Below are positions 1-64,000 of a stretch of 64,000 bases of DNA, piece after piece. The position numbers and the translations under genes were made by a program. This DNA is from Skermanella rosea (GTDB lineage Bacteria > Pseudomonadota > Alphaproteobacteria > Azospirillales > Azospirillaceae), in the NCBI RefSeq assembly GCF_016806835.2, contig NZ_CP086111.1:3775471-3839470 (forward strand), in the 5' to 3' direction. The notes below the pieces were generated by a model. The model was given only the letters and a program-made list of their open reading frames with translations. It was not told the origin of the DNA and did no database searches. How positions within the stretch are numbered: the first letter of the stretch is position 1; each line of letters starts with the position of its first letter.

Positions 1-666
1 GACGCCGCCCTCCCTCCGGGCGCGGTTGATCAGGTCGAGCGCCAGGGCCTGCCTTTCCTCCGGCCCGATCCGGCGCGCCGGCGCGTCGCCCTTTCCGCCT
101 GCGGCTTCCCCGCCCGCGCGGCGCGGGGTACCGGCACCGGCGAAGTTCTGGACGGCGTAGAGGCCCTGCCCGGCATCGCCGGCGATGCCGAAGCCGAAGC
201 GCTCCAGGCCGTCAGCCAGGATGTTGCGGCGGTGTTCCGGGCTGTTCATCCAGCCCCGCTGCAATTGCTCGACGGTCGATCGGTCGGGCGGCAGCGGACA
301 GCCTTCGCACCGCGCGATGTTCTCCGCGACCACCCGGGAGGAACTGCCGCCGGCGGCGCGGTAGCGGTCCATGACGGTTTCCCCTTCCGGCGAGGTGTGG
401 CTGTAGTAGCCCCGGCGAAGCATGTCCTCCGCGTGGTTCTGCGCGGACTCGTTCAGCGTGTCGTCGAGTGCGAGGGGCGGCAGGTCGTGCTCGCGGCGAT
501 CCTGGTTGAGCAGGTCGAGGGCCGCGGTCCGGAGGGTGGCCAGGTCGCCCGTTTCCATGCCGGACGCGGCGCGGACGGCGATCAGGCATGCCAGCAATGC
601 CGCGGCCGCGGTCGCCGCAAGCCGACGGGTCGCGGGCGGTCGCGGGGCTCTCGCGCACTTGGTCAT
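1..666 (-). CDS. CAP/SCP-domain secreted protein, 3' end outside window
   Basis: 222 codons are visible; the reading frame is still open at base 1, so the C-terminus is missing. The protein starts at the ATG at 666 with a basic N-terminus and a hydrophobic stretch (about residues 15-33) that looks like a signal peptide. It is followed by a CAP (SCP/PR-1-like) domain at about residues 40-165. Visible family marks are an early NxxR (LLNQDRR), an N-H-A-E-D-M block, a YxSHxSPEG block, an AENI block and a W-M-x-S-P-x-H-R-x-N-I-L block. The last visible codons (EERQALALDLINRARREGGV) look like the start of a second CAP domain. Bacterial CAP proteins are usually secreted and of unknown biochemical role. 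It is transcribed away from the clcA-like gene that follows. Confidence 0.85.
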   Translation of the reverse strand, partial: MTKCARAPRPPATRRLAATAAAALLACLIAVRAASGMETGDLATLRTAALDLLNQDRREHDLPPLALDDTLNESAQNHAEDMLRRGYYSHTSPEGETVMDRYRAAGGSSSRVVAENIARCEGCPLPPDRSTVEQLQRGWMNSPEHRRNILADGLERFGFGIAGDAGQGLYAVQNFAGAGTPRRAGGEAAGGKGDAPARRIGPEERQALALDLINRARREGGV

Positions 667-770
667 CCGGGGATCCTTCTCGATCGGGTCAAGCTTGAAC
701 TGGCGGGAGGTGGACTGGCGGACAGCCGCCGCCCTATTCTCCCGGTCGGGTTCCAAGGGGTTGGGTAGAT

Positions 771-2603
771 TTGAAGCATCGACCGCCGGCCGGCGACAAT
801 CGGAAAACCATCGCGGGAGGTCCGCACCCCGCCATCGACGCGGCCAAGCGGGTTCCCGTCCGTCTCCTGGTCCGCCTGCGCCGGCTGATGCGGCACGACC
901 AGCTGCTCCTCGCTGTCCTGGCCGTGCTGGTCGGCGGGGTGGCCGCGGGCGGCGCCATCGTGTTCCGGACCGCCATATCGATCTTCCAAAGCCTCGCCTA
1001 CGGCACCGGGGGCCTCCAGATCCTGGACAGGCTGGAACAGCTGGCGTGGTGGCACATCCTGCTGGCGCCCTGCGCGGGCGGGCTGCTGCTGGGCCTGTTC
1101 CAGCACCGGTTCCTGCCGGGGGGACGGCCGATGGGGGTTCCCGACGTCATCGCGCAGGCCGGCAGGGCGAAGGGCCGCCTGCCCTTCCGGAGCGGACTGG
1201 CCGCCGCCCTGGCATCCGCCGGGGCGCTCGGGGTCGGAGCCTCCGTCGGGCGCGAGGGACCGGTGGTCCACCTGGGAGCCGTCCTCGCGTCCTGGTTCGG
1301 CGAAACGCTCCGCCTGTCGTCGGGGCTGAGGCGCACGCTGCTCGGCTGCGGCGTGGCGTCGGCCGTCGCGACCTCGTTCAACGCGCCGATCGCGGGCGTG
1401 TTCTTCGCCATCGAGGTCGTGGTCGGCCAGTACGGCGTGGCGGCCTTCGCCCCCGTGGTGCTGGCCTCGGTCACCGGGACCGCCATCGGCAGGGCCTGGT
1501 ACGGCGACTTCCCGGCCTTCATGCTGCCGGCGACCCCGGTCGGCACCCTGTGGGAGCTTCCCGTCTTCGCCCTGCTCGGCTTCGCGTCGGCCGCCATCGC
1601 CCTGGCCTTCATCCGGTCGATCTTCCTGGTGGGCGACCTGTTCGACGCCTGGTCTCCCAAGATCGGGCTGCCGCGCTGGGCCCGTCCCGCCGTGGGCGGG
1701 CTGGGCGTCGGGCTCCTGGCGCTGGAGTTCCCGGAGGTGCTGGGCGTCGGCTACGAGGTGACCGACCGGGCGCTCCAGGGCGCCCTGCCCTTCAGCCTGC
1801 TGGCGGCGCTGCTGCTGGCCAAGCTCGCGGCGACGGCGCTGTCGCTGGGCAGCGGCTTCTCCGGCGGGGTGTTCAGCCCGTCGCTGGCGGTGGGCGCGCT
1901 GGGCGGCGGCGCCTTCGGGCTGGTCGTCGCGGCGGTGTCGCCGGACCTGGCGTCCGGATCGGGAACCTATGCCACGGTCGGAATGGGCGCCGTGGCCGGC
2001 GCGGTGCTCGGCGCGCCCATATCGACCATCCTGATCGTGTTCGAGATGACCGCGGACTATGGCGTCACCACGGCCGTCATGGTCGGCACCGTGACCGCCG
2101 CCATGACCATGGGGCGGCTCAACGCGCGCTCCATCTTCCAGCTCCAGCTTGAGCGGCGCGGGCTGGTCCCCGCCGCCCCGAGCCGCGGGACGGGAGGACC
2201 CAGGGCCGTCCGCGTGGGGGACATCCTGCAGCCGTCCGACCATGCCATTTCCCCGGACGCCGGGGTCGGCGACATCCTCTCGGCCTGCCGGGCCGCTCCC
2301 GGCGGGCGGGTGCTGGTCGTGTCCGGCGACGGCCGGCTCGCCGGGATAGTGACGCCGATCGACCTGGCGGCGGCGCTGGCGCGGGATTCCGGAAGCGTCA
2401 CGGCCGACGCCCTGGTCCGGTCCGACGTCCCGGTGCTGGAGCCAAGCGACGAGGCGCGCGCGGCCCTGGCCCTGATGGCGGAGCGGGACCTGCCCTGGCT
2501 GCCGGTGGTGGACGGGCGGGAGACCCGCCGCCTGGTCGGCATCATCCACGAGCGCGACATCCACCGGTCAGGCGCGCGCGCCACCCCGGCAGGACAGGGC
2601 TGA
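771..2603 (+). CDS. ClC-family chloride channel/transporter with C-terminal CBS pair
   Basis: 610 residues. The N-terminal 450 residues are rich in hydrophobic helices typical of ClC proteins. The conserved G-R-E-G-P motif (about residue 160) carries the gating glutamate, and a later G-S-G-F-S-G-G-V-F-x-P-S-L motif matches the second anion-binding loop. After the membrane part (about residues 480-600) come two CBS domains, which in this family bind nucleotides and tune gating. The family moves chloride across the inner membrane, either as a channel or by Cl-/H+ exchange. The gating glutamate fits both, so the mechanism cannot be told from sequence alone. The gene is convergent with the cytochrome gene at 2613, with only 9 bases between them. 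The start is the first ATG of the frame; no strong ribosome-binding site is seen. Confidence 0.9.
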   Translation: MKHRPPAGDNRKTIAGGPHPAIDAAKRVPVRLLVRLRRLMRHDQLLLAVLAVLVGGVAAGGAIVFRTAISIFQSLAYGTGGLQILDRLEQLAWWHILLAPCAGGLLLGLFQHRFLPGGRPMGVPDVIAQAGRAKGRLPFRSGLAAALASAGALGVGASVGREGPVVHLGAVLASWFGETLRLSSGLRRTLLGCGVASAVATSFNAPIAGVFFAIEVVVGQYGVAAFAPVVLASVTGTAIGRAWYGDFPAFMLPATPVGTLWELPVFALLGFASAAIALAFIRSIFLVGDLFDAWSPKIGLPRWARPAVGGLGVGLLALEFPEVLGVGYEVTDRALQGALPFSLLAALLLAKLAATALSLGSGFSGGVFSPSLAVGALGGGAFGLVVAAVSPDLASGSGTYATVGMGAVAGAVLGAPISTILIVFEMTADYGVTTAVMVGTVTAAMTMGRLNARSIFQLQLERRGLVPAAPSRGTGGPRAVRVGDILQPSDHAISPDAGVGDILSACRAAPGGRVLVVSGDGRLAGIVTPIDLAAALARDSGSVTADALVRSDVPVLEPSDEARAALALMAERDLPWLPVVDGRETRRLVGIIHERDIHRSGARATPAGQG

Positions 2604-2612
2604 AATGATGCC

Positions 2613-3881
2613 TCAGCGCCCCAGCGGCTGCTCCGCATACCAGGCGGCGACGGCATCGATCTGCTCGTCCGTCAGGCCTTCCGCCACCTCGGTCATCAGG
2701 TGCTTGAAGCGCGTGCCGCCCCGCTCCTTCTCCTTCCAGAGAGTCAGATGCGTCTTCAGGTACCATTCGGGCTGGCCGGCGAGATAGGGATAATGGTCGT
2801 TCTTCCGGCGTCCCTCGGCGCCGTGGCAGCTGGTGCAGGACGGGATCTTGCGCGAGGCGATCCCCTCCAGCGCGATCCGGCGCCCGAGGTCGAGCAGCGC
2901 TTCCCGACCCTGCGGCAGGCCGCCCGCGGCGGCCGCGGAGACGATGGCGCTCTCGCTCCGGGCTCCCTGGGGAAGGATCTGACGGGGAATGCCGTCCGGC
3001 GCCGCCAAGGCCCCGACGGCGGGCGAAGGATTGCCGTCCTCCCCGGGCCGGGCGTCCGCCGGCTGCGAGGCGTACCATGCGGCCAGTTGGGCGAGCGTCC
3101 CGTCGTCATAGCGCTTGGCGGGAGGCTGCATGAAGCCGGAATGGCGATCCCCGGCCGCGAAGGCCTTCAGAGACGCCAGCAGATAGGCTTCCGGCTGGCC
3201 GGCGATGACCGGAAAGGCCTCCGCCGTCGGCCCCGAGCCCCGGCCGAGGCCGTCGCGGCCGTGGCACCGCGCGCAGTCGGTCAGCGCAACCTCGAAGATC
3301 CCGTCCAGCGCCGCCATCGTCTCGCCGCCGGCCTCGCGCGGCTTCCGGGCCGCCTCTCCGCCCAGCGCCAGGTCGGCGTAGCGTTCGGGCGTCAGGTCGG
3401 GCAGCGCGCGCAGGAAGGCGACCTGGGCCCAGACCTCGTCGTCCCGGTGCTGGATCACCCAGGACGGCATCCCGGAATACTTGATGCCGTGCTTGACGAT
3501 CCAGAAAAGCTCGCGGTCCTTCCATTCCCCGACCTGGCCCTCCAGCCGCGGCGGATGGGGAGTCATGGACAGCGCCACTGGCGATTGCGGCACGCCCGGC
3601 GCGCCGTGGCACGGGGCGCAGCCGGTCGCGAAATGGCCGGCGCTTCTCTGGACCAGGGCGGGATCCGCCAAGTCGATGCCGGGCGGCACCGAGATGAGCA
3701 GGGATTGCCGGTCGACGGCATTCCCCATCGTCCAGTGAAGGAACCAGCCGACCGGCGCGAAGTGCCCCGAGGACGCGGCGATGGAGACCATGCCGGAGAG
3801 GCTGACGCCGAGCGCCAGGAGGACGGCCGCGACGGCGGCGGCCAGAACCTTCTTCCAGGTGAGCAGGAAATCGATCCGCAT
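2613..3881 (-). CDS. membrane-anchored tri-haem cytochrome c
   Basis: 422 residues with three CxxCH haem c motifs: CAPCH at 88-92, CARCH at 203-207 and CTSCH at 349-353. A hydrophobic segment at about residues 12-35 is an uncleaved anchor or signal. Each motif sits in its own cytochrome c domain, with distal methionines in G-M-P-like contexts (for example SGMPSW after motif 1). This is the last gene of the caa3 oxidase operon; its ATG shares one base with the stop of the CtaG-like gene (TGATG). The position suggests a periplasm-facing electron carrier delivering to the oxidase, as multihaem cytochromes of alcohol dehydrogenase subunit II type do. The substrate side is unknown. The reading frame extends further upstream, but that part is the antisense of the CtaG-like gene and is not used. 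Confidence 0.85.
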   Translation of the reverse strand: MRIDFLLTWKKVLAAAVAAVLLALGVSLSGMVSIAASSGHFAPVGWFLHWTMGNAVDRQSLLISVPPGIDLADPALVQRSAGHFATGCAPCHGAPGVPQSPVALSMTPHPPRLEGQVGEWKDRELFWIVKHGIKYSGMPSWVIQHRDDEVWAQVAFLRALPDLTPERYADLALGGEAARKPREAGGETMAALDGIFEVALTDCARCHGRDGLGRGSGPTAEAFPVIAGQPEAYLLASLKAFAAGDRHSGFMQPPAKRYDDGTLAQLAAWYASQPADARPGEDGNPSPAVGALAAPDGIPRQILPQGARSESAIVSAAAAGGLPQGREALLDLGRRIALEGIASRKIPSCTSCHGAEGRRKNDHYPYLAGQPEWYLKTHLTLWKEKERGGTRFKHLMTEVAEGLTDEQIDAVAAWYAEQPLGR

Positions 3882-4594
3882 CAGGCGGTCTCCCCGGTCG
3901 GCGCCCGGTCCCGCAGGACCGATGAAAGAAGGGCCAGTCCCCCCGCGAGATAGGCCGAACCCCCGATGACCAGCATGAGGGCGCCGCCGAGTTGCTGGTC
4001 GCCCAGCGGTGTCAGCGCGGCGGCGGGCGAGCAGACTTCGGCGCAGGCGTAGAGCGGCCTGGGCGCGAAGAGAAGAAGGCCGCCGAGAAGCACCATGTGC
4101 ATGGAGGTGATCAGCAGGGCGCAGACGCCGGCCGCCCGCGCGGCCACCCGGCCGTCGCCCGGCGCGCCGATGGCAGTCGCCCAGACCAGGACGCCGGCGG
4201 CAAGGAAGGACGCCTGTTCCAGGATGAGGAACGTGGGATCCATCCGCGCGGCGTCGTGCAGCGCCGGGGCGTGCCAAGTCCAGACCGCGACGAACTCCAC
4301 CGCCGAGGCCACGATCGCCAGCGCGGGCGGAAACGAGGAGACAAGGCGCGGAACCGCGCGCGCGATGCCGACGGCGAGGAGCGGCGCCGCGACGGCGACG
4401 ACGCCCATGTGCATCACCATGTGCGCCGCGAAGGAGCCCCGCGCCCGTTCGGGAAGCGGCCCGAACCACAGGAGGGCGAGCAGGAGCAGCCCGGCGGCCA
4501 GGGGCCAGAGCTCCGCCGGCCCGGACCGGCCGGCTTCCGCGCGTCCCGGCGCCGTTCGGACCGCTCCGGCAGGAGAGGATTGGGCGCGGGTCAT
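3881..4594 (-). CDS. ctaG: CtaG-type (caa3) cytochrome c oxidase assembly protein
   Basis: 237 residues, almost all in hydrophobic helices (six or seven predicted by eye). The order of charged and histidine residues (HMVMHMG, WHAPALHD, SMHMVLLGGLL) is typical of the Bacillus-type CtaG/DUF1404 family, which helps form active caa3 oxidase. This is not the proteobacterial Cox11-type CtaG. The ATG at 4594 overlaps the stop of the upstream gene as ATGA, which indicates translational coupling. An upstream in-frame TTG is possible but less likely. Its place between oxidase subunits and a cytochrome c supports a role in metal or subunit assembly of this oxidase. Confidence 0.85.
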   Translation of the reverse strand: MTRAQSSPAGAVRTAPGRAEAGRSGPAELWPLAAGLLLLALLWFGPLPERARGSFAAHMVMHMGVVAVAAPLLAVGIARAVPRLVSSFPPALAIVASAVEFVAVWTWHAPALHDAARMDPTFLILEQASFLAAGVLVWATAIGAPGDGRVAARAAGVCALLITSMHMVLLGGLLLFAPRPLYACAEVCSPAAALTPLGDQQLGGALMLVIGGSAYLAGGLALLSSVLRDRAPTGETA

Positions 4595-4968
4595 CGGCAA
4601 TCCGCGACGAGAAGTGCCGGAAGGCCGACGAACACGACGCCGACGAAGGAGAGCGCCGCGAGGAGGACGGTTGAAAACTCCAGGAAACGCTCGCGGTCGA
4701 TGTCGGTATCCTCGTTATGCCGGTAGCCGCCGCCGTGCCTGCGCCATTCGCCGAAGGACCGCCACAGCACCAGGCCGATCAGCACCAGGGCGATCGCCGT
4801 GATGACGCCGACCATGATCCGGGTCTCGGCGATGGGCTGGAAGATGTCCTCGTTCGGCGCGCAGTGGATGGCCGCGACCACATAGCTCGCCAGGAAATGC
4901 AGGGCCCAGATCGTCGGCGCCGTGATCAGCGTCCAGAGATTGTCGTTGGTCTGCCTGGATTGGGCCAT
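4591..4968 (-). CDS. small membrane protein of the oxidase operon
   Basis: 125 residues with two or three membrane helices: about 12-32 with a W-x-L-H-F-x-x-S-Y block and a following cysteine, about 52-70, and 98-120. A basic, histidine-bearing loop lies between helices two and three. A good ribosome-binding site (GAGGAGG) lies just before the ATG at 4968. It lies 10 bases after the fused subunit I/III gene and overlaps the ctaG-like gene by four bases, so it is part of the same operon. It has no motif that I can tie to a known oxidase subunit; a subunit IV-like or assembly role is only inference from position. Confidence 0.7.
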   Translation of the reverse strand: MAQSRQTNDNLWTLITAPTIWALHFLASYVVAAIHCAPNEDIFQPIAETRIMVGVITAIALVLIGLVLWRSFGEWRRHGGGYRHNEDTDIDRERFLEFSTVLLAALSFVGVVFVGLPALLVADCR

Positions 4969-4978
4969 CAAAGCCTCC

Positions 4979-7528
4979 TCATGCCGCGAGCGGAGACAGC
5001 GCGATGGTCGCGACGGTGATCAGGGCGGTCCCGGCCATGAAATGCCAGTAGAGCGCCACGTTCGAGATGTCGATGTCGTAGACTGGGGTCAGCTTGCCGG
5101 CGAAGGACCGCGCCAGGCAGTAGGCCAGCATCAGCGCCCCCACGGCGACATGGGCGGCCGTCCAGATCACGATCACCCACACGGTGGCCTGGTAGACATG
5201 GACGACGGGGTCCAGGCCGGCGGCGAAGGGAGCCCAGACCAGGGCAGCCCCGCCCGCTAGCGCCAGGGCCACGCCGGCCGCCATCAGCGCCCGCGCGATA
5301 CCGACCGATCCCGCCCGGTTGACCCGCAGCGCGATCCGCGCCGCCGCCCAGGCCCCCAGCATCAAGGCCAGCGAGACCATCGGCCAGAACAGGCCCGGCC
5401 CGTCCACCCCGGCCGGCGGAAACTCCGGATGGATGGTGAAGTAGAAGAAGTACGCGAAGACGAGCGACAGGAACGCCGTTCCGTCGCCGACCATGGTGAT
5501 GAACATCGCCCACCATCCGACCGATTTCGGGCCGGACATGTAGAGGGGCAAGGTGAGGCCGAGGCCGACGTCCTTCTCCGGCTTTTCCGGGATCATCGCC
5601 GTCCCGCGCCACAGCCAGACCAGGATGGAGATGGTCGTCGCGACCATCGCGACGATCGTGGCGTACCAGAAATGGAAGGTCGCCAGGATGAAGACCGATC
5701 CCAGCAGGATCGCGGCGAACATGGTCATGAAGGTGTTGCCGGGAACACGGAGGCACTGCACCGGTTCGCCGTCGAGCACGCTGGTGACCATCGTCTCGCG
5801 CTTCATCTCCTCCGCGTCCGCCAAGTAGAAGCGTCCCTGATCGTAGTCCTCGACGAAGCCCGGCTGTTCCCACAGCGGATAGCGCGTCGTGACGATCGGG
5901 ACGGATCGCACGCCCCAGTCCTTGCCCGGCACCTCGGCGAGCCACTCCAGCGTGCCCGCCTGCCAGGTGTTGCGCTCCGCGTAGGGTTGCTTCCCCTTCG
6001 GCCGGAGTATGTCGAAGACGATGATGAGGATGCCGGTCGCGAAGATGAAGGCCCCGATGGTCGACAGCAGGTTGGGCAGGTCGAGCCCGAGCCCGGCGGG
6101 ATAGGTCCAGACCCGCCTCGGCATCCCGATCAGGCCCGAGAGATGCATGGGAAAGAAGCCGAGATTGAAGCCGACGAACATCAGCCAGAAGGCGATCCGG
6201 CCGAGCCGGTCCGACAGGCGGCGGGAGCCGACCAGCGGCCAGTAGTAATAGACCCCCGCCACGAGCGGGAACAGCATGCCGCCGATCAGGACGTAATGGA
6301 GGTGGGCGACCACGAAATAGGTGTCGTGGGCCTGCCAGTCGAACGGCGCCAGCGCCACCATGACGCCGGTCAGCCCGCCGATGACGAAGACCGCCAGCGC
6401 GCCGCTCACGAACAGCATGGGCACGGAATGGACGACCCGGCCGGTCCACAGGGTCGCGATGAAGACGAAGATCTGGACGCCGGTCGGGATCGCCACCGCC
6501 TCGGAGGCGGCCGAGAAGAAGCCCAGCGAGATCGCCGGCAGGCCCGTCGCGAACATGTGGTGGGCCCACAGGCCGAACGACAGGAAGCCGGTGCCGACCG
6601 CGGCCAGCACGATCCAGGAATAGCCCAGCAGGGGCCGCCGCGCGAAGGTCGGCACGATCATGGCGACCAGCGCGATCGCCGGCAGGAAGACGATGTAGAC
6701 CTCGGGATGGCCGAAGATCCAGAACAGGTGCTGCCAGAGCACCGGGTCGCCGCCCCGCTCGGGATCGAAGAACGGCCAATGGAAAAGCCGTTCCAGTTCG
6801 AACAGGATGTCCCCCGCGATCAGCGGCGGGAACGCGAACAGGATCATGCCGGCGACGACGAGGACGTACCAGGCATAGAGCGGCATCAGGTTTAGCCGCA
6901 TGCCTGGCGGCCGGCATTTCAGCGTCCCGACGATCAGTTCCACCGCGGCGGCGATCGAGGCAACCTCGATGAAGGACAGCCCCAGCAGCCAGATGTCCGG
7001 CCCGTAGCCGGGCGTGAAGCGCTCCTGGGTCGTCAGCGGCGGATACATGAACCAGCCGCCTTCCGGTGCCGCGCCGAAGAAGATCGATCCCGAGACGAAG
7101 ACGCCGCCGATCAGGAAGCACCAGTAGCCGAACGCCGACAGCCTGGGAAAAGGCAGGTCGCGGGCCCCCAGCATCTGCGGCAGCAGGACGATCGCCACCG
7201 CTTCGAAGATCGGCACGGCGAACAGGAACATCATCACCGTGCCGTGCAGGGTGAAGACCTGGTTATAGAAGGTCGCGGTCAGGAAGTCGTTCTCGGGCAC
7301 GGCAAGCTGGACGCGGACCATAAGGCCGAGGACACCGGCGAACAGCATGAAGGCGAAGGACGTCGCGGTGTACCAGATGCCGACTTCCGTGTTGTTGACC
7401 GCCGACCAGTAGCGCCAGCCCTTCGGCGTCTCCCAAACCTTTTCCAGGCGTTCCTCCTGGCCGCGGCGCACCGCCTCGGCGTCGGGGGGGCGTCCGGTAT
7501 CCTCGGGCATCTGGGTCGCCTCGCTCAT
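4979..7528 (-). CDS. ctaD: cytochrome c oxidase subunit I+III fusion
   Basis: 849 residues. Residues about 40-570 are subunit I of a haem-copper oxidase. They include the early T-L-H-G-T-V-M-M block with a haem a histidine, the active-site G-H-P-E-V-Y segment with the His-Tyr pair, the HH pair (WAHHMFATG) for CuB, and the late H-x-H haem ligands (VAHLHYVLIG). From about residue 600 the protein continues as subunit III (seven-helix-like, with FHFWYATIV, an HPEFPP loop and a terminal YWHFM segment). Such I+III fusions are known in caa3/CoxAC-type oxidases. The enzyme reduces oxygen to water and pumps protons in the inner membrane. The ATG overlaps the stop of the subunit II gene as ATGA. The symbol ctaD refers to the subunit I part. 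Confidence 0.93.
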   Translation of the reverse strand: MSEATQMPEDTGRPPDAEAVRRGQEERLEKVWETPKGWRYWSAVNNTEVGIWYTATSFAFMLFAGVLGLMVRVQLAVPENDFLTATFYNQVFTLHGTVMMFLFAVPIFEAVAIVLLPQMLGARDLPFPRLSAFGYWCFLIGGVFVSGSIFFGAAPEGGWFMYPPLTTQERFTPGYGPDIWLLGLSFIEVASIAAAVELIVGTLKCRPPGMRLNLMPLYAWYVLVVAGMILFAFPPLIAGDILFELERLFHWPFFDPERGGDPVLWQHLFWIFGHPEVYIVFLPAIALVAMIVPTFARRPLLGYSWIVLAAVGTGFLSFGLWAHHMFATGLPAISLGFFSAASEAVAIPTGVQIFVFIATLWTGRVVHSVPMLFVSGALAVFVIGGLTGVMVALAPFDWQAHDTYFVVAHLHYVLIGGMLFPLVAGVYYYWPLVGSRRLSDRLGRIAFWLMFVGFNLGFFPMHLSGLIGMPRRVWTYPAGLGLDLPNLLSTIGAFIFATGILIIVFDILRPKGKQPYAERNTWQAGTLEWLAEVPGKDWGVRSVPIVTTRYPLWEQPGFVEDYDQGRFYLADAEEMKRETMVTSVLDGEPVQCLRVPGNTFMTMFAAILLGSVFILATFHFWYATIVAMVATTISILVWLWRGTAMIPEKPEKDVGLGLTLPLYMSGPKSVGWWAMFITMVGDGTAFLSLVFAYFFYFTIHPEFPPAGVDGPGLFWPMVSLALMLGAWAAARIALRVNRAGSVGIARALMAAGVALALAGGAALVWAPFAAGLDPVVHVYQATVWVIVIWTAAHVAVGALMLAYCLARSFAGKLTPVYDIDISNVALYWHFMAGTALITVATIALSPLAA

Positions 7529-8598
7529 CGCAGTTCTCCCAGCCAGTTCGCGATGGCGGCGATTTCCTCATCCGGAAGCACGCCGAACTCCGGCATCTCG
7601 ACGCCGGGCTTGATGTGGTCGGTGGCGCGGATGAACGCGGCGAGGTTCTCCTCGCTGGTTTCGAGAAGGCCGGCGCCGATGGTGCGCCGGGAGGCGACAT
7701 GGGTGAGGTCGGGGCCGACCGAGCCGTCGGCCGGGGTTCCGCGGACGGTATGGCAGGCGCCGCAGCCGCTCGCGAGGAACGCCTCGTAGCCCGGACCGGA
7801 AACGACGGTGGCGGGCCGCGCCTGGGCTTCGACATGGGCCGCGTAATCGGCTTCCGGGACGGCGATCACCCGAAGGCCCATCTGGGCATGGGCCTCGCCG
7901 CAGAACTCGGCGCAGACCCCGTTGTAGACCCCCTCCACCGTGGGTTCGAGGATGATCCGGTTGACCCGCCCCGGGATCGCGTCCATCTTGCCGGCGAGCG
8001 CCGGAACCCAGAAGGAATGGATCACGTCGGGACTCCCGAGGAGGATCTCGGTTCGGCGGCCGACCGGGATCCAGATCTCGTTGGCGCTCTCGACCCCGCC
8101 GGAAGGCAGGCTTTTCACGACCCCGGGCTCTCCCTGCAGGCCATAGGCGACGCGCCACCAGAACCGTTCTCCGGAGACCGCGATCGTCGGGCCGTCCGCG
8201 GGCCGCCGGTAGTCCGGCATCTTCTCCAGCCCCCAGACCAGCAGGAGCGCCAGGACGACCGTCGGGAAGACGCAGCCGCCCCAGATGATGAGCTGGACCC
8301 CGCGCCGCGCACCGTTCTTGGCGGGCGTCGCCCGGACCGCATAGAGGCTGAGGCCGATGACGCCCAGCCAGATCACGGCCGACCCGACCACCATGACGTA
8401 GAACAGGTTGGCGATGCTGTCGGCTTCGGTCCCTGCCGCCCGGAACATCGACTGCGGCCCGGTGCAGGATGCCAGGACCGGAAGGATCAGCGTGATGGTC
8501 GCCGTGGCCGCGCCGGAGACACCGGCATCGCGCCGGCGGGTCGTCTTACGCCGGACCGCGTCCAACGGCGATCGTCGGGTTGCCTGCCGTTGGCCCAC
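7525..8598 (-). CDS. ctaC: cytochrome c oxidase subunit II with C-terminal cytochrome c domain
   Basis: 357 residues from the GTG at 8598, chosen because AAGGA lies 8 bases before it. The frame is open further upstream but no earlier site has a ribosome-binding site. A basic N-terminus leads to a lipobox (LASC, Cys45), so the mature protein is probably a lipoprotein. Two membrane helices follow, then the cupredoxin domain with the CuA motif C-x3-C-x3-H-x2-M (CAEFCGEAHAQM, near residue 230). A class I cytochrome c domain ends the protein, with CGACH near residue 280 and a methionine ligand in VEMPEF. The built-in cytochrome c marks the enzyme as caa3 type. This is the first gene of the oxidase operon. 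Confidence 0.92.
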   Translation of the reverse strand: MGQRQATRRSPLDAVRRKTTRRRDAGVSGAATATITLILPVLASCTGPQSMFRAAGTEADSIANLFYVMVVGSAVIWLGVIGLSLYAVRATPAKNGARRGVQLIIWGGCVFPTVVLALLLVWGLEKMPDYRRPADGPTIAVSGERFWWRVAYGLQGEPGVVKSLPSGGVESANEIWIPVGRRTEILLGSPDVIHSFWVPALAGKMDAIPGRVNRIILEPTVEGVYNGVCAEFCGEAHAQMGLRVIAVPEADYAAHVEAQARPATVVSGPGYEAFLASGCGACHTVRGTPADGSVGPDLTHVASRRTIGAGLLETSEENLAAFIRATDHIKPGVEMPEFGVLPDEEIAAIANWLGELR

Positions 8599-8831
8599 GA
8601 TGGCTTTCCTTCGTTGTTCAGGTCGTCCGACTGAAGGCGGATCGGTCCGTCCCCGGTCCGGACCTTCAAACACGGAGAGTTGCCGTTGGTTGCCTTGGAC
8701 CCTTCGAACACTTCCATGTCGAAGCGGTTGATCGGACCGCCCGGGCGGACGGGAATCAACGGCATCCGCCAGTGGACCGAAGAAGCGCACCGGGCCGAAG
8801 GGTTTCGTTCATGTCACCGCGGCAGCGTGGC

Positions 8832-9167
8832 CTACTTGTTCTTTGCGGCGTCTTTCGCGCCACCCTGGACGACCGGTTCCGGAGGCGTTCCGATCGCTTC
8901 CCTCCGCTTCCCGGCCAGGCTTCCGTCCGGAAGATCGGCGGTGGCCGAAGCCTCGCTGCCGGGCTGGTCCCCGCGCGCCCCCTTCTGCGTCACCGGTTCC
9001 GGGTTCTCGCCCAGGGCGCCGCGACGTTCCTTGGCGAGGCTGTCCTTCGGAAGATCACCCGACATGTTCGGTTTCTGATCGGGTGCGTTGCCGGCGGATT
9101 GCGCGGCCACGGCGGTGAACGAGCCGAGAGCGATCGCTGCGGCGGCAAAGCAGGCTACTGCCTTCAT
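8832..9167 (-). CDS. small secreted protein with a duplicated 27-residue unit
   Basis: 111 residues with a clear signal peptide (cleavage after AVAA, about residue 22) and no cysteines. The mature part is hydrophilic and contains two copies of one unit of about 27 residues: D-L-P-K-D-S-L-A-K-E-R-R-G-A-L-G, then ENPEPVTQKGA, and later D-L-P-D-G-S-L-A-G-K-R-R-E-A-I-G, then TPPEPVVQGGA. AAGGAG lies 8 bases before the ATG. The protein ends in a lysine-rich tail. I do not recognise the family. It lies upstream of the oxidase genes in the same direction but with a 233-base gap, so it may be a separate unit. It is divergent from the ECF sigma gene. Confidence 0.75.
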   Translation of the reverse strand: MKAVACFAAAAIALGSFTAVAAQSAGNAPDQKPNMSGDLPKDSLAKERRGALGENPEPVTQKGARGDQPGSEASATADLPDGSLAGKRREAIGTPPEPVVQGGAKDAAKNK

Positions 9168-9671
9168 GACTGGTCTCCTTGTGCGGGGTGGGAGGCAAAG
9201 GCAACCCGAAGGATCAGAAACCTACGGGGTGCCGCCCTATGCTTCAAACAACGCGGGCGCCCCCTGGTCTCATGATTTCGCGGGAATGGCCCCCGAAGGC
9301 TTTGGAATTGGACGGTCGCGTGGCGGCGCCGTGTTCCTCCCGGAGAGGGAAGATCCCCACGCCTTCGTCAGGGTTTTCCCGACAGGCATGCCGAAATGCC
9401 CGACTGTCAATCAGGCCCGAGGAATTCGATATAGGATGTCATCGGTGGAAGACCCAGAAAACCCAAATATCGATGCGGTATCCAACAACACCCATACAAA
9501 ATCGAGACGGGTCAGAAGTAAACGAGCTTTCTGTTCCAGGACCATCATGCGTTTTGTTCAGTTTTATTCAGGCTGATGCAACCAGGATACCGCATCAACC
9601 TGGAATCATAAACATCTACCGGGTCGTTCTGCAGGTTCACCGCAAAGTTGGAGCAACCGGGAGTCCAAGAC
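9168..9671. other. 504-base divergent intergenic region
   Basis: No convincing gene. The only open frame here runs into the sigma gene in the wrong frame and gives an unprotein-like sequence. The left edge holds the ribosome-binding site of the secreted-protein gene; the right edge holds GGGAG before the sigma start at 9672. Near the middle is one copy of the shared motif GTCAGG-N8-GACA (9367-9384). The right half is noticeably AT-richer and is the likely promoter area for the sigma gene. Confidence 0.6.
9367..9384. promoter_or_regulatory. shared motif copy 1, GTCAGG-N8-GACA
   Basis: The sequence reads GTCAGG, then GTTTTCCC, then GACA. It is an imperfect palindrome. The same 10 fixed bases with the same 8-base spacer recur at 10725-10742 and 15825-15842, each time in a non-coding region next to stress-type genes. 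The binding protein is unknown. Confidence 0.4.
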
Positions 9672-10664
9672 ATGGATCAAGTTCTGACCGTGGATGTCGT
9701 TCCGCATATCCCCATGCTGAAACGCTACGCCATGAAGCTGGCCCGAAACCCGCCGGATGCCGACGACCTGGTGCAGGACTGTCTCCTCCGTGCCCTGGCC
9801 CGCGCACACCAGTTCGAACCCGGGACCAATCTTCCGGCCTGGCTGATGACGATCCTGCGCAACCTTTTCATAAACCGGTACCAGCGTGGCCGGCGCATCG
9901 TGGAAGTGGAACTGGAGCCGGAAATCGCCGAGGTTTCCATGGACGCTCCCCAGGTCCACAGCGTCGCACTGCAGGATGCCGCGATGGCGATCCAGGATCT
10001 GAAGCCCGACCAGCGGCGGCTGATCGAGAAATGCGGTGTCGAGGGCGTTTCCTACGAGGATGCCGCCGCGGAGCTGGGCGTGTCCGTCGGCACGATCCGC
10101 TCGCGCCTGTCCCGGGCGCGCAGCCAGTTGCGCGACCAGGTTACCGGCCGCATACGCCCCGCGTATCTCAGGACCGCGACCGTGAATGATCGAGCCGGAG
10201 CGATGCGGCATCAGGCTCCCGTTCACGCTCCCGTTCACCAGGCTCCCGTGCATCAGGCCCCGGAGCGCCCGGACCGGGAAGAGCAGGACGCAGAGACATC
10301 AATCTCCGTCGGCGTCGAGCCTGAACGGATCGTGGAAACGGGCAAGGACAGGATGATCGCGCCGCCCGGCGGGGCCGGAGCGCCTGCGATGCCGACCGGC
10401 GGCGCCCAGCCGTTCGCCGGGCCTGACGCACCTTTCCCTGGAAAACACCGGAACTCATGGTCCGTGCTCCGCTCGGCGATGCCCTGGTGCGGAATACAAA
10501 GCCGGCATGCGCACCGGAACGTCGCACCTCCCGGTTCCCCGTCGGGCGCGCCGCCGCCCCGGCAGGAATTCCTGCTCGCCCGGATGCGGGATTCGGAGGT
10601 CGTGGTCGAGAGAGGCGGCAGCCGAGGGGGCGGTCCCCCCTCTCCCGTCACGCCGCCCCGATGA
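9672..10664 (+). CDS. ECF-type RNA polymerase sigma factor with long low-complexity tail
   Basis: 330 residues from the ATG at 9672, which has GGGAG 8 bases upstream; a TTG 24 bases earlier is less likely. Residues 1-165 are a complete ECF sigma factor. Region 2 has N-P-P-D-A-D-D-L-V-Q-D and W-L-M-T-I-L-R-N; region 4 has Y-E-D-A-A-A-E-L-G-V-S-V-G-T-I-R-S-R-L-S-R-A. Region 2 resembles the EcfG/ECF15 group of general stress sigma factors. From about residue 185 a tail of about 145 residues follows, starting with HQAPVHAPVHQAPVHQAP repeats and then Pro/Gly/Arg-rich sequence without a recognisable domain. ECF factors usually end soon after region 4, so this tail is unusual. No NepR/PhyR or anti-sigma gene lies beside it. 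Confidence 0.8.
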   Translation: MDQVLTVDVVPHIPMLKRYAMKLARNPPDADDLVQDCLLRALARAHQFEPGTNLPAWLMTILRNLFINRYQRGRRIVEVELEPEIAEVSMDAPQVHSVALQDAAMAIQDLKPDQRRLIEKCGVEGVSYEDAAAELGVSVGTIRSRLSRARSQLRDQVTGRIRPAYLRTATVNDRAGAMRHQAPVHAPVHQAPVHQAPERPDREEQDAETSISVGVEPERIVETGKDRMIAPPGGAGAPAMPTGGAQPFAGPDAPFPGKHRNSWSVLRSAMPWCGIQSRHAHRNVAPPGSPSGAPPPRQEFLLARMRDSEVVVERGGSRGGGPPSPVTPPR

Positions 10665-10724
10665 GAAGCCCGCCGGATTGCCGGGCTCGCACCGTCCCGC
10701 GTCCGTCGCAATCCCCTTACGCCT

Positions 10725-10742
10725 GTCAGGAATTTTCCGACA
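10725..10742. promoter_or_regulatory. shared motif copy 2, GTCAGG-N8-GACA
   Basis: It reads GTCAGG, AATTTTCC, GACA and lies 183 bases before the start of the secreted protein gene at 10925. It has the same fixed bases and spacing as the copies at 9367 and 15825. It could be an operator or activator site for that gene. Confidence 0.4.
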
Positions 10743-10924
10743 CCGTGATTCTCGCTCCGCCTTGTTAGCCCGACAGACCTGATGGCCGGGCCGCCGTCAC
10801 CGCGGGAACCGGCACCGGCCCCGTACACAGAAGCGCATCGCGGCGACGGCGTCGCGGCATCAGGCGGAAGAGCGGCCAGAACGAACGCTCGTCATCACAT
10901 AAATCGGATGGAAGGAAAGAACCC

Positions 10925-11563
10925 ATGCGTACACTCATGATTCCCGTCGTGGCAATGGCCCTTTCGGTCTCGCCGGTCGCCCTCGCCCAAAGCCAGCAGA
11001 GCGGCGGGCAGCAGAGCGGCAAACCGCAGGGCAGCGCACAGCAGAGCGGCAGCCAGCAGGACATGACCAGGAGCTACAAGGAGGTCGAGAACAGCCTGAA
11101 GCAGGCAGGTATCCAGGACGTCCAGGTGCTCAATGCCTCCTATCTCGTCAGCGCGGTCACCAAGCAGGGTGAGCAGGTCACCTTCGTGGTCGATCCGGCT
11201 GCGGCCATGGCGGCGTCCGGTTCCGGCGGCGGTTCCGGCAGCGGTTCCGGCAGCGGTGGCCAGGGCGGCTCCTCCGGGCAGCAGCAGGCCGGCAATCAGC
11301 AGCCGGGCAGCCAGCAGGGTGCATCCGCGCAGGCCGGCGGCGGCCAGCAGGCGTCGCTGGCGAGCCAGCAGCAGGTCCGCACGGCGCTGACCAAGGCCGG
11401 CTTCCAGAACGTCCAGATCCTGGATGCGACCTATCTCGCCCGCGGCAAGACGCAGAATGGCGATCAGATCACCATGATGATCGACCCGTCCGCCACGACC
11501 GGATCGTCGGAGGCGAGCAACGGCAGCTCCTCGTCCCAGCAGTCCGGTGGACAGAAGCAGTAA
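10925..11563 (+). CDS. secreted Gln/Ser/Gly-rich protein with two copies of a small domain
   Basis: 212 residues. A signal peptide (about residues 1-22, ending VALAQ) leads to a Q/S/G-rich linker. Next comes a 45-residue unit (SYKEVENSLKQAGIQDVQVL then NASYLVSAVTKQGEQVTFVV), a long Gly/Ser/Gln linker, and a second copy (QQVRTALTKAGFQNVQILDA then TYLARGKTQNGDQITMMIDP), and finally a polar tail. Both units share the order helix, Q-(D/N)-V-Q-(V/I)-L-(N/D)-A-(S/T)-Y-L, then Q-x-T-x-x-(V/I)-D-P, so this is an internal duplication. The fold resembles PepSY-like or BON-like small alpha/beta modules, but I cannot assign one. A ribosome-binding site (AAGGAAAG) is present. Export to the periplasm or outside is likely; the function is unknown. 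Confidence 0.8.
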   Translation: MRTLMIPVVAMALSVSPVALAQSQQSGGQQSGKPQGSAQQSGSQQDMTRSYKEVENSLKQAGIQDVQVLNASYLVSAVTKQGEQVTFVVDPAAAMAASGSGGGSGSGSGSGGQGGSSGQQQAGNQQPGSQQGASAQAGGGQQASLASQQQVRTALTKAGFQNVQILDATYLARGKTQNGDQITMMIDPSATTGSSEASNGSSSSQQSGGQKQ

Positions 11564-11650
11564 CCTTGAAGTCGCGTGCCATCCGGGTCCATCCCGGGTG
11601 GCACCGTCATCGGATACCTACTCCTCCCAGGATGTGACGGGAGACTGAAC

Positions 11651-14470
11651 ATGGCCCGCATGCTCGGGACGATAACCGCCGTGATCCTCGGCTTGGCCTC
11701 CCTTTGCGCAGGGCTGGTCGTGATGGCCGGCAGCGCCATCACGTTCCTGGAAGGCGAGAGGCTTGCCGCCGTCGCGGGATGGGCTGCAACCAAGGTTGCC
11801 GGCCGGGAAGTCGTCGTCGGCGGGCCGGTCACCATCGACTGGGGGCGCCCGACGGTCGTGACCGCATACCGGATCTCGGTTGACAACCCCGACTGGGCCA
11901 GCCACCCCGACCTGCTCGATGTCGCGACGCTGCGCGTCGGACTGGATCCGGCAAGCCTGCTGGCGCTGGATCCGGCCATTCCGCTGTTGGATGTCGAGCA
12001 GCCCAAGGCCTTCCTGGAACGCGACGCGTCCGGCAGGACCACCTGGCGGGGTCTCCTCGGTTCCGGTGGGAAGACGTCCGAACCGGGTCTCGATCTCCAT
12101 GGCCTCGAGCGGGTACTGGTCGTCGACGGAACCGTCACCTACCGTGACGCGGGTTCCGGTACGATCCCTTCCGGGCGGCTGTCGCAGCTGAGGATCGAGG
12201 CGACGGACGCGGCCAGCCCGATCGCCATCCAGGCCACGGCGGAAGCGAGCGATCCTCCAAGGCCGGATGTGCCGCCGCTCCAGGTCAGCGGCACCGCGAT
12301 GTCGCTGAACGACTTGCGCGCGGAAGGTGCCGCCGACGGCGACGGGGCGCCCGTGCGGATCGACCTGGCGGCGGCGGAGTCCAAGCTCACGGCCGAAGGG
12401 CAACTCGTCGACCCCTTGGGTACCCGCAAGCTGGATCTGCGGCTGACCGGTTCCGGGCCCGATGCCGGGACCATCCTCCGGTACCTGGACATGCGGATGG
12501 CGCCCCGGCCGGGTTGGCGCCTCGAAGCGGAAGTGAGCGGCAGCCATCCTAGCTGGCAGGTCGGAAAGCTGACGATGGACCTGGGCGATACCACCGTCCA
12601 GGGAACCGCCGACCTGGACCTGTCCGGCCAGCACCCCTCCGTTTCGGCCAACCTGTGGGCCATGCCCCTGGCCCTGGACCAGCTGCGGGAAATCGCCGCC
12701 GGGCTGGATACCGGGAATGCGTCGGGCGGGCAGGACCCGGATGGCGGCGCCGGGCTGCCGCTGGACATGCTGACCCGTTTCGACGGCGACATCCGACTGG
12801 TCGCCGACCCGATCCGGTCGTCCGGACTGCCGGTTTCATCCCTGACCGCCGAGGCCCGCGTGACGGAGGGCACCTTGACCGTGGATCCCCTCCAGCTTTC
12901 GGGAGCCGGCGGAACGGCGACCGGACGGCTCGTGGTCAATGCGGCGGCACGGCCCGCCTCGCACAGCGCCCACGCGGAACTGAATGATCTGGCGTTGGAC
13001 GCGCTTCTCGATCTGGTCGGGACCGCGGTGCCGGCCCGGGGAACGGTCGGGGGCAGCCTGGATCTCCGTGCCAGCGGGAGCACGGTCGACCGCATCCTGT
13101 CGACCCTGGCGGTGGCGGCCGACCTGTCGATGGACGGCCACGTTCGGAACGTCCCGCTCGACCTCGGCGTCCATATCGGCGAGGACGGCCAGCCCTCCGG
13201 CGGCACGGTGCCGATCCGGATCCAGGGAACCGTCGCCGAAACCGATCTGTCGGTGACCGGTTCCCTGGATTCCGGCACCGCCACCCTGGACAACCCGCCC
13301 GCGTGGGACCTGGAGGTGCGCGCGCATGGCCCCAGCCTGGCTCCGATCCTGGAAATCGCGGGCGTCCAGGCCGGTACGCCGGGCCTCGGCCACCGGCTGG
13401 AGGCGAATGTCCATTATGAGGGGAGCACGGCGAAGGTCGCCGATCTCCTGGCGGTGGTCGGCGCGAGCCGGGCCACGGGTTCGGGCAGCCTGGACCTGTC
13501 CGGCGACCGGCCGATGGTTCGCGCCGACCTCTCCGTCGACCGTCTCGCCCTGGACGAGCTTCGCGGGCTGGCGCCGTCCTCGCCCGACGGTTCCGGCGGC
13601 GAGTCCGCGGGCGACGGCTCAGGTGACGGGGGCGTCATTCCCGCCACATCCCTGCCCTTCGACCGCCTGAAGCAAGTGGACGCCCGTCTCTCCGTCCAGG
13701 TGGCGGAGTTCAGCGGCACCGACCTGCCGCTCTCCGGCCTGAGCGCGGAGGCGACGCTGGACAAGGGGGTGCTGAGGGTCCAGCCGCTGGCCGTCGACTT
13801 CGCCGAGGGGCGGACCCGCACGACGGCCACCCTGGACGCCAACGCACGGCCGCCGGCGCTTCACGGGCAGGTATCGGCGGAGCGGATCAGCAGCGATGCC
13901 CTGCTGACGTCGCTCGGCGTGACGCAGAAGGTCCAGGGCCTCGTCTCGGGATCGATGACGCTCGACAGCGCCGGCAATACGCCGGACGCACTCGCCGCCG
14001 GGCTGGATGGGCAGGTGCGGTTCTACATAACGGACGGCCGGATCAATACGAAGCTGGTCAATGCCCTCGCCCTGTCGTTCACCCAGGTGCTCGACCTGCT
14101 GTTTTCGTCCGACGATTCGACGCCGGTGGACTGCATGATCGGATCGTTCGACGTGACGGACGGGGTCGTGGACCCGGAAACCCTCATCTTCGCCACGCCG
14201 GAGGTCGCCATCAGGGGCAAGGGGCGGATCGACCTGGCCGAGGAGACCCTCGACCTGCGCTTCACGCCCCATCCCAGGGAACGCCGGTTCTTCAGCATTG
14301 CCGTCCCGATCGAGCTGGGCGGAACGCTGTCCGATCCGACCATAGACCTGGGCGCGTCGCTGGGAGCGGAACTCGCCCGGAACCGGGCATGCCGGACGGC
14401 CCTGGACCGCGTGTCGGAAAACCGGGATATACCGTCCGCGCAGGACGACACGACGGCCCAGGACCCCTGA
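11651..14470 (+). CDS. AsmA-family protein
   Basis: 939 residues from the ATG at 11651, which has GGGAG 7 bases upstream; the frame is open earlier but without such a site. One N-terminal membrane helix (about residues 5-32) anchors a long periplasmic part. This part has the AsmA features: an early block on basement strands (V-V-V-G-G-P-V-T-I-D-W-G-R-P-T), repeated G-x-x-x-x-x-G-x-L-D-L-S-G-x-x-P units, and the C-terminal AsmA block with F-x-I-x-D-G-R-I-N-T-K, an invariant Cys (DCMIGSFDV) and the I-x-G-x-G-x-I-D-L-A-x-E-x-L-D-L-R-x-x-P motif. AsmA-like proteins are thought to take part in lipid transport between inner and outer membrane. It follows the secreted protein gene by 87 bases and may be co-transcribed. 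Confidence 0.88.
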   Translation: MARMLGTITAVILGLASLCAGLVVMAGSAITFLEGERLAAVAGWAATKVAGREVVVGGPVTIDWGRPTVVTAYRISVDNPDWASHPDLLDVATLRVGLDPASLLALDPAIPLLDVEQPKAFLERDASGRTTWRGLLGSGGKTSEPGLDLHGLERVLVVDGTVTYRDAGSGTIPSGRLSQLRIEATDAASPIAIQATAEASDPPRPDVPPLQVSGTAMSLNDLRAEGAADGDGAPVRIDLAAAESKLTAEGQLVDPLGTRKLDLRLTGSGPDAGTILRYLDMRMAPRPGWRLEAEVSGSHPSWQVGKLTMDLGDTTVQGTADLDLSGQHPSVSANLWAMPLALDQLREIAAGLDTGNASGGQDPDGGAGLPLDMLTRFDGDIRLVADPIRSSGLPVSSLTAEARVTEGTLTVDPLQLSGAGGTATGRLVVNAAARPASHSAHAELNDLALDALLDLVGTAVPARGTVGGSLDLRASGSTVDRILSTLAVAADLSMDGHVRNVPLDLGVHIGEDGQPSGGTVPIRIQGTVAETDLSVTGSLDSGTATLDNPPAWDLEVRAHGPSLAPILEIAGVQAGTPGLGHRLEANVHYEGSTAKVADLLAVVGASRATGSGSLDLSGDRPMVRADLSVDRLALDELRGLAPSSPDGSGGESAGDGSGDGGVIPATSLPFDRLKQVDARLSVQVAEFSGTDLPLSGLSAEATLDKGVLRVQPLAVDFAEGRTRTTATLDANARPPALHGQVSAERISSDALLTSLGVTQKVQGLVSGSMTLDSAGNTPDALAAGLDGQVRFYITDGRINTKLVNALALSFTQVLDLLFSSDDSTPVDCMIGSFDVTDGVVDPETLIFATPEVAIRGKGRIDLAEETLDLRFTPHPRERRFFSIAVPIELGGTLSDPTIDLGASLGAELARNRACRTALDRVSENRDIPSAQDDTTAQDP

Positions 14471-14488
14471 CGCCGGAACGTCCCGCGG

Positions 14489-14917
14489 TTACGGCTCCGT
14501 GTACGACTTCGCCTCGAAGGTCACGTCGTGGGTGCCGGGGTCATGGTCGAACAGCATCCCGCCCCGCGTCCGGGAATGCGCCGGAACGTAATCGAAGGTG
14601 ACCGAAGCGGTTTCCACCGCCGTCCCCGCCTTGCCGAGAGTGCCTTCCACCGTGACCCTGGCGGCGGTGGCGCCGCCGTCGTTGGTGACCACGAACTCCA
14701 CCAGATGGCGGCCATCGATCGTAGAATGCCGCTCCGCATGGGCCTGCAGCTTCGGCGGAGTATCCTGATCGAAGGCATCGTAGAGGATGAGGCCGATCGA
14801 ACCGACCATCATGGCGAGGCCCAGCAGCGCCGTCGCCCATTCCAGCGGAGGCACCTGCTGCGGGCCCCGTTCAGGCCGGCGATCGGCGTCCCCCCGGGAT
14901 CCTGGCTCGTTCCGCAT
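14489..14917 (-). CDS. TIGR02588-family membrane-anchored protein
   Basis: 142 residues from the ATG at 14917. A polar N-terminus is followed by one membrane helix (about residues 28-48) and a C-terminal beta-rich domain containing H-L-V-E-F-V-V-T-N-D-G-G-x-T-A-A-x-V-T-V-E-G. This looks like an immunoglobulin-like fold facing the periplasm. It follows the TIGR02587 gene by 8 bases; the two families are normally found side by side, which supports both assignments. The function is unknown. It is convergent with the AsmA-like gene. Confidence 0.8.
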   Translation of the reverse strand: MRNEPGSRGDADRRPERGPQQVPPLEWATALLGLAMMVGSIGLILYDAFDQDTPPKLQAHAERHSTIDGRHLVEFVVTNDGGATAARVTVEGTLGKAGTAVETASVTFDYVPAHSRTRGGMLFDHDPGTHDVTFEAKSYTEP

Positions 14918-14925
14918 GGTTCCTC

Positions 14926-15774
14926 CTACAGTATGAGCCGGGCGAGCGCCGCGCCGAGCGCGCCGGGGAAGCCGATCACCACCATCATCTTCGCGGTCTC
15001 GAAGATCCCGGCGGCGTCGGTGCGCCCGAAGGTCCAGAGCACATAGAGGCTGACCAGCAGGGCGATCGCGTACCCCGTGATGGTAAACCGCAGGAGGACA
15101 TGGAGGAACGCGCCCTCCCGGCGCTCCTGCCCGCCGAAGCCGACCGTATAGACGAAGACGTGCAGGAGCAGGATCGAGGTGAACGCCAGCGCCAGGGCGT
15201 GCCATTCCGTCATCTTGTAGGCGATCAGGACCATCTCCTCGGTGGGAGCGACGTTGAACGCCATGAAGAGCGCCCCCGCCATCATCAGGAACAGCTCGCC
15301 CCTGTAGGAGGCGTCTTCCTTGCGGTGCTCCGTCTCGTCCCCGTATCTTTCGTCGCCGCCGAGTTGCTGGCGCGCCAGTATGGCCCCGATGCTGGCCGGA
15401 ACCGCCTGGAGAGAGATCTTGCCGAGGATCTCCTGCCAGTGCTGGTCGGGCATGACGATACCCATCATCGCCAGCATGACGGCCGAGGAAACGAAGCCGA
15501 CCATATAGGCCGTGAGCGCGTCCACGACATCGTCTCGCCAGTCGAAGGTGTCCTTGATGCCGGAATAGTAGGAAAGACCGATCAGCACGGGAAAATTGAC
15601 CGTCAGGAAGAGTGCCAGGCGCAGCCGGTCGAGATAGAAGCCCAGCCACCACATCTCCATCGTCATCAATAACGGAAACGCGAAGACGATGGCGCCGCCG
15701 AACGCGCGCGCAAGCCCCATGAAGTCGGTCCGATTCGCCTGTTCCATTTCTTCCCCGACGACATCGCGTGCCAT
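14926..15774 (-). CDS. TIGR02587-family integral membrane protein
   Basis: 282 residues with seven or eight membrane helices. Family-like blocks are A-R-A-F-G-G-A-I-V-F-A-F-P-L-L-M-T-M-E-M-W-W near the start and A-P-T-E-E-M in the second half. A charged loop lies at about residues 145-165. The ATG at 15774 has no good ribosome-binding site; a second ATG at 15747 follows GGGGAAG closely, so the start is uncertain by nine codons. It is co-transcribed with the TIGR02588 gene and divergent from the sensor kinase gene. The intergenic region carries a perfect 11-bp inverted repeat that may control both. The function is unknown. Confidence 0.8.
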   Translation of the reverse strand: MARDVVGEEMEQANRTDFMGLARAFGGAIVFAFPLLMTMEMWWLGFYLDRLRLALFLTVNFPVLIGLSYYSGIKDTFDWRDDVVDALTAYMVGFVSSAVMLAMMGIVMPDQHWQEILGKISLQAVPASIGAILARQQLGGDERYGDETEHRKEDASYRGELFLMMAGALFMAFNVAPTEEMVLIAYKMTEWHALALAFTSILLLHVFVYTVGFGGQERREGAFLHVLLRFTITGYAIALLVSLYVLWTFGRTDAAGIFETAKMMVVIGFPGALGAALARLIL

Positions 15775-15820
15775 TGCTGTTTCTAGAACGCGGCATGCGC
15801 GGGATCGTGCCGGACAGGGG

Positions 15821-15845
15821 GTCTGTCAGGAAAATCCTGACAGAC
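15821..15845. promoter_or_regulatory. perfect inverted repeat containing shared motif copy 3
   Basis: Arms GTCTGTCAGGA (15821-15831) and TCCTGACAGAC (15835-15845) are perfectly complementary with an AAA centre. The core 15825-15842 is GTCAGG-N8-GACA, as at 9367 and 10725. It lies between the TIGR02587 gene and the sensor kinase gene, so it is more likely an operator for one or both than a terminator. No T run follows on either strand. Confidence 0.5.
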
Positions 15846-15994
15846 ATGAGGGTATCTCCTTTCAGCATAGGGATGTCGGTTATGCCATCATGGACGATCT
15901 GCGGGAAACCGTGCGGATTGAACATGCCAAGGTCGATCGAGGTGGAACGAATTCCCCACGGCGGCACCCGCCGGCCGCCGGCGATGGATCCGCC

Positions 15995-18157
15995 ATGACC
16001 CGGCGGACCCCCGGAACCGTCGCGGACGCCATCCCTGCCGGGCACCTCACGACGAGGTGGCGCTCGATGCTGGCAAGTGTTCACAGGCGTTTTCCGACCG
16101 GTTTCGGAACCGGCATCGACAAAGCCAGCCAGCCGCTGTTGCTGCTGGTCCTGACCGCCGCGATACCCATCCTGCTGTTCGGCCTATGGGCCTCCCATCT
16201 CTCCGCGGAAAAGAAGCGGTCCGACAGCCGCCGGGACATACTGGAAAGGGTCGAGGACGTCACCGAACGGGTGTCGTCCGAACTGCAGAACCATCTGGGG
16301 AAACTGCAGGGGCTGGCCGCCTCCTCCGCGCTCGACGGCGACGATCTTCGGAACTTCTACACCGAGGCACGCCGGCTGAAGGCCGACAATCCGCTCTGGC
16401 ACACCGTCGAACTTGCCGACCCTTCAGGCGCCCAGGTGCTCAACCTGCTGCGTCCCTTGGGGCGGGACCTGGGACCTTCCGCCGAGCGTTCCAGCTTCGA
16501 CAAGGTCGTCCAGACCCGGCAGCCCGCCGTCAGCGGGATCGGCCCGATCGGCCCGGTTTCAGGCCTGCAGCTGGTCGCCTTGCGCGTTCCCGTCGTCCGC
16601 GACGACCGACTCCGGTTCGTCCTCTCCGTGGCGTTCGAACCGAAGTCGATCAGCGCGATCCTGCGGGACGCCGGCGTACCGGCGGGCTGGATCGGCGGCG
16701 TGGTCGACGCGCGCGGCAACCTCGTGGCCCGCACCCTCGACGAGGGCTTCACGATAGGCAATCCCGCGAGCGAGACGTCGCGGGAGGCCGTGACCCGCGC
16801 GCCGGGAGGTTTCTACCGCGGCAAGACCCTGGAGGGGGTCGACGTGGAGGTGGCATATCAGCTGCTGCCCCATACCGACGGCTGGTCGGTGCATTTCGGC
16901 ATATCCAGCGAACTGCTCGACGCACCGGTGGAGAAGTCGCAATACCTCCTGGCCGGCGGCGGCATCCTCAGCCTGGTGCTGGCCGGGGCCCTCTCCATCG
17001 TGGTGGCGCGCGACATCGCGCAGCGGCGGCATTACGAGCGGACCAGGGCCACCCTGATGCTGCAGGCGAGCGAGGAGCATCGCGCCATGGCGCTCGAGGC
17101 CGCGGCCCTGGGAACATGGCGCTGGAACGCCGAGAACGACAGGTTGGAGGCCTGCGCCCGGGCGGCCGAGCTGCTCGGCCTTCCACGGCTGTCCCCATCC
17201 GGTGAGATCAACGCCTGGCAGCACCGGCACATGCAGGATGCCGTCCATCCGGACGACCGGCCCCGGGTGGACGAGGCGGTCCAGCAGTGCCTGAAGGGAG
17301 ACCGGCCGATCGAAATCGAGTTCAGGACGGTTCGCCGGGACGAAAGCGTGCATTGGGTTCGCCTCATCGGGAGATGCCAGCGTATCGAGGAGAACGGACC
17401 CGAGCTTCTTCAGGGCGTCATCGCCGACATCGACCATCGCAAGCAGGCCGACGCCCGCCACAACGCGCTGCTTCGGCAACTGGCGCAGGCCCAGGAGGAC
17501 GAGCGGAGACACATCGCGCGCGAGCTGCACGACCAGGTCGGCCAGACCGTCACCGGGCTGGCGTTCGGGCTGAAAGGGCTCGAACAGGGGCTTGAGCAGG
17601 CTCCGGGGACGAAGCCGCTGATCGAACGGGTCCATTGGCTGCGCAACCTGACCGCCGAAATCGGCCGCGACCTGCATCGTGTCGCGGCCAACCTTCGCCC
17701 GACGGCGCTCGACGACCTGGGGCTGGAAAAGGCCCTGCGGACCTATGCGGCGGACTGGAGCGAGCGGTACGCGGTTCCCGTCGATATCCAGTCGATCGGA
17801 AGCGACGGCCGTCTCCCGGCGGAAACGGAAACCGTCGTCTACCGCGTCGTGCAGGAGGCGCTGACCAACGTGCTGAAGCACGCGTCCGCCTCCTTCGTCA
17901 GCATATTGCTCGAGCGCAAGACCAATCATCTCCGCATCATCATCGAGGACAACGGCCGGGGCTTCGATACGGCAGGCATCCTGGGGGACAATGCCGCCGC
18001 AGGCGCGAACGGCATCCCTCACCTGGGCCTGTCCGGCATCCGCGAGCGCCTGTCCCTGATCGGCGGTTCGGTGATGATCGAGTCCTCGCCCGGCGCGGGG
18101 ACGTCGCTCTACGTACAGGTCCCGGTTCCACAGAATCAGCAGAGGTCGGACTCATGA
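15995..18157 (+). CDS. NarL-family sensor histidine kinase
   Basis: 720 residues from the ATG at 15995; an in-frame ATG at 15890 is a possible alternative and neither has a strong ribosome-binding site. The order is: membrane helix (48-66), a periplasmic sensor region of about 250 residues with a double-Cache-like pattern, a second helix (about 310-332), a PAS domain (about 365-490), a HisKA_3 dimerisation domain with phospho-acceptor His in A-R-E-L-H-D-Q-V-G-Q-T (about 505), and a HATPase with N-V-L-K-H-A, D-N-G-R-G-F and G-L-S-G-I-R-E-R boxes. Its stop overlaps the response regulator start as ATGA, so the two form one two-component system. The signal is unknown. Confidence 0.9.
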   Translation: MTRRTPGTVADAIPAGHLTTRWRSMLASVHRRFPTGFGTGIDKASQPLLLLVLTAAIPILLFGLWASHLSAEKKRSDSRRDILERVEDVTERVSSELQNHLGKLQGLAASSALDGDDLRNFYTEARRLKADNPLWHTVELADPSGAQVLNLLRPLGRDLGPSAERSSFDKVVQTRQPAVSGIGPIGPVSGLQLVALRVPVVRDDRLRFVLSVAFEPKSISAILRDAGVPAGWIGGVVDARGNLVARTLDEGFTIGNPASETSREAVTRAPGGFYRGKTLEGVDVEVAYQLLPHTDGWSVHFGISSELLDAPVEKSQYLLAGGGILSLVLAGALSIVVARDIAQRRHYERTRATLMLQASEEHRAMALEAAALGTWRWNAENDRLEACARAAELLGLPRLSPSGEINAWQHRHMQDAVHPDDRPRVDEAVQQCLKGDRPIEIEFRTVRRDESVHWVRLIGRCQRIEENGPELLQGVIADIDHRKQADARHNALLRQLAQAQEDERRHIARELHDQVGQTVTGLAFGLKGLEQGLEQAPGTKPLIERVHWLRNLTAEIGRDLHRVAANLRPTALDDLGLEKALRTYAADWSERYAVPVDIQSIGSDGRLPAETETVVYRVVQEALTNVLKHASASFVSILLERKTNHLRIIIEDNGRGFDTAGILGDNAAAGANGIPHLGLSGIRERLSLIGGSVMIESSPGAGTSLYVQVPVPQNQQRSDS

Positions 18158-18801
18158 CAGACATCCGCGTCGCAGTGGCGGACGACCATCCCGTGGTCCT
18201 GGCCGGCATCAAGGCGCTGCTTCAGGCGGCGCCCGAGATCACGCTCGTCGGCGACGCCACCACGGGCAGGGCCGCCATCGAGTTGATCCGGCAGGCCGCC
18301 CCGGACATCGCGGTCATCGACATCTCCCTCCCCGATCTCAGCGGGCTGGACATCGCCCGCCATGTCGCGGAGACCTGCCCCAAGGTCAAGCTGCTGGCAC
18401 TGACGGTCCACGAGGACCGGGGTTACGTCCAGCTGCTGCTGCAAGCCGGCGTCAGGGGCTATATCCTGAAGCGGTCCGCGGCCGAGGATCTCGTCCGGGC
18501 CATCCGCGCCGTCGCGGCCGGAGGCGTCTTCCTCGATCCGGAAATAGCGGACAAGGCGCTTCCGGAGACGGCGCACAACGGGTCGGCGTCGTCGGAAAAG
18601 GAACATCTCAGCCAGCGCGAGACGGAGGTCCTAAGGCTGACGGCGCAGGGTTTCAGCAACAAGGAGATCGCGGCCCGGCTCGACGTGAGCATCAAGACCG
18701 TCGAGACCTACAAGGCGCGGGCGTCCGAGAAACTGAACCTGCGCACCCGGGTGGACATAGTCCGCTACGGCGTCGCCCACGGCTGGCTGGAAAGCATCTG
18801 A
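18154..18801 (+). CDS. NarL/FixJ-type response regulator
   Basis: 215 residues. The receiver domain (1-120) has the acidic pair in V-A-D-D-H-P, the phospho-acceptor Asp in A-V-I-D-I-S-L-P-D, the conserved Thr (A-L-T-V-H-E) and the Lys (Y-I-L-K-R-S). The C-terminal LuxR-type helix-turn-helix (about 150-212) has L-S-Q-R-E-T-E-V-L-R-L and N-K-E-I-A-A-R-L-x-V-S-I-K-T-V-E-T-Y. It is translationally coupled to the kinase. LuxR-type regulators bind dyad sites, so this protein is one candidate for the palindrome at 15821-15845; that is inference only. Confidence 0.92.
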   Translation: MTDIRVAVADDHPVVLAGIKALLQAAPEITLVGDATTGRAAIELIRQAAPDIAVIDISLPDLSGLDIARHVAETCPKVKLLALTVHEDRGYVQLLLQAGVRGYILKRSAAEDLVRAIRAVAAGGVFLDPEIADKALPETAHNGSASSEKEHLSQRETEVLRLTAQGFSNKEIAARLDVSIKTVETYKARASEKLNLRTRVDIVRYGVAHGWLESI

Positions 18802-18884
18802 CGCGGTCCGCCTTTCCGCGCCGAGGCCGGCATCGGGCGACGGGACGGACGGATCGCCCTCCGTGTCCTGCGGGGAATCCGGCA

Positions 18885-18909
18885 GGAACCCGCCTGATCA
18901 GGCACTGTT
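18885..18909 (+). promoter_or_regulatory. possible EcfG-type promoter before the PLD gene
   Basis: GGAAC (18885-18889), 16 bases, then TGTT (18906-18909). The consensus for alphaproteobacterial general-stress sigma factors is GGAAC-N16/17-CGTT, so the -35 part is exact and the -10 part is three of four. It lies about 107 bases before the start of the phospholipase D-like gene. One mismatch in a short motif makes this tentative. Confidence 0.3.
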
Positions 18910-19015
18910 CCCCCGGAAGCACCCGAATCCCGAGAGGGCATCCCGGTTTCCTTGCGCACGCGGCCGACCGAAAAAGGAGACCGGACCTCCGAACGCTCCA
19001 TCGGCAGGAGAAACC

Positions 19016-20500
19016 ATGAGCCCAGATCTTCCGGACCGGAAAACGGGCCCTGCGCATACGTCCTCACCGAGGGGCGGGGGAGGCATCCTTGAGCCGGGCC
19101 GGAACTGCTGGTGCGTGGCGCCCTTCGACCGGGCGGCCGTCCTGATCGACGCCGCCGATTACTTCGAACGGCTGGAGGAGGCCTTGCTCCGGGCGCAGCG
19201 CTCCGTCCTGATCGTCGGCTGGGACTTCGACGGCCGGATCGCGCTCCGCCCCCGTTCCGGACCGCAAGGGCGCCGCCCCCTCAGCCACCTGCTGCGCGGC
19301 CTGGTGGAGGAGCGGCCCGGGCTGGAAGTGCGGATACTGGTCTGGGACTATTCGGTGTTCTACGGGCAGAGCGCCCCGAAGCCCCTTCTCATGGGTGCCG
19401 ACTGGCAGCACCATCCGCGCATCCACCTGCGCCTGGACCGCGAGCATCCGCTGAACGCCTCCCATCACCAGAAGCTGGTCTGCATAGACGACGCGGTGGC
19501 ATTCGCGGGCGGCATGGATCTTACCGTCCAGCGATGGGACACGCCGCGCCACGGCATGGATGACGCCTGCCGCATCGATCCCGATGGTGCCGCCTACGAT
19601 CCCGTCCACGACCTGCAGATGATCGTCGACGGTGCCGTGGCCGGAGCGCTCGCCGACCTGATCCGGCGCCGCTGGGAGGACGCCACCGGCGAGACGCTCG
19701 GCCCTGTGGAAGCACCCGGGGATCCCTGGCCCCCGGGCCTCGAACCGGACTTCACGAATGGCTCGATCGGCATTTCCCGAACCGTTCCGCCCCGAAAGAC
19801 GGCCCCCGCGATCCGGGAGGTGGCGGAACTGACCCTCGATGCCCTCGGGTCCGCCCGCGAAGCGATCTACATCGAGGCGCAGTACCTGACCGCGCCGGCG
19901 GTCGGCGACTGCCTGGCGGACCATCTGGCCGCCGACGACGGCCCGGAGATCGTCATCGTCACGTCGGAAGACTTCCACGGGGTCGTCGAGCGCTTCGTCA
20001 TGGGTTCCAATCGCGACCGGCTGGTGCGCCGCCTGAAGTCGGCCGACCGCCATCACCGCCTGCGGGCCGGCTCCCCGGTCGTGCCATCCGCCGGGGGCGA
20101 GCAGGAGATCCTGGTCCATTCCAAGCTGCTGGTCGTCGACGACCGGTTCCTGCGCCTGGGCTCCTCCAACCTGAACAACCGTTCCATGGGTCTCGACACG
20201 GAATGCGACCTCGCCCTGGAGGCCCGGGACGACGAGACCCGCCGAGTCATCGTCCGGCTGAGGAACCGCCTGATCGCTGAGCATCTCGGCACCAGCGTCG
20301 AGCGGCTGGAAAGCGTCCTGGCCGTCGAGCGTTCCCTGCTGCGCGCGGTGGACGGCCTGAACGGAGGGCCGCGGAGGCTCAGGCCCTTCCGGTGCCTGGA
20401 CGGGACGGGACCGACCACGACCCTGCCCGGGACGGGCCTGTTCGATCCGGACGCCCCGTTCGAGCCGCTGCGGATCCTGGGCAGGGTATGGGATCGTTGA
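19016..20500 (+). CDS. phospholipase D/cardiolipin synthase-like protein
   Basis: 494 residues from the ATG at 19016, chosen because AGGAG lies 5 bases upstream; the longer frame begins in non-coding sequence. Two HKD motifs are present: H-H-Q-K-L-V-C-I-D-D with G-G-M-D (about residue 155) and H-S-K-L-L-V-V-D-D with G-S-S-N-L-N-N-R-S (about residue 365). Both are complete, so it should be an active phosphatidyl-transferase or phospholipase. No membrane helix is evident; membrane association would be peripheral. It faces a YbhN-like gene (convergent, 21 bases apart). In E. coli clsB lies next to ybhN, so a role in phospholipid synthesis is likely, but a secreted or degradative enzyme cannot be excluded. 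Confidence 0.85.
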   Translation: MSPDLPDRKTGPAHTSSPRGGGGILEPGRNCWCVAPFDRAAVLIDAADYFERLEEALLRAQRSVLIVGWDFDGRIALRPRSGPQGRRPLSHLLRGLVEERPGLEVRILVWDYSVFYGQSAPKPLLMGADWQHHPRIHLRLDREHPLNASHHQKLVCIDDAVAFAGGMDLTVQRWDTPRHGMDDACRIDPDGAAYDPVHDLQMIVDGAVAGALADLIRRRWEDATGETLGPVEAPGDPWPPGLEPDFTNGSIGISRTVPPRKTAPAIREVAELTLDALGSAREAIYIEAQYLTAPAVGDCLADHLAADDGPEIVIVTSEDFHGVVERFVMGSNRDRLVRRLKSADRHHRLRAGSPVVPSAGGEQEILVHSKLLVVDDRFLRLGSSNLNNRSMGLDTECDLALEARDDETRRVIVRLRNRLIAEHLGTSVERLESVLAVERSLLRAVDGLNGGPRRLRPFRCLDGTGPTTTLPGTGLFDPDAPFEPLRILGRVWDR

Positions 20501-20521
20501 CCGCACCCGGCGGCGCGATGG

Positions 20522-21451
20522 TCAGGCCCGGGCATCGGAACTTGTCCGCCTCATCGCCTCGGATACCAGGAAGGCGGTCCCGCCGATGGCGAGCGGCACC
20601 AGGAAATAGACCGCGCGGAAGACCACGAGGGCGCCGAACACCTGTGCCCCGGGCAGAAGGAGCAGGACGACGCCCTCTATCACGCCGAGGCCGCCGGGCA
20701 CGTGGGCGACCAGGGCGGTGGCGTTGGCGATCGCATAGGCGGAGGCCACCGCCGGGTAGGAGACATCGGCGATGCCGGCCAGGATCTGGTGGAGGCACGC
20801 CGCCACCAGCGAGAAATTCACCGTCCCGACGACGGCCTGACCGACCGCCAGGCGCAGCCCGGGCATCCTGAAGGTCCATCCGCGCAGCCGCAGGGGTCGC
20901 CGCATGAGTGCCGCGAGCACGATATAGGCCGCCGCCACGCCGAGACAGCCGGCGCCCAGGCCGATCACTGTTCCCCGAGCGAACCCGGACGCCTGCTCCG
21001 CGAGCCCCGGATGGAGCAGCAGCGCGGTGCCGCCAAGGATCAGGAGGCCCAGGAGAACGGTGGCGCCGCAGAAAACGATGATCTGCGCGACCTCGATCGG
21101 CGCCAATCCCCAGCGGGTATAGAAGCGGTAGCGCACCGCCCCGCTGCTCAGGGCCGCGAAACCGAGATTGTGCCCGATCGACAATGCGGTGAAGGAGGCG
21201 AGCGCCACCTTCCGGTAGGGAAGCGACCGCCCGGCATACCGCACGCCCAGGGCGTCGAATCCGGTCAGGCAGGCGTAGCTGGCCGCGGCGAAGCCGCCCG
21301 CCGTCAGAAGGCGGGTCCAGGGGACCATGGCGACCGAGGAAAGCACCTCATCGAAACTGTACCGGCCCAGCGCCCGGTAGAGCAGGAAACCCGCGATCCC
21401 TATGGCGATCACGGTGATGGCGGGAGCGTATTTCTTCAAGTGCCGGGACAC
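20522..21451 (-). CDS. YbhN/UPF0104-type integral membrane protein
   Basis: 309 residues with about eight membrane helices, similar in layout to the flippase-like part of lysylphosphatidylglycerol synthase (LPG_synthase_TM). Family blocks are G-H-N-L-G-F-A-A-L-S-S-G-A-V-R-Y-R-F-Y (about 90-110) and A-H-V-P-G-G-L-G-V-I-E-G (about 240-252), followed by F-R-A-V-Y-F-L-V-P. No aminoacyl-transferase domain is attached. The function of the family is not settled; lipid movement is suspected. It is convergent with the phospholipase D-like gene, an association also seen in E. coli (clsB-ybhN). Confidence 0.85.
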   Translation of the reverse strand: MSRHLKKYAPAITVIAIGIAGFLLYRALGRYSFDEVLSSVAMVPWTRLLTAGGFAAASYACLTGFDALGVRYAGRSLPYRKVALASFTALSIGHNLGFAALSSGAVRYRFYTRWGLAPIEVAQIIVFCGATVLLGLLILGGTALLLHPGLAEQASGFARGTVIGLGAGCLGVAAAYIVLAALMRRPLRLRGWTFRMPGLRLAVGQAVVGTVNFSLVAACLHQILAGIADVSYPAVASAYAIANATALVAHVPGGLGVIEGVVLLLLPGAQVFGALVVFRAVYFLVPLAIGGTAFLVSEAMRRTSSDARA

Positions 21452-21574
21452 CTCCCCTTCAGGAACGGGCCTTCAGGAATGCGAACGTCATCCTCCCGTG
21501 GCTGCCGGCCGCGCCGGTCGCGCGGTCCGGGAACCGAAGCGGACGGCAGCCTGGATCAGGAAGGATTTCCCCGG

Positions 21575-21754
21575 TCAGACCGGATGGCCGGGATTGGGCG
21601 CTTTCTCGGCGCCATAATCTTCCGGCGTCGTGTCATCAGCCCCCATGTCCGAACGCGCGTCGCCAAGGTTCTCCGTCTTGACGCGGGTGCCTTGCCGCTG
21701 CGCGTCGCCCGGCTGTTCCGGCTTGTCTTTGCCGTCCTTGTCGTTCGTCATCAT
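21575..21754 (-). CDS. 59-residue acidic hydrophilic protein, downstream of the Cys-rich copper protein gene
   Basis: Sixty codons including stop, starting at tandem ATGs (21754 and 21751) with GAGGAG a few bases upstream and ending in TGA. The product is highly charged and lacks Cys and hydrophobic stretches: it begins M-M-T-N-D-K-D-G-K-D-K-P-E-Q-P-G and ends E-K-A-P-N-P-G-H-P-V. Such composition suggests an unstructured protein. It lies 37 bases after the four-helix Cys-rich gene in the same direction, so the two are probably one operon. I do not recognise a family. The strong ribosome-binding site and the GC-rich third positions support it as a real gene. Confidence 0.6.
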   Translation of the reverse strand: MMTNDKDGKDKPEQPGDAQRQGTRVKTENLGDARSDMGADDTTPEDYGAEKAPNPGHPV

Positions 21755-21791
21755 TTTTCTCCTCGTTCCGACTCTCCAGGATGCAGCCCGA

Positions 21792-22196
21792 TCAGGCCTT
21801 CATGCTCTGGAGCGCGGCTTGGCACGCCTGCTCGCACCGGCGGCACGACTCCGCGCAGACCCGGCAATGCTCGTGCTTCGACGCATGGCCGTCGCATTCC
21901 GCGCCGCACAGGCGGCAGGCGGTCGCGCAGGCCTGCAGCGTCAGGCGGATCAGTTCCTCGTTCGACCCGGTCCGGCGCGACGCGATCGAACCGGTCGCCG
22001 CGCAGATGTCCGCGCAGTCGAGATTCAGCCGAATGCACTGGCGGAGCTCCTTCACCATATCCTCCGCCAGACAGGCGTCCGCGCAGGCGGTGCAGGTCTG
22101 GGCACAGGAATAGCACTCCTCGATGCATCGGATCAGGGCGTCGTTGATGTTTCCCTTTACATCGGGATGCGTCCCGATCATTTCGCGAACCATCAT
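21792..22196 (-). CDS. four-helix-bundle Cys-rich copper-storage-like protein (Csp/DUF326)
   Basis: 134 residues with 18 cysteines placed in C-x-x-x-C and C-x-x-C spacing along helices (for example C-I-E-E-C-Y-S-C-A-Q-T-C-T-A-C and C-R-V-C-A-E-S-C-R-R-C). This is the pattern of cytosolic copper storage proteins, which line the core of a four-helix bundle with thiols that bind Cu(I). No signal peptide is present, so it is probably cytoplasmic (Csp3-like). Start is the first of two ATGs, after GAGGAG at a rather long spacing. It is followed by the 59-residue gene. Copper binding is from family knowledge; no copper regulator gene is adjacent. Confidence 0.85.
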   Translation of the reverse strand: MMVREMIGTHPDVKGNINDALIRCIEECYSCAQTCTACADACLAEDMVKELRQCIRLNLDCADICAATGSIASRRTGSNEELIRLTLQACATACRLCGAECDGHASKHEHCRVCAESCRRCEQACQAALQSMKA

Positions 22197-22417
22197 CTTA
22201 CCGTCTCCTCATGTTTGACGAGGCTTCTGCTCCAATTATGGCGCCTCGTGCTGCAAACAGTCCCCGACGCACCGGATCGCGCGCAAAATGTGCCGGCCGT
22301 CGAAAAAGGACCTGCCTCCGACCGGCGGTCGGAAACCGGGCGGGAGCGCCGGCCGTGGTGGAGCGGCCCCTGACGAGGGGATCGGAACTGATCCGACGCC
22401 GCGCCGCGGGCCGCGGT

Positions 22418-23254
22418 TCAGCCCTTGAGGAAGGCGAGGAGTTCCTCGTTCACCTGGTCCTTGTGGGTGGTGCACAGGCCGTGCGGGGCGCCGGGAACGA
22501 TCTTCAGCGTGCCTTGCGGCAGAATGGATGCCGCCGCCATGCCGGTGGTCGCCAGCGGGACGACCTGGTCGTCGTCGCCGTGCAGCACCAGCGTCGGGAT
22601 GGTCATCTTCTTCAGGTCCTCGCGCTGGTCGGTCTCCGAAAAGGCCTTTACGCACTCGTACAGCGCCAGCAGGCCGCCCTGCATTCCCTGCATCCAGAAG
22701 GTGTCCATCACCCCTTGCGAAACCTTGGCGCCGGGACGGTTGTAGCCGTAGAAGGTGGGGGTGAAGTCCTTGAACAACTGGGAGCGGTCGGCCTTCACGC
22801 CGGCGCGGATGCCGTCGAACACCTCCGGCGGCACGCCTTCCGGGTTCCAGCCGGTCCTGACCATGATGGGCGTGACGGCACCGATCAGCACGGCCTTGGC
22901 GACGCGGGACACGCCGTGCCGGCCGATGTAGCGGGCGACTTCGCCGCCTCCGGTGGAGTGACCGACATGGACGGCCTCCTTCAGGGCCAGCGCCTCGACG
23001 ACGGCCGCGAGGTCGTCGGCGTAGTGGTCCATGTCGTTGCCGAAGCCCGGCTGCGACGACCGGCCGTGCCCGCGCCGGTCATGGGCGATCACCCGGTAGC
23101 CGTGCTGGGCCAGGAAGAGCATCTGGTCCTCGAAGGCGTCGCCGGTCAGCGGCCACCCGTGGCTGAAGACGACCGGCTGACCGGTCTGCGGCCCCCATTG
23201 CTTGACGTAGATCTGGACACCGTCGCTGGTGGTCACGTAGCTGCCCTGGAGCAT
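22418..23254 (-). CDS. alpha/beta hydrolase, non-haem chloroperoxidase type
   Basis: 278 residues from the ATG at 23254, which follows AAGGGA; a longer in-frame start at 23311 would add 19 basic residues of no clear purpose. It shows the oxyanion H-G-W-P block, the nucleophile Ser in G-H-S-T-G-G-G-E, the acid in H-G-D-D-D-Q and the His near [13 protein letters not shown] after strand 4 is typical of the cofactor-free haloperoxidase/perhydrolase group. The true substrate is unknown; perhydrolysis or esterase activity is expected. It is followed by the AraC-type gene upstream in the same direction, 203 bases away. Confidence 0.87.
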
Positions 23255-23456
23255 GGCACTGTTCCCTTGTGGCTTGGTCCGGCGATCGGCAGGCGCGATT
23301 TGCACGGCCACCGCGGGCGTGAGGATTCCCGGAAGCCGGGCATCGGGGTTCGCCGATCACCGTGTCGATGTGCCGATGGTATCGGATCGCCCGGATGGCC
23401 GATTGCCGCATAGGAACGGATTTTGAAGATTCTGCGCATCGCGGCGGACGTTCCGG

Positions 23457-24413
23457 TCAGGCGGTCCGTGCGTCCGCCGTGCTTCCCGTCCTGCCGTAAT
23501 CCGGCGCGCCGAAAGCCGCCGCGTCGCGGTGGCGCCAGACGCGGGGGGTCATGCCGACCAGGCGGCCGAAGGTGCGGGTGAAGTGGCTCTGGTCGGCGAA
23601 GCCGCAGTCGAGCGCGATGTCGGCGAGCGACCGGGTGCCGTCCCGCATCAGCGCCTTGGCATGCTCGACACGCCGCCGGAGCAGCCACTGGTACGGGGTG
23701 GTGTCGGTGGTATGGCGGAAGGCGCGGACGAAATGACCGACCGACAGGCGGCACTCCGCGGCGAGTTCCGCCAACCGGATCTCGCCGTCGAGCCGGGCGG
23801 AGATCATGTCCTTGGCCCGCCGCTCCTGCCAGGGAGCGAGCTTCCCGACTCCCTTGGCCGGGGACAGCCGGCCATACGCGGTCAGGACATGGTTCGCCAA
23901 TGCGCAGGTGAGATGGTCGATCAGCAGCAGGCCGACCCGTTCGGGCATCGTGAGCGCCGGCAGCATGGCGGCCGCCAGCGCCGCGATCGACGGATCGTCG
24001 ACGGGACGGCCCGGTTCGATGGCGAGATCCCTCAGCCGTTCCGCCCGCCCGTCGGGAAGCAGGGAGTCCAGCACGGTGCGCGGCATATGGAAGGTCATGA
24101 TATCGAAGGCCGTGTGCATGCGGCAGGCGATGTCGCACCGCAGATCATGGATGCTCGTCAGCCCGGCGATGTTCGCCGGCTTCTCCACGGGCCTGCCATC
24201 CACCCAGACGTCCGAGCGGAAGTCGGAGAGGTAATGGCTGATCAGGAACGCGTCCTCGATCGCCGGGGGGTCCAGCATCCCCAGTCCGTCGATGCCGCAT
24301 CGGACCCGCGCGATGCCCACCATCCCTCGTCCGAGCCTGCGGACCAGGACGGCCGGCCGATCCGGCACCGGGATGAAACGCAGGTCGAGGTTGCTTCCGG
24401 CGGCCCTTGTCAT
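23457..24413 (-). CDS. AraC-family transcriptional regulator
   Basis: 318 residues from the ATG at 24413, which has AGGGAG upstream. The C-terminal 105 residues form the AraC DNA-binding domain with two helix-turn-helix motifs: L-A-A-E-C-R-L-S-V-G-H-F-V-R-A-F and I-A-L-D-C-G-F-A-D-Q-S-H-F-T-R-T-F, followed by G-M-T-P-R-V-W-R. The N-terminal part is a cupin-like sensing region without a recognisable ligand signature. The gene lies directly before the chloroperoxidase-like hydrolase gene in the same direction and may control it. It is divergent from the LysR-TrpD2 fusion gene. Confidence 0.88.
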   Translation of the reverse strand: MTRAAGSNLDLRFIPVPDRPAVLVRRLGRGMVGIARVRCGIDGLGMLDPPAIEDAFLISHYLSDFRSDVWVDGRPVEKPANIAGLTSIHDLRCDIACRMHTAFDIMTFHMPRTVLDSLLPDGRAERLRDLAIEPGRPVDDPSIAALAAAMLPALTMPERVGLLLIDHLTCALANHVLTAYGRLSPAKGVGKLAPWQERRAKDMISARLDGEIRLAELAAECRLSVGHFVRAFRHTTDTTPYQWLLRRRVEHAKALMRDGTRSLADIALDCGFADQSHFTRTFGRLVGMTPRVWRHRDAAAFGAPDYGRTGSTADARTA

Positions 24414-24781
24414 CGTGGTCTCCCTTGGTTTGCCGGTCGGTATCCGGCGACGGCGCTTCCGCGACGTGGGAACAGACCCGCGACGCAGCGGCAAGCCGCG
24501 CCGGGAGCGGCAGCCGACTGCTTTTCGACGGCGGAGAATATTCGGGTATGATAGCGGGAAGCCATTGCACGCAGATTGGACCGCGTACTGCCATGGGCTA
24601 ACCAACCTAGACCTTGGTTTAGATATCGGCCGTTCCGTATGGATCGACGGAGTGCCTTGAGCAGGGAATGCGCCCGCGGCCGGGGTTCCGGAAGATAAGC
24701 TTGCCATATCGCGAATGCCTATCATTATCGGCTCGGAGATGCCGCCGCCGGATCACGCCGTCGCCGTAGGACCGAGAGTCT
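24414..24781. other. 368-base divergent intergenic region
   Basis: It holds the promoters of the AraC gene (left) and the LysR-TrpD2 gene (right). An imperfect dyad CTAACCAA / TTGGTTTAG lies near 24598-24621. No gene or RNA is evident. The middle is AT-richer than the flanks. Confidence 0.5.
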
Positions 24782-26266
24782 ATGATGGGAAAACTCCACG
24801 ACATCCCGACCATGCCGTGCCCGGAAACGCTCGAAACCAGAAGCGCCGGCAGCAAGCTGGCGCGCGGACGGCTGATCGTCGCCCTGGATGCCCTGATGTC
24901 GAAGCGGAACGTCACGCTGGCGGCCAGGGACCTGGGGCTCCAAACGCCTGCGCTCAGCCGCCTGCTCGCCCAGTTGCGGGAGGAGTTCAACGATCCGCTG
25001 TTCGTCAGGACCGGGCGCGGCCTGGTCCCGACCCCCTTCGCCGAAGCCCTCCGGCCGCGGGTCCAGGCGCTCGCCCTGGAGATCGACGCCCTGTTCCAGG
25101 CGACGACGGACGGCGCGCCCCGGGAGGCGCCGCTCGATCCGGGCTGGAGCATGCAGCGCCCCGCCCCCGTCCCGGCCCTGGAGGTCCGTCCGGCCACGCT
25201 GCTCGAAGGCGAGCCGACGCCGGCCCGGCTGATGGCCAAGCTGGACCGCATCGGACCCGATGCCCCCGCCCATGAAAGACTGGCCCGGAACATCGGCGTG
25301 CTCGGGATCGGCGGCGGCGGACATGGCCGCCCCCTCACCAGCGGGGAAGCCGAGGAGGCGATGGGGATCATCCTGGCCGGCAACGCGGATCCGGCGCAGA
25401 TCGGCGCCCTGCTGGGCATGATCCGCGTGCGGGGGACGACGGCGCCGGAACTCGCCGGCTTCGTACGGGCGATGCAGGCGTCCATCCGTCCCGGGCTCGG
25501 CGAATCCATCAGGGCGGATGTCGACTGGCCCTGCTTCGCCTCGCCCAACTATCACAACCCGCCCTGGTTCCTGCACGCGGCCCGGCTGGTGTCGCAGGCG
25601 GGATACCGGGTCGTCCTTCATGGCAACACGGGCGGAGGAAACGCCGCCGCCCGGTTCGACATCCTGGCCGCAGCCCTGGGAATTCCGGTCTGCGCCGGAG
25701 CCGCCGACATCGCGTCGGCGCTGTCGCGGGAAGGCATCGCCTATGTTCCCCTGGCCGACCTCGCCCCGCAGATCCACAGGCTGATCGATCTGCACCGGCT
25801 GACGCTGTTCCGCTCGGCGGTGCTGGAGGCGGTCCACCTGCTCAGGCCCATTCCCGGCAGCACCAGCCTGCTCGGGGTGGCTAAGCCGTCATACAAGGAG
25901 CTCCATCGCGACGCCGCCGGCATCCTGGGCTGGAAGGACATGGTGGTCCTGGGCAGCGTCCGCGACGTCGCCCAGCTGAACCCCTTCCGTCCCGCGACGA
26001 TGTACCGGCTGGTCGACGGCGAGGCGGACGACCTGGTCCTGCCGGCGCGCATGGTCGAACCTCGGGCCACGCCGAGGCCGCGCGTGACCAGCCTGGAATA
26101 CTGGCAGGGGTTATGGAGCGGAGCGACCCGCGATGCCCGGGCCGAGCGCATCATCGTCGGAACCGCCGCGTTCGCGCTCTTTTCAATTCCCGGCGGCACC
26201 GGTTCGGGCTTCGACGACGCCCTGGACCAGGCGGAGCGTCTCTGGAAGGACAGGCGCAAGGCGTGA
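24782..26266 (+). CDS. LysR-type HTH fused to TrpD2/YbiB-like glycosyltransferase-fold protein
   Basis: 494 residues. Residues about 30-110 match the LysR winged helix-turn-helix (L-A-R-G-R-L-I-V-A-L-D-A-L, then V-T-L-A-A-R-D-L-G-L-Q-T-P-A-L-S-R-L-L-A and F-N-D-P-L-F-V-R-T-G-R-G-L-V-P-T). There is no LysR co-inducer domain after it. From about residue 155 the protein is instead of the anthranilate phosphoribosyltransferase (TrpD) fold, YbiB/TrpD2 branch: G-G-G-G-H-G-R-P-L-T-S-x-E-A, A-x-x-x-G-A-L-L-G-M-I-R-V-R-G-T-T, H-G-N-T-G-G-G and P-G-S-T-S-L-L-G-V-A-K-P-S-Y. E. coli YbiB binds DNA and is under LexA control. Two ATGs compete for the start (24782, 24785). A frame error is unlikely because the reading frame is continuous. 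Confidence 0.85.
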   Translation: MMGKLHDIPTMPCPETLETRSAGSKLARGRLIVALDALMSKRNVTLAARDLGLQTPALSRLLAQLREEFNDPLFVRTGRGLVPTPFAEALRPRVQALALEIDALFQATTDGAPREAPLDPGWSMQRPAPVPALEVRPATLLEGEPTPARLMAKLDRIGPDAPAHERLARNIGVLGIGGGGHGRPLTSGEAEEAMGIILAGNADPAQIGALLGMIRVRGTTAPELAGFVRAMQASIRPGLGESIRADVDWPCFASPNYHNPPWFLHAARLVSQAGYRVVLHGNTGGGNAAARFDILAAALGIPVCAGAADIASALSREGIAYVPLADLAPQIHRLIDLHRLTLFRSAVLEAVHLLRPIPGSTSLLGVAKPSYKELHRDAAGILGWKDMVVLGSVRDVAQLNPFRPATMYRLVDGEADDLVLPARMVEPRATPRPRVTSLEYWQGLWSGATRDARAERIIVGTAAFALFSIPGGTGSGFDDALDQAERLWKDRRKA

Positions 26267-26302
26267 TCCCGGTTCGGCGCCGCCTGTCTGCGAGTAATTC
26301 TT

Positions 26303-26319
26303 AATATCATAGTGATATT
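26303..26319. promoter_or_regulatory. AT-rich perfect dyad, possible operator
   Basis: AATATCA, TAG, TGATATT: 7-bp perfect arms with a 3-base centre, in otherwise GC-rich DNA, 37 bases after the end of the LysR-TrpD2 gene and about 310 bases before the receptor gene. The binding protein is unknown. Confidence 0.35.
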
Positions 26320-26521
26320 CTTGCAACGGTGCCGGATCGACCCTGCCGCCCGTCATCCCGGGCCTGGAATCGTCGGTGCCGGGATACTCACAATCCATTG
26401 ATATGAAAGGGAAATTCTCCGCGGGCGGGCTTGCGCGTCAGGTCCAGGGGTCATCTGCCCTGCATCGCCATACCGCTGGGCGGCCCGATCCGGCGACAGA
26501 CAGACACGTCGTTTTTTGCAA

Positions 26522-26538
26522 TTTAGAACGCTTCTGAA
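26522..26538. promoter_or_regulatory. Irr-box (iron control element)-like site
   Basis: TTTAGAA, CGC, TTCTGAA: this matches TTTAGAA-N3-TTCTAAA, as I recall the Irr/ICE consensus of alphaproteobacteria, at all but one of the 14 fixed positions. It lies 90 bases before the TonB receptor start, a place that fits iron control of the receptor operon. Confidence 0.5.
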
Positions 26539-26627
26539 TCTCAGTGCTTGAAGGGTGGCGCCACCGGATTGCTAGAAGGCCGGCCATTGATCGCCACGCC
26601 GATCGTGGCGAATTCCGGGAGAACTCG

Positions 26628-28913
26628 ATGCGACAAGCCACCGCCCCCCTTTGCCTCAGGCCCGTCCTTGCCGGCGCCGCCGCGACCGCCAGCCTGGCCA
26701 TGACCTTCTCCACCGTTCCGGCGACGGCTGACGCGCAGACGACCGCTCCGGGCAACGGCGAGGCACCGGGCAGTTCTTCCGACGACATCCTCGTCCTCGA
26801 CACGATCAACGTGGGCGCTGCCACTCCTCAATCCGGCAATGTCAATTCCGCCTCCACCGGCATCTCCCGCCTGCCCGAGACGGTGAAGGAGACGCCCCGG
26901 GTCATCAACGTCGTGCCCCAGGAGATCATCGAGCAGCAGCGCGCCGCCTCGCTCGAACAGGCGCTGAGGAACGTGCCCGGCATCACCATCTCGACCGGCG
27001 AAGGCAATGGCGGCCAGAGCGGCGACCAGTTCCGCATCCGCGGCCTGACGGCCCGCGGCGACATCTACCTGGATGGCCTGAAGGATTTCGGTGTCTACAC
27101 CCACGACATCTTCAATACGGAAACCGTCCAGGTCCTGAAGGGGCCGACCGGGAGCGGCTTCGGCGTCGGCAACTCCGGCGGCGTCATCAATCAGAGCAGC
27201 AAGAGGGCCGGCCCGGAGAGACGGGCGGAAATCGAACAGTCCATCGGTTCCGGTCCCCTCTACCGCACCACCGTCGACCTCAACCAGCCCATCAACGACA
27301 CGACCGCACTGCGGCTGAACGGCCTGTACCATGATCAGGATATCGCCGACCGGGACGAGGCCGAGGCGGACCGGAAAGGTCTGGCGCTGGACCTGGGCCT
27401 GGGCCTGGGAACCCCGACCACCTGGCACCTCAACTATTTCTACCTGAACGGCAGGAAGACCCCCGACATGGGCCAGCCCATGGTCCTGGGAGGCGATGGG
27501 GTCTATCGCCCTGCGGGAGAGTTCGGACTGGATCGCTCGACGTCCTACATCCGCAATCTCGACCGGGACGACACGGAGAACCATGTCGTCACGTCGCTGC
27601 TCGCCCACGAAGTCAATTCCGGGCTGTCCCTCTACAACGATACCCGGTGGAGCCACTACGAGCGGGACTTCGCCGCCACCAATCCCGCGTCCCTGAATGC
27701 CGCCGCGAGCGCGCTGTTCCTGAGCGGCGGGGATCCGGCACTGACCTACGGCGCCGGCGGCGGCATGGCCTTCGAGCAGGAGGGCTGGGGCGTCCAGAAC
27801 ATCGCCGGCGCCAAGGCGGAGGGCATGCTGTTCGGCCTGCGGCACAGGGCGAACGGCGGCATCGACGTGAACTACCAGAAGGACGAGCGCCGCTCCGGCA
27901 GCTGGGTAAACCGTACCGCCAACCAGACGGTGCGCAATCCCATCCACACCTACAATGCCGACACCTTCATCACATACCCGCCCGAAGGAGGCCGCGAGGC
28001 CAGCGTCACCAACACCGGGCTGTTCGTCAGCGACCGCGTGTGGCTCCTCGACCAGGTTTCGGTCCAGGGCGGCATCCGCTGGGACTATTTCCGCACCACC
28101 TTCAGCTCGGCCAACCCGACCATCGCCGGCGGCGAGGACACCGAAACCACCTGGAGCCCGTCGGTCAGCCTGATCTACGAGCCGACCCAGGCCTCGTCGG
28201 TCTACGCGTCCTATTCCCGCTCCTACAAGCCGATCGGCACCGACATCGCGGCGGCGGTCACCAACGGCACGGCCGAGACGCCGAACGACGCGCGGAACTT
28301 CGATCCCGAGAAGACCGACCTGTACGAGGTCGGCGCGAAGGCCGATTTCCTGAACGGCCGGCTGGGCCTCGGGGGCTCGATCTTCCAGGTGGAGAAGAGC
28401 AACACCTACTCCGTCGATCCCGCGACCGGCACGATCACCGACGCCTTCTCGGAAGCCGGCCTCGGCGTGCGCGTCAGGGGCGTCGAAGGAAGCATCAGCG
28501 GCAGGCTGACCTCGGCCTGGAACGTCTATGCCAACTATGCCTATCTCAGCGGCGAGGTGACGGAGTCCCGGACCAACCCCGACGTCGTCGGAAACGACGC
28601 CGCCAACGTGCCGAGGCACAATGCCAACCTGTGGACGAGCTACGACTTCGATACCGGCCTGCCCGGCGTGGTGACGGTCGGGGGCGGCATCCAGTACGCC
28701 TCCGAATACTGGTCGGACAGCGCGAACACCGCCCGCATCCCCGACACCTTCACCCTGGACGCGGTCGTCTCGTACGAGATCGCGAACTTCTCGGTCGCCC
28801 TCAACGGGTACAACTTGAGCGACCACCGCAACTACACCTCGGCATTCAACGCCGTCCGCGCCGTCCCGGCGTCGGGCCGGACCGTCGTGCTGACGGTCGG
28901 CGCCGAGTTCTGA
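26628..28913 (+). CDS. TonB-dependent siderophore receptor (catecholate/Fiu-like)
   Basis: 761 residues from the ATG at 26628, with GGGAG upstream; the longer frame reaches back into the Irr-box region. A signal peptide (about 1-36) is followed by a TonB-box-like D-T-I-N-V, the plug domain (about 70-190; V-K-E-T-P-R-V-I-N-V-V-P, F-R-I-R-G, V-Q-V-L-K-G-P-T-G) and a 22-strand barrel ending in the aromatic-rich C-terminus (V-L-T-V-G-A-E-F). It imports ferric siderophore through the outer membrane using TonB energy. The next gene is a PiuC/YbiX-type hydroxylase, the usual partner of Fiu/PiuA receptors for catecholates, which supports that substrate class. Upstream is the Irr-box-like site. Confidence 0.92.
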   Translation: MRQATAPLCLRPVLAGAAATASLAMTFSTVPATADAQTTAPGNGEAPGSSSDDILVLDTINVGAATPQSGNVNSASTGISRLPETVKETPRVINVVPQEIIEQQRAASLEQALRNVPGITISTGEGNGGQSGDQFRIRGLTARGDIYLDGLKDFGVYTHDIFNTETVQVLKGPTGSGFGVGNSGGVINQSSKRAGPERRAEIEQSIGSGPLYRTTVDLNQPINDTTALRLNGLYHDQDIADRDEAEADRKGLALDLGLGLGTPTTWHLNYFYLNGRKTPDMGQPMVLGGDGVYRPAGEFGLDRSTSYIRNLDRDDTENHVVTSLLAHEVNSGLSLYNDTRWSHYERDFAATNPASLNAAASALFLSGGDPALTYGAGGGMAFEQEGWGVQNIAGAKAEGMLFGLRHRANGGIDVNYQKDERRSGSWVNRTANQTVRNPIHTYNADTFITYPPEGGREASVTNTGLFVSDRVWLLDQVSVQGGIRWDYFRTTFSSANPTIAGGEDTETTWSPSVSLIYEPTQASSVYASYSRSYKPIGTDIAAAVTNGTAETPNDARNFDPEKTDLYEVGAKADFLNGRLGLGGSIFQVEKSNTYSVDPATGTITDAFSEAGLGVRVRGVEGSISGRLTSAWNVYANYAYLSGEVTESRTNPDVVGNDAANVPRHNANLWTSYDFDTGLPGVVTVGGGIQYASEYWSDSANTARIPDTFTLDAVVSYEIANFSVALNGYNLSDHRNYTSAFNAVRAVPASGRTVVLTVGAEF

Positions 28914-28921
28914 CAGCCCCG

Positions 28922-28948
28922 GCCGGGCCGCTTCCGCGGCGGTCCGGC
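28922..28948 (+). terminator. hairpin between receptor and PiuC genes, possible attenuator
   Basis: Arms GCCGGGCCGC (28922-28931) and GCGGTCCGGC (28939-28948) pair over 10 positions (one G-U) with a 7-base loop, followed by ATTTCTCC. It sits 9 bases after the receptor stop. It may lower expression of the downstream genes relative to the receptor. Confidence 0.45.
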
Positions 28949-28971
28949 ATTTCTCCACGAGGAAGCATCCC

Positions 28972-29658
28972 GTGCTCTTGCAGATACCGGACATTCTCAC
29001 CGCCGACGAGGCCGCCCATTGCCGGGCGGCGCTCGACTCCTCGCCGTGGGTCGAGGGCCGCGTCTCGGCAGGGGGCCAGGCGGCCCAGGTCAAGTCCAAC
29101 CTCCAGATCCCGGAGGACAGCGGGACGGCCCGCGAGTTGGGCGATGTCGTCCTGCGGGCGCTCGCCCGGAGCCCGGCCTTCAATTCCGCCGTCCTGCCGC
29201 TGCGCGTCCTGCCGCCCCTGTTCAACCGCTACGACCGGAACATGGCCTATGGCCACCACGTGGACAACAGCATCCGAGCCATCCCGGGCACCGGCGGCAT
29301 GCGCATGCGCGCCGACGTCTCCACCACGATCTTCCTCAACGATCCCGACGACTACGACGGCGGCGAACTGGTCGTCGAGGACACCTACGGCGCGAAGTCG
29401 GTCAAGCTGCCGGCGGGGCATGCGGTGGTCTATCCCTCCAGCAGCCTGCACCAGGTCAGCCCGGTGACGCGGGGCACCCGCTGGGCCTCGTTCCTCTTCA
29501 CGCAATCGCTTGTCAAGGACGACGCCCAGCGGGCCATGCTCTACGACCTGGACGCGGCGATCATCGAGCTGCGCCGGGAGGTCGGGGACGGGAACCGGGC
29601 CGTCCTGTCGCTGGTGAACCATTACCACAACCTCCTCCGCCGCTGGGCCGAGGTATGA
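28972..29658 (+). CDS. piuC: Fe(II)/2-oxoglutarate-dependent PKHD-type hydroxylase (PiuC/YbiX)
   Basis: 228 residues from a GTG at 28972 preceded by GAGGAAG. The iron-binding triad is visible as H-x-D in Y-G-H-H-V-D-N (about residue 97) and His in S-S-S-L-H-Q-V-S-P-V (about 160), with the 2-oxoglutarate Arg in T-R-G-T-R-W-A-S. The length equals that of E. coli YbiX and Pseudomonas PiuC. These enzymes are encoded beside catecholate receptors and are thought to help release or use iron from siderophores; the exact reaction is not known. Its stop overlaps the next start as ATGA. Confidence 0.92.
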   Translation: MLLQIPDILTADEAAHCRAALDSSPWVEGRVSAGGQAAQVKSNLQIPEDSGTARELGDVVLRALARSPAFNSAVLPLRVLPPLFNRYDRNMAYGHHVDNSIRAIPGTGGMRMRADVSTTIFLNDPDDYDGGELVVEDTYGAKSVKLPAGHAVVYPSSSLHQVSPVTRGTRWASFLFTQSLVKDDAQRAMLYDLDAAIIELRREVGDGNRAVLSLVNHYHNLLRRWAEV

Positions 29659-30302
29659 TGGCGGGCCGCGTGCCGGATATCATCGACGCGCAACTGGCGC
29701 TCGGGCAGCTCTGCCTCGACCGGGGCGGCGCCGATCTGCCCCAGGCGATCGGATGGTTCCGGATCGCCGCGCGCAGCGGCGACGCCCGGGCGATCAACAT
29801 GCTGGGGCGCTGCCATGAGCGGGGCTGGGGCGTCCCGGCGGATCCGGCCATGGCAGCCGCCTATTACCGGAAAGCCGCGGAGCGGGGCGACGCATGGGCG
29901 CTCTTCAACCTGGGCGACCTCCACTGCCGCGGCGAGGGCGTCGAGGCCGACGACGAAGCGGCCTACCGGCTGTACGCGGCGGCGGCCGGCAAGGGCCACG
30001 TCAAGGCGCTCAACATGCTCGGGCTCTTCCATGAATGCGGGCGGGCCGTGCCGGCGGATGCCGCCGCGGCCCGGTCCCTGTTCAAGGCGGCGGCCGAAGG
30101 GGGAGACTGCTGGGGCCAGTTCAACCACGGCCGCATGCTGGTCCTCGACGGGGCGATCGACCGGGCCTTGCCGTGGTTCCGGCGGGCGCTCGGGAGCGGC
30201 TTTCCCGATTTCTTCCGAAGCATGGCCGCGGCCCTGGCGGAACACCCCGATCCCGATCTGCAGGCGCTCGCCCGGCAGGCGTCGGTCCTGGCCGGACCGT
30301 GA
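29655..30302 (+). CDS. Sel1-type tetratricopeptide repeat protein
   Basis: 215 residues with four or five Sel1-like repeats (A-x-x-W-F-R-x-A-A, G-D-A-R-A-I-N-M-L-G, G-W-G-V-P-A-D-x-x-x-A-A-x-Y-Y-R-K-A-A and so on). There is no signal peptide, so it is probably cytosolic. It is coupled to piuC by an ATGA overlap. Pseudomonas aeruginosa has the same neighbours (PiuA receptor, PiuC, a Sel1 protein), so this is a conserved iron-uptake module. Its partner protein is unknown. Confidence 0.85.
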   Translation: MMAGRVPDIIDAQLALGQLCLDRGGADLPQAIGWFRIAARSGDARAINMLGRCHERGWGVPADPAMAAAYYRKAAERGDAWALFNLGDLHCRGEGVEADDEAAYRLYAAAAGKGHVKALNMLGLFHECGRAVPADAAAARSLFKAAAEGGDCWGQFNHGRMLVLDGAIDRALPWFRRALGSGFPDFFRSMAAALAEHPDPDLQALARQASVLAGP

Positions 30303-30310
30303 CGTCGACC

Positions 30311-31390
30311 ATGATCGTTCCGCCCGACACCGTGTCGCTGCACGACTACGAGCGGCATTTCGCCACCCGGGCCGATCCGGCCGTCCGCGCCTATGTCGCC
30401 GGCGCCGGAGCGGACGGCATCACCCGGCGGGCCAACCGGGAATCCCTCGACCGACTCCGCCTCATGCCCCGGGCCCTGCGGGACCTGTCCGGGGCGACCG
30501 CCCGCTCCGACCTGTTCGGCGAGGCGCTGGAGTACCCGATCATCGTGGCACCGACGGCCTATCACAGGCTGGTCCACCCGGACGGGGAAAAGGCAACGGC
30601 CACGGCGGCGTCCCTGACCCGGACCTGGATGACCGTCAGCACCCAGGCCAGCGTCACCCTGGAGGAGATCGCCGAAACGGCGCGCTGTCCCCTCTGGTTC
30701 CAGCTCTACATGCAGCCCCGGCGCGACGACACCCTGTCGCTGGTGCGGCGCGCCGAGGCCGCCGGCTACAAGGCCCTGGTGCTCACGGTGGACGCGGCGG
30801 TGAACGGGTTGCGCAACGCCGAGCAGCGGGCCGGCTTCCGCCTGCCCGCGGGCGTTTCGGCGGTCAACCTGGCGGGGATGGAGCCCACGGGATTCCAGCC
30901 GGCCCGGCCCGGCAGCCCGGTGTTCCAGGGCATGCTCCGGGATGCGCCCACCTGGGCTTCGGTCGAATGGCTGTGTTCGGCGACTCGGTTGCCGGTCCTG
31001 CTGAAGGGCATCCTGAACCCCGACGACGTGGCCCCCGCCATCGAGGCCGGAGCGCGCGGCATCATCGTCTCCAACCATGGCGGGCGGACGCTGGACAGCC
31101 TGCCGGCGTCCATCGACGCCCTGCCGCCGGTGGCCGCGGAGGCCGCCGGGCGCGTGCCGGTGCTGATGGACGGCGGCATCCGGCGGGGAACCGACATCCT
31201 CAAGGCCCTCGCCCTGGGAGCTTCCGCCGTGATGGTCGGCGAGCCGATCCTGCACGCCCTGGCCGTCGGCGGCGTCGCGGGAGTGGCGCATATGCTGACC
31301 ATCCTGCAGACCGAACTGGAGGTCGCCATGGCGCTGACCGGACGGGCGCGCCTGACCGACATCGACCGGTCGGCGATCTGGACACCCTAA
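30311..31390 (+). CDS. FMN-dependent alpha-hydroxy acid oxidase/dehydrogenase
   Basis: 359 residues from the ATG at 30311. A GTG at 30299 overlaps the previous stop (GTGA) and may be the true start, adding four residues. The FMN-binding TIM barrel shows the early Y-x-x-G-A-G-A-D-G-I-T pattern, the Q-L-Y-M-Q-P and V-D-A-A strands, the K-G-I-L-N-P-D-D Lys, the catalytic S-N-H-G-G-R-T-L-D, and the D-G-G-I-R-R-G-T-D-I-L-K-A-L-A-L-G-A phosphate site. The family oxidises lactate, glycolate, mandelate or similar L-2-hydroxy acids. The substrate is unclear. It is the last gene of the receptor-piuC unit, which is unusual; a link to hydroxy-acid siderophores is only a guess. Confidence 0.87.
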   Translation: MIVPPDTVSLHDYERHFATRADPAVRAYVAGAGADGITRRANRESLDRLRLMPRALRDLSGATARSDLFGEALEYPIIVAPTAYHRLVHPDGEKATATAASLTRTWMTVSTQASVTLEEIAETARCPLWFQLYMQPRRDDTLSLVRRAEAAGYKALVLTVDAAVNGLRNAEQRAGFRLPAGVSAVNLAGMEPTGFQPARPGSPVFQGMLRDAPTWASVEWLCSATRLPVLLKGILNPDDVAPAIEAGARGIIVSNHGGRTLDSLPASIDALPPVAAEAAGRVPVLMDGGIRRGTDILKALALGASAVMVGEPILHALAVGGVAGVAHMLTILQTELEVAMALTGRARLTDIDRSAIWTP

Positions 31391-31418
31391 CGGCTTGCGT
31401 CCCGCCTCAAAGAGCAAT

Positions 31419-31440
31419 ATGAGAATGTTTCGCATTCGCG
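31419..31440. promoter_or_regulatory. Fur-box-like site before the siderophore ABC operon
   Basis: ATGAGAATG, TTTCG, CATTCGCG: perfect inner arms GAATG/CATTC. The stretch TGAGAATGTTTCGCATT agrees with the common Fur site TGAGAATGATTATCATT at 14 of 17 positions. It lies about 105 bases before the binding-protein gene and after the end of the oxidase gene. Confidence 0.5.
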
Positions 31441-31543
31441 ATAACGGAGCAGCTTCGTCGGCCGGGGTATCGCCCGGCCGTCCTCGGCGGCCACTCGCCC
31501 GAGATCATCGCCCGGCACGGGCCCAGCATGGAAGGACAAGAGG

Positions 31544-32491
31544 ATGGCATACCGCCCGATAGCCCCGTCATTGGCGGGGTTCGCGAAGATCCTATCCGTC
31601 GCCGCCGCGGTCTTCGCGTTGGCGCAGGCCGCGCCGGCCCTGGCCCAGGAGCGGATCGAGGTCGCCCACGCGCAGGGCAAGACGTCCGTTCCCCGCAACC
31701 CCGAGCGGGTCGTCGTCTTCGACCTGGCATCCCTCGACACCCTCGACGCGCTGGGCGTCGAGATCGACGGGGTGCCGGGCGGCCTGCTGCCGGACTACCT
31801 GTCCAAATACCGGTCCGACGACCATGCGAAGGTCGGGACGGTGTTCGAACCGGACTACGAGGCGGTCAACGCCCTCGCTCCCGACCTGATCGTCGTCGGC
31901 GGGCGCTCGTCGGCAAAATACAAGGAGCTGGCACGGATCGCGCCGACCATCGACATGACGGTGGATACGGGCGACTACATGGGCAGCGTCACCCGCAACG
32001 TCGAGCAGCTCGGCCGGATCTTCGGCAAGGAGAAGGAGGCGGAGACCAAGCTGGCGACGATCCGCCGCTCGATCGAGGAGCTGCGCGCCACCGCGTCGGG
32101 CATCGGCGAAGGGCTGCTGGTCCTGACCACGGGAGCCAAGATGAGCGCCTACGGCCCGGGATCGCGGTTCGGCATCCTGCACGACGTGTTCGCCGTGAAG
32201 CCTGCGGAGGAGAACCTCCAGGTCTCGCTGCACGGCCAATCGATCTCCTCCGAGTTCATCCTGGCGACGAACCCCGACTGGCTGTTCGTGATCGACCGCG
32301 ATGCGGCGATCGGGTCGGGAAACTCCTCCGGGGCCGTGCTTGGCAACGAACTCGTGGCCCAGACCAAGGCCTGGAAGCAGGACAACGTCGTCTATCTGGA
32401 CGCGGTGAACTGGTACCTGGTCGGCGGCGGGCTGATCTCACTCCAGGCCATGGTCGACCAGCTGTCCCAAGCCTTCGCGAAGAGCGGCTGA
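31544..32491 (+). CDS. iron-siderophore ABC transporter substrate-binding protein
   Basis: 315 residues with a signal peptide (about 1-34, ending APALA). The mature part is a class III periplasmic binding protein: R-I-E-V-A-H-A-Q-G start, N-P-E-R-V-V-V-F-D-L-A-S-L-D-T-L-D-A-L-G, then D-L-I-V-V-G-G-R-S and a connecting long helix. It resembles the CeuE/FatB/YclQ group that binds catecholate or petrobactin-type ferric siderophores. AAGGACAAGAGG precedes the ATG. It is the first gene of a complete uptake operon: binding protein, two permeases, ATPase. Confidence 0.9.
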   Translation: MAYRPIAPSLAGFAKILSVAAAVFALAQAAPALAQERIEVAHAQGKTSVPRNPERVVVFDLASLDTLDALGVEIDGVPGGLLPDYLSKYRSDDHAKVGTVFEPDYEAVNALAPDLIVVGGRSSAKYKELARIAPTIDMTVDTGDYMGSVTRNVEQLGRIFGKEKEAETKLATIRRSIEELRATASGIGEGLLVLTTGAKMSAYGPGSRFGILHDVFAVKPAEENLQVSLHGQSISSEFILATNPDWLFVIDRDAAIGSGNSSGAVLGNELVAQTKAWKQDNVVYLDAVNWYLVGGGLISLQAMVDQLSQAFAKSG

Positions 32492-32537
32492 CCGGCTCCG
32501 GGCACCGGCCGCGCCCAACCCGCTCCATCGGACTTCC

Positions 32538-33500
32538 ATGACGAAATTCCTCCTCGCCGCGGCCGGCGTCGGCTTGCTGGCCGTCCTCAGCCTGTTCGTG
32601 GGGGCCACCCACCTGTCGCCGGCCACGCTGCTCGCCGCCGGGCCGGAGAGCGAGGCCGTGCGGGTGCTGCTGGCCAGCCGCATTCCCCGGACCATCGCCG
32701 TGATCCTGTCCGGGATGGCGATGGGCGTCAGCGGCCTGATCATGCAGCTGATCGTGCGAAACCACTTCGTCGAGCCCGGCACCGCCGGGACGGTGGAATC
32801 CGCGAGCCTGGGCATCCTGCTCGCGACGCTGCTGGCGCCCGGCATCGACCTGATCGGCAAGATGACGGTCGCGGCCCTGTGCGCCCTGGCCGGCACGGCC
32901 CTGTTCCTGTTCATCCTGAGCCGCATCCCCCTGCGCTCGGCCCTCCTGGTGCCGCTCATCGGCCTGATGCTGGGGGGAATATTCGACTCCGTCACGACCT
33001 TCTTCGCGTACCGCTACGACCTGCTGCAATCGCTGAACGCCTGGACCACGGGCGACTTCTCCGGCGTCCTGCGCGGCCGCTACGAACTGCTTTGGATCGC
33101 CTTCGCCCTGACCGCCGCCGCCTATCTGGCGGCCGACCGCTTCACGGTGGCCGGCATGGGCCGGGACTTCACGACCAACCTGGGAATGAACTACCGGCGG
33201 GCCATGTCCTTCGGGCTGGTCATCGTCTCCATGAGCACGGCCGTGGTCGTCGCGACGGTGGGGACGATCCCTTTCCTGGGGCTGATCGTGCCGAACCTGG
33301 TCAGCATGACCGTGGGCGACAACGCGCGCCGCGCGGTCCCCTGGGTGGCGCTGGGCAGTGCCGCGTTCGTCCTGGTCTGCGACCTGATCGGCCGGACCGT
33401 GCGCCACCCCTACGAGATCCCGGTGGGCACGATCGTCGGCGTCGTCGGGAGCGCGCTGTTCCTCTATCTCCTGCTCAGGAAGGGCGCCTCCGATGGTTAG
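32538..33500 (+). CDS. FecCD-type iron-siderophore permease, first subunit
   Basis: 320 residues with nine or ten membrane helices typical of FecCD permeases: S-R-I-P-R-T-I-A-V-I-L-S-G-M-A-M near residue 50, G-T-A-G-T-V-E-S-A, and the cytoplasmic coupling region with G-M-G-R-D-F-T-T-N-L-G. The late block G-T-I-P-F-L-G-L-I-V-P-N-L-V-S-M lies near residue 250. It ends overlapping the second permease gene by 8 bases. It forms the channel for ferric siderophore across the inner membrane. Confidence 0.92.
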   Translation: MTKFLLAAAGVGLLAVLSLFVGATHLSPATLLAAGPESEAVRVLLASRIPRTIAVILSGMAMGVSGLIMQLIVRNHFVEPGTAGTVESASLGILLATLLAPGIDLIGKMTVAALCALAGTALFLFILSRIPLRSALLVPLIGLMLGGIFDSVTTFFAYRYDLLQSLNAWTTGDFSGVLRGRYELLWIAFALTAAAYLAADRFTVAGMGRDFTTNLGMNYRRAMSFGLVIVSMSTAVVVATVGTIPFLGLIVPNLVSMTVGDNARRAVPWVALGSAAFVLVCDLIGRTVRHPYEIPVGTIVGVVGSALFLYLLLRKGASDG

Positions 33501-34458
33501 GCCCGGCACGCCGACCCCGCGGCAGGCGCTGCTGCTCCTGGCCGTCGCCGCGCTGGCGGCGATCGCCGCCTTCATGACCCTCGGCGCCAGGGGGAACTGG
33601 GATTTCGTCCTGCCCTTCCGCGGGACCAAGGTCGCCGTGATGGTGCTGGTCGCCTATGCCGTCGCCGTCTCCACGGTGCTCTTCCAGACGGTGACCGGCA
33701 ACCGCATCCTGACGCCGGCCATCATGGGTTTCGATTCGCTCTACGTGCTGATCCAGAGCTGCGCCGTCTTCCTGCTCGGATCGACCAACGTGGCGATGAT
33801 CGACCATCGGCTGCGCTTCGGCGGGGAGGTCGCGGTGATGGTGGCCTTCTCCGTCGTCCTCTACGGCACGATCTTCTCCAGGAGCCGGCGCGACCTGCAC
33901 CTGCTGATCCTGGTCGGCATCGTCTTCGGCATCTTCTTCCGGAGCTTGGCGAACTTCCTCCAGCGGCTGATCGATCCGGCCGAGTTCGCCTTCCTCCAGG
34001 ACCGCTTCTTCGCCAGCTTCAACTCGGTCGAAAGCGACCTGCTGGCGACGGCCGCCCTCCTCGTCGCCGCGGTGTCGCTCGTCGCGTGGCGCATCATGCA
34101 CAGTTTCGACGTGCTGGCCCTGGGGCGGGAGCGGTCGATCAGCCTGGGGGTCGACCATCGGCGCATGGTGACGATCGTCCTGGTGCTGGTGGCGGTGCTG
34201 GTGTCGGTATCGACGGCGCTGGTCGGCCCGATCACCTTCTTCGGCCTGCTGGTGGCGAACCTCGCCTATCTGGCGGTCCCGTCGGGCAAGCACCGCTTCG
34301 TGCTTCCGGCCGCCGTGCTGCTCGCGGTCATCGCCCTGGTCGGCGGGCAGACGATCCTGGAACGGATCTTCGCCTTCGACACCAATCTTCGGATCATCAT
34401 CGAGTTCCTGGGAGGAATCGTGTTCATCAGCCTAGTCGTACAGGGAAAGGCCCGATGA
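33493..34458 (+). CDS. FecCD-type iron-siderophore permease, second subunit
   Basis: 321 residues, nine or ten membrane helices. It has V-L-F-Q-T-V-T-G-N-R-I-L-T-P near residue 60 and the ABC-contacting R-E-R-S-I-S-L-G-V-D-H segment. A late V-G-P-I-T-F-F-G-L-L-V-A-N-L-A block and G-G-I-V-F-I-S-L-V at the C-terminus complete the pattern. The start overlaps the previous gene and the stop overlaps the ATPase start as ATGA, so translation of all three is coupled. It pairs with the first permease to form the channel. Confidence 0.92.
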   Translation: MVRPGTPTPRQALLLLAVAALAAIAAFMTLGARGNWDFVLPFRGTKVAVMVLVAYAVAVSTVLFQTVTGNRILTPAIMGFDSLYVLIQSCAVFLLGSTNVAMIDHRLRFGGEVAVMVAFSVVLYGTIFSRSRRDLHLLILVGIVFGIFFRSLANFLQRLIDPAEFAFLQDRFFASFNSVESDLLATAALLVAAVSLVAWRIMHSFDVLALGRERSISLGVDHRRMVTIVLVLVAVLVSVSTALVGPITFFGLLVANLAYLAVPSGKHRFVLPAAVLLAVIALVGGQTILERIFAFDTNLRIIIEFLGGIVFISLVVQGKAR

Positions 34459-35213
34459 TCGAGGCGAAGGACGTCACCAAGCGCTATGACGGCACCGTCG
34501 TCGTCAGGGACGTGTCGCTGAGCCTGCCGGCGGGCGGCGTCATCTCCATCATCGGCCCGAACGGAGCGGGGAAATCGACACTGCTGTCCATGATCAGCCG
34601 CCTGCTGCCGATGTCCGCCGGCACGGTGACGGTCGACGGGCTGGACGTGACCCGGACGCCGAGCGCCGTCCTGGCGCAGCGCCTCTCCATCCTGCGCCAG
34701 GACAACCATATCTCCTCGCGGCTGACGGTCCGCGACCTGGTGGAATTCGGGCGCTATCCCTATTCGAAGGGCCGCCTGACCGAGGCCGACCGCGCGCATG
34801 TGGAGCGGGCGATCGACCATCTCGGCCTCGGCGCCCTGTCCGGCCGCTTCCTGGACCAGCTTTCCGGAGGGCAGCGACAGCGCGCCTTCGTCGCGATGGT
34901 GCTGTGCCAGGACACCGACTATGTCCTGCTGGACGAGCCGCTCAACAATCTGGACATGCGGCATGCCGTTTCCATGATGAAGCAGGTCCGGCGCTTCGCC
35001 GACGAGCTGGGCAAGACGATCGTGCTGGTCCTCCACGACATCAACTTCGCGTCCTGCTATTCGGACCACATCGTCGCCATGCGCGACGGCGAGGTGCTGT
35101 TCCAGGGACCGCCCGAGGCGGTCATCCGCGAGGAGGTGCTGGAGGCCGTCTATGATCTCCCCATGACGGTGCAGGTCGTCGAGGGCAAGCGGATCTGCGT
35201 CTATTTCACCTGA
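34455..35213 (+). CDS. iron-siderophore ABC transporter ATP-binding protein
   Basis: 252 residues from the ATG at 34455 (ATGA overlap with the permease). The Walker A is G-P-N-G-A-G-K-S-T, the signature L-S-G-G-Q-R-Q-R, the Walker B Y-V-L-L-D-E-P, and the switch His is in L-H-D-I-N-F-A. It is of the FepC/FecE/YclP type. It powers the two permeases above. The frame continues upstream but that is the antiphase of the permease gene. Confidence 0.93.
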   Translation: MIEAKDVTKRYDGTVVVRDVSLSLPAGGVISIIGPNGAGKSTLLSMISRLLPMSAGTVTVDGLDVTRTPSAVLAQRLSILRQDNHISSRLTVRDLVEFGRYPYSKGRLTEADRAHVERAIDHLGLGALSGRFLDQLSGGQRQRAFVAMVLCQDTDYVLLDEPLNNLDMRHAVSMMKQVRRFADELGKTIVLVLHDINFASCYSDHIVAMRDGEVLFQGPPEAVIREEVLEAVYDLPMTVQVVEGKRICVYFT

Positions 35214-35288
35214 CCTTCCCCCCCCTGGGCCGGCCCGGACCCGGGCAGACCCGTTGCGCCGCCCCGGACCGTCGTCTAACGTCCCGGG

Positions 35289-36263
35289 ATGAGCACCATC
35301 ATACTCCTCGCCGCATCGTTTCCTGCCGAACTCAAGGACAGGATCACCGGGATCACCGGGAACGGGTCCCGCTGCAGGGTGGCGGGCCCGTTCGACCCGC
35401 CGACCGGGGCCGCCCTCTCGCCCGGCGACGCGGCGGCCGTCCGCGTGCTGGTCACCATGGGAACCCTGAAGACCGACGCGGAGGTGATGGCCCGCCTGCC
35501 CTCGCTCGGCCTGATCTGCTGCTACGGCACCGGCTACGAGGGTGTCGACCTGGAGGAGGCGCGCAAGCGCGGGATCATGGTCACGCACAGCCCGGCGGCC
35601 AACGCCCCGGCGGTCGCGGACCACGCGATGGCGCTGCTGCTGGCCGCCGGCCGGCGGATCGCCCTGGCCGACAGGTTCGTCCGCGACGGGCTGTGGAGCG
35701 GCCATTCCGCGGCGCGCATGCCGCTGGTGCGCGGGCTGACCGGGCGCAGGATCGGCGTGTTCGGCTTCGGCGCGATCGGCAGGCGGATCGCCGACCGCGC
35801 CGCCGCGTTCGAGGCGGAGGTGGCCTATCACAACCGGTCGCGCAAGCCCGACGTGCCGTACGCCTTCCACGAGACGCTGGAATCGCTGGCGGACTGGGCC
35901 GACGTGCTGATGATCGCGGCGCGGTCGGATGCCGGCAACCGCCACCGGGTCAACCGCGAGGTGATGAAGGCGCTGGGTCCGGACGGCATCGTGGTCAACA
36001 TCGCGCGCGGGTCGATCGTGGACCAGGAGGCGCTGATCGACCTGCTCCGGTCGGGCGAGCTGGGCGGCGCCGGGCTCGACGTGTTCGAGCACGAACCCGC
36101 GGTGCCCGACGCCCTGAGGGCCATCCCGCACGCGGTGCTGACCCCGCATATCGGGGGCGGCACCCACGAGGCCCACGCGGCGATGCAGGGCCTGGTCGCC
36201 GCCAACGTCGCGGCGTTCCTGGCCGGCGCTCCCGTCGTGACCCCCGTGCCCGAGATGGCCTGA
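35289..36263 (+). CDS. D-isomer-specific 2-hydroxyacid dehydrogenase
   Basis: 324 residues. The NAD-binding Rossmann motif is G-F-G-A-I-G-R-R-I (about 160). V-N-I-A-R-G-S-I-V-D-Q-E-A-L and L-D-V-F-E-H-E-P follow, and the catalytic His is in T-P-H-I-G-G-G-T. These enzymes reduce 2-keto acids to D-2-hydroxy acids with NAD(P)H, for example glyoxylate/hydroxypyruvate. It follows the transporter operon after 75 bases with no clear terminator, so co-transcription is possible. The substrate is not decided by sequence. Confidence 0.9.
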   Translation: MSTIILLAASFPAELKDRITGITGNGSRCRVAGPFDPPTGAALSPGDAAAVRVLVTMGTLKTDAEVMARLPSLGLICCYGTGYEGVDLEEARKRGIMVTHSPAANAPAVADHAMALLLAAGRRIALADRFVRDGLWSGHSAARMPLVRGLTGRRIGVFGFGAIGRRIADRAAAFEAEVAYHNRSRKPDVPYAFHETLESLADWADVLMIAARSDAGNRHRVNREVMKALGPDGIVVNIARGSIVDQEALIDLLRSGELGGAGLDVFEHEPAVPDALRAIPHAVLTPHIGGGTHEAHAAMQGLVAANVAAFLAGAPVVTPVPEMA

Positions 36264-36292
36264 AGCCGAGGGGTCCCGTCGGCAGCCCCCTG

Positions 36293-37186
36293 TCAGGCGC
36301 CGCGGTAGCGCACGTGGTCGATCAGGGCGCGCAGCTTGGGCGGGAGGTTCCGGCGGTCCGCGAAGTAGAGGAAGAAGCCCGGGAACGGCGGGCAGTATTC
36401 CTCCAGCACCGGCACCAGCTCCCCCCGGTCGAGATAGGGCCGGAACGTCTCCTCCATGCCGAAGGTCAGGCCGCCCCCGGCGCAGGCGGTCCGGATCATG
36501 AGCCACATGTCGTTGGTCGTGATCCTGGGGTTGACCGCCACGTCGAACTCCCGGCCATCCTCCTCGAACTCCCAGCGGTAGGGCGCCACCTCCGGGGCGG
36601 GGCGCCAGCCGATGCAGGAGTGCCGGGGCAGCTCTGTCGGATGGGACGGCGCGCCGAAGCGCTCCAGGTATGACGGCGCGGCCACCACGAGCTGGCGCTG
36701 GTCGCCCGAGACCGGCACCGCGATCATGTCCTGCTCGATGACCTCGCCAAGCCGGACGCCGGCATCGTAGCCTTCCGCGACGATATCGAACTCCTCGTCC
36801 GTCACGGTCACGTCGAGCTGAACGCCGGGATGGGCCTCGCAGAAGCCCGCGAGCAGCGGGCCGGAGATGAACCGCTCGGCGATCGAGGAGACCGCGAGCC
36901 GCAGCAGCCCCGTCGGCTTCGCCTCCCGGTCCCGGGCGGCATCGAGCGCGGTCCCGACCTCGGCGATGGCCGGAGCGACGCGCCGGTAGAGCTGCGCGCC
37001 GGCCTCGGTCAGGCTGACGCTGCGCGTCGTCCGCTGCACCAAGGCCACGCCCAGCCGGTCTTCCAGGCGCCGGATCGACTGGCTGACGGCGGGCCGGGTC
37101 ACGCCCATCCGCTCCGCGGCGGCGCGGAAGCTTCCGGCGTCCGCGACCGCGAGGAACACGGATACGAGGTTCAGATCGGTGGTCAT
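36293..37186 (-). CDS. LysR-family transcriptional regulator
   Basis: 297 residues. The N-terminal helix-turn-helix is clear (F-R-A-A-A-E-R-M-G-V-T-R-P-A-V-S-Q-S-I-R-R-L-E-D-R-L-G-V-A-L-V-Q-R-T-T). A type 2 periplasmic-binding-fold sensor domain follows (about 90-295). It is divergent from the aldo/keto reductase gene with 100 bases between; LysR genes usually control the divergent neighbour, and an aldo/keto reductase and an NTF2-like gene follow on that side. Confidence 0.9.
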   Translation of the reverse strand: MTTDLNLVSVFLAVADAGSFRAAAERMGVTRPAVSQSIRRLEDRLGVALVQRTTRSVSLTEAGAQLYRRVAPAIAEVGTALDAARDREAKPTGLLRLAVSSIAERFISGPLLAGFCEAHPGVQLDVTVTDEEFDIVAEGYDAGVRLGEVIEQDMIAVPVSGDQRQLVVAAPSYLERFGAPSHPTELPRHSCIGWRPAPEVAPYRWEFEEDGREFDVAVNPRITTNDMWLMIRTACAGGGLTFGMEETFRPYLDRGELVPVLEEYCPPFPGFFLYFADRRNLPPKLRALIDHVRYRGA

Positions 37187-37286
37187 TGGTTAGCGGTGCT
37201 TACCAAGCTGTTCAGGATTGGGCGAATTGTCCCACGGATCGGCCCGTTATACCTGTGTTCCCGACGAAACATGGAGACCATGAACC

Positions 37287-38363
37287 ATGGAGACGGGGAC
37301 GATGACCTCTCTGGACAGCTATCGCCTTCTCGGCCGCTCCGGCCTCCGGGTGTCGCCGCTGGCGCTCGGCACCATGACCTTCGGCCAGGACTGGGGCTGG
37401 GGCGCCGACGCGGGAGAAGCCCGCCGGATCTTCGACCTGTATGTCGATCGCGGCGGCAACTTCGTCGATACGGCGGTGAACTATACGGATGGCGCCTCCG
37501 AGCGCATCACGGGCGAATTCATCAAGGACAAGCGCGAGCGCATCGTGCTCGCGACCAAGTTCACCATGGCGCGGGAGCCGGGCAACCCGAACGCGGGCGG
37601 CAACCACCGGCTCAACATGGTGCGCTCGGTGGAGCAGAGCCTGCGGCAGCTCGGCACCGACCGCATCGACCTGCTGTACCTGCACGCCTGGGACATGACG
37701 ACGGGCCCCGAGGAGGTGATGCGCGGGCTGGACGACCTCGTCCGGTCGGGCAAGATCCACTATGCCGGCATCTGCAATACGCCGGCCTGGCGCGTCGCCC
37801 AGATGCAGGCGATCGCCGACCTGCGCGGCTGGTCGCCTTTCGTGGCGCTCCAGATCGAATACAGCCTGGTCGAGCGCACGGTCGAGCATGAGCTGATCCC
37901 GATGGCGGCGGCGCTGGGCATGGGCGTGCTCCCCTGGTCGCCGCTGGGCGGCGGCGTGCTGACCGGCAAATATGCCCGCTCGGACGCCATGGACTCGGGC
38001 GACGCTTCCGTGGCGCCGACCCGCAAGGGGGTGATCGCCTCGTCCGGGCACCTCACCGCGCGGTCGATCGGGATCGCCGAAACGGTCCGGGCCGTCGCCG
38101 ACGAGATCGGGGCGACCCCGTCCCAGGTGGCGATCGCCTGGACGCTCGCGAACCCGGCGGTCACCTCGCCCATCCTGGGCGCGCGCACGGTCGCGCAGGC
38201 GGAGGACAACCTGGGCGCCCTCGATTTGGCGCTGTCGCCCGAGCATATCGAACGGCTCGACCGGGCGAGCGCGCCGGAACCGATCTTCCCCGCCCGCTTC
38301 GTCGGCCGGCCCATGGTCCGGCAGCTCATCTTCGGCGGCGCGTCCGTCGGCCGGCGGGGCTGA
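37287..38363 (+). CDS. aldo/keto reductase
   Basis: 358 residues. The TIM-barrel family marks are: R-S-G-L-R-V-S-P-L-A-L-G-T-M at the start, F-V-D-T-A-V-N-Y with the catalytic Tyr and Asp, A-T-K-F with the Lys, the H-A-W-D His, and a late S-P-I-L-G-A-R-T NADPH-binding segment. It is of the YajO/YccK (AKR) type. Two starts are possible (37287 and 37302); GGAG and GGGG sites precede each. It follows the LysR gene divergently and precedes the NTF2-like gene, which starts 39 bases after its stop. Confidence 0.9.
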   Translation: METGTMTSLDSYRLLGRSGLRVSPLALGTMTFGQDWGWGADAGEARRIFDLYVDRGGNFVDTAVNYTDGASERITGEFIKDKRERIVLATKFTMAREPGNPNAGGNHRLNMVRSVEQSLRQLGTDRIDLLYLHAWDMTTGPEEVMRGLDDLVRSGKIHYAGICNTPAWRVAQMQAIADLRGWSPFVALQIEYSLVERTVEHELIPMAAALGMGVLPWSPLGGGVLTGKYARSDAMDSGDASVAPTRKGVIASSGHLTARSIGIAETVRAVADEIGATPSQVAIAWTLANPAVTSPILGARTVAQAEDNLGALDLALSPEHIERLDRASAPEPIFPARFVGRPMVRQLIFGGASVGRRG

Positions 38364-38402
38364 CCCTGCACCCGGAGCAAACGAAACAAGGAGCAAGAAG
38401 CT

Positions 38403-38912
38403 ATGAGCCCCAAGGCATATCCCACACTGGCATGGTGCGTGTCCTTCGCGATGGTCTCGGCCCTCGGGTCGAGCGCGGTGATCGCCGGCACAGGGACGGG
38501 CAAGGCGGAAGACCACAACAGGCGCGTCGTGACGGAAGCCTTCGACCGCTGGGCGGCGGGCGGAACATCCTTCTTCGATGATGTGCTCGCCGAGACGGTC
38601 GTGTGGAGGATCGAGGGATCCGGCCCGAGCGCCGGGGTCTTCCGGGGCCGCGAGACCTTCGTGAAGGAGGCCGTCCTGCCCTTCACGACCCGGCTTTCCA
38701 CCCCGGTGCGGCCGACGGCCTCGACCGTCTGGGCCGACGGCGACCATGTGATCGCCCACTGGGAAGGCAGCGCCGTCGCCCGCGACGGCAGGGATTACAG
38801 CAACCGCTACGCCTGGATCCTGCGCATGCAGGACGGCAAGGCGGTGGAGGTGACGGCCTTCCTCGACCTCGCCCCGTACGACGACGTCCTGCGGCGGATT
38901 CCCGCGCCCTGA
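38403..38912 (+). CDS. SnoaL/NTF2-like protein with signal peptide
   Basis: 169 residues. AAGGAG lies 8 bases before the ATG. A hydrophobic N-terminus (about 8-28, ending A-V-I-A-G) is probably a signal peptide. The rest is an NTF2-like alpha+beta cone: N-R-R-V-V-T-E-A-F-D-R-W, L-A-E-T-V-V-W-R-I-E-G-S-G, Y-S-N-R-Y-A-W-I-L-R-M-Q-D-G-K-A-V-E-V-T-A-F-L-D. It likely acts in the periplasm on a small molecule or as a binding protein. It is co-oriented with the aldo/keto reductase gene and probably shares its operon. Confidence 0.8.
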   Translation: MSPKAYPTLAWCVSFAMVSALGSSAVIAGTGTGKAEDHNRRVVTEAFDRWAAGGTSFFDDVLAETVVWRIEGSGPSAGVFRGRETFVKEAVLPFTTRLSTPVRPTASTVWADGDHVIAHWEGSAVARDGRDYSNRYAWILRMQDGKAVEVTAFLDLAPYDDVLRRIPAP

Positions 38913-38978
38913 GCGGCGGGATGAGGGGCGGAACCGAAGGAGTTGGATGTCAGGCCCGGTGGCGACACGATGCGGCGA

Positions 38979-39239
38979 TCAGCGCCACTCGCGTCCCACT
39001 GGGGCGTCGTCAAAGCCCTCGGGCAGGTTTTCCGAGGTTATGCCGGCGATCAACTCGTCCAGGCCGTAGCGGGGCTTCGCCGGCTGGAGGATCACGGTAC
39101 CGGATTCCACGACCACTTCGACCGCCACGCCTTCGCGCAGCCCGGCCTGTTCAAGCACCTGCTTCGGCAGGCGCACCGCGAGGCTGTCGCCCCAGCGAAC
39201 GACTTCGGTACGCAAGATACTCTCCGCCTGTTGATACAA
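38979..39239 (-). CDS. MazE/AbrB-type antitoxin, no toxin gene beside it
   Basis: 86 residues. The AbrB-type swapped-hairpin DNA-binding domain is plain: R-W-G-D-S-L-A-V-R-L-P-K-Q-V-L-E-Q-A-G-L, V-E-V-V-V-E-S-G-T-V-I-L-Q-P. The C-terminal tail (Y-G-L-D-E-L-I-A-G-I) is typical of antitoxins that wrap a MazF or PIN toxin. The expected toxin gene should follow at lower coordinates, but there the NTF2-like gene runs on the opposite strand within 66 bases. The antitoxin therefore stands alone and marks a likely breakpoint next to the NACHT-LRR gene. Confidence 0.75.
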   Translation of the reverse strand: MYQQAESILRTEVVRWGDSLAVRLPKQVLEQAGLREGVAVEVVVESGTVILQPAKPRYGLDELIAGITSENLPEGFDDAPVGREWR

Positions 39240-39383
39240 TGAACATGCGCCGGGGCGATCTCAGGGTCCAGCGGAACCCTCGCGGTCCGCGTGCCGGTCA
39301 TGCCAGCGGACCATTGTTATTGGCTCAAGGCCGAACTTCGCAACCAAACAGGATGAATCTTCGGATTCTAAGTAATATGAATG

Positions 39384-39412
39384 TTGTTGGTAGCGTGATG
39401 AATCTAGATTAT
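39384..39412 (+). promoter_or_regulatory. possible promoter of the NACHT-LRR gene
   Basis: TTGTTG (39384-39389), 17 bases, GATTAT (39407-39412), within an AT-rich stretch and 85 bases before the start codon. It is a weak match to the housekeeping consensus but the only reasonable one in the region. Confidence 0.3.
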
Positions 39413-39496
39413 AGATGGGTAGAAGTATAGAAAATTGGATTTGGTTAGGTTACACCCTCCCGACCTGCCGCCCGTTCACCATTAGGATCTGCCTTC

Positions 39497-42400
39497 ATGA
39501 CCGGCCTTGTCGATGCCGCAGTTCTAGCTTTGGCGCCAGCCGTGACGAAGCTCCTGACGAAAGCATACCTGGGCGACAAGGCCGCGGAAATTACGGGTCC
39601 ACTGGCTCAGGTACTGAGCAGCCGGTTCGGTGAGATGCGCAAACAGCGGGAGTTGGCCCGTAAGCTTGAGAGCCTTGCCGACCATGTGGTGACCGAACTG
39701 GCTCTCGCGCTCGAAAGTGAGCGGATCCAGCCGGCCACATTCGAAGGCATCGCAAAGGAGATTGAGGCGGCCTTGGAGAGTCGTCTCAAAGCGCATTGGC
39801 TGCTTGAGCGAAATCTGGCCGCATCACAGATCCGGGATGCGCTTTTCGAGGCGCACTCGCTGCCGCCGGCGCAGTATGACCAAGCCGAACAACAGGTCTA
39901 CGGCCGCTCCCTCGAATATCTGAGTCATATCCTCGCCCGCCTAGCTCCCGAACTTCCGGATTATGCCCGTGAACGGGATGCAGAAATACTGCGTCGGTTC
40001 GATGATTTGAACGGCTCGATTACCGGAGTCGGCAAGCAGTTGGCTTCCCGGCTCCCGGCGATCGACGACCTGCATCGGTGGGCACACGAGGATCGTGAAT
40101 ATCGGAAGAACAAGGGCGAGGGGTTCGCCGAGATTTACAGCCGGAGCCTTATCGAGCGTCTCGACTATGTGGAACTGATCGGCGTCGACGTGCATAAGCG
40201 TGCCCGACGAGCGAAACTGTCGGTAGCCTACATCGAGTTGGATATCGACCTGGAAAGCGGCGCGGAGGACGCGAGCGGATTCAGTCGGGGCTTTCAAAGC
40301 CTGCTCGACGGACTAACGCCGAATTCTCGGTGTCTATTGGTTCTGGGTCAGGCAGGCAGCGGCAAGAGCACGCTTCTGCGCTGGGCTGCGCTGACCGCCG
40401 CCGAGCGCAGGAGCCAAGCCGAACCGCCGGCGGACGGAGACCTGCGCTGGCGCGACAGGGTGCCACTGCTGCTTTACTTGCGCGATCTTCAATCGCCCAA
40501 CCTTCCAACGCCTAACGATTGGCCTTTTCTGATCGACAGGGAATTACAGGCAAAGATACCGGAAAGCTGGGTCGAAGATATACTCGACGCCGGACAGGGG
40601 CTTGTCATGATAGACGGCTTCGATGAGGTGCCTCCCGACCAGCGAGATTTGGTCATGGAGAGCATTGAACGCTGCGTGCGACGCTTTCCCGCCGCGTTTT
40701 TCATCCTGACGAGCCGGCCTGCTGCCGTGGACGATGGCCGCATCGCCAGCCTCGGCTTTACCCGTGCAAGCGTTGCCGCCCTTACTCCAACAAATCGCGA
40801 GCGTTTCATCGATCATTGGCATGAGGCCCTGCGGGGCAATCTCACGTCCGAAGAAGCCGGGCTTGATACCGGCGGCATGGCTGCGAAGCTCAAAAACGCG
40901 CTCGGGCACAACGGAGCGCTGGCGTTGCTCGCGAGCAACCCGTTGCTCTGCGCGGCGATCTGCGCCCTGCACCATTTCCACGACAGCGACGAAGCCGAAC
41001 TTCCGGATCGCTTGGCGCCGCTGTGCGAGGAGGTTTGCAAGATGCTGCTGCACCGGCGGGAGCGGGTAGCGCTTAAGCGCCGGATCGATGAGTTCCCGGC
41101 GTGCTACGCGCGCATGACGTATGAACACAAGCGTGAAATCGTCTCCGAGATCGCGAAATCCATGATGGCGCAGGAACTTTCCTCCCTGCCTCGCGGTGCC
41201 GTGCTGGAAATCGTCCAGACCGGGCTTGCGCGCCTGGATGAGGGTTGGAGCGGAAATGCAGGCGAGTTGCTGGACGTTCTTGTCATGCGCAGCGGCATGC
41301 TGAGGCCCTCCGGACGCGACGAAATAGCCTTCATTCACAATACTCTGAAGGAATACCTTGCTGCTCCTAAGCTGGTCGGAGAGGGTTACCTGGAGACGTT
41401 CCTGCGCAAGAGCGGAGACTCTTCCTGGCAGCCGGTCATCGTTTTTGCCTGTGCGCTCGCGGGCAGGGATTTTACCGACAAGCTCATCGGGAGGCTTTTG
41501 GATGTAGATGCGGAAGTGGATACCGATGTCCGTAGTCGATACTTCCTGGCCATCCGCTGTGCCGAGGCCGCACTGGGATCGGGTGGGTTGGCTCCTGCTC
41601 TGCAACGCAAGGCTCAGAAAGCACGAGCCGCTCTGTTTCCGCCACAGAAACTGAAGGAAGCCGAATTGCTTGCTGAACTGGGCAATGCGGCGATCACCTA
41701 TCTGCGACCGACCAAGCAGTTGCGCGCAGTCGAGGCTGCAGCTTGTATACGCACTCTGCGAATTATAGGCACGGAGCCGGCTCTGGCCGCCTTGAAGGCA
41801 TTTGCCGATGACAAGAGGATAAAAGTCAGAGCTGAGTTTATCCGCACACCGAATGGCGGCCGCTTTCTTCCTCCCGAAAAAATTCAGAAGATAAAGGACT
41901 ATGTGTTCGGAAGTACTGATGTTAATGTTCCGCGTCCGGAAGAATTAGCTTGGCTGGATGGCCTAGATTTCCTCTTCGAGGGTGTATCGCCGGAGGACGT
42001 GAAGCGACTTTCCTTGGTCGGAGTGCGATTGAGAGGATTAGGCTTCCTTACTGGCTTTCACAACGTAACGTCGCTTGATCTCTCATATACCCAGGTCAGC
42101 GACATCGGTCCGATCGCCGAACTCACCGGCCTACAGTCGCTCGATCTTTCATTCACCCAGGTCAGCGACCTCCGCCCGATCACCGGACTCACCGGACTAC
42201 AGTCGCTCGATCTCTCATCCCCTCAGGTCAGCGACATCGGCCCGATCGCCGGACTCACCGAACTGCAGTCGCTCAATCTCTTATCTACGCAGGTCAGCGA
42301 CATCGGCCCGATTGCCGGACTCACCGGACTGCAGTCGCTCAGTCTCTCATCCCCCCAGGTCAGCGACATCGGCCCGATTGCCAGCCTCACCGGACTGCAG

Positions 42401-43270
42401 TCGCTCCGTCTCTCATCCCCCCAGGTCAGCGACATTGGCCCGATCGCCGGACTTACCGGACTGCAGTCGCTCAGTCTCTCGAACAACCAGGTCAGCGACA
42501 TCGGCCCGATCGCCGGACTCACTGGACTGCAGTCGCTCGATCTCTCACTCACCCTGGTCAGCGACATCGGTCCGATCTCCGGACTCACCGGATTGCGGTC
42601 ACTTGATCTCTGGAACACCCAGATCAGCGACATCGGCCCGATCGCCGGCCTCACCGGATTGCGGTCGCTTGTTCTCTGGAACACCCGGATCAGCGACATC
42701 GGCCCGATCGCCGGCCTTGCCGGACTGCAGTCGCTCCATCTCTCATATTCCCAAGTCAGCGACCTCCGTCCGATCGCCGGCCTTACCGGACTGCAGTCGC
42801 TCCATCTCTCATATTCCCAAGTCAGCGACCTCCGTCCGATCGCCGGCCTTGCCGGACTGCAGTCGCTCCATCTCTCAGCCGCCCAGGTCAGCGACCTCCG
42901 TCCGATCGCCGGCCTTGCCGGACTGCAGTCGCTCCATCTCTCAGCCACCCAGGTCAGCGACCTCCGTCCGATCGCAGGACTCACCGGACTGCAGTCACTC
43001 GATCTCTCAGCCACCCAGGTCAGCGACCTCCGTCCGATCGCAGGACTCACCGGACTGCAGTCGCTCGATCTCTCAGCCACCCAGGTCAACGACCTCCGTC
43101 CGATCGCAGGCCTCACCAAATTGCGGGTTCTCGACCTTCGGGGCACTCAGGTCAGCGACATCGGCCCGATCGCCGAACTCGCCGACCTGCAGTCGCTCGA
43201 TCTTCGCGGCACCCAAGTCAAAGAACTCGCACCAATCGCCGGCCTATCTGGATTGCTAGTGAAAAAATAG
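39497..43270 (+). CDS. NACHT-type STAND NTPase with 22-residue leucine-rich repeats
   Basis: 1257 residues. Order: an N-terminal helical region (1-260, charged, possibly an NNH-type NACHT N-terminal domain), and a NACHT NTPase with Walker A G-Q-A-G-S-G-K-S-T (about 283) and Walker B G-L-V-M-I-D-G-F-D-E-V-P (about 368). L-T-S-R-P (sensor 1) and winged-helix-like regions follow to about 650. Next are a helical part and then, from residue 868 to the end, 17 complete LRR units of exactly 22 residues (S-D-I/L-x-P-I-A-G-L-T-G-L-Q-S-L-x-L-S-x-x-Q-V) plus a partial one. No nuclease or membrane effector is recognised. Such bacterial NLR-like proteins are antiviral sensors in known cases. Codon use is clearly less GC-rich than in neighbours, which points to transfer. 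Confidence 0.9.
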   Translation: MTGLVDAAVLALAPAVTKLLTKAYLGDKAAEITGPLAQVLSSRFGEMRKQRELARKLESLADHVVTELALALESERIQPATFEGIAKEIEAALESRLKAHWLLERNLAASQIRDALFEAHSLPPAQYDQAEQQVYGRSLEYLSHILARLAPELPDYARERDAEILRRFDDLNGSITGVGKQLASRLPAIDDLHRWAHEDREYRKNKGEGFAEIYSRSLIERLDYVELIGVDVHKRARRAKLSVAYIELDIDLESGAEDASGFSRGFQSLLDGLTPNSRCLLVLGQAGSGKSTLLRWAALTAAERRSQAEPPADGDLRWRDRVPLLLYLRDLQSPNLPTPNDWPFLIDRELQAKIPESWVEDILDAGQGLVMIDGFDEVPPDQRDLVMESIERCVRRFPAAFFILTSRPAAVDDGRIASLGFTRASVAALTPTNRERFIDHWHEALRGNLTSEEAGLDTGGMAAKLKNALGHNGALALLASNPLLCAAICALHHFHDSDEAELPDRLAPLCEEVCKMLLHRRERVALKRRIDEFPACYARMTYEHKREIVSEIAKSMMAQELSSLPRGAVLEIVQTGLARLDEGWSGNAGELLDVLVMRSGMLRPSGRDEIAFIHNTLKEYLAAPKLVGEGYLETFLRKSGDSSWQPVIVFACALAGRDFTDKLIGRLLDVDAEVDTDVRSRYFLAIRCAEAALGSGGLAPALQRKAQKARAALFPPQKLKEAELLAELGNAAITYLRPTKQLRAVEAAACIRTLRIIGTEPALAALKAFADDKRIKVRAEFIRTPNGGRFLPPEKIQKIKDYVFGSTDVNVPRPEELAWLDGLDFLFEGVSPEDVKRLSLVGVRLRGLGFLTGFHNVTSLDLSYTQVSDIGPIAELTGLQSLDLSFTQVSDLRPITGLTGLQSLDLSSPQVSDIGPIAGLTELQSLNLLSTQVSDIGPIAGLTGLQSLSLSSPQVSDIGPIASLTGLQSLRLSSPQVSDIGPIAGLTGLQSLSLSNNQVSDIGPIAGLTGLQSLDLSLTLVSDIGPISGLTGLRSLDLWNTQISDIGPIAGLTGLRSLVLWNTRISDIGPIAGLAGLQSLHLSYSQVSDLRPIAGLTGLQSLHLSYSQVSDLRPIAGLAGLQSLHLSAAQVSDLRPIAGLAGLQSLHLSATQVSDLRPIAGLTGLQSLDLSATQVSDLRPIAGLTGLQSLDLSATQVNDLRPIAGLTKLRVLDLRGTQVSDIGPIAELADLQSLDLRGTQVKELAPIAGLSGLLVKK
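42098..43219 (+). repeat. 17 tandem 66-bp units encoding LRRs
   Basis: Each unit is exactly 66 bases, in frame, starting at the codon AGC/AAC of S/N-D. Units 1 and 3-10 mostly read GACATCGGCCCGATCGCC, while unit 2 and units 11-16 read GACCTCCGTCCGATCGCC. Units 12-15 are almost identical at DNA level. The array is not a CRISPR (no unrelated spacers). The pattern suggests expansion by unequal recombination. Confidence 0.9.
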
Positions 43271-43321
43271 TCATTCGCCGCGTTCATGGCTGCGCATGTG
43301 TCCAGCCGCCAAATTTGTCAT

Positions 43322-43339
43322 TTCCCAATAAAGTGGGAA
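43322..43339 (+). terminator. small hairpin after the NACHT-LRR gene
   Basis: TTCCCA (43322-43327), loop ATAAAG, TGGGAA (43334-43339), about 50 bases after the stop codon in an AT-rich stretch without genes (43271-43511). There is no clear T run, so termination is uncertain. Confidence 0.3.
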
Positions 43340-43511
43340 GGGCGCACAAACAGATGCCTTCATATTGAAACAAGCTAAATCTGGATGATCGAATTTGCAG
43401 GGAAGCAACGACAAAGCGCCGAACTTCCTAATCATAGTCTACTAGTGGAATATCTCTTTAGTCCATCAGCTCTTGGATCATACCATAAGCTGCACGCAGA
43501 CAAAGACAAGA

Positions 43512-43587
43512 TGGCGTCCCCAAGGGGATTCGAACCCCTGTTACCGCCGTGAGAGGGCGGTGTCCTAGGCCTCTAGACGATGGGGAC
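43512..43587 (-). tRNA. tRNA-Glu (anticodon CTC)
   Basis: A 76-base cloverleaf on the minus strand, starting GTCCCC and ending GGGGACGCCA with CCA encoded. The acceptor stem is GTCCCCA/TGGGGAC; the T-arm is AGGGG-TTCGAAT-CCCCT. The anticodon arm CCGCC-CTCTCAC-GGCGG gives anticodon CTC. Its 3' end faces the AT-rich NACHT-LRR region, the usual side for integration of mobile islands, though no direct repeat of the 3' end was found. Confidence 0.95.
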
Positions 43588-43684
43588 ATCGCTGGGCGAG
43601 AGGCCGGCTGTATAGCCAACGTGCCGGCCTCCCGCAAGGGCTATTTCATCGGGCGTTCAGATTTTCGCCATCGAGCGTCGCCGT

Positions 43685-44740
43685 TCAAGCTTTCGCCAGC
43701 GCCCGCGCGTCGGCGATCATGCGGTCCACGTCCTCGGCCGAGGTGTTCCAGGCGGTCACCAACCGCACCACCGGGCCGTCCCAGCGGTAGAAGGCATAGC
43801 CCCGCTCCAGCAGGCCGGCGGTGACCGGCTCGGGCAGGCTGATGAAGATCTCGTTGGCTTCCACCGGGTCGCGCAGGTCGGCGCCGGGGAGTGCCGCGAG
43901 GCCGGCGGCGAGGCGGTCGGCCATGGCGTTGGCGTGGGTCGCGAGGCGCAGCCACAGGCCGCCTTCCAGATAGGCGTCGAGCTGGGCCGACAGGAAGCGC
44001 ATCTTGCTGAACAGGTGGCCGGCGCGCTTGCGGCGGAAAGCGAAGCTTCGGGCCAGCTCCGGCTTGAAGAAGACCACCGCCTCGGCGGCCAGGGCGCCGT
44101 TCTTGGTGGCGCCGAACGACAGCACGTCCACGCCGGCGCGCCAGGTCAGGTCGGCGGGGGAGCAGCCCAGGCGCGCCACGGCGTTGGCGAAGCGGGCGCC
44201 GTCCATGTGGACCGGCAGGCCGTGGGACCGGGCCACCTCGGACAGGGCCGCGACCTCGGCGGGGGTATAGACCGTGCCGGATTCGGTCGCCTGGGTCAGC
44301 GTCACCGCCGCCGGCTGGACATGGTGGACGACGCCGGCGCCCGCCTTCTCCAGGGTCGCGCGCAGGGTCGCGGGCTCGATCTTGCCGCCGGGGCCGGGAA
44401 GGCCGACCAGCTTGGCGCCGGCGGTGAACATCTCCGGGGCGCCGCATTCGTCGGTGTTGACGTGGGACATTTCATGGCAGTAGACCGCGCCGTAAGGCGG
44501 CGCCAATGCTGCCAGGGCCAGGGCGTTGGCCGCCGATCCGGTCGCCACGGGGAAGGCCGCCACCTCGTGGTCGAACAGGGCGGACAGCTTTTCCGACACG
44601 CGGGCCGTCAGCGGATCCTCGCCATAGGACGGCGTCGGGCCGCTTGAGGCGGCGACGAGGGCTTCGAGGATTTCCGGCGCGGCGCCGGTCACGTTGTCAC
44701 TGGTGAAGTTCACGGGACTCTGATCCGGTGTTGCGGGCAA
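43685..44740 (-). CDS. ltaE: low-specificity L-threonine aldolase
   Basis: 351 residues. A fold-type I PLP enzyme: N-F-T-S-D-N-V-T-G-A at the N-terminus, P-T-P-S-Y-G-E-D-P, A-T-G-S-A-A-N phosphate site, H-M-D-G-A-R-F-A-N-A with the PLP Asp, and S-F-G-A-T-K-N-G with the Schiff-base Lys. It cleaves threonine to glycine and acetaldehyde. The start at 44740 gives the family-typical length. It lies beside the tRNA-Glu gene in the same direction. Confidence 0.92.
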   Translation of the reverse strand: MPATPDQSPVNFTSDNVTGAAPEILEALVAASSGPTPSYGEDPLTARVSEKLSALFDHEVAAFPVATGSAANALALAALAPPYGAVYCHEMSHVNTDECGAPEMFTAGAKLVGLPGPGGKIEPATLRATLEKAGAGVVHHVQPAAVTLTQATESGTVYTPAEVAALSEVARSHGLPVHMDGARFANAVARLGCSPADLTWRAGVDVLSFGATKNGALAAEAVVFFKPELARSFAFRRKRAGHLFSKMRFLSAQLDAYLEGGLWLRLATHANAMADRLAAGLAALPGADLRDPVEANEIFISLPEPVTAGLLERGYAFYRWDGPVVRLVTAWNTSAEDVDRMIADARALAKA

Positions 44741-44788
44741 GATCGACTGTATGCTGGAATGATACAGTATAACGGGGTGTGATGGGCA

Positions 44789-45169
44789 TCATTGGCGCGG
44801 GGCGGCAGGCCGGGCATCGTCGGGGCTTGTTTCGCCGGCTGGTGTTCCGCTGGCCGGGCCGGTCGTGACGGTCGCGGTCACGGCACCGTTCCGGGGGTCG
44901 AGGACGTAGAGGCGGTCGCCCTGCCCGCCGGGCAGGCGCACGCTGAAGACGACCCGGCTGCCGGACGGCACCACGGTTTCGATGGTGGCGCCCTCGGGCA
45001 GGCCCAGGGCGGTTTCGGGGATTCCGCCCGGCGGCGGGGGCGGCGGAGCGCCCGGCTCCGCCCGGCGTTCGGGATCGGTCATGCGGTTGTAGACCTCATA
45101 GCCGATGAAGACGAACCCAGCGGCGATGAAGAGGCCCATGATGACGAGGAAGGCTTTTAGTGCCCGCAC
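44789..45169 (-). CDS. small single-span membrane protein beside rluD
   Basis: 126 residues: one membrane helix (about 5-24), then a Pro-rich linker (A-P-P-P-P-P-P-G), and a C-terminal beta-strand region (R-V-V-F-S-V-R-L-P-G-G-Q-G-D-R-L-Y-V-L-D-P-R-N-G). A small protein of this kind lies next to rluD in many alphaproteobacteria (I believe DUF6476, not certain). It is divergent from rluD and their 5' ends are 23 bases apart or overlap, depending on the rluD start. Confidence 0.75.
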   Translation of the reverse strand: MRALKAFLVIMGLFIAAGFVFIGYEVYNRMTDPERRAEPGAPPPPPPGGIPETALGLPEGATIETVVPSGSRVVFSVRLPGGQGDRLYVLDPRNGAVTATVTTGPASGTPAGETSPDDARPAAPRQ

Positions 45170-45192
45170 GATCGAGGTCCAGTCTGTTGAAG

Positions 45193-46254
45193 ATGACGGC
45201 TGACGAAGAGGACGAGATGGAAGATCCGGACGGCGAAGCCGATCCGGAGGGCGAGCCGTTCAGCTTCACCGCGGCCGAGGCGGACCGGGGCGAACGGCTG
45301 GACAAGCTTCTGGCCTGCGGGCTCGACGGCCTGTCGCGCACCCGTATCCGCTCGCTGATCGACCAGGGTCGGGTTTCGAGTCTCGGCCGGACGATAGCCG
45401 ACCCGTCATTGCGGGTCAAACCCGGCCAGACCTTCGACGTCTTGGTGCCTGAGCCGGAACCGGCGCTCCCCGTTCCCCAGGAAATCCCGCTCGCCGTCGT
45501 CTACGAGGACGACGACCTGCTGGTGATCGACAAGCCCGCCGGCATGGTGGTCCATCCGGCCGCGGGCAACGCCGACGGGACGCTGGTCAACGCCCTGCTC
45601 TGGCACTGCGGCGACCGGCTGTCCGGCATCGGCGGCGTGCGCCGGCCCGGCATCGTCCACCGGCTCGACAAGGAGACCAGCGGGCTGATGGTGGTGGCGA
45701 AGAACGACCTGGCGCATGGCGGCCTCGCCGCCCAGTTCGCCGACCGGTCGCTCAGCCGCACCTACCACGCGGTCGTGGCCGGAGTCCCCTCCCCCGCCCG
45801 GGGCGAGATCACCGGCGACATCGGGCGCAGCCCGGCGGACCGCAAGAAGATGGCCGTCGTCTCCGGCGGCAAGCCCGCGCTGACCCGCTACCGCGTGCTG
45901 AAGGCGTTCGGAACCTGGGCGTCGCTCGTGGAATGCACGCTGGCGACGGGGCGGACACATCAAATAAGGGTGCATATGACCCATGTCGGACATCCCTTGA
46001 TCGGCGATCCTGTCTATGGTGTCCGTAAAACTGGTATCAAGGGCGCATCCAAGGGAATCGGACCCGGGGCCGCGTCCGCCAAGGCCCGCGGACTCCCGGA
46101 ACCGGTTCGGGACGCGGTTGTTGCACTGGGAAGACAGGCCCTGCACGCCGTGGCGCTGCGGTTCAACCACCCGCGCGACGCCCGGCCGATGCAGTTCGAA
46201 TCCGAATTACCTTTGGACATCCAAAGGTTAATAGGCAGCTTGGAATCGATTTAA
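45193..46254 (+). CDS. rluD: RluD-family 23S rRNA pseudouridine synthase
   Basis: 353 residues from the ATG at 45193; a GTG at 45160 and an ATG at 45217 are alternatives, the last with GAGG 5 bases upstream. It has an N-terminal S4 RNA-binding domain (R-L-D-K-L-L-A, L-S-R-T-R-I-R-S-L-I-D-Q-G-R-V) and the pseudouridine synthase domain with the catalytic Asp in H-R-L-D-K-E-T-S-G. R-T-H-Q-I-R-V-H and G-D-P-V-Y-G follow. It modifies 23S rRNA uridines (helix 69 in E. coli). It lies directly before rpoH, an arrangement common in alphaproteobacteria. Confidence 0.92.
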   Translation: MTADEEDEMEDPDGEADPEGEPFSFTAAEADRGERLDKLLACGLDGLSRTRIRSLIDQGRVSSLGRTIADPSLRVKPGQTFDVLVPEPEPALPVPQEIPLAVVYEDDDLLVIDKPAGMVVHPAAGNADGTLVNALLWHCGDRLSGIGGVRRPGIVHRLDKETSGLMVVAKNDLAHGGLAAQFADRSLSRTYHAVVAGVPSPARGEITGDIGRSPADRKKMAVVSGGKPALTRYRVLKAFGTWASLVECTLATGRTHQIRVHMTHVGHPLIGDPVYGVRKTGIKGASKGIGPGAASAKARGLPEPVRDAVVALGRQALHAVALRFNHPRDARPMQFESELPLDIQRLIGSLESI

Positions 46255-46315
46255 AACTATACCTGAGCTGTCAAGTGGGGTATTATGGTCGGAAAGGCCG
46301 AGCCCCGGATGGGTC

Positions 46316-46338
46316 GGTCCCCGCGGCGGTCGGGGACC
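46316..46338 (+). promoter_or_regulatory. hairpin in the rpoH leader
   Basis: GGTCCCCG (46316-46323), 7-base loop, CGGGGACC (46331-46338): a perfect 8-bp GC stem, 49 bases before the rpoH start codon and about 60 bases after rluD. It could end rluD transcription or shape the rpoH leader. No T run follows, so a leader role is at least as likely. Confidence 0.45.
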
Positions 46339-46387
46339 AAGGTTACTCAGGCACGAAAAACCACCGCCCGAAGAGAGGGGCTAGAAA

Positions 46388-47272
46388 ATGTCGAACACTC
46401 CCAGCGTTCCGGTGATCAGTTCCGAAGGCAATCTGGCCCGTTACCTTCAGGAAATCCGCAAGTTCCCCATGCTCGAGCCGCAGCAGGAGTTCATGCTCGC
46501 CAAGTCCTGGCGCGAGCACGGCGACACCGAGGCCGCGCACAAGCTGGTGACCAGCCATCTGCGGCTGGTGGCGAAGATCGCCATGGGCTACCGGGGTTAC
46601 GGCCTGCCGCTGTCGGAGCTGATCTCGGAAGGCAATGTCGGCATGATGCAGGCGGTCAAGCGGTTCGACCCGGACCGCGGCTTCCGGCTGGCGACCTACG
46701 CCATGTGGTGGATCCGGGCCGCCATCCAGGAATACATCCTGCACAGCTGGTCGCTGGTCAAGATGGGCACCACGGCCGCGCAGAAGAAGCTGTTCTTCAA
46801 CCTGCGCAAGCTGAAGGGCCAGATGCAGGCGATCGACGAGGGCGACCTGTCGCCGGAGCACGTGACGCAGATCGCGACCAAGCTCGACGTGCCGGAACAG
46901 GACGTGGTCAACATGAACCGCCGCCTGGCCAGCCCCGACCATTCGCTGAACGCGCCGCTGCGCGCCGACAGCGAGGGCGAATGGCAGGACTGGCTGGTCG
47001 ACGAGCAGGACACCCAGGAGATCCACCTGGCCGAGCGGGAGGAGCTGAGCAAGCGCCGCGCCCTGCTGAAGAGCGCCATGACCAACCTGAACGAGCGCGA
47101 GCGGCATATCCTGACCGAGCGGCGCCTGCGCGACGAGCCGACCACGCTGGAGGACCTGTCGCAGCATTACGGCATCAGCCGCGAGCGGGTGCGCCAGATC
47201 GAGGTCCGGGCGTTCGAGAAGCTCCAGAAGAACATCAAGAACGCGGCGATCGAGCAGCGGCTGGCCCAGTAG
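46388..47272 (+). CDS. rpoH: RNA polymerase heat-shock sigma factor (sigma-32)
   Basis: 294 residues. All RpoH marks are present: region 2 with L-I-S-E-G-N-V-G-M-M-Q-A-V-K-R-F-D-P and F-R-L-A-T-Y-A-M-W-W-I-R-A-A-I-Q-E-Y-I-L; the RpoH box Q-K-K-L-F-F-N-L-R; and region 4 with L-N-E-R-E-R-H-I-L and Y-G-I-S-R-E-R-V-R-Q-I-E. It directs transcription of heat-shock genes. A ribosome-binding site (GAGAGGGGC) is present a few bases before the ATG. It follows rluD after 133 bases. Confidence 0.97.
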   Translation: MSNTPSVPVISSEGNLARYLQEIRKFPMLEPQQEFMLAKSWREHGDTEAAHKLVTSHLRLVAKIAMGYRGYGLPLSELISEGNVGMMQAVKRFDPDRGFRLATYAMWWIRAAIQEYILHSWSLVKMGTTAAQKKLFFNLRKLKGQMQAIDEGDLSPEHVTQIATKLDVPEQDVVNMNRRLASPDHSLNAPLRADSEGEWQDWLVDEQDTQEIHLAEREELSKRRALLKSAMTNLNERERHILTERRLRDEPTTLEDLSQHYGISRERVRQIEVRAFEKLQKNIKNAAIEQRLAQ

Positions 47273-47283
47273 GGCCGGCCGCC

Positions 47284-47763
47284 CTACTCCTCCGGCTTCT
47301 CCTCCTCGACGATGCCGCTGACTTCCGGCCCCCATTCGGCGATCAGTTCCTGCTGCTCGCCGAGCCTTTTGGCGATGCGGTTCTCGGCGCGGAGCGTGAT
47401 CCAGCCCGCCACCGCGGGCGGGATCCCGTAATAGAGCGCCCAGCCCATCCCGGCGGCGCCGTACATGACCAGCCAGGCGAAGGGGTCCGACATCACCTTG
47501 GACAGTGCCCCCATGGTGTGGCCGCCCTGCCATAGGCTGATGACGAAGGCGACCACCCCGACGAAGTTCAGCGCCCCCACGGTCATGGGCGCCGTCTTGT
47601 CCGGGTCGCGGTCCACCACATAGGCGACCGCGGTCGGGATCATGCCGACCGCCAGCAGGATCGCGCTCGGCAGGAAGATCAGTCCCGCCGGGAACAGGAT
47701 CACCAGCGCGGTCACCATGCCGCTGGAATCGCCCTTGCGCCTCTTTCCGCTTTCCCGGCTCAT
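47284..47763 (-). CDS. hypothetical integral membrane protein coupled to the kinase-like gene
   Basis: 159 residues with three or four membrane helices (about 15-45, 60-82, 95-118) and an acidic C-terminal tail (E-E-E-K-P-E-E). The start overlaps the stop of the kinase-like gene as ATGA, so the two are made together. It has no motif I recognise. It is convergent with rpoH, 11 bases apart. Given the coupling and the membrane anchor of the kinase-like protein, a membrane partner is likely. Confidence 0.75.
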   Translation of the reverse strand: MSRESGKRRKGDSSGMVTALVILFPAGLIFLPSAILLAVGMIPTAVAYVVDRDPDKTAPMTVGALNFVGVVAFVISLWQGGHTMGALSKVMSDPFAWLVMYGAAGMGWALYYGIPPAVAGWITLRAENRIAKRLGEQQELIAEWGPEVSGIVEEEKPEE

Positions 47764-49808
47764 CGCAGCATCACCATGTAGACGGCGATGCCGACCAGGG
47801 CCACGGTGGCGAAGACGCTGGATACCACCGCCGCCGCCTGCCGACCGGAGCTCTCGGCGATCTCCGTGCGGTTCGCGATCTCCCGCTTCAGCTTCTCGAC
47901 CTCCCGTCCGGCGATCTGGAACTCACGCCGCGCCCGGGCGAACTCGATCTCGTCCTTGCGGATCGCCGCCGGATCGTCGATCAGCTTCAGCAGGCCCAGC
48001 AGGTTCCCCTCGGCCGCCGTCCGCGCCGCCTCGCCGCGCAGCTTGGCGCGGTGTGGACGGCTGTGGAAGCGGTCGATCGCCGGGCCGATCAGGTCGATCA
48101 TCCAGCCGCACAGGTTCGGCAGGCTGGCCGGCCCGTAGCGCTTCTGCACCTCGGCCAGGACGTTGACCATGGCCGAGATGCGGCGCAGCGTCTCCCCGCT
48201 GGGCGTGGTCAGCGCGATCAGCCGCTCGTCCAGCTTGCGGTAGCGCGCGATCAGGAAAGCCGCGACGTGGCGGTCGATCGGCTCGCGCGGGCGGCCGGGC
48301 TGGCCCGCGACCTCCTCCAGCGCGGTCAGCAGCTCGTTGGCGCTGGTCACCATGTGGTTGCGGACCATGGGGCTGAAGCAGGGCTGCATCGGGTTCAGCT
48401 CGTACAGCACCCGTTCGATGCCGTAGCCGGAGCCGAGCCGTTCCAGCAGGGTGCGCAGCGCGTCGAAGGTCTGGCTGAGGGGCACGTACTCGGCCTTGAA
48501 CTCGCTCTGCATGCCGACCCAGAACATCGGCAGCTGGGCGGAGATCGCCTCGCCCAGCGCCTGGTAGCCCTCGTTGCGGGCGAAGGCCTCGGCCATGGCG
48601 GTGCCGAAGCCGTCGATCATGACCGACTTCTGCTTGTACCGGATGGGCGCCGGCGGATCGAGCGCGATGCAGACCCGGGCGACCAGCCGCTCCTCGAAGT
48701 TGCCGCCCTTGTTGGCGCCGGCCGAATCGACCGCGGTCGCCACCGCCTCGGCGCGCGCCTCGTCGCCCAAGCTGCGGCGCAGCCAGCGGTCCAGGTCGCC
48801 GTTCTCGATCACCGGGACGGCCGCGGCCGGGTTCCTGGCGAAGACCCGCGCCAGCCCGCGGCAGTGCCAATAGGTCGCCCCGGAGAACTCGAAGGGCCGC
48901 GCCGCCTTGCGTGGCACCTGCGGCTGCTTGGGGCTCAGCCGCCGGCCGCTCAGCCAGAGATCCAGGTCGTTCAGGGTCCAGCGCATCTTGGGGTCGTCGG
49001 CCAGCAGCCCGCGCAGCGGCTCCATCAGGTTGAGCGACAGCCGCGCCGTGCCGACCAGCGCCGGATAGGTCCCGCGGTCCAGCTTGGCCTGGAGCATCGC
49101 CTCGTCGTCCAGGTGGCGCACGGGGTTGCGGCCCAGGAACAGCAGCAGGACGGTGACGCCCAGCGCGTAGAGGTCGTCGGCGGTGGTCCCGGTTCCCCGC
49201 CCCGATGGCTGCGCCATGCTGCGCTCGATCGTCAGGAACAGCGGCGCCTGCCCGAAGGAGGTCACGGTCGAGACGCATTCGCCCAGCATCACGCCCGCCG
49301 TACCCTGGTCGCGCAGGAAGATGTTGGTCGGGCGGATGTCGCCGTGGACGATGCCCCGGCTGGACAGCTCGCGGAGCGCCGAGGCGAGCGGCTGGATCAC
49401 CGCGCGGGTGATCTGCTCCTCCGTCATCTGCTCGCGGGTGTCGTTCAGGCTGTTCATCAGCCGGCGCCCGCCGGGATTCTCCAGGATGAAGACGACCCGC
49501 TTCAGCCCGTCGAGCGGCCAGTCGACCACGCCCCACTCGACCATGCGCATCAGGGCGACATGCTCGACCCCGCGGATGCCGGACAGCAGGTCCATGCGGG
49601 CGGGCACCCCCGACGTCGCGACGATCGCGAAGACCTCCATCCTGCGGTCGCGGAGCGCGCGCACGGCATAGGCCTTGCCAGCCGGCCCGTCCAGGGCGGG
49701 CAGCGGGTTTCCGGGCTGTATCTCGAATCGCCCGGCCAGCGAGACGGGCTCGACGTCGCGACCGGCGGGGCCGGATCCAGGGGCGGTGGCTTGGGCGGCG
49801 GTCGCCAT
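47760..49808 (-). CDS. membrane-anchored kinase-like protein without DFG (probable pseudokinase)
   Basis: 682 residues. The first 300 residues follow the eukaryotic-type protein kinase fold: A-Y-A-V-R-A-L (VAIK position with Arg instead of Lys, about 50), the catalytic-loop block I-V-H-G-D-I-R-P-T-N (155-161), and a long activation area with D-D-L-Y-A-L-G-V-T-V. The DFG triad is absent; L-G-E (175-177) stands there. Residues 300-660 are helical and unassigned, with a coiled-coil-like stretch at about 620-655, and a single membrane helix (about 660-680) ends the protein. The catalytic Asp of H-G-D remains, so weak activity cannot be excluded. The upstream region carries a perfect 16-bp palindrome. 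Confidence 0.8.
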   Translation of the reverse strand: MATAAQATAPGSGPAGRDVEPVSLAGRFEIQPGNPLPALDGPAGKAYAVRALRDRRMEVFAIVATSGVPARMDLLSGIRGVEHVALMRMVEWGVVDWPLDGLKRVVFILENPGGRRLMNSLNDTREQMTEEQITRAVIQPLASALRELSSRGIVHGDIRPTNIFLRDQGTAGVMLGECVSTVTSFGQAPLFLTIERSMAQPSGRGTGTTADDLYALGVTVLLLFLGRNPVRHLDDEAMLQAKLDRGTYPALVGTARLSLNLMEPLRGLLADDPKMRWTLNDLDLWLSGRRLSPKQPQVPRKAARPFEFSGATYWHCRGLARVFARNPAAAVPVIENGDLDRWLRRSLGDEARAEAVATAVDSAGANKGGNFEERLVARVCIALDPPAPIRYKQKSVMIDGFGTAMAEAFARNEGYQALGEAISAQLPMFWVGMQSEFKAEYVPLSQTFDALRTLLERLGSGYGIERVLYELNPMQPCFSPMVRNHMVTSANELLTALEEVAGQPGRPREPIDRHVAAFLIARYRKLDERLIALTTPSGETLRRISAMVNVLAEVQKRYGPASLPNLCGWMIDLIGPAIDRFHSRPHRAKLRGEAARTAAEGNLLGLLKLIDDPAAIRKDEIEFARARREFQIAGREVEKLKREIANRTEIAESSGRQAAAVVSSVFATVALVGIAVYMVMLR

Positions 49809-50140
49809 CAGGTCGCAGGGGTCCCGGCATGCAAACAGCGTCGGGACCAGCTTGGCCCGGCGACCGATAAGGAAGCGTTAAGGTCTTTCCCCTGGAACCA
49901 TCGCCGCCCGACCCGACCGGTCGGGTTACGCCGGCAACCAAATCCGGCCCCTGGCGTTTATTGTCACCATTTTATCCGAAGAACACGGCTACGGTGCCAT
50001 ATTGCTCCTTCGGCGCTGATCCGACAGCCTGTATGAAACTTGACCGACGGGTCCCTGTCCTGGCAGGTCCCTGGCCCTGAACACTGCGGAAGACCGGCGC
50101 CGCGCGACGTGCGCGCCCAAGAACTGGAGGCACCAGAACC
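49809..50140. other. 332-base divergent intergenic region
   Basis: No gene. It separates the kinase-like gene (left) from the peptide transporter operon (right) and carries a 16-bp palindrome at 49911-49926. GGAGG lies 10 bases before the binding-protein ATG at 50141. Confidence 0.55.
49911..49926. promoter_or_regulatory. perfect 16-bp palindrome
   Basis: ACCCGACCGGTCGGGT is fully self-complementary. It lies 103 bases before the kinase-like gene start and 215 bases before the transporter operon. It may be an operator for either. Confidence 0.4.
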
Positions 50141-51739
50141 ATGGAAAAGCGCACCGATGGGAGCTTTCCCGCCACCACCCCGCCGGGCCCGACGGCCGAA
50201 GGCGCCACCCGCCGCCAGTTCCTCGCCGGAGCGTCGTCGCTGGCCCTGGGGGTCGCATTCGGCCTCGCCGGGGCGGCGGCCTGGCCGGTCGCGGCCTCCG
50301 CGCAGGGCACGCCCCGGCGCGGCGGCTCGCTCAAGATCGCGGTACCGGCCGCCACCTCGATCGACCCGGTCCGGCTGAACAGCTCGGGCGGCATCGCGAT
50401 CGTCCAGCAGGTCGCGGAATACCTGGTCTATGCCGAGCCCGACCTGACGCTGCGCCCGGTGCTGGCGACCTCGTGGGAGCCGAGCGAGGGCGGCAAGGTC
50501 TGGACCTTCGCGCTGCGCCGGGGGGTCAAGTTCCACGACGGGCGCCCGCTGACCGCCGACGACGTGGTCGCCACCTTCCAGCGGCTGGTCGATCCGGCCA
50601 ACGCCTCGCCGGCCGCCGGCGCCATGCCGTTCCTCAAGAAGGAGGGCGTCGCCAAGGTGGACGACCACACCGTCCGCTTCACGCTCGACCGGCCGATCGG
50701 GACCTTCCCCTACTTCACCCACACCTACAATTGCGTGATCCTGCCGGCCGACTATGCCGGCAACTTCGCCGAGAAGCCGATCGGCACCGGGCCGTTCAAG
50801 CTGGTCTCCTACCGGCCGCAGGAAGGGGCGAAGTTCGAGCGCAACGCCGACTACTGGGACCAGCCCAAGCCCTATCTGGACCGGCTGGAGATCCAGACCT
50901 TCGAATCGCCGCAGCCGATGGTGCTGGCGCTCCAGTCCGGCGACGTCCAGGTGGTTCAGCAGCTGAGCTACATCGACGCCCAGGGCATCCGGAACGACCC
51001 GAACATAGCCCTGATCCAGGCAGACGCCGCCGACCACCGGCAGCTGTGCATGCGGACCGACATGAAGCCGTTCGACGACAAGCGGGTCCGGCAGGCGGTC
51101 GCCCTCTGCTTCGATCGTCCGGCCATGGTCCGCGGGCTCCTGGGCGGGCTTGCCGACGTCGCCAACGACCATCCGATCGCGCCCATATATCCGGAGAAGA
51201 TCGAGCTGGCGCAGCGCCAGGCCAACATCGCCCAGGCGCGCCAGCTGCTGGCCGACGCGGGGTACCCCCAGGGCTTCCCGATCGACCTCTATACCCATCA
51301 GTACCTGGAACTGCCGCAATACGCCGCCTTGGCCCAGCAGATGCTGGCGCCGGCCGGGATCAAGGTGAACCTGAAGGTAGAGCCGACCAACCTCTATTAC
51401 AATCATTGGACGGAGGTCGGCTTCGGCCTGACGGACTGGACCAGCCGCCCGGTCGCGGCGCAGATCCTGGCGCAGTCCTTCCGCGGCGACGCCGAATGGA
51501 ACGCCGCCCACTGGAAGAACGAGGCGTTCGACACCCTGCTCGCCCGGTTCGAGGCGGAGCCGGACGTGGCGCAGCGCGGCAAGCTGGGTTCCGAGATGGC
51601 GGCGATCCTCAACGACGAGGTCCCGGCCGTCATCGCCTATTTCAACAAGAACCTGCGGGCGGCGCGCACCGGCGTGAAGGGCCTGACCGGCAGCATGTCC
51701 AACTATCTCGACATGGCCCAGACCTGGCTGGACGCCTGA
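50141..51739 (+). CDS. peptide/nickel-type ABC transporter substrate-binding protein, Tat-exported
   Basis: 532 residues. The N-terminus carries a twin-arginine signal (T-R-R-Q-F-L-A-G, then a hydrophobic stretch, about 22-55). The mature part is a family 5 extracellular solute-binding protein (cluster C): G-G-S-L-K-I-A-V, F-H-D-G-R-P-L-T-A-D-D-V-V-A-T-F, G-T-G-P-F-K-L-V and Y-P-Q-G-F-P-I-D. These bind oligopeptides, nickel, opines or sugars. Together with the two permeases and the double ATPase downstream it makes one complete Dpp/Opp-type importer; the ligand is unknown. Confidence 0.9.
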   Translation: MEKRTDGSFPATTPPGPTAEGATRRQFLAGASSLALGVAFGLAGAAAWPVAASAQGTPRRGGSLKIAVPAATSIDPVRLNSSGGIAIVQQVAEYLVYAEPDLTLRPVLATSWEPSEGGKVWTFALRRGVKFHDGRPLTADDVVATFQRLVDPANASPAAGAMPFLKKEGVAKVDDHTVRFTLDRPIGTFPYFTHTYNCVILPADYAGNFAEKPIGTGPFKLVSYRPQEGAKFERNADYWDQPKPYLDRLEIQTFESPQPMVLALQSGDVQVVQQLSYIDAQGIRNDPNIALIQADAADHRQLCMRTDMKPFDDKRVRQAVALCFDRPAMVRGLLGGLADVANDHPIAPIYPEKIELAQRQANIAQARQLLADAGYPQGFPIDLYTHQYLELPQYAALAQQMLAPAGIKVNLKVEPTNLYYNHWTEVGFGLTDWTSRPVAAQILAQSFRGDAEWNAAHWKNEAFDTLLARFEAEPDVAQRGKLGSEMAAILNDEVPAVIAYFNKNLRAARTGVKGLTGSMSNYLDMAQTWLDA

Positions 51740-51749
51740 GGGGGCGGGC

Positions 51750-52706
51750 ATGCTCCGCTTCCTCGGGCGCCGCGTCCTGCTGGTCCTGGTGACGCTGGCG
51801 GTGGCGTCGATCCTGATCTTCGCCATCACCAACGTGCTGCCCGGCGACGTCGGGCGCATCATCCTGGGGCCATTCGCGCCCCAGGACGCGGTCGAGCGGC
51901 TGAACGCCGAGCTGGGCGCCGACCGGCCGCTTGCGGTCCGCTACGCCGAGTGGCTGGCCGGCGTGGTACGGGGCGACTGGGGCCGGTCCTACGCCTTCGA
52001 CACCGCCGTTCTCCCCCTGGTGGCGGAACGGCTGGGCCGCTCCCTCCTGCTGGCGGGCAGCGGCCTTGCCGTGCTGGTCCCGCTGGCGGTCGCGGCCGGC
52101 GTGGCCGCGGCGCGGCGGGAAGGCGGGCTGTTCGACAGGGTCCTGTCGATCGTCGGACTGGCGGTCGGAGCCCTGCCGGAGTTCGTCACCGGGGTCTTCC
52201 TGATCCTGGTTTTCGGCATCTGGCTGGGATGGCTGCCGATCCAGGCCCTGCCGCCCGAAGGCGCCGGACCGTTGACCGTGGCGGCCCATCTGGTGCTGCC
52301 GGTCGGCTGTCTGGTGCTTCTTCTGTTCGCCTACCTGTTCCGGATGACCCGGGCCAGCATGATCGAGGCCCTGGCGTCGGACTATACAAGGACCGCCGTG
52401 CTGAAGGGGCTGCCGCAGCGGACCGTGATCCGGCGCCACGTCCTGCGCAACGCGCTGCTGCCGACCATCACCGTGATCGGCGCCCAGATCGGCTGGCTGG
52501 TCGGCGGCCTCGTGGTGGTCGAGACGCTGTTCAAGTATCCCGGCATCGGCAGCCTGATCCATTTCGCGGCGACCAACAAGGATATCCCGCTGCTGGTCGG
52601 CTGCTCGCTCGCCATCACCTTCGTGTTCGCCCTGGGCAACCTGGCGGCGGATCTCCTCTATGCCGCGCTGAATCCACGGGTACGCCATGGCCGTAACGCT
52701 CACTGA
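51750..52706 (+). CDS. DppB-type ABC permease
   Basis: 318 residues with six membrane helices. Family blocks: F-L-G-R-R-V-L-L-V-L-V at the start, N-V-L-P-G-D-V, and the EAA loop with R-M-T-R-A-S-M-I-E-A-L-A-S-D-Y-T-R-T-A-V-L-K-G-L. It starts 10 bases after the binding-protein gene. It forms the channel with the DppC-type subunit. Confidence 0.92.
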   Translation: MLRFLGRRVLLVLVTLAVASILIFAITNVLPGDVGRIILGPFAPQDAVERLNAELGADRPLAVRYAEWLAGVVRGDWGRSYAFDTAVLPLVAERLGRSLLLAGSGLAVLVPLAVAAGVAAARREGGLFDRVLSIVGLAVGALPEFVTGVFLILVFGIWLGWLPIQALPPEGAGPLTVAAHLVLPVGCLVLLLFAYLFRMTRASMIEALASDYTRTAVLKGLPQRTVIRRHVLRNALLPTITVIGAQIGWLVGGLVVVETLFKYPGIGSLIHFAATNKDIPLLVGCSLAITFVFALGNLAADLLYAALNPRVRHGRNAH

Positions 52707-52719
52707 CCGAAGGAGCCGG

Positions 52720-53526
52720 ATGGCGATGCCGCGCGGCACCGTTTCGCTCGCCATCGGGGCGCTGATGATCCTGGTCTGGGTGGCGACCGCGCTGGGCGCC
52801 TCCTGGATCGCCCCCTACCCGCCCGCCGACATCGACTTCCTGGCGATCTCCCAGCCGCCGTCGGCCGCCCACTGGTTCGGCACCGACCAGCTCGGCCGCG
52901 ACATCCTCAGCCGGGTGATCCATGGCGGCGCCTATGTGCTGACCATAGCGCCCGCGGCGACGCTGCTGGGACTGGTCCTGGGCGCCGCGATCGGCCTTGC
53001 CACCGCCTGGTTCGGGTCTTGGGTGGACGAGGTGGTGATGCGCGTGCTGGATGCCGTCATGGCCTTTCCGATCGTCATCCTGGCCATGCTGGCGCTGACC
53101 TTCCTGGGGGCCGGGACCGGCAACGTGGTGCTGGTGATCGGGCTGGTGTTCGCGCCGCTGATCGCCCGCACCGTGCGAGCATCCGCCCTGGTCGAGGCGC
53201 GCAAGGAATACGTCATGGCGGCCCAGCTCCGCGGCGAGGGCGCCCTCTACATCATGGCGATGGAGCTGCTGCCCAACGTGCGAGGGCCGCTGATCGTCGA
53301 GGGGACGGTCCGGCTCGGCTACGCCGTCTTCACCTCCGCGACGCTGGGCTTCCTGGGCCTGGGCGTCCAGCCGCCGACCCCCGACTGGGGCCTGATGGTC
53401 AGCGAGAACCAGGCGCTGCTGACCACCGCCCCCTGGACCGTCCTGTTTCCCGCCCTGGCGATCGCCTGGGTGGTGGTCGCCATCGGGCTGGCCGCCGACG
53501 GGCTTAAGGAATATCTGGAGCCGTGA
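52720..53526 (+). CDS. DppC-type ABC permease
   Basis: 268 residues from the ATG at 52720, chosen because AAGGAG stands just before it and it avoids overlap with the previous gene; an ATG at 52687 would add 11 residues. It has the family's F-G-T-D-Q-L-G-R-D-I-L-S-R-V-I-H-G block (about 55), six membrane helices, and the EAA loop with E-Y-V-M-A-A-Q-L-R-G. The stop overlaps the ATPase start (GTGA). Confidence 0.9.
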   Translation: MAMPRGTVSLAIGALMILVWVATALGASWIAPYPPADIDFLAISQPPSAAHWFGTDQLGRDILSRVIHGGAYVLTIAPAATLLGLVLGAAIGLATAWFGSWVDEVVMRVLDAVMAFPIVILAMLALTFLGAGTGNVVLVIGLVFAPLIARTVRASALVEARKEYVMAAQLRGEGALYIMAMELLPNVRGPLIVEGTVRLGYAVFTSATLGFLGLGVQPPTPDWGLMVSENQALLTTAPWTVLFPALAIAWVVVAIGLAADGLKEYLEP

Positions 53527-55595
53527 CCGCATCCGCCCCCCTGCTCGAGCTCGACCAAGTCACCATCAGCTACCGGCGCCGGCGCGACCGGGTCGATGCC
53601 GTCCGCGGCGTCTCGCTGGTGATCCAGCCCGGCGAGGCCTATGGGCTGGTCGGCGAATCCGGCTGCGGCAAGTCCACGCTCGCCATGGCCGTGATGCGCC
53701 ACCTGCCGAAGAACGGCATCCTCAGCGGCGGCCATGTCCTGTTCGAGGGCCGCGACCTGTTCCGGCTCGGCGAGGCGGAGCTGCGCCGGGTGCGCGGCGG
53801 CCGCATCGCCATGGTCTACCAGAACCCCGGCGGCGCGCTGAACCCCACGCTCCGGATCGGCGAGCAGGTGGCCGAGGTGTTCCGCCTGCATGCCGGCATG
53901 AACCGCCGGAACGCCGCCGAGGCGGCGCTCGGCATGCTGCGAAGGGTCCGGATCGCCGACCCCGACCGGGTCGCGGGCCTCTATCCCTACCAGCTCTCCG
54001 GCGGGATGCAGCAGCGCGCGGTGATCGCCATGGCGCTCGCCACCGACCCGGCCCTGCTGGTCCTGGACGAGCCGACGACGGCGCTGGATGCCACCGTCCA
54101 GGCCGACATCCTGGACCTGTTCGCCGACCTGCGTGGGGAGATGAACGCTGCCATCCTGTTCATCAGCCACAACCTGGCCGTGGTCCAGCAGGTCTGCGAC
54201 CGGATCGGGGTGATGTATGCCGGCGAGCTGATCGAGCAGGGCAAGGTTTCGGAAGTCTTCAAGCGGCCCAGGCATCCCTATACCGCGGCGCTGTTCGACT
54301 GCATCCCGGATTTCGGCGTGCGCAAGCGCGACCGCCGGCTGGCCGGGATCGCGGGCGGCGTGCCCGACCTGGCCGACCTGGGCACGGGATGCCTGTACGA
54401 GCCGCGCTGCCTGATCTCCCGCCAGGTCTGCCGGGTCGAGCATCCCGACCTGCTGCGCGCCGGCACCCGCCATCTCAGCCGCTGTTTCTTCCACGGCGAG
54501 ACCCCGGCGCCCGGCAGCGCCGCCCGCGGCCGGCCGGAGCCGGTGCCGGAGCCGATCCAGGGGATGCCGCTTCTCAGCCTTACCGGCGTCGGGCGGCGCT
54601 ACGGCCGCGCCCATATCCTCAAGGACATCGACCTGGAGATCGCGCCGGGCGAGACCTTCGGGCTGGTCGGCGAATCCGGCAGCGGCAAGTCCACGCTGGC
54701 CAAGGTGATCGCCGGGCTGGTGCCGCCCAGCGCCGGCACGGTGGCCCTGGCCGGCGAGCGGGTGGCGGGACAGGCCGGCCGGCGCACCCGGCGGCAGCGC
54801 CGCGACGTGCAGATGGTGTTCCAGACGCCGGACACGACGCTCAACCCGCGCAAGCGGGTCGCCTCGATCCTGGGCCGGGCCGTGCGGGTGCTGGCCGGCC
54901 TGGGCGGGCGGCGCAAGCGCGATCGCTCGGCAGCCCTGCTGGGCGACGTGCAGCTGCCGGCGGAGATGATGGGCGCCACCCCGGACCGGCTGTCGGGCGG
55001 CCAGCGCCAGCGGGTCGCCATCGCCCGCGCCTTCGCCGGCGATCCCCGGCTGGTGATCCTGGACGAGCCGACCTCCGCCCTGGACGTGTCGGTCCAGGCG
55101 TCGATCCTGAACCTGCTGCTCGACCTCCAGCGGGAAAGCCAGGCGGCCTACCTGTTCATCTCGCACGACCTGGCGGTGGTCCGCTACCTGTCGGATCGGA
55201 TCGGCGTGATGTATCTGGGCGAGCTGGTGGAGGTCGGGCCGACCGAGCGGGTGTTCCGGCCGCCCTTCCATCCGTATACCCAGGCGCTGATCGAGGCGGT
55301 GCCGCGGCTCGGTGCCGCCGCCCCGGAGCGCGCGGTGAGCCTGGACAAGCCGGCACCGAGCCCGGCGGACCGGCCCGAAGGCTGCCCGTTCCAAACCCGG
55401 TGCCCGCGGGCGTATGATAAGTGCCGGAGCGAGGCGCCGCCGTGGCGCGATGCGGGAGGGGGACATATGATCCGGTGCTGGGTGGCGCTCGACGCGCTGG
55501 AAGCGTCGCAGACTGCGGCACAGACGGCGACGGCGCAGAGGTCCCGGCGCAGCCGGGCCGCGCAGGCTCCGCTGCCGATCGGCCGGCGCCCATGA
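53523..55595 (+). CDS. fused DppD-DppF-type ABC ATPase
   Basis: 690 residues with two complete ABC ATPase halves in one chain, from a GTG that overlaps the permease stop. Half one (about 1-310) has Walker A G-E-S-G-C-G-K-S-T, signature L-S-G-G-M-Q-Q-R and Walker B L-L-V-L-D-E-P. Half two (about 345-670) has [17 protein letters not shown] and L-V-I-L-D-E-P. Both halves end in oligopeptide-transporter C-terminal domains with cysteines (C-L-Y-E-P-R-C and C-P-F-Q-T-R-C-P-R). It hydrolyses ATP for the transporter. The stop overlaps the PhnD-like gene as ATGA. Confidence 0.92.
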   Translation: MTASAPLLELDQVTISYRRRRDRVDAVRGVSLVIQPGEAYGLVGESGCGKSTLAMAVMRHLPKNGILSGGHVLFEGRDLFRLGEAELRRVRGGRIAMVYQNPGGALNPTLRIGEQVAEVFRLHAGMNRRNAAEAALGMLRRVRIADPDRVAGLYPYQLSGGMQQRAVIAMALATDPALLVLDEPTTALDATVQADILDLFADLRGEMNAAILFISHNLAVVQQVCDRIGVMYAGELIEQGKVSEVFKRPRHPYTAALFDCIPDFGVRKRDRRLAGIAGGVPDLADLGTGCLYEPRCLISRQVCRVEHPDLLRAGTRHLSRCFFHGETPAPGSAARGRPEPVPEPIQGMPLLSLTGVGRRYGRAHILKDIDLEIAPGETFGLVGESGSGKSTLAKVIAGLVPPSAGTVALAGERVAGQAGRRTRRQRRDVQMVFQTPDTTLNPRKRVASILGRAVRVLAGLGGRRKRDRSAALLGDVQLPAEMMGATPDRLSGGQRQRVAIARAFAGDPRLVILDEPTSALDVSVQASILNLLLDLQRESQAAYLFISHDLAVVRYLSDRIGVMYLGELVEVGPTERVFRPPFHPYTQALIEAVPRLGAAAPERAVSLDKPAPSPADRPEGCPFQTRCPRAYDKCRSEAPPWRDAGGGHMIRCWVALDALEASQTAAQTATAQRSRRSRAAQAPLPIGRRP

Positions 55596-56446
55596 GTCCT
55601 GGAGGAGCGGGCTCCGAAGCAGCACCCACCGCCCTCGCCGTCCGGCGGGCCTCCCTGCCGATGTATGATCTGCCGGAACTGCGGGATGCCCACGCGGCCC
55701 TGTGGCATGCCGTGGCGGGGCACATGGACGAGGCCGGCCTGGACGGCGTGCCCGGTCTTCTGACCTTCGACGGCGAGCCGGCCGACCTGTGGCAGGCGCC
55801 CGACCTGCTCCTCAGCCAGACCTGCGGGCTGCCGCTGGTGACCCGGCTGGGCGGGATGGTCAGGGTCGTGGCGACGCCCCGCTACCGGGCGCCGGGATGC
55901 AGCGGCAGCCGCCACCGCGGTTTCATCGTCGTCGGCGCGGACAGCCCGGTGCAGCGTCTAGTCGAACTGCGCGGCAGCCGCTGCGTGATCAACGGCTGGG
56001 ACAGCAACACCGGCATGAACATGCTGCGCGCGGCGGTCGCCCCGCTGGCCCGGGACGGCCGCTTCTTCGGCTCGGTGTCGGTCAGCGGCAGCCATCTGGC
56101 GAGCCTGAACCGGGTGGCCGACGGCGGCGCCGACGTCGCGGCGGTGGATTGCGTGACCTTCGCCCATCTCAGCCGCCATCGCGCCGCCCTGGTGGACGGG
56201 GTCCGCGTCCTGGCCGTGACGGCGGCGACGCCCTGCCTGCCGCTGGTCACCGCGGCCGGCACCGACGACGACACGCTGGCCGCCCTGCGGGCGGCGCTCC
56301 AGGCTGCCGCGTCGTCGCCCGGCCTGTCGGCGGTGCGTGCCGAACTGCTACTCGACGGCTTCGACTTCCTGCCCGACCGGGCCTACCGCGTCGTCACCGG
56401 CCTGGCGGCCCAGGCCGCGGCGGTGGGGTATCCGGAGCTGGCGTGA
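55592..56446 (+). CDS. PhnD-like substrate-binding protein without signal peptide
   Basis: 284 residues. The fold is a type 2 periplasmic-binding protein of the phosphate/phosphonate (PhnD) kind: R-A-S-L-P-M-Y-D-L-P, P-D-L-L-L-S-Q-T-C-G, V-V-A-T-P-R-Y, and C-V-I-N-G-W-D-S-N-T-G-M-N. G-S-H-L-A-S-L-N-R-V-A-D-G-x-A-D-V-A-A-V-D-C-V follows. I see no signal peptide, so the protein may be cytosolic; a regulator-like or thiamine-precursor-type role is possible. The start overlaps the ATPase gene, making it the fifth gene of the operon. Confidence 0.85.
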   Translation: MSPGGAGSEAAPTALAVRRASLPMYDLPELRDAHAALWHAVAGHMDEAGLDGVPGLLTFDGEPADLWQAPDLLLSQTCGLPLVTRLGGMVRVVATPRYRAPGCSGSRHRGFIVVGADSPVQRLVELRGSRCVINGWDSNTGMNMLRAAVAPLARDGRFFGSVSVSGSHLASLNRVADGGADVAAVDCVTFAHLSRHRAALVDGVRVLAVTAATPCLPLVTAAGTDDDTLAALRAALQAAASSPGLSAVRAELLLDGFDFLPDRAYRVVTGLAAQAAAVGYPELA

Positions 56447-56563
56447 GGGGCGCGGAGTTGTGGGGCTTATACGGGCATATGCTACTCAGCCGCCACGAAT
56501 TCCGGAGTTGCATTATCGTTCGCTAAGTGCGAACATCACGGAGAGAATGATCCATGTCAAACG

Positions 56564-56821
56564 ATGCAGATTCAATACGAAGCCCAAGCGGCCAAGTCGC
56601 TTCGCAAGCTGCCGGCCAACGTTCGCAACAGGATTCGATCCAAAATCGAACAGTATGCGCAAGACCCAACGTCGCTCGCCAATAACGTCATTCAGTTAAC
56701 TAACTCGGATCTTTTCCGTCTGCGCGTCGGCGACCACAGGGTGATTTTCGCCATCGAGAGTGGCATCGTCACTATCATGGTCGTTATCGATGTCCGACCG
56801 AGAGGAGCAGCCTATGACTGA
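56564..56821 (+). CDS. RelE/ParE-family toxin
   Basis: 85 residues. It has the RelE fold order: Y-E-A-Q-A-A-K-S-L-R-K-L-P, R-I-R-S-K-I-E-Q-Y-A, then L-F-R-L-R-V-G-D-H-R-V-I-F and the final V-D-V-R-P-R-G-A-A-Y. RelE toxins cut mRNA in the ribosome; the basic and Arg residues fit. It lies before its antitoxin gene, the reverse of the usual relBE order. The gene is less GC-rich than its neighbours. Confidence 0.85.
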   Translation: MQIQYEAQAAKSLRKLPANVRNRIRSKIEQYAQDPTSLANNVIQLTNSDLFRLRVGDHRVIFAIESGIVTIMVVIDVRPRGAAYD

Positions 56822-57143
56822 TACAATCACCATCCCACGGGCGGAGTACGACGCTCTCCGAACCCGTCTGGAAGATCTTGAGGACGTGCTGGCGGCTCAG
56901 ACCGCTCGCACCGGAATCACATTGCCCGCGGAATTCGCCAACCGTATCATGGATGGTGAGAATCCCATCCGTGTGTGGAGAGAGTATCGCGGTCTCGGAC
57001 TAAGAGAATTGGCTATCCGATCCGGACTGGCAGCAGGGTTTCTTTCTGAAATAGAAAATGGAAAACGAGTCGGCTCCATCGCTACTTATCGTGCTTTGGC
57101 ACGTTCACTGGACACATCGCTGGATTGGTTGGCGGACGAGTAA
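56814..57143 (+). CDS. HTH-type antitoxin of the RelE-family toxin
   Basis: 109 residues. The N-terminal 45 residues are helical and hydrophilic (T-I-P-R-A-E-Y-D-A-L-R-T-R-L-E-D-L-E-D-V). The C-terminal part is a Cro/XRE helix-turn-helix: W-R-E-Y-R-G-L-G-L-R-E-L-A-I-R-S-G-L-A-A-G-F-L-S-E-I-E-N-G-K-R-V. It overlaps the toxin gene by 8 bases; GAGGAG precedes the ATG. The helix-turn-helix presumably represses the operon. The order toxin-antitoxin resembles higBA systems. Confidence 0.87.
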   Translation: MTDTITIPRAEYDALRTRLEDLEDVLAAQTARTGITLPAEFANRIMDGENPIRVWREYRGLGLRELAIRSGLAAGFLSEIENGKRVGSIATYRALARSLDTSLDWLADE

Positions 57144-57207
57144 TAACCGCACCATCCTTTACTGACCGGGTTGCCCCGTTCGCCCAAACCAGCCGATCCC
57201 ATCGTCG

Positions 57208-57237
57208 CGTTGCGTTAGGCCACGGCCCAACGCAACG
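57208..57237. terminator. strong hairpin between the TA operon and the 57284 gene
   Basis: Arms CGTTGCGTTAGGC and GCCCAACGCAACG (13 positions, one A-C mismatch) with a CACG loop. It lies 65 bases after the antitoxin stop and 47 bases before the end of the gene on the other strand, so it may serve both. No T run. Confidence 0.55.
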
Positions 57238-57283
57238 ACCCGCCTGTAACAGCCGGGTCAGGCTGATCGGGTACCGCTTTCGA

Positions 57284-57814
57284 TCACCCGCCTCCCGCTC
57301 CGGTCATGGCCGACCGGGCCGTCTGCCGGGCTTGGCGGACCTTGTCCAGGCAGGTCCCGGTGTCGCCCCGCTCGGCGGCGGCGCGGCCTTCGCGCAGCAT
57401 CGCGGCCATGTCGTCGCGCTGCTGCGGCGTGATGGTGGCGCCCGCGCGGGTTCCCGGCTGCTGGCCCGGGTTGCGGCCCAGGGGAACAGGCTCGACGCCG
57501 CGGTCGGGCTGCTCGGAGCCGACGCCGCTGCCGATGCTGGACGGCGCCACCGTGCCGCCCGACCGTGCCAAGTCCCGGGATATCGCCTCGCGGCTGGTCG
57601 CCGAGCTTTGGGCCCGGTCGGCGTTGGGCGTTCCACCACCTTGCGGACTGGCCCCGGCCTGGTCGCCCGCCGGCCCGCCGCCCTGCGCGAACGCGGCTTC
57701 AAGGCGCTGTATCTCGTCCAGGCAGCTGTCCTGCTGCGCCATCGCCGGAAAGGCGGCGCCGGCCGCGATCAGGCCGGCCATCGCAAGGATCGGGGCAAGG
57801 ATCGGGACACGCAT
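57284..57814 (-). CDS. secreted protein of unknown function
   Basis: 176 residues from the ATG at 57814, which has GGAGGAG upstream. A signal peptide (about 1-26, ending A-M-A-Q) is followed by C-L-D-E-I-Q-R-L-E-A-A, a long Gly/Pro/Gln-rich disordered part, and a C-terminal helical segment with one more cysteine (D-T-G-T-C-L-D-K-V-R-Q-A-R). The two cysteines could form a disulfide. I do not recognise the family. It lies downstream of the DUF2934 gene in the same direction. Confidence 0.7.
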   Translation of the reverse strand: MRVPILAPILAMAGLIAAGAAFPAMAQQDSCLDEIQRLEAAFAQGGGPAGDQAGASPQGGGTPNADRAQSSATSREAISRDLARSGGTVAPSSIGSGVGSEQPDRGVEPVPLGRNPGQQPGTRAGATITPQQRDDMAAMLREGRAAAERGDTGTCLDKVRQARQTARSAMTGAGGG

Positions 57815-57843
57815 GGAACCACTCCTCCGTTCAACTCCGCGCA

Positions 57844-58122
57844 TCAGGTCGCGTCCTTCCGCCGGGCCTTGGCCATCCTGCTGCTGTTGGCGGCACCCGG
57901 CGACAGGGGAGCCTGCGGCGACCCGGTCGCCTCCATGCGTCCGGCGGCAACGGCCGACAGGTTCGGCTCGGCGTCGAACTCCCGGCCCGTCGCTGCATCC
58001 TCGGCCGCCAGTTCCCGGCAGGCCTGTTCCCAATGCTCGTCATTCCGGCCGTCGGGCTGTCCGGCATGCTCCCATATCTCATGGGCGCGCCGCCGGATGC
58101 GATCTTCCAGATTCCCCGTCAT
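57844..58122 (-). CDS. DUF2934 protein
   Basis: 92 residues. The N-terminal R-I-R-R-R-A-H-E-I-W-E-H-A-G-Q-P-D-G-R-N-D-E-H-W-E-Q-A block is the DUF2934 signature. The rest is low-complexity with Ala/Ser/Pro and a basic C-terminus. The function is unknown; the family is common in alphaproteobacterial stress-gene clusters. It lies between the secreted protein gene and the DUF2795 gene, all on the minus strand. Confidence 0.85.
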   Translation of the reverse strand: MTGNLEDRIRRRAHEIWEHAGQPDGRNDEHWEQACRELAAEDAATGREFDAEPNLSAVAAGRMEATGSPQAPLSPGAANSSRMAKARRKDAT

Positions 58123-58142
58123 CGCCAGTCCTCCGCAAGCGT

Positions 58143-58349
58143 TCAGCCGGCCTTGCCCACGCCCTTCATGACATCGGCCATGGTCTCGTACCGGCCGTCG
58201 GGCATCTTGCCGATCAAATCGACCACGCTCTCGTCGGCGCCCTGCTGCTTCGCGTGCTTGACCAGATCCTCCTTCCCGGCGGGAAAATCGATCCCCTTCA
58301 GGTGATGGGTCACGTCGGTCGGGGAATGTCCGTCCAGGCCCTTGCTCAT
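58143..58349 (-). CDS. DUF2795 protein
   Basis: 68 residues: H-S-P-T-D-V-T-H-H-L-K-G-I-D-F-P-A-G-K-E-D-L-V-K-H-A, then the end with L-I-G-K-M-P-D-G-R-Y-E-T-M-A-D-V-M-K-G-V. This is the DUF2795 pattern, a small soluble helical protein of unknown role. The 21-base gap to the DUF2934 gene points to one operon. Confidence 0.85.
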   Translation of the reverse strand: MSKGLDGHSPTDVTHHLKGIDFPAGKEDLVKHAKQQGADESVVDLIGKMPDGRYETMADVMKGVGKAG

Positions 58350-58639
58350 GTCGAAGTCTCCGGTTGCATGGATCGCTTAGATCCTGAGAACAGGCTTAGG
58401 CAGCGATCGTCACCATTCGCTTCAGAACAACCCGACGATCACTCATCACGCTGCCATCTCCACATCTACTCGTAGGATCGGCAGGAGCCTGCCACGTTCC
58501 GGAACTTTCACTTCGAGATCGAACCGATAACCTTCTGGCAACACGTTTTCCGCAATCCTCCAGGTTCGCTTTCGCAAGTCACGGAGCAGGAATGACCATG
58601 ACCCTCTATCGGTTTGTCTTCCTGTTTCAGAGGTGAAAC

Positions 58640-61600
58640 ATGACGTCGAGCGGTGACCGCATGCACAAATGTGCACCTCCATCAAAGGCGTACAAAAACT
58701 TTTGCCTGACGCCGATAATCAGCTTAGCTCTTGTCTTTTGCGCTTTTCTGGCCGTGCCGGCGTTGTGCGACGAGCCTCGGTACGTTCCACAACTTGGTCT
58801 GACCGATCTCAGTCCAAGGAAGGTTCTATTCAGGCCCGGTGACCCTCAAACCTTGATGGTAGTCAATGACAACGGACGAATCGATCTCTTCAACATTTCC
58901 AACCCTGGTCGCCCGATTAAGACTGTTGAGATTTTCGCGGGTGCGCGCGTCGCGGTTTTCAGCCCTTCGGGTAACCATATCGCTTCAGGTGGCGACGACG
59001 GAGCGGTAAGGATTTGGACCCTCGACGGGAAAGCGTCAGCGCGACCCTTCCGGGGACATGAGTCGAGGATCACCAGCGTCGCTTTCAACCCGGACGGCAC
59101 GCGCATCTTTTCTGCCGATTGGGATGGAACGATACGCATCTGGACACTTGACGGAACACCGGCACTTGATCCGATCCGAGGCCACGAGGGTACGGTGTGG
59201 AGCATCGCCGTTAGCCCGCTGGGCGACCGTATCGTTTCGACTGGAGCCGATGGAACTGTAAGGCTGTGGATGCTAGATGGGACTCACTCAACCGAACCAT
59301 TGAGGGGCCATGAGGGCAATGTATGGACTGCTGCATTCAACCCCCGCGGTGATCGCATCGTCTCCGGCGGGGAGGATGGGACGGTACGGGTCTGGGATCT
59401 CGATGGAAGTTTAGTCGCCGGACCCTTTCGCGGACATGAAGGCTGGGTCGGTAGCGCGGTATTCAGCCAGTCCGGCTACCGAATCGCATCAGCTGGACTG
59501 GATGGAACGCTAAAAGTTTGGTCGCTCGACGGAAAAGGTCCGGTCGAGTCGATGAAAGGGCACGACGGTGCAATTTTCAGTATCGCCTTCGCGGACGGAA
59601 GCAATCAGATAGTTTCTGGTGGCAATGATGGAACTGTCAGACTCTGGGTGCTTGATTCGAGCTCCCGTCAGCCTAGTTTCCGAGCGCACGACGGTGCGGC
59701 TATGGCAGTCGCCTTGAACCCGGCAGGGGACCGCATCGTCTCTGGCGGACAGGATGGTAAGGTCAAGCTCTGGACGCTCGACGGATCTCCGGTCACCGAG
59801 CCCTTTAAAGGGCATGACGGCTGGATTTCAAGCGTAGTCTTCCACCCAGCGGGCGATCGGATAATTTCGGGCGGCCAGGACGGAACCGTTCGACTGTGGT
59901 CATTGGACGGCACGCCAGTCGTGCCCCCCTTCAGGGGACACCAGGGAGCCGTCCTGCACGTTGCCGTCAGCCCGTTGGGAGACCGCATCGCTTCCGGCGG
60001 CACCGACGGCACTATCAGGATCTGGAATCTTGACGGTACGCCCGCCGCCGCACCCTTCCATGGAGACGGTTGGATTTGGAGCCTGGCCTTCAATCCTGCG
60101 GGCGATCGAATCGCCTCAGGCGACCATGGTGGAACTGTGCGGCTTTGGACCCTCGACGGCACGCTCGCCGCAGCGCCCTACAAGGGGCATGGAGACGCTG
60201 TCAGGAGCGTCGACTTCAATCCATCCGGGGATGTCATTGTTTCCGGTGGTCAGGATGGAACGGTTCGGCTTTGGACCCTGGATGGCAAGCCAATCGCCAA
60301 ACCTGCCAAAGCGAAAGGTGGCTGGATCACCATCGTCGCCTTCGACCATACCGGCGACCGTATTGTTTCCAGCGGCCAGTCTGGAGGTGTAGACCTACGG
60401 AGTCCGGAAGGGACATTGACAGATTCGGTTACCCGGAATACCGGCGGCTGGGGTGCCTCCGACTGGATCTGGAGCGCCGCTTTCAACCACGCTGGCGACC
60501 GCATCGTCGCAGGAGGCCAGAATGGGTTCATTAGCATATGGACAATCAAGGGGTCATCCGTTGGAGATCCAATCCGGGGGCGGTTTCAGTCTTCCTGGCT
60601 CGTAAACCTCAGCCCGACGGGTGAACGGGTCGCAATCCTTAACTTTTTTGGGACGATAAAGGCCCAAACTTTAGACAGCGGCTTGGTTTCGCAACCATTC
60701 AAATTATTTGGTGGGCATCCACTAGCATTTGCATTGAACCCCGGGATTGATCTGGTTGCGTCAGTCGGTGTTGATGGAGCGGTACGGATCCAGAATTTCG
60801 CCGGAACCCAGATCGGTGAACCCTTCCAAGGTCATGATGGCGAGATCAAGAGCCTCGCATTCAATCCTGTAGGCGATCGGATCGCTTCGGCTGGTGCGGA
60901 CGGGACGGTGCGTCTTTGGAAGCTTACCGGCGAACCTGCCGCAGAACCCTTCCGGGGACACGAAGGCGCCGTGTTAAGCGTTGCCTTCAACCCAGCGGGC
61001 GATCGCATTGTTTCAGGCGACCAAGACGGTACCATACGCCTGTGGAGGCTCGACGGCCAGCCAGCCTCAGAGCCCTTCGAGTTGCCCGGGGCCTCGTTCG
61101 ATACGGTGGTTTTCAGCCCTTCGGGAGGCCGCATTGTTTCGGGTGCCCAGGGCCACCTGTTGTACCTTTGGGATTTGTCGGGAGGGGGACGACTGCTTGA
61201 CCCCACCTGTCCGATGAAGAGTATTCAGGTACTCGGTCACAACACGTATGCACTGCAATGTCCTGACAGAGTACGACTGCTGGACGATGACTTTGTCTGG
61301 AAAGGCGATATGTTCTTGCATACCGATGGGTTGGTCATTATGACGGCGGAAGGGGTATTGGCACCTTCGGACGAATCACAACTCCTCGTCCGCGGCTTCG
61401 ATCAAGGTGGCGCTCTTCTGACGTCACGTGGCGCGGTACCTGCTATCACCATGGCACGTGCCCGGCAGATCCTGTTCGACAACTGGACGGATTGGGAGCA
61501 ATTCGAAAACGCCGTCCGCCAAATAGCGCGAGCCTTGGTCGAGACTTACGACGGTTTCGACATATGGACGAAGCGATTTCTCTGGCCAGCACTACTGTGG

Positions 61601-62965
61601 ATTATGGTGCTTCTTTCGGCAGTTTTCCTATGGTTTATTACGCCGGCACGGCTGGCCCACTGGGCGATGCCGGTTACCGGTTCATCATCTCCACCATCAT
61701 GGAAATGGCTTCTTGATATTATTACCCTTTATAAGTGGTTCGGCACGACGAGGAGGCCGCTGAAGGCTTGGCTTCGTAAGCATCGCGCCGCTCTGGAAGC
61801 GGAGTGTTTCACGAGATCTCCCGCGGTCGGGGAGCGCTTGCGATACTTGGCCTTCTTCCACGAGGAAAAGGTCGCCGCGTTCAAGAAATCTATCGGTTCT
61901 GGCGGTCGGGGGATCATCTGGATTGATGGCGTCGGGGGAAGCGGCAAGAGCGCCCTTGCGTTTCACCTCGTCCGGGAGAGTCTCCTCGATCGGCGGCGCG
62001 CGCCTGTTCCCGTGCTGGTGGATGAGGATTGGGAGGGATCACTCGCTGCCCTGGTGGCCGCACGACTCAGTCTCCTCCAGTGGGATCGCAGCCCGACGGA
62101 AGCCATGGTCAAGACCCTTGGCGCCGCAGGCTGGCTCTGCCCAGTGGTTGACTCCCTGAGCGAAAGGGCCATGAAGGATGCTGTCGAGAGGATTGGCAGG
62201 GCACTATCCGAACGCCATTTCCGTCATCTCATCGTTACCTCCCGAAAGCCACCGCCACAGGGCCACGTCTGGCAACGAGCCGATCGTCTGGAGACGCAAC
62301 CCCTGGAACTCGAGAATGTTCCGGCTTTCATCACCGCCTATGTTCCGGAGGATAAATGCGCGGAGGTGGAGAAAAGAATCAGCGCTCTCGTGAATGCGCC
62401 ATCAATCCCAAGCCCCTTGTTTCTGCGCTTTGCGATAGAGCAAGCCCTGCACAACCCCCTTGGTTCGACTGAAAAGCTTGATCTGGTGCTGCACTACGTG
62501 GAAGCGCTGCGCGTGGACAAGGTAAACCTCGATCCCGACGATATGGCGCTGGCAGCGGCGATAGCCGCCGTTGAAGCCGTGCGGGAGCATTTGATTCCCC
62601 GGGAGATCGAGCGATCCTACCTGCGCGGCATTCTAATGGCGGAAGCCGATAAATCAGCATTCATGGATGCCCAAAGCGAAGCGAAAGTGGAGCCTGTCGC
62701 TGTCATCGAAATGCTCGTGTCTTCCGGCCTCCTCAAACAGAACCTCACCAATCGCCGTCTGCAATTCACCTACGACCCCGTCGCGGAATACCTCGCGGCT
62801 TGGCGACTGAAAAACTCGAACGTCGAAACGGCAGTGGAAATGAGGAAACGGATTGCATCGAATCCTGAAAGCGCGATCGGGCGCGCTTTGAATGAAATGG
62901 TGGCCGGTGCTTCGGGTGAAGACCGGAGCATATCCGGCATTCCCGACACTGCACCGGCCACATGA
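58640..62965 (+). CDS. membrane-spanning WD40-repeat/STAND NTPase receptor
   Basis: 1441 residues. Order: a signal sequence or first helix (about 21-43); 18 WD40-type units of about 41 residues up to about residue 860 (each with G-D-R-I-x-S-G-G, D-G-T-V-R-L-W-x-L-D-G and G-H-x-G marks); and a short domain with C-P-D-R-V-R-L-L-D. One membrane helix at about 978-1002 follows (L-W-P-A-L-L-W-I-M-V-L-L-S-A-V-F-L-W-F-I). After it comes a P-loop NTPase with Walker A G-V-G-G-S-G-K-S (about 1096), a Walker B-like C-P-V-V-D-S-L-S-E (about 1173) and V-T-S-R-K (sensor 1). The C-terminus is helical. A gene fusion or frame error is not suggested. GAGGTG precedes the ATG. Codon use is visibly less GC-rich than in neighbours. 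Confidence 0.88.
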   Translation: MTSSGDRMHKCAPPSKAYKNFCLTPIISLALVFCAFLAVPALCDEPRYVPQLGLTDLSPRKVLFRPGDPQTLMVVNDNGRIDLFNISNPGRPIKTVEIFAGARVAVFSPSGNHIASGGDDGAVRIWTLDGKASARPFRGHESRITSVAFNPDGTRIFSADWDGTIRIWTLDGTPALDPIRGHEGTVWSIAVSPLGDRIVSTGADGTVRLWMLDGTHSTEPLRGHEGNVWTAAFNPRGDRIVSGGEDGTVRVWDLDGSLVAGPFRGHEGWVGSAVFSQSGYRIASAGLDGTLKVWSLDGKGPVESMKGHDGAIFSIAFADGSNQIVSGGNDGTVRLWVLDSSSRQPSFRAHDGAAMAVALNPAGDRIVSGGQDGKVKLWTLDGSPVTEPFKGHDGWISSVVFHPAGDRIISGGQDGTVRLWSLDGTPVVPPFRGHQGAVLHVAVSPLGDRIASGGTDGTIRIWNLDGTPAAAPFHGDGWIWSLAFNPAGDRIASGDHGGTVRLWTLDGTLAAAPYKGHGDAVRSVDFNPSGDVIVSGGQDGTVRLWTLDGKPIAKPAKAKGGWITIVAFDHTGDRIVSSGQSGGVDLRSPEGTLTDSVTRNTGGWGASDWIWSAAFNHAGDRIVAGGQNGFISIWTIKGSSVGDPIRGRFQSSWLVNLSPTGERVAILNFFGTIKAQTLDSGLVSQPFKLFGGHPLAFALNPGIDLVASVGVDGAVRIQNFAGTQIGEPFQGHDGEIKSLAFNPVGDRIASAGADGTVRLWKLTGEPAAEPFRGHEGAVLSVAFNPAGDRIVSGDQDGTIRLWRLDGQPASEPFELPGASFDTVVFSPSGGRIVSGAQGHLLYLWDLSGGGRLLDPTCPMKSIQVLGHNTYALQCPDRVRLLDDDFVWKGDMFLHTDGLVIMTAEGVLAPSDESQLLVRGFDQGGALLTSRGAVPAITMARARQILFDNWTDWEQFENAVRQIARALVETYDGFDIWTKRFLWPALLWIMVLLSAVFLWFITPARLAHWAMPVTGSSSPPSWKWLLDIITLYKWFGTTRRPLKAWLRKHRAALEAECFTRSPAVGERLRYLAFFHEEKVAAFKKSIGSGGRGIIWIDGVGGSGKSALAFHLVRESLLDRRRAPVPVLVDEDWEGSLAALVAARLSLLQWDRSPTEAMVKTLGAAGWLCPVVDSLSERAMKDAVERIGRALSERHFRHLIVTSRKPPPQGHVWQRADRLETQPLELENVPAFITAYVPEDKCAEVEKRISALVNAPSIPSPLFLRFAIEQALHNPLGSTEKLDLVLHYVEALRVDKVNLDPDDMALAAAIAAVEAVREHLIPREIERSYLRGILMAEADKSAFMDAQSEAKVEPVAVIEMLVSSGLLKQNLTNRRLQFTYDPVAEYLAAWRLKNSNVETAVEMRKRIASNPESAIGRALNEMVAGASGEDRSISGIPDTAPAT

Positions 62966-63060
62966 TCCAGAATGTCCGTTGATCCAACACCGCCTTTCAT
63001 ACGGCGCCAAGCCAAGGATTGTTTCAACTTTCGCCTTCAATCGCTCCGTCGCCCGTTAAG

Positions 63061-63094
63061 GCGTGAGGCGGCGCCATCCGGCGCCGCCTCACGC
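63061..63094 (-). terminator. terminator-like hairpin just after aapP
   Basis: Perfect 15-bp arms GCGTGAGGCGGCGCC (63061-63075) and GGCGCCGCCTCACGC (63080-63094) with an ATCC loop, one base beyond the aapP stop. Reading on the minus strand it is followed by TTAACGG, so the T run is weak, but the stem is very strong. Confidence 0.75.
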
Positions 63095-63095
63095 T

Positions 63096-63872
63096 TCAAT
63101 GCGCCAGGATCTGGCTGAGGAACAGCTTGGTCCGTTCCGACTGCGGGTTGTTGAAGAATTCCAGCGGCTCGTTCTGCTCGACGATCTCGCCGCGGTCCAT
63201 GAAGATCACCCGGTTCGCCACGGTGCGGGCGAAGCCCATCTCGTGGGTCACGCAGAGCATCGTCATGCCCTCCTGGGCGAGGCTGATCATGACGTCCAGG
63301 ACCTCCTTGATCATCTCGGGGTCGAGGGCGGAGGTCGGCTCGTCGAACAGCATGACCTTGGGGTTCATGCACAGCGAGCGGGCGATCGCCACGCGCTGCT
63401 GCTGGCCGCCGGAGAGCTGGCCCGGGTATTTCCGGGCCTGGTCGGGGATGCGCACCCGCTCCAGGTACTTCATCGCCATCGCCTCGGCCTGGTCCTTGGG
63501 CATCTTGCGGACCCAGATCGGCGCCAGGGTGCAGTTCTCCAGCACGGTCAGGTGGGGAAACAGGTTGAAGTGCTGGAACACCATGCCGACGTCGCGGCGA
63601 ACCTGGTCGATGTTCTTCAGGTTGTTGGTCAGCTCGATCCCGTCCACCACGATGCGGCCGCGCTGGTGCTCCTCCAGCCGGTTGATGCAGCGGATCAGCG
63701 TGGACTTGCCGGAGCCGGACGGGCCGCAGATCACGATCCGCTCGCCGCGCGCCACGGTCAGGTTGATGCCCTTCAGCACGTGGAACTCGCCGTACCACTT
63801 GTGCACGTCGCTGAGCTGGACCGCGATGTCGTTGCCAGCCTCGGGCGCCGCCGTTTGTCTCGCGTCGCTCAT
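63096..63872 (-). CDS. aapP: polar amino-acid ABC transporter ATP-binding protein
   Basis: 258 residues. Walker [10 protein letters not shown], the family's [11 protein letters not shown]-loop, signature L-S-G-G-Q-Q-Q-R and Walker [15 protein letters not shown], with the switch His in V-T-H-E-M-G-F-A. It is of the GlnQ/AapP kind. It starts 24 bases after the permease gene, which is the standard aapJQMP order, so it is the last gene of that operon. The name aapP rests on that order and on the taxon. Confidence 0.9.
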
Positions 63873-63896
63873 GTGTCGTCTCCCGGTAGAATGCGT

Positions 63897-64000
63897 TTAT
63901 CGCTTGTGGCCGCGGTGCAGTTCCTGTTCCAGCCACTGGCTGTACTTCGACATGAAGAAGCAGAAGACGAAGTAGATCAGCGCCACGAACAGGTACGACT
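63897..64000 (-). CDS. amino-acid ABC permease, C-terminal fragment (5' end outside window)
   Basis: 34 codons are visible to the TAA at 63897-63899. The sequence Y-L-F-V-A-L-I-Y-F-V-F-C-F-F-M-S-K-Y-S-Q-W-L-E-Q is the last membrane helix and tail of the HisM/GlnP-type permease (AapM-like). It precedes aapP by 24 bases. Confidence 0.85.
   Translation of the reverse strand, partial: SYLFVALIYFVFCFFMSKYSQWLEQELHRGHKR

Follow-up and report, generated by a model that had tools for sequence, protein, structure and literature searches.

We identified in Skermanella rosea a 1441-aa protein whose domain order is the reverse of the usual one in WD40-NTPase proteins, with a WD40 sensor at its N-terminus and a NACHT-like STAND NTPase at its C-terminus, joined by one predicted transmembrane helix. 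Its gene lies within the window, a 64,000-nucleotide stretch of contig NZ_CP086111.1 (positions 3,775,471 to 3,839,470), and occupies a single uninterrupted 4.3-kb frame on the plus strand. With confidence that falls just short of even, we propose that the protein is a one-component type-I membrane NLR-like receptor, with its WD40 domain outside the membrane and its NACHT module inside.

Table 1 Features of the gene and its insertion site, in window coordinates
Feature	Position	Strand	Basis or remark
Strain-specific insert, replacing about 0.4-1.3 kb of congeners	58416..63081		Congener comparison
Whole gene	58640..62965	+	1441 aa; sole gene in own transcription direction
Predicted signal peptide, aa 1-43, hydrophobic core 21-39	58640..58768	+	Hydropathy
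19 WD-type units, aa 45-846, mostly in 42-aa register	58772..61177	+	Pfam WD40 and register count
Membrane-proximal ectodomain, aa 847-982	61178..61585	+	Holds C857 and C874
Single predicted transmembrane helix, aa 983-1001	61586..61642	+	Hydropathy; in 3/3 family members
Conserved cytosolic juxtamembrane segment (predicted), aa 1002-1085	61643..61894	+	Without Pfam match of its own
NACHT-like STAND module, aa about 1086-1392	61895..62815	+	Motifs and profile comparison
Walker A, GVGGSGKS, residues 1097-1104	61928-61951	+	Motif
Walker B, VDSLSE, residues 1170-1175	62147-62164	+	Motif
TSR, residues 1200-1202	62237-62245	+	Motif
Terminal motif of STAND module, QFTYDPVAEYLAAWRL	62762-62809	+	Motif
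15-bp perfect inverted repeat, ATCC loop, arms 63061-63075 and 63080-63094	63061..63094		Read by eye

Gene structure, ectodomain and predicted topology

The start codon is preceded by AGAGG at -11 to -7, a promoter-consensus scan of positions 58100-58700 found nothing, and the gene is flanked by minus-strand genes upstream and a convergent gene downstream. The initial annotation had read a signal-like N-terminus, WD40 units, one membrane helix and a STAND NTPase in this one frame, all of which we recovered as predicted segments and motifs. Its concern that a frameshift might have fused two separate genes is ruled out, because two distant relatives—one in a Ruegeria genome and one in a planctomycete MAG, respectively 49% and 45% identical over the C-terminal part—each keep the same order of signal, WD40, transmembrane helix and STAND domain in a single frame. 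As far as sequence can tell, these comparisons support a genuine single gene with reversed domain order.

Pfam WD40 (PF00400) matches the protein over 13 stretches (E = 1.2e-134), and a register count, in which the W positions of three degenerate units were placed by hand, gives an N-terminal unit followed by 18 more to residue 846 (exactly 42 aa in 15 of the 18), close to the roughly 18 units first claimed. As in the WD40 family, the units are about 40 aa long and carry the D-H-S-W tetrad, at which entropy is low (D34 0.70, H12 1.37, S30 0.35, W40 0.57 bits); the ectodomain may form two or three propellers. Unit number differs across the three family members (19, 13 and 3) while the switch stays conserved; the three units of the planctomycete copy, too few to form a propeller alone, possibly reflect assembly collapse. 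Repeat-to-repeat identity over 15 units of the window copy is moderate (mean 42% aa and 51% DNA, DNA maximum 0.67), and recent repeat amplification was not seen.

Over the same 15 units, top-face positions 17, 33 and 15 are the most variable. We do not count this as evidence of a selected binding face, because four nSTAND1-WD40 controls, compared together with the Ruegeria copy, rank similarly (L064 1, 3, 2; L060 2, 6, 1) and because the ranks become 9, 1 and 3 when the window units are restricted more strictly, to nine; such variability is common among WD40 proteins. Separately, a below-cut-off NCBIfam fimbrial adhesin match and a match to NCBIfam TIGR02433 (TilS C-terminal), 1.1 bits over cut-off, both within the WD units, were discarded, and a PADLOC match to HEAT-ARM_XIII, with its best stretch in the WD40 repeats, was not taken as membership.

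Only two segments have a Kyte-Doolittle mean of >=1.4 over 19 residues (residues 21-39 at 2.54 and residues 983-1001 at 2.24), and hydropathy places both at equivalent positions in all three members. Invariant columns rise modestly, from 6 of 25 (ungapped) before the predicted cleavage site to 29 of 66 after it. The two cysteines of the membrane-proximal region are the only ones in the ectodomain and lie 17 residues apart, a spacing repeated exactly by the sole pair in the Ruegeria ectodomain (C681/C698); the planctomycete ectodomain has none. Charge bias around the helix, at 15 and 30 residues, is weak in the window protein and opposite in Ruegeria. Hydropathy and the cysteine pattern agree with the prediction, made at the outset, that the propellers lie outside and the NTPase inside.

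The NACHT-like switch and a proposed mechanism

Walker A reads GVGGSGKS, GVGGSGKS and GPGGGGKS in the three members, and VDSLSE and TSR are invariant in all of them and align to their NACHT equivalents; a Walker B with an extra acidic residue, as in VDSLSE, and a TSR sensor are defining STAND/NACHT motifs. Using hhalign, we matched the switch to eight bacterial NACHT proteins (97.4%, 274 columns, score 88.6; of the 47 plasmid records that matched NACHT, 7 were used), in an alignment that extends to the C-terminal F-x-[HY]...EYLAA motif and appears to take in the helical/winged-helix region. Scores did not exceed 21.3 in 30 full column shuffles, or 49.7 (probability up to 85.8%) in 30 shuffles preserving the first 30 columns, which hold Walker A, and an ABC ATPase control aligned over 20 columns around Walker A only; these comparisons rule out a chance motif match. 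Nine nSTAND1 proteins aligned with the switch over 31 columns, also around Walker A only, which together with the reversed domain order rules out nSTAND1 membership; the NACHT and nSTAND1 alignments match one another over 234 columns. At Pfam cut-offs the protein has no NACHT or NB-ARC match, PF05729 included, the best scores below cut-off being NPHP3_N (16.9 bits, cut-off 24.8) and NB-ARC (12.6 bits, cut-off 23.5). The STAND nature first assigned to the NTPase is supported by motifs and profile match, and is NACHT-like in kind. Domain-profile searches recognised no effector domain in the protein, and we regard the juxtamembrane segment as a candidate output or adaptor region.

In the mechanism we propose, the N-terminus would be exported, leaving the WD40 ectodomain in the periplasm, anchored via the one membrane helix. 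A ligand—such as a phage part, an envelope component or a foreign peptide—would bind this ectodomain and shift or cluster the membrane helices, and the cytosolic NACHT module would then be released for ATP exchange and oligomerisation, triggering a local growth-stopping or killing output. Since no effector domain was recognised, either a host partner or the conserved juxtamembrane segment, together with the membrane helices, may supply that output. We infer the ligand, the oligomerisation, the output and the defence role alike; the protein could, as the initial annotation suggested, be a receptor whose signal is phage, damage to the envelope or a peptide, and its use is probably the sensing of envelope attack.

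Horizontal gain and alternative readings

The gene is rare and, by sequence comparison, acquired horizontally. At least three members and one fragment, the latter from a related NTPase among transposase-like frames in genome G857, were found in the collections searched, while scans of 63 viral stretches gave no relatives and the plasmids and phages searched gave no match. These numbers come from overlapping genome sets, from a contig scan with six exact 8-residue patterns taken from one protein, and from at most 4-5 scored candidates per genome among the matches listed, so distant members may be missed; weak matches in G085 and G023 (59-60 residues at the P-loop) were dropped as P-loop similarity. 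The lower GC noted at first is borne out (58.2%, with GC3 of 0.62 vs. 0.80-0.96 in five flanking host genes), and the AT-richer 4.7-kb insert, both of whose flanks are present without the gene in three congeners, supports a foreign origin. Its left edge falls at 58366 against congener G002 and at 58415 against G001, and the inverted repeat at its right junction, between convergent gene ends, is possibly a terminator.

The gene had also been said to follow a toxin-antitoxin pair. A ParE/HTH pair does lie upstream, but as a separate insertion, with 1.15 kb shared with G002 between the two. Among the congeners, one carries a HepT-MNT pair in the slot and another an MNT gene. The genes closest to the receptor gene in the window are common to congeners and include no operon partner, and no tRNA was found in 54000-64000. 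Neighbours were readable in one of the two relatives, that in Ruegeria, whose copy lies next to and divergent from a candidate defence cluster with C5 methylase, PRTase-CE, ORC-CDC6-like and CARF6-type members. Slot and Ruegeria neighbours would favour a conflict role.

The alternative that survives best, although improbable, is an envelope or environmental stress regulator, in which NACHT controls transcription or transport via a host partner rather than immunity; a solitary gene lacking a recognised effector, with a single helix and a juxtamembrane segment to which a partner might bind, fits this, whereas the patchy distribution (1 of 5 genomes in the genus, 1 of 54 in Ruegeria) and a slot shared with toxin-antitoxin genes do not. 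We consider it less probable again that the ectodomain recognises molecules which competitors secrete or carry on their surface, in kin or neighbour recognition, with NACHT triggering a self-limiting or counter-attack response, given that the comparable fungal STAND/WD-repeat incompatibility proteins have near-identical repeats and those of the window protein are only moderately alike. Repeat turnover alongside a conserved switch would suit such recognition, and one study (PMC10907252), in its available portion, likens other bacterial STAND systems to the fungal proteins. Decaying or inert mobile cargo without present function is very unlikely, rarity and the transposase-like surroundings of the G857 fragment being outweighed by an intact 1441-codon frame with nucleotide motifs intact and invariant across three members. 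Least likely of all is a cytosolic protein whose hydrophobic segments do not enter the membrane, a reading which draws on a topology read from hydropathy and composition and on the weak or opposite charge bias, against segments equivalently placed in every member and matched cysteine spacing in two of three.

Relation to known systems

The topology of the proposed receptor has precedents, and the earlier statement that known WD40-STAND proteins are cytosolic was too strong. An nSTAND1-WD40 protein of the same genome (G000:C1, around 5686475) has a helix between NTPase and WD40, as do, between NTPase and propeller region, 6 of 8 sampled plasmid nSTAND1 proteins, in which the flank facing the NTPase is net positive. 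This sample, picked by annotation and match from 61 plasmid records with an nSTAND1 match, lies entirely over the nSTAND1 cut-off, and Pfam WD40 is over cut-off in five of the six helix-bearing proteins (L062-L066) and sub-threshold in L059. Two of four own-genome nSTAND1 loci over cut-off were looked at, of which the second (L034), represented by its longest frame rather than the complete gene, shows no helix by our hydropathy measure. In the helix-bearing nSTAND1 proteins the propellers should be placed outside, with the NTPase predicted inside and one helix between, like the window protein but with the NTPase first and a different engine. The window protein differs from them in combining an inverted order and a signal peptide with a NACHT engine and no recognised effector.

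We know of no WD40-STAND protein in Zorya or in a membrane-bound nuclease system that we take to be SNIPE. Both are antiphage and act at the membrane during infection, according to the available parts of their descriptions (PMC11890865 and PMC13190303, respectively). Bacterial NACHT/NLR-like proteins share with the window protein a NACHT-type core through the C-terminal region and a repeat sensor, but NACHT precedes the repeats both in an NNH1-NACHT-LRR protein of the same window (39497-43270) and in metacaspase-NACHT-WD40 proteins as partly described in PMC3501461, unlike the sensor-TM-NACHT order here. Avs and bacterial NACHT antiviral proteins, in the available text of PMC10907252, likewise combine a STAND switch and repeat sensor in one protein and are usually tripartite, with an N-terminal effector and C-terminal sensor; the window protein departs from this effector-NTPase-sensor order in its N-terminal sensor. 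DGR-diversified STAND proteins in the same text also pair STAND with a variable sensor, in their case of C-type-lectin fold. For the two targets of one DGR locus, the NACHT and CLec domains are predicted to lie in the cytoplasm in one case and in the periplasm in the other, and none of the proteins described in that portion has the signal-WD40-TM-NACHT order.

More tentatively than for the receptor itself, we suggest a new family of single-protein transmembrane NLR-type receptors, which would sense outside the inner membrane, carry NACHT inside and place their output in the membrane-proximal segment with no separate effector, a form of outside-in immune sensing. To our knowledge, detection of intruders has been intracellular in the bacterial NLR-like proteins tested to date. 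If our reading is true, wiring NACHT to an outside sensor would let NLR-type alarms fire at the envelope, before phage gene expression, and the topology found in nSTAND1-WD40 proteins would also have been reached with the domains in opposite order. The protein, in which no effector domain was recognised, would further test what a NACHT module can do alone at the membrane, and its single frame makes it directly testable in laboratory strains.

Domain layout, conservation and predicted topology

The gene is a single frame of 1441 aa at 58640-62965 (+) of the window, and we hold with high confidence that it encodes a signal segment, WD40 units, a membrane helix (TM) and an NTPase in that order. 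The initial annotation had described one clear membrane helix, which we recovered as a single predicted TM in all three family members; besides the two hydrophobic segments tabulated here, no part of the window protein reached a mean Kyte-Doolittle hydropathy of at least 1.4 over 19 residues. It had estimated about 18 WD40 units; a register count gave an N-terminal unit plus 18 more, exactly 42 aa long in 15 of the 18 (W positions of degenerate units were placed by hand), while Pfam WD40 (E 1.2e-134) delimited 13 stretches.

Features of the window protein and locations of its two relatives
Feature	Location	Strand	Basis or remark
Hydrophobic N-terminal segment	window protein, residues 21-39	+	Kyte-Doolittle hydropathy
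WD-type units	window protein, residues 45 to 846	+	Pfam WD40 and register count
Membrane-proximal domain	window protein, between WD units and helix	+	
Single membrane helix (predicted)	window protein, residues 983-1001	+	Kyte-Doolittle hydropathy
NTPase	C-terminal part of window protein	+	
Ruegeria lacuscaerulensis HKCCD5857 relative	locus L005, 6475-10275		likely start about 75 residues into frame, before signal
Phycisphaeraceae MAG relative	locus L006, 297-2699		contig of 3.3 kb

Scanning genome_contigs with the C-terminal part of the window protein returned 41 pattern stretches, two of which are relatives, one from Ruegeria and one from a planctomycete MAG. Homologues of the same order, whose search had been proposed, exist: each has a single frame that runs from the signal through WD units and TM to the NTPase, and this order is a conserved design. 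Over the C-terminal part, the Ruegeria protein is 49% and the planctomycete protein 45% identical to that of the window; for the whole alignment the values are 46% and 43%. All three members can be aligned in their N-terminal part and NTPase, whereas the internal repeats largely lack one-to-one pairing. The family is marked by a VLVDEDWEGSL stretch that is invariant and by conservation of a juxtamembrane segment. WD unit numbers are 19 (window), 13 (Ruegeria) and 3 (planctomycete), and the three-unit copy, which lies on a short MAG contig, may be an assembly collapse. Among the 42-aa units compared, eight of nine in Ruegeria are nearest to another unit of their own protein, as are 9 of 15 window units (4 ties, 2 nearer to Ruegeria).

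We consider it quite probable that the WD40 region and N-terminus lie outside and the NTPase inside, as predicted from a signal-like segment and single TM in 3/3 members (hydropathy). The 938-residue window ectodomain has just two cysteines, 17 apart, as does the 705-residue Ruegeria ectodomain with the same spacing, and the short planctomycete ectodomain has none. Net charges of ectodomain and cytosolic part are -20/+2, -20/+10 and -1/+23 across the three members, and invariant columns show a modest step at the predicted cleavage site (29/66 after vs. 6/25 ungapped before). Local charge around the helix is against or neutral to this topology: outside/inside values for window, Ruegeria and planctomycete are -1/+1, +2/+1 and 0/+2 within 15 residues, -1/+1, +3/0 and 0/+2 within 30, and -1/+6, +3/+4 and 0/+6 within 45, so that the Ruegeria bias runs the wrong way at the two shorter ranges.

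NACHT affinity and comparison with known WD40-STAND proteins

Pfam gave sub-threshold matches around the P-loop as its sole hits on the window NTPase. A three-member profile, compared with eight bacterial NACHT proteins (the window's own NACHT-LRR protein and 7 of 47 plasmid records found with it, all annotated NACHT), aligned over 274 columns (probability 97.4%, score 88.6); the alignment starts at Walker A, takes in Walker B and TSR and reaches a terminal F-x-Y/H...EYLAA motif. Full column shuffles scored at most 21.3 (n=30), and shuffles keeping the first 30 columns at most 49.7 (n=30; 85.8%, 115 columns). An ABC ATPase control aligned over 20 columns (82.3%) and nine nSTAND1 proteins over 31 (84.0%), although 234 columns match between the NACHT alignment and that of nSTAND1. 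Judged by these profiles, the family's switch is of NACHT type.

The NACHT-LRR protein is itself an NLR-like NNH1-NACHT-LRR protein of 1257 aa at 39497-43270 (+; GC3 0.68); matches from congeners G001 and G002 start only at 43512 in the compared stretches, and the gene may lie within another strain-specific segment.

The premise that known WD40-STAND proteins are cytosolic is not supported as it was stated. An nSTAND1 protein in the window's own genome (L033, G000:C1:5684500-5690800) has a strong helix separating its NTPase from WD40 (KD 2.27), with net charge +5 before it, -2 after it and no cysteines after it; its predicted topology is the same as that of the window protein, but its domain order is opposite. 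We also compared eight plasmid proteins (L059-L066, from 61 records with relatives, picked by annotation and match), with nSTAND1 above the Pfam cut-off in 8/8 and WD40 in 7/8 (sub-threshold in L059). In six (L059, L062-L066) a helix separates the NTPase from the propeller region and is preceded by net positive charge; L060 has no such helix, and in L061 helices precede the NTPase instead. Because of these intervening helices, propellers outside and a STAND NTPase inside are probably a common arrangement. We found no description of a signal peptide followed by sensor-TM-NACHT order in the open-licence PMC literature searched (including PMC10907252, PMC7159879, PMC8195603 and PMC3501461).

Insertion slot, neighbours and distribution

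We read the gene as horizontally acquired. It was said to be less GC-rich than its neighbours, and its GC3 is indeed 0.62 vs. 0.80-0.96 in five flanking host genes. The downstream ABC gene region is matched in all five genus genomes (the window's included), and three congeners have both flanks, the place of the gene being taken by ~660 bp in G002 (nearest flanks 95.8% and 97.5% identical), ~400 bp in G001 (92.4% and 96.6%) and ~1290 bp in G004 (79.9% and 88.1%); in G003 the downstream flank alone aligned within the stretch compared. A whole-genome search with the C-terminal part returned no relative in any of these four congeners. The G004 slot (L050 13514-14328) holds HepT-like and nucleotidyltransferase genes, a HepT-MNT type toxin-antitoxin, and G002 retains a nucleotidyltransferase gene; PADLOC files both nucleotidyltransferases under candidate PDC-S09. 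The slot is a small site with exchanged cargo. A toxin-antitoxin pair does precede the gene, as noted initially (ParE-type toxin/HTH, 56460-57213, GC 54%), but as a separate strain-specific insert; G002 has ~225 bp at this place, and G001 has an IS66 element.

Inspecting the relatives' neighbours for defence genes gave a conflict-like context in Ruegeria, the one informative case of two, since the contig of the planctomycete relative is too short for this. A cluster divergent to the Ruegeria gene comprises a C5 DNA methylase, PRTase-CE (a term in no paper of the open-licence PMC literature searched), an ORC-CDC6-like ATPase and a PADLOC CARF6-type protein (L005 711-5892 and L036 398-2959), with an HD-CE/HATPase protein ~5 kb beyond, past a transposase. 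Genes on the downstream side encode a HicB-like antitoxin, a FecR-domain protein, a CHASE2-cyclase, a patatin and a catalase-family protein.

Genome searches used the C-terminal part (own-relatives set) or its three-member alignment (other sets), counting matches at stated limits; sets overlap, and the larger ones had a small number of candidates scored in each genome. Among the window organism's own relatives, 3/99 genomes matched (itself and two P-loop-only). Among the matches listed, its class gave 1/385, its phylum 1/398, the planctomycete's class 1/298 and Ruegeria's family 1/345 (each the member itself), and the planctomycete's phylum 2/343 (itself and a G857 fragment); Ruegeria's genus gave 1/54 (itself). 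The G857 fragment is a 209-aa open frame with a related NTPase stretch (L014 9665-10294, E 1.1e-16) and motif DEWSGS, near frames that look transposase-like by eye. The viral contigs, phage records and plasmids searched yielded no match.

Proposed signalling and role

We also examined the WD40 sensor face. The most variable of the 42 positions across 15 window units are 17, 33 and 15 (3.14, 3.00 and 2.87 bits), followed by 6, 24 and 41 (2.84, 2.79 and 2.73 bits), and the rule in PMC3419727 assigns the first three to the top-face contact sites R1, D-1 and R1-2. Positions 15/17/33 rank 9/1/3 in a stricter set of nine window units, 6/1/11 in Ruegeria, and 2/6/1, 3/6/16, 1/10/4 and 1/3/2 in four nSTAND1-WD40 proteins (the register is anchored on W, and indels blur ranks). 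Since these controls show the pattern to be ordinary for WD40 propellers, we dropped it as evidence for a selected binding face, and confidence in the whole receptor-in-conflict reading accordingly slipped from an even balance to marginally below it; our gradings of architecture, topology and this reading are judgements.

Most likely, an outside signal would be read by the WD40 propellers and would switch the NACHT module at the inner side of the membrane. The protein lacks a recognised effector domain and its gene an operon partner; candidates for the output are the juxtamembrane segment and clustered helices, or else a partner from the host. The slot, the patchy distribution and the Ruegeria context favour defence as a putative role.
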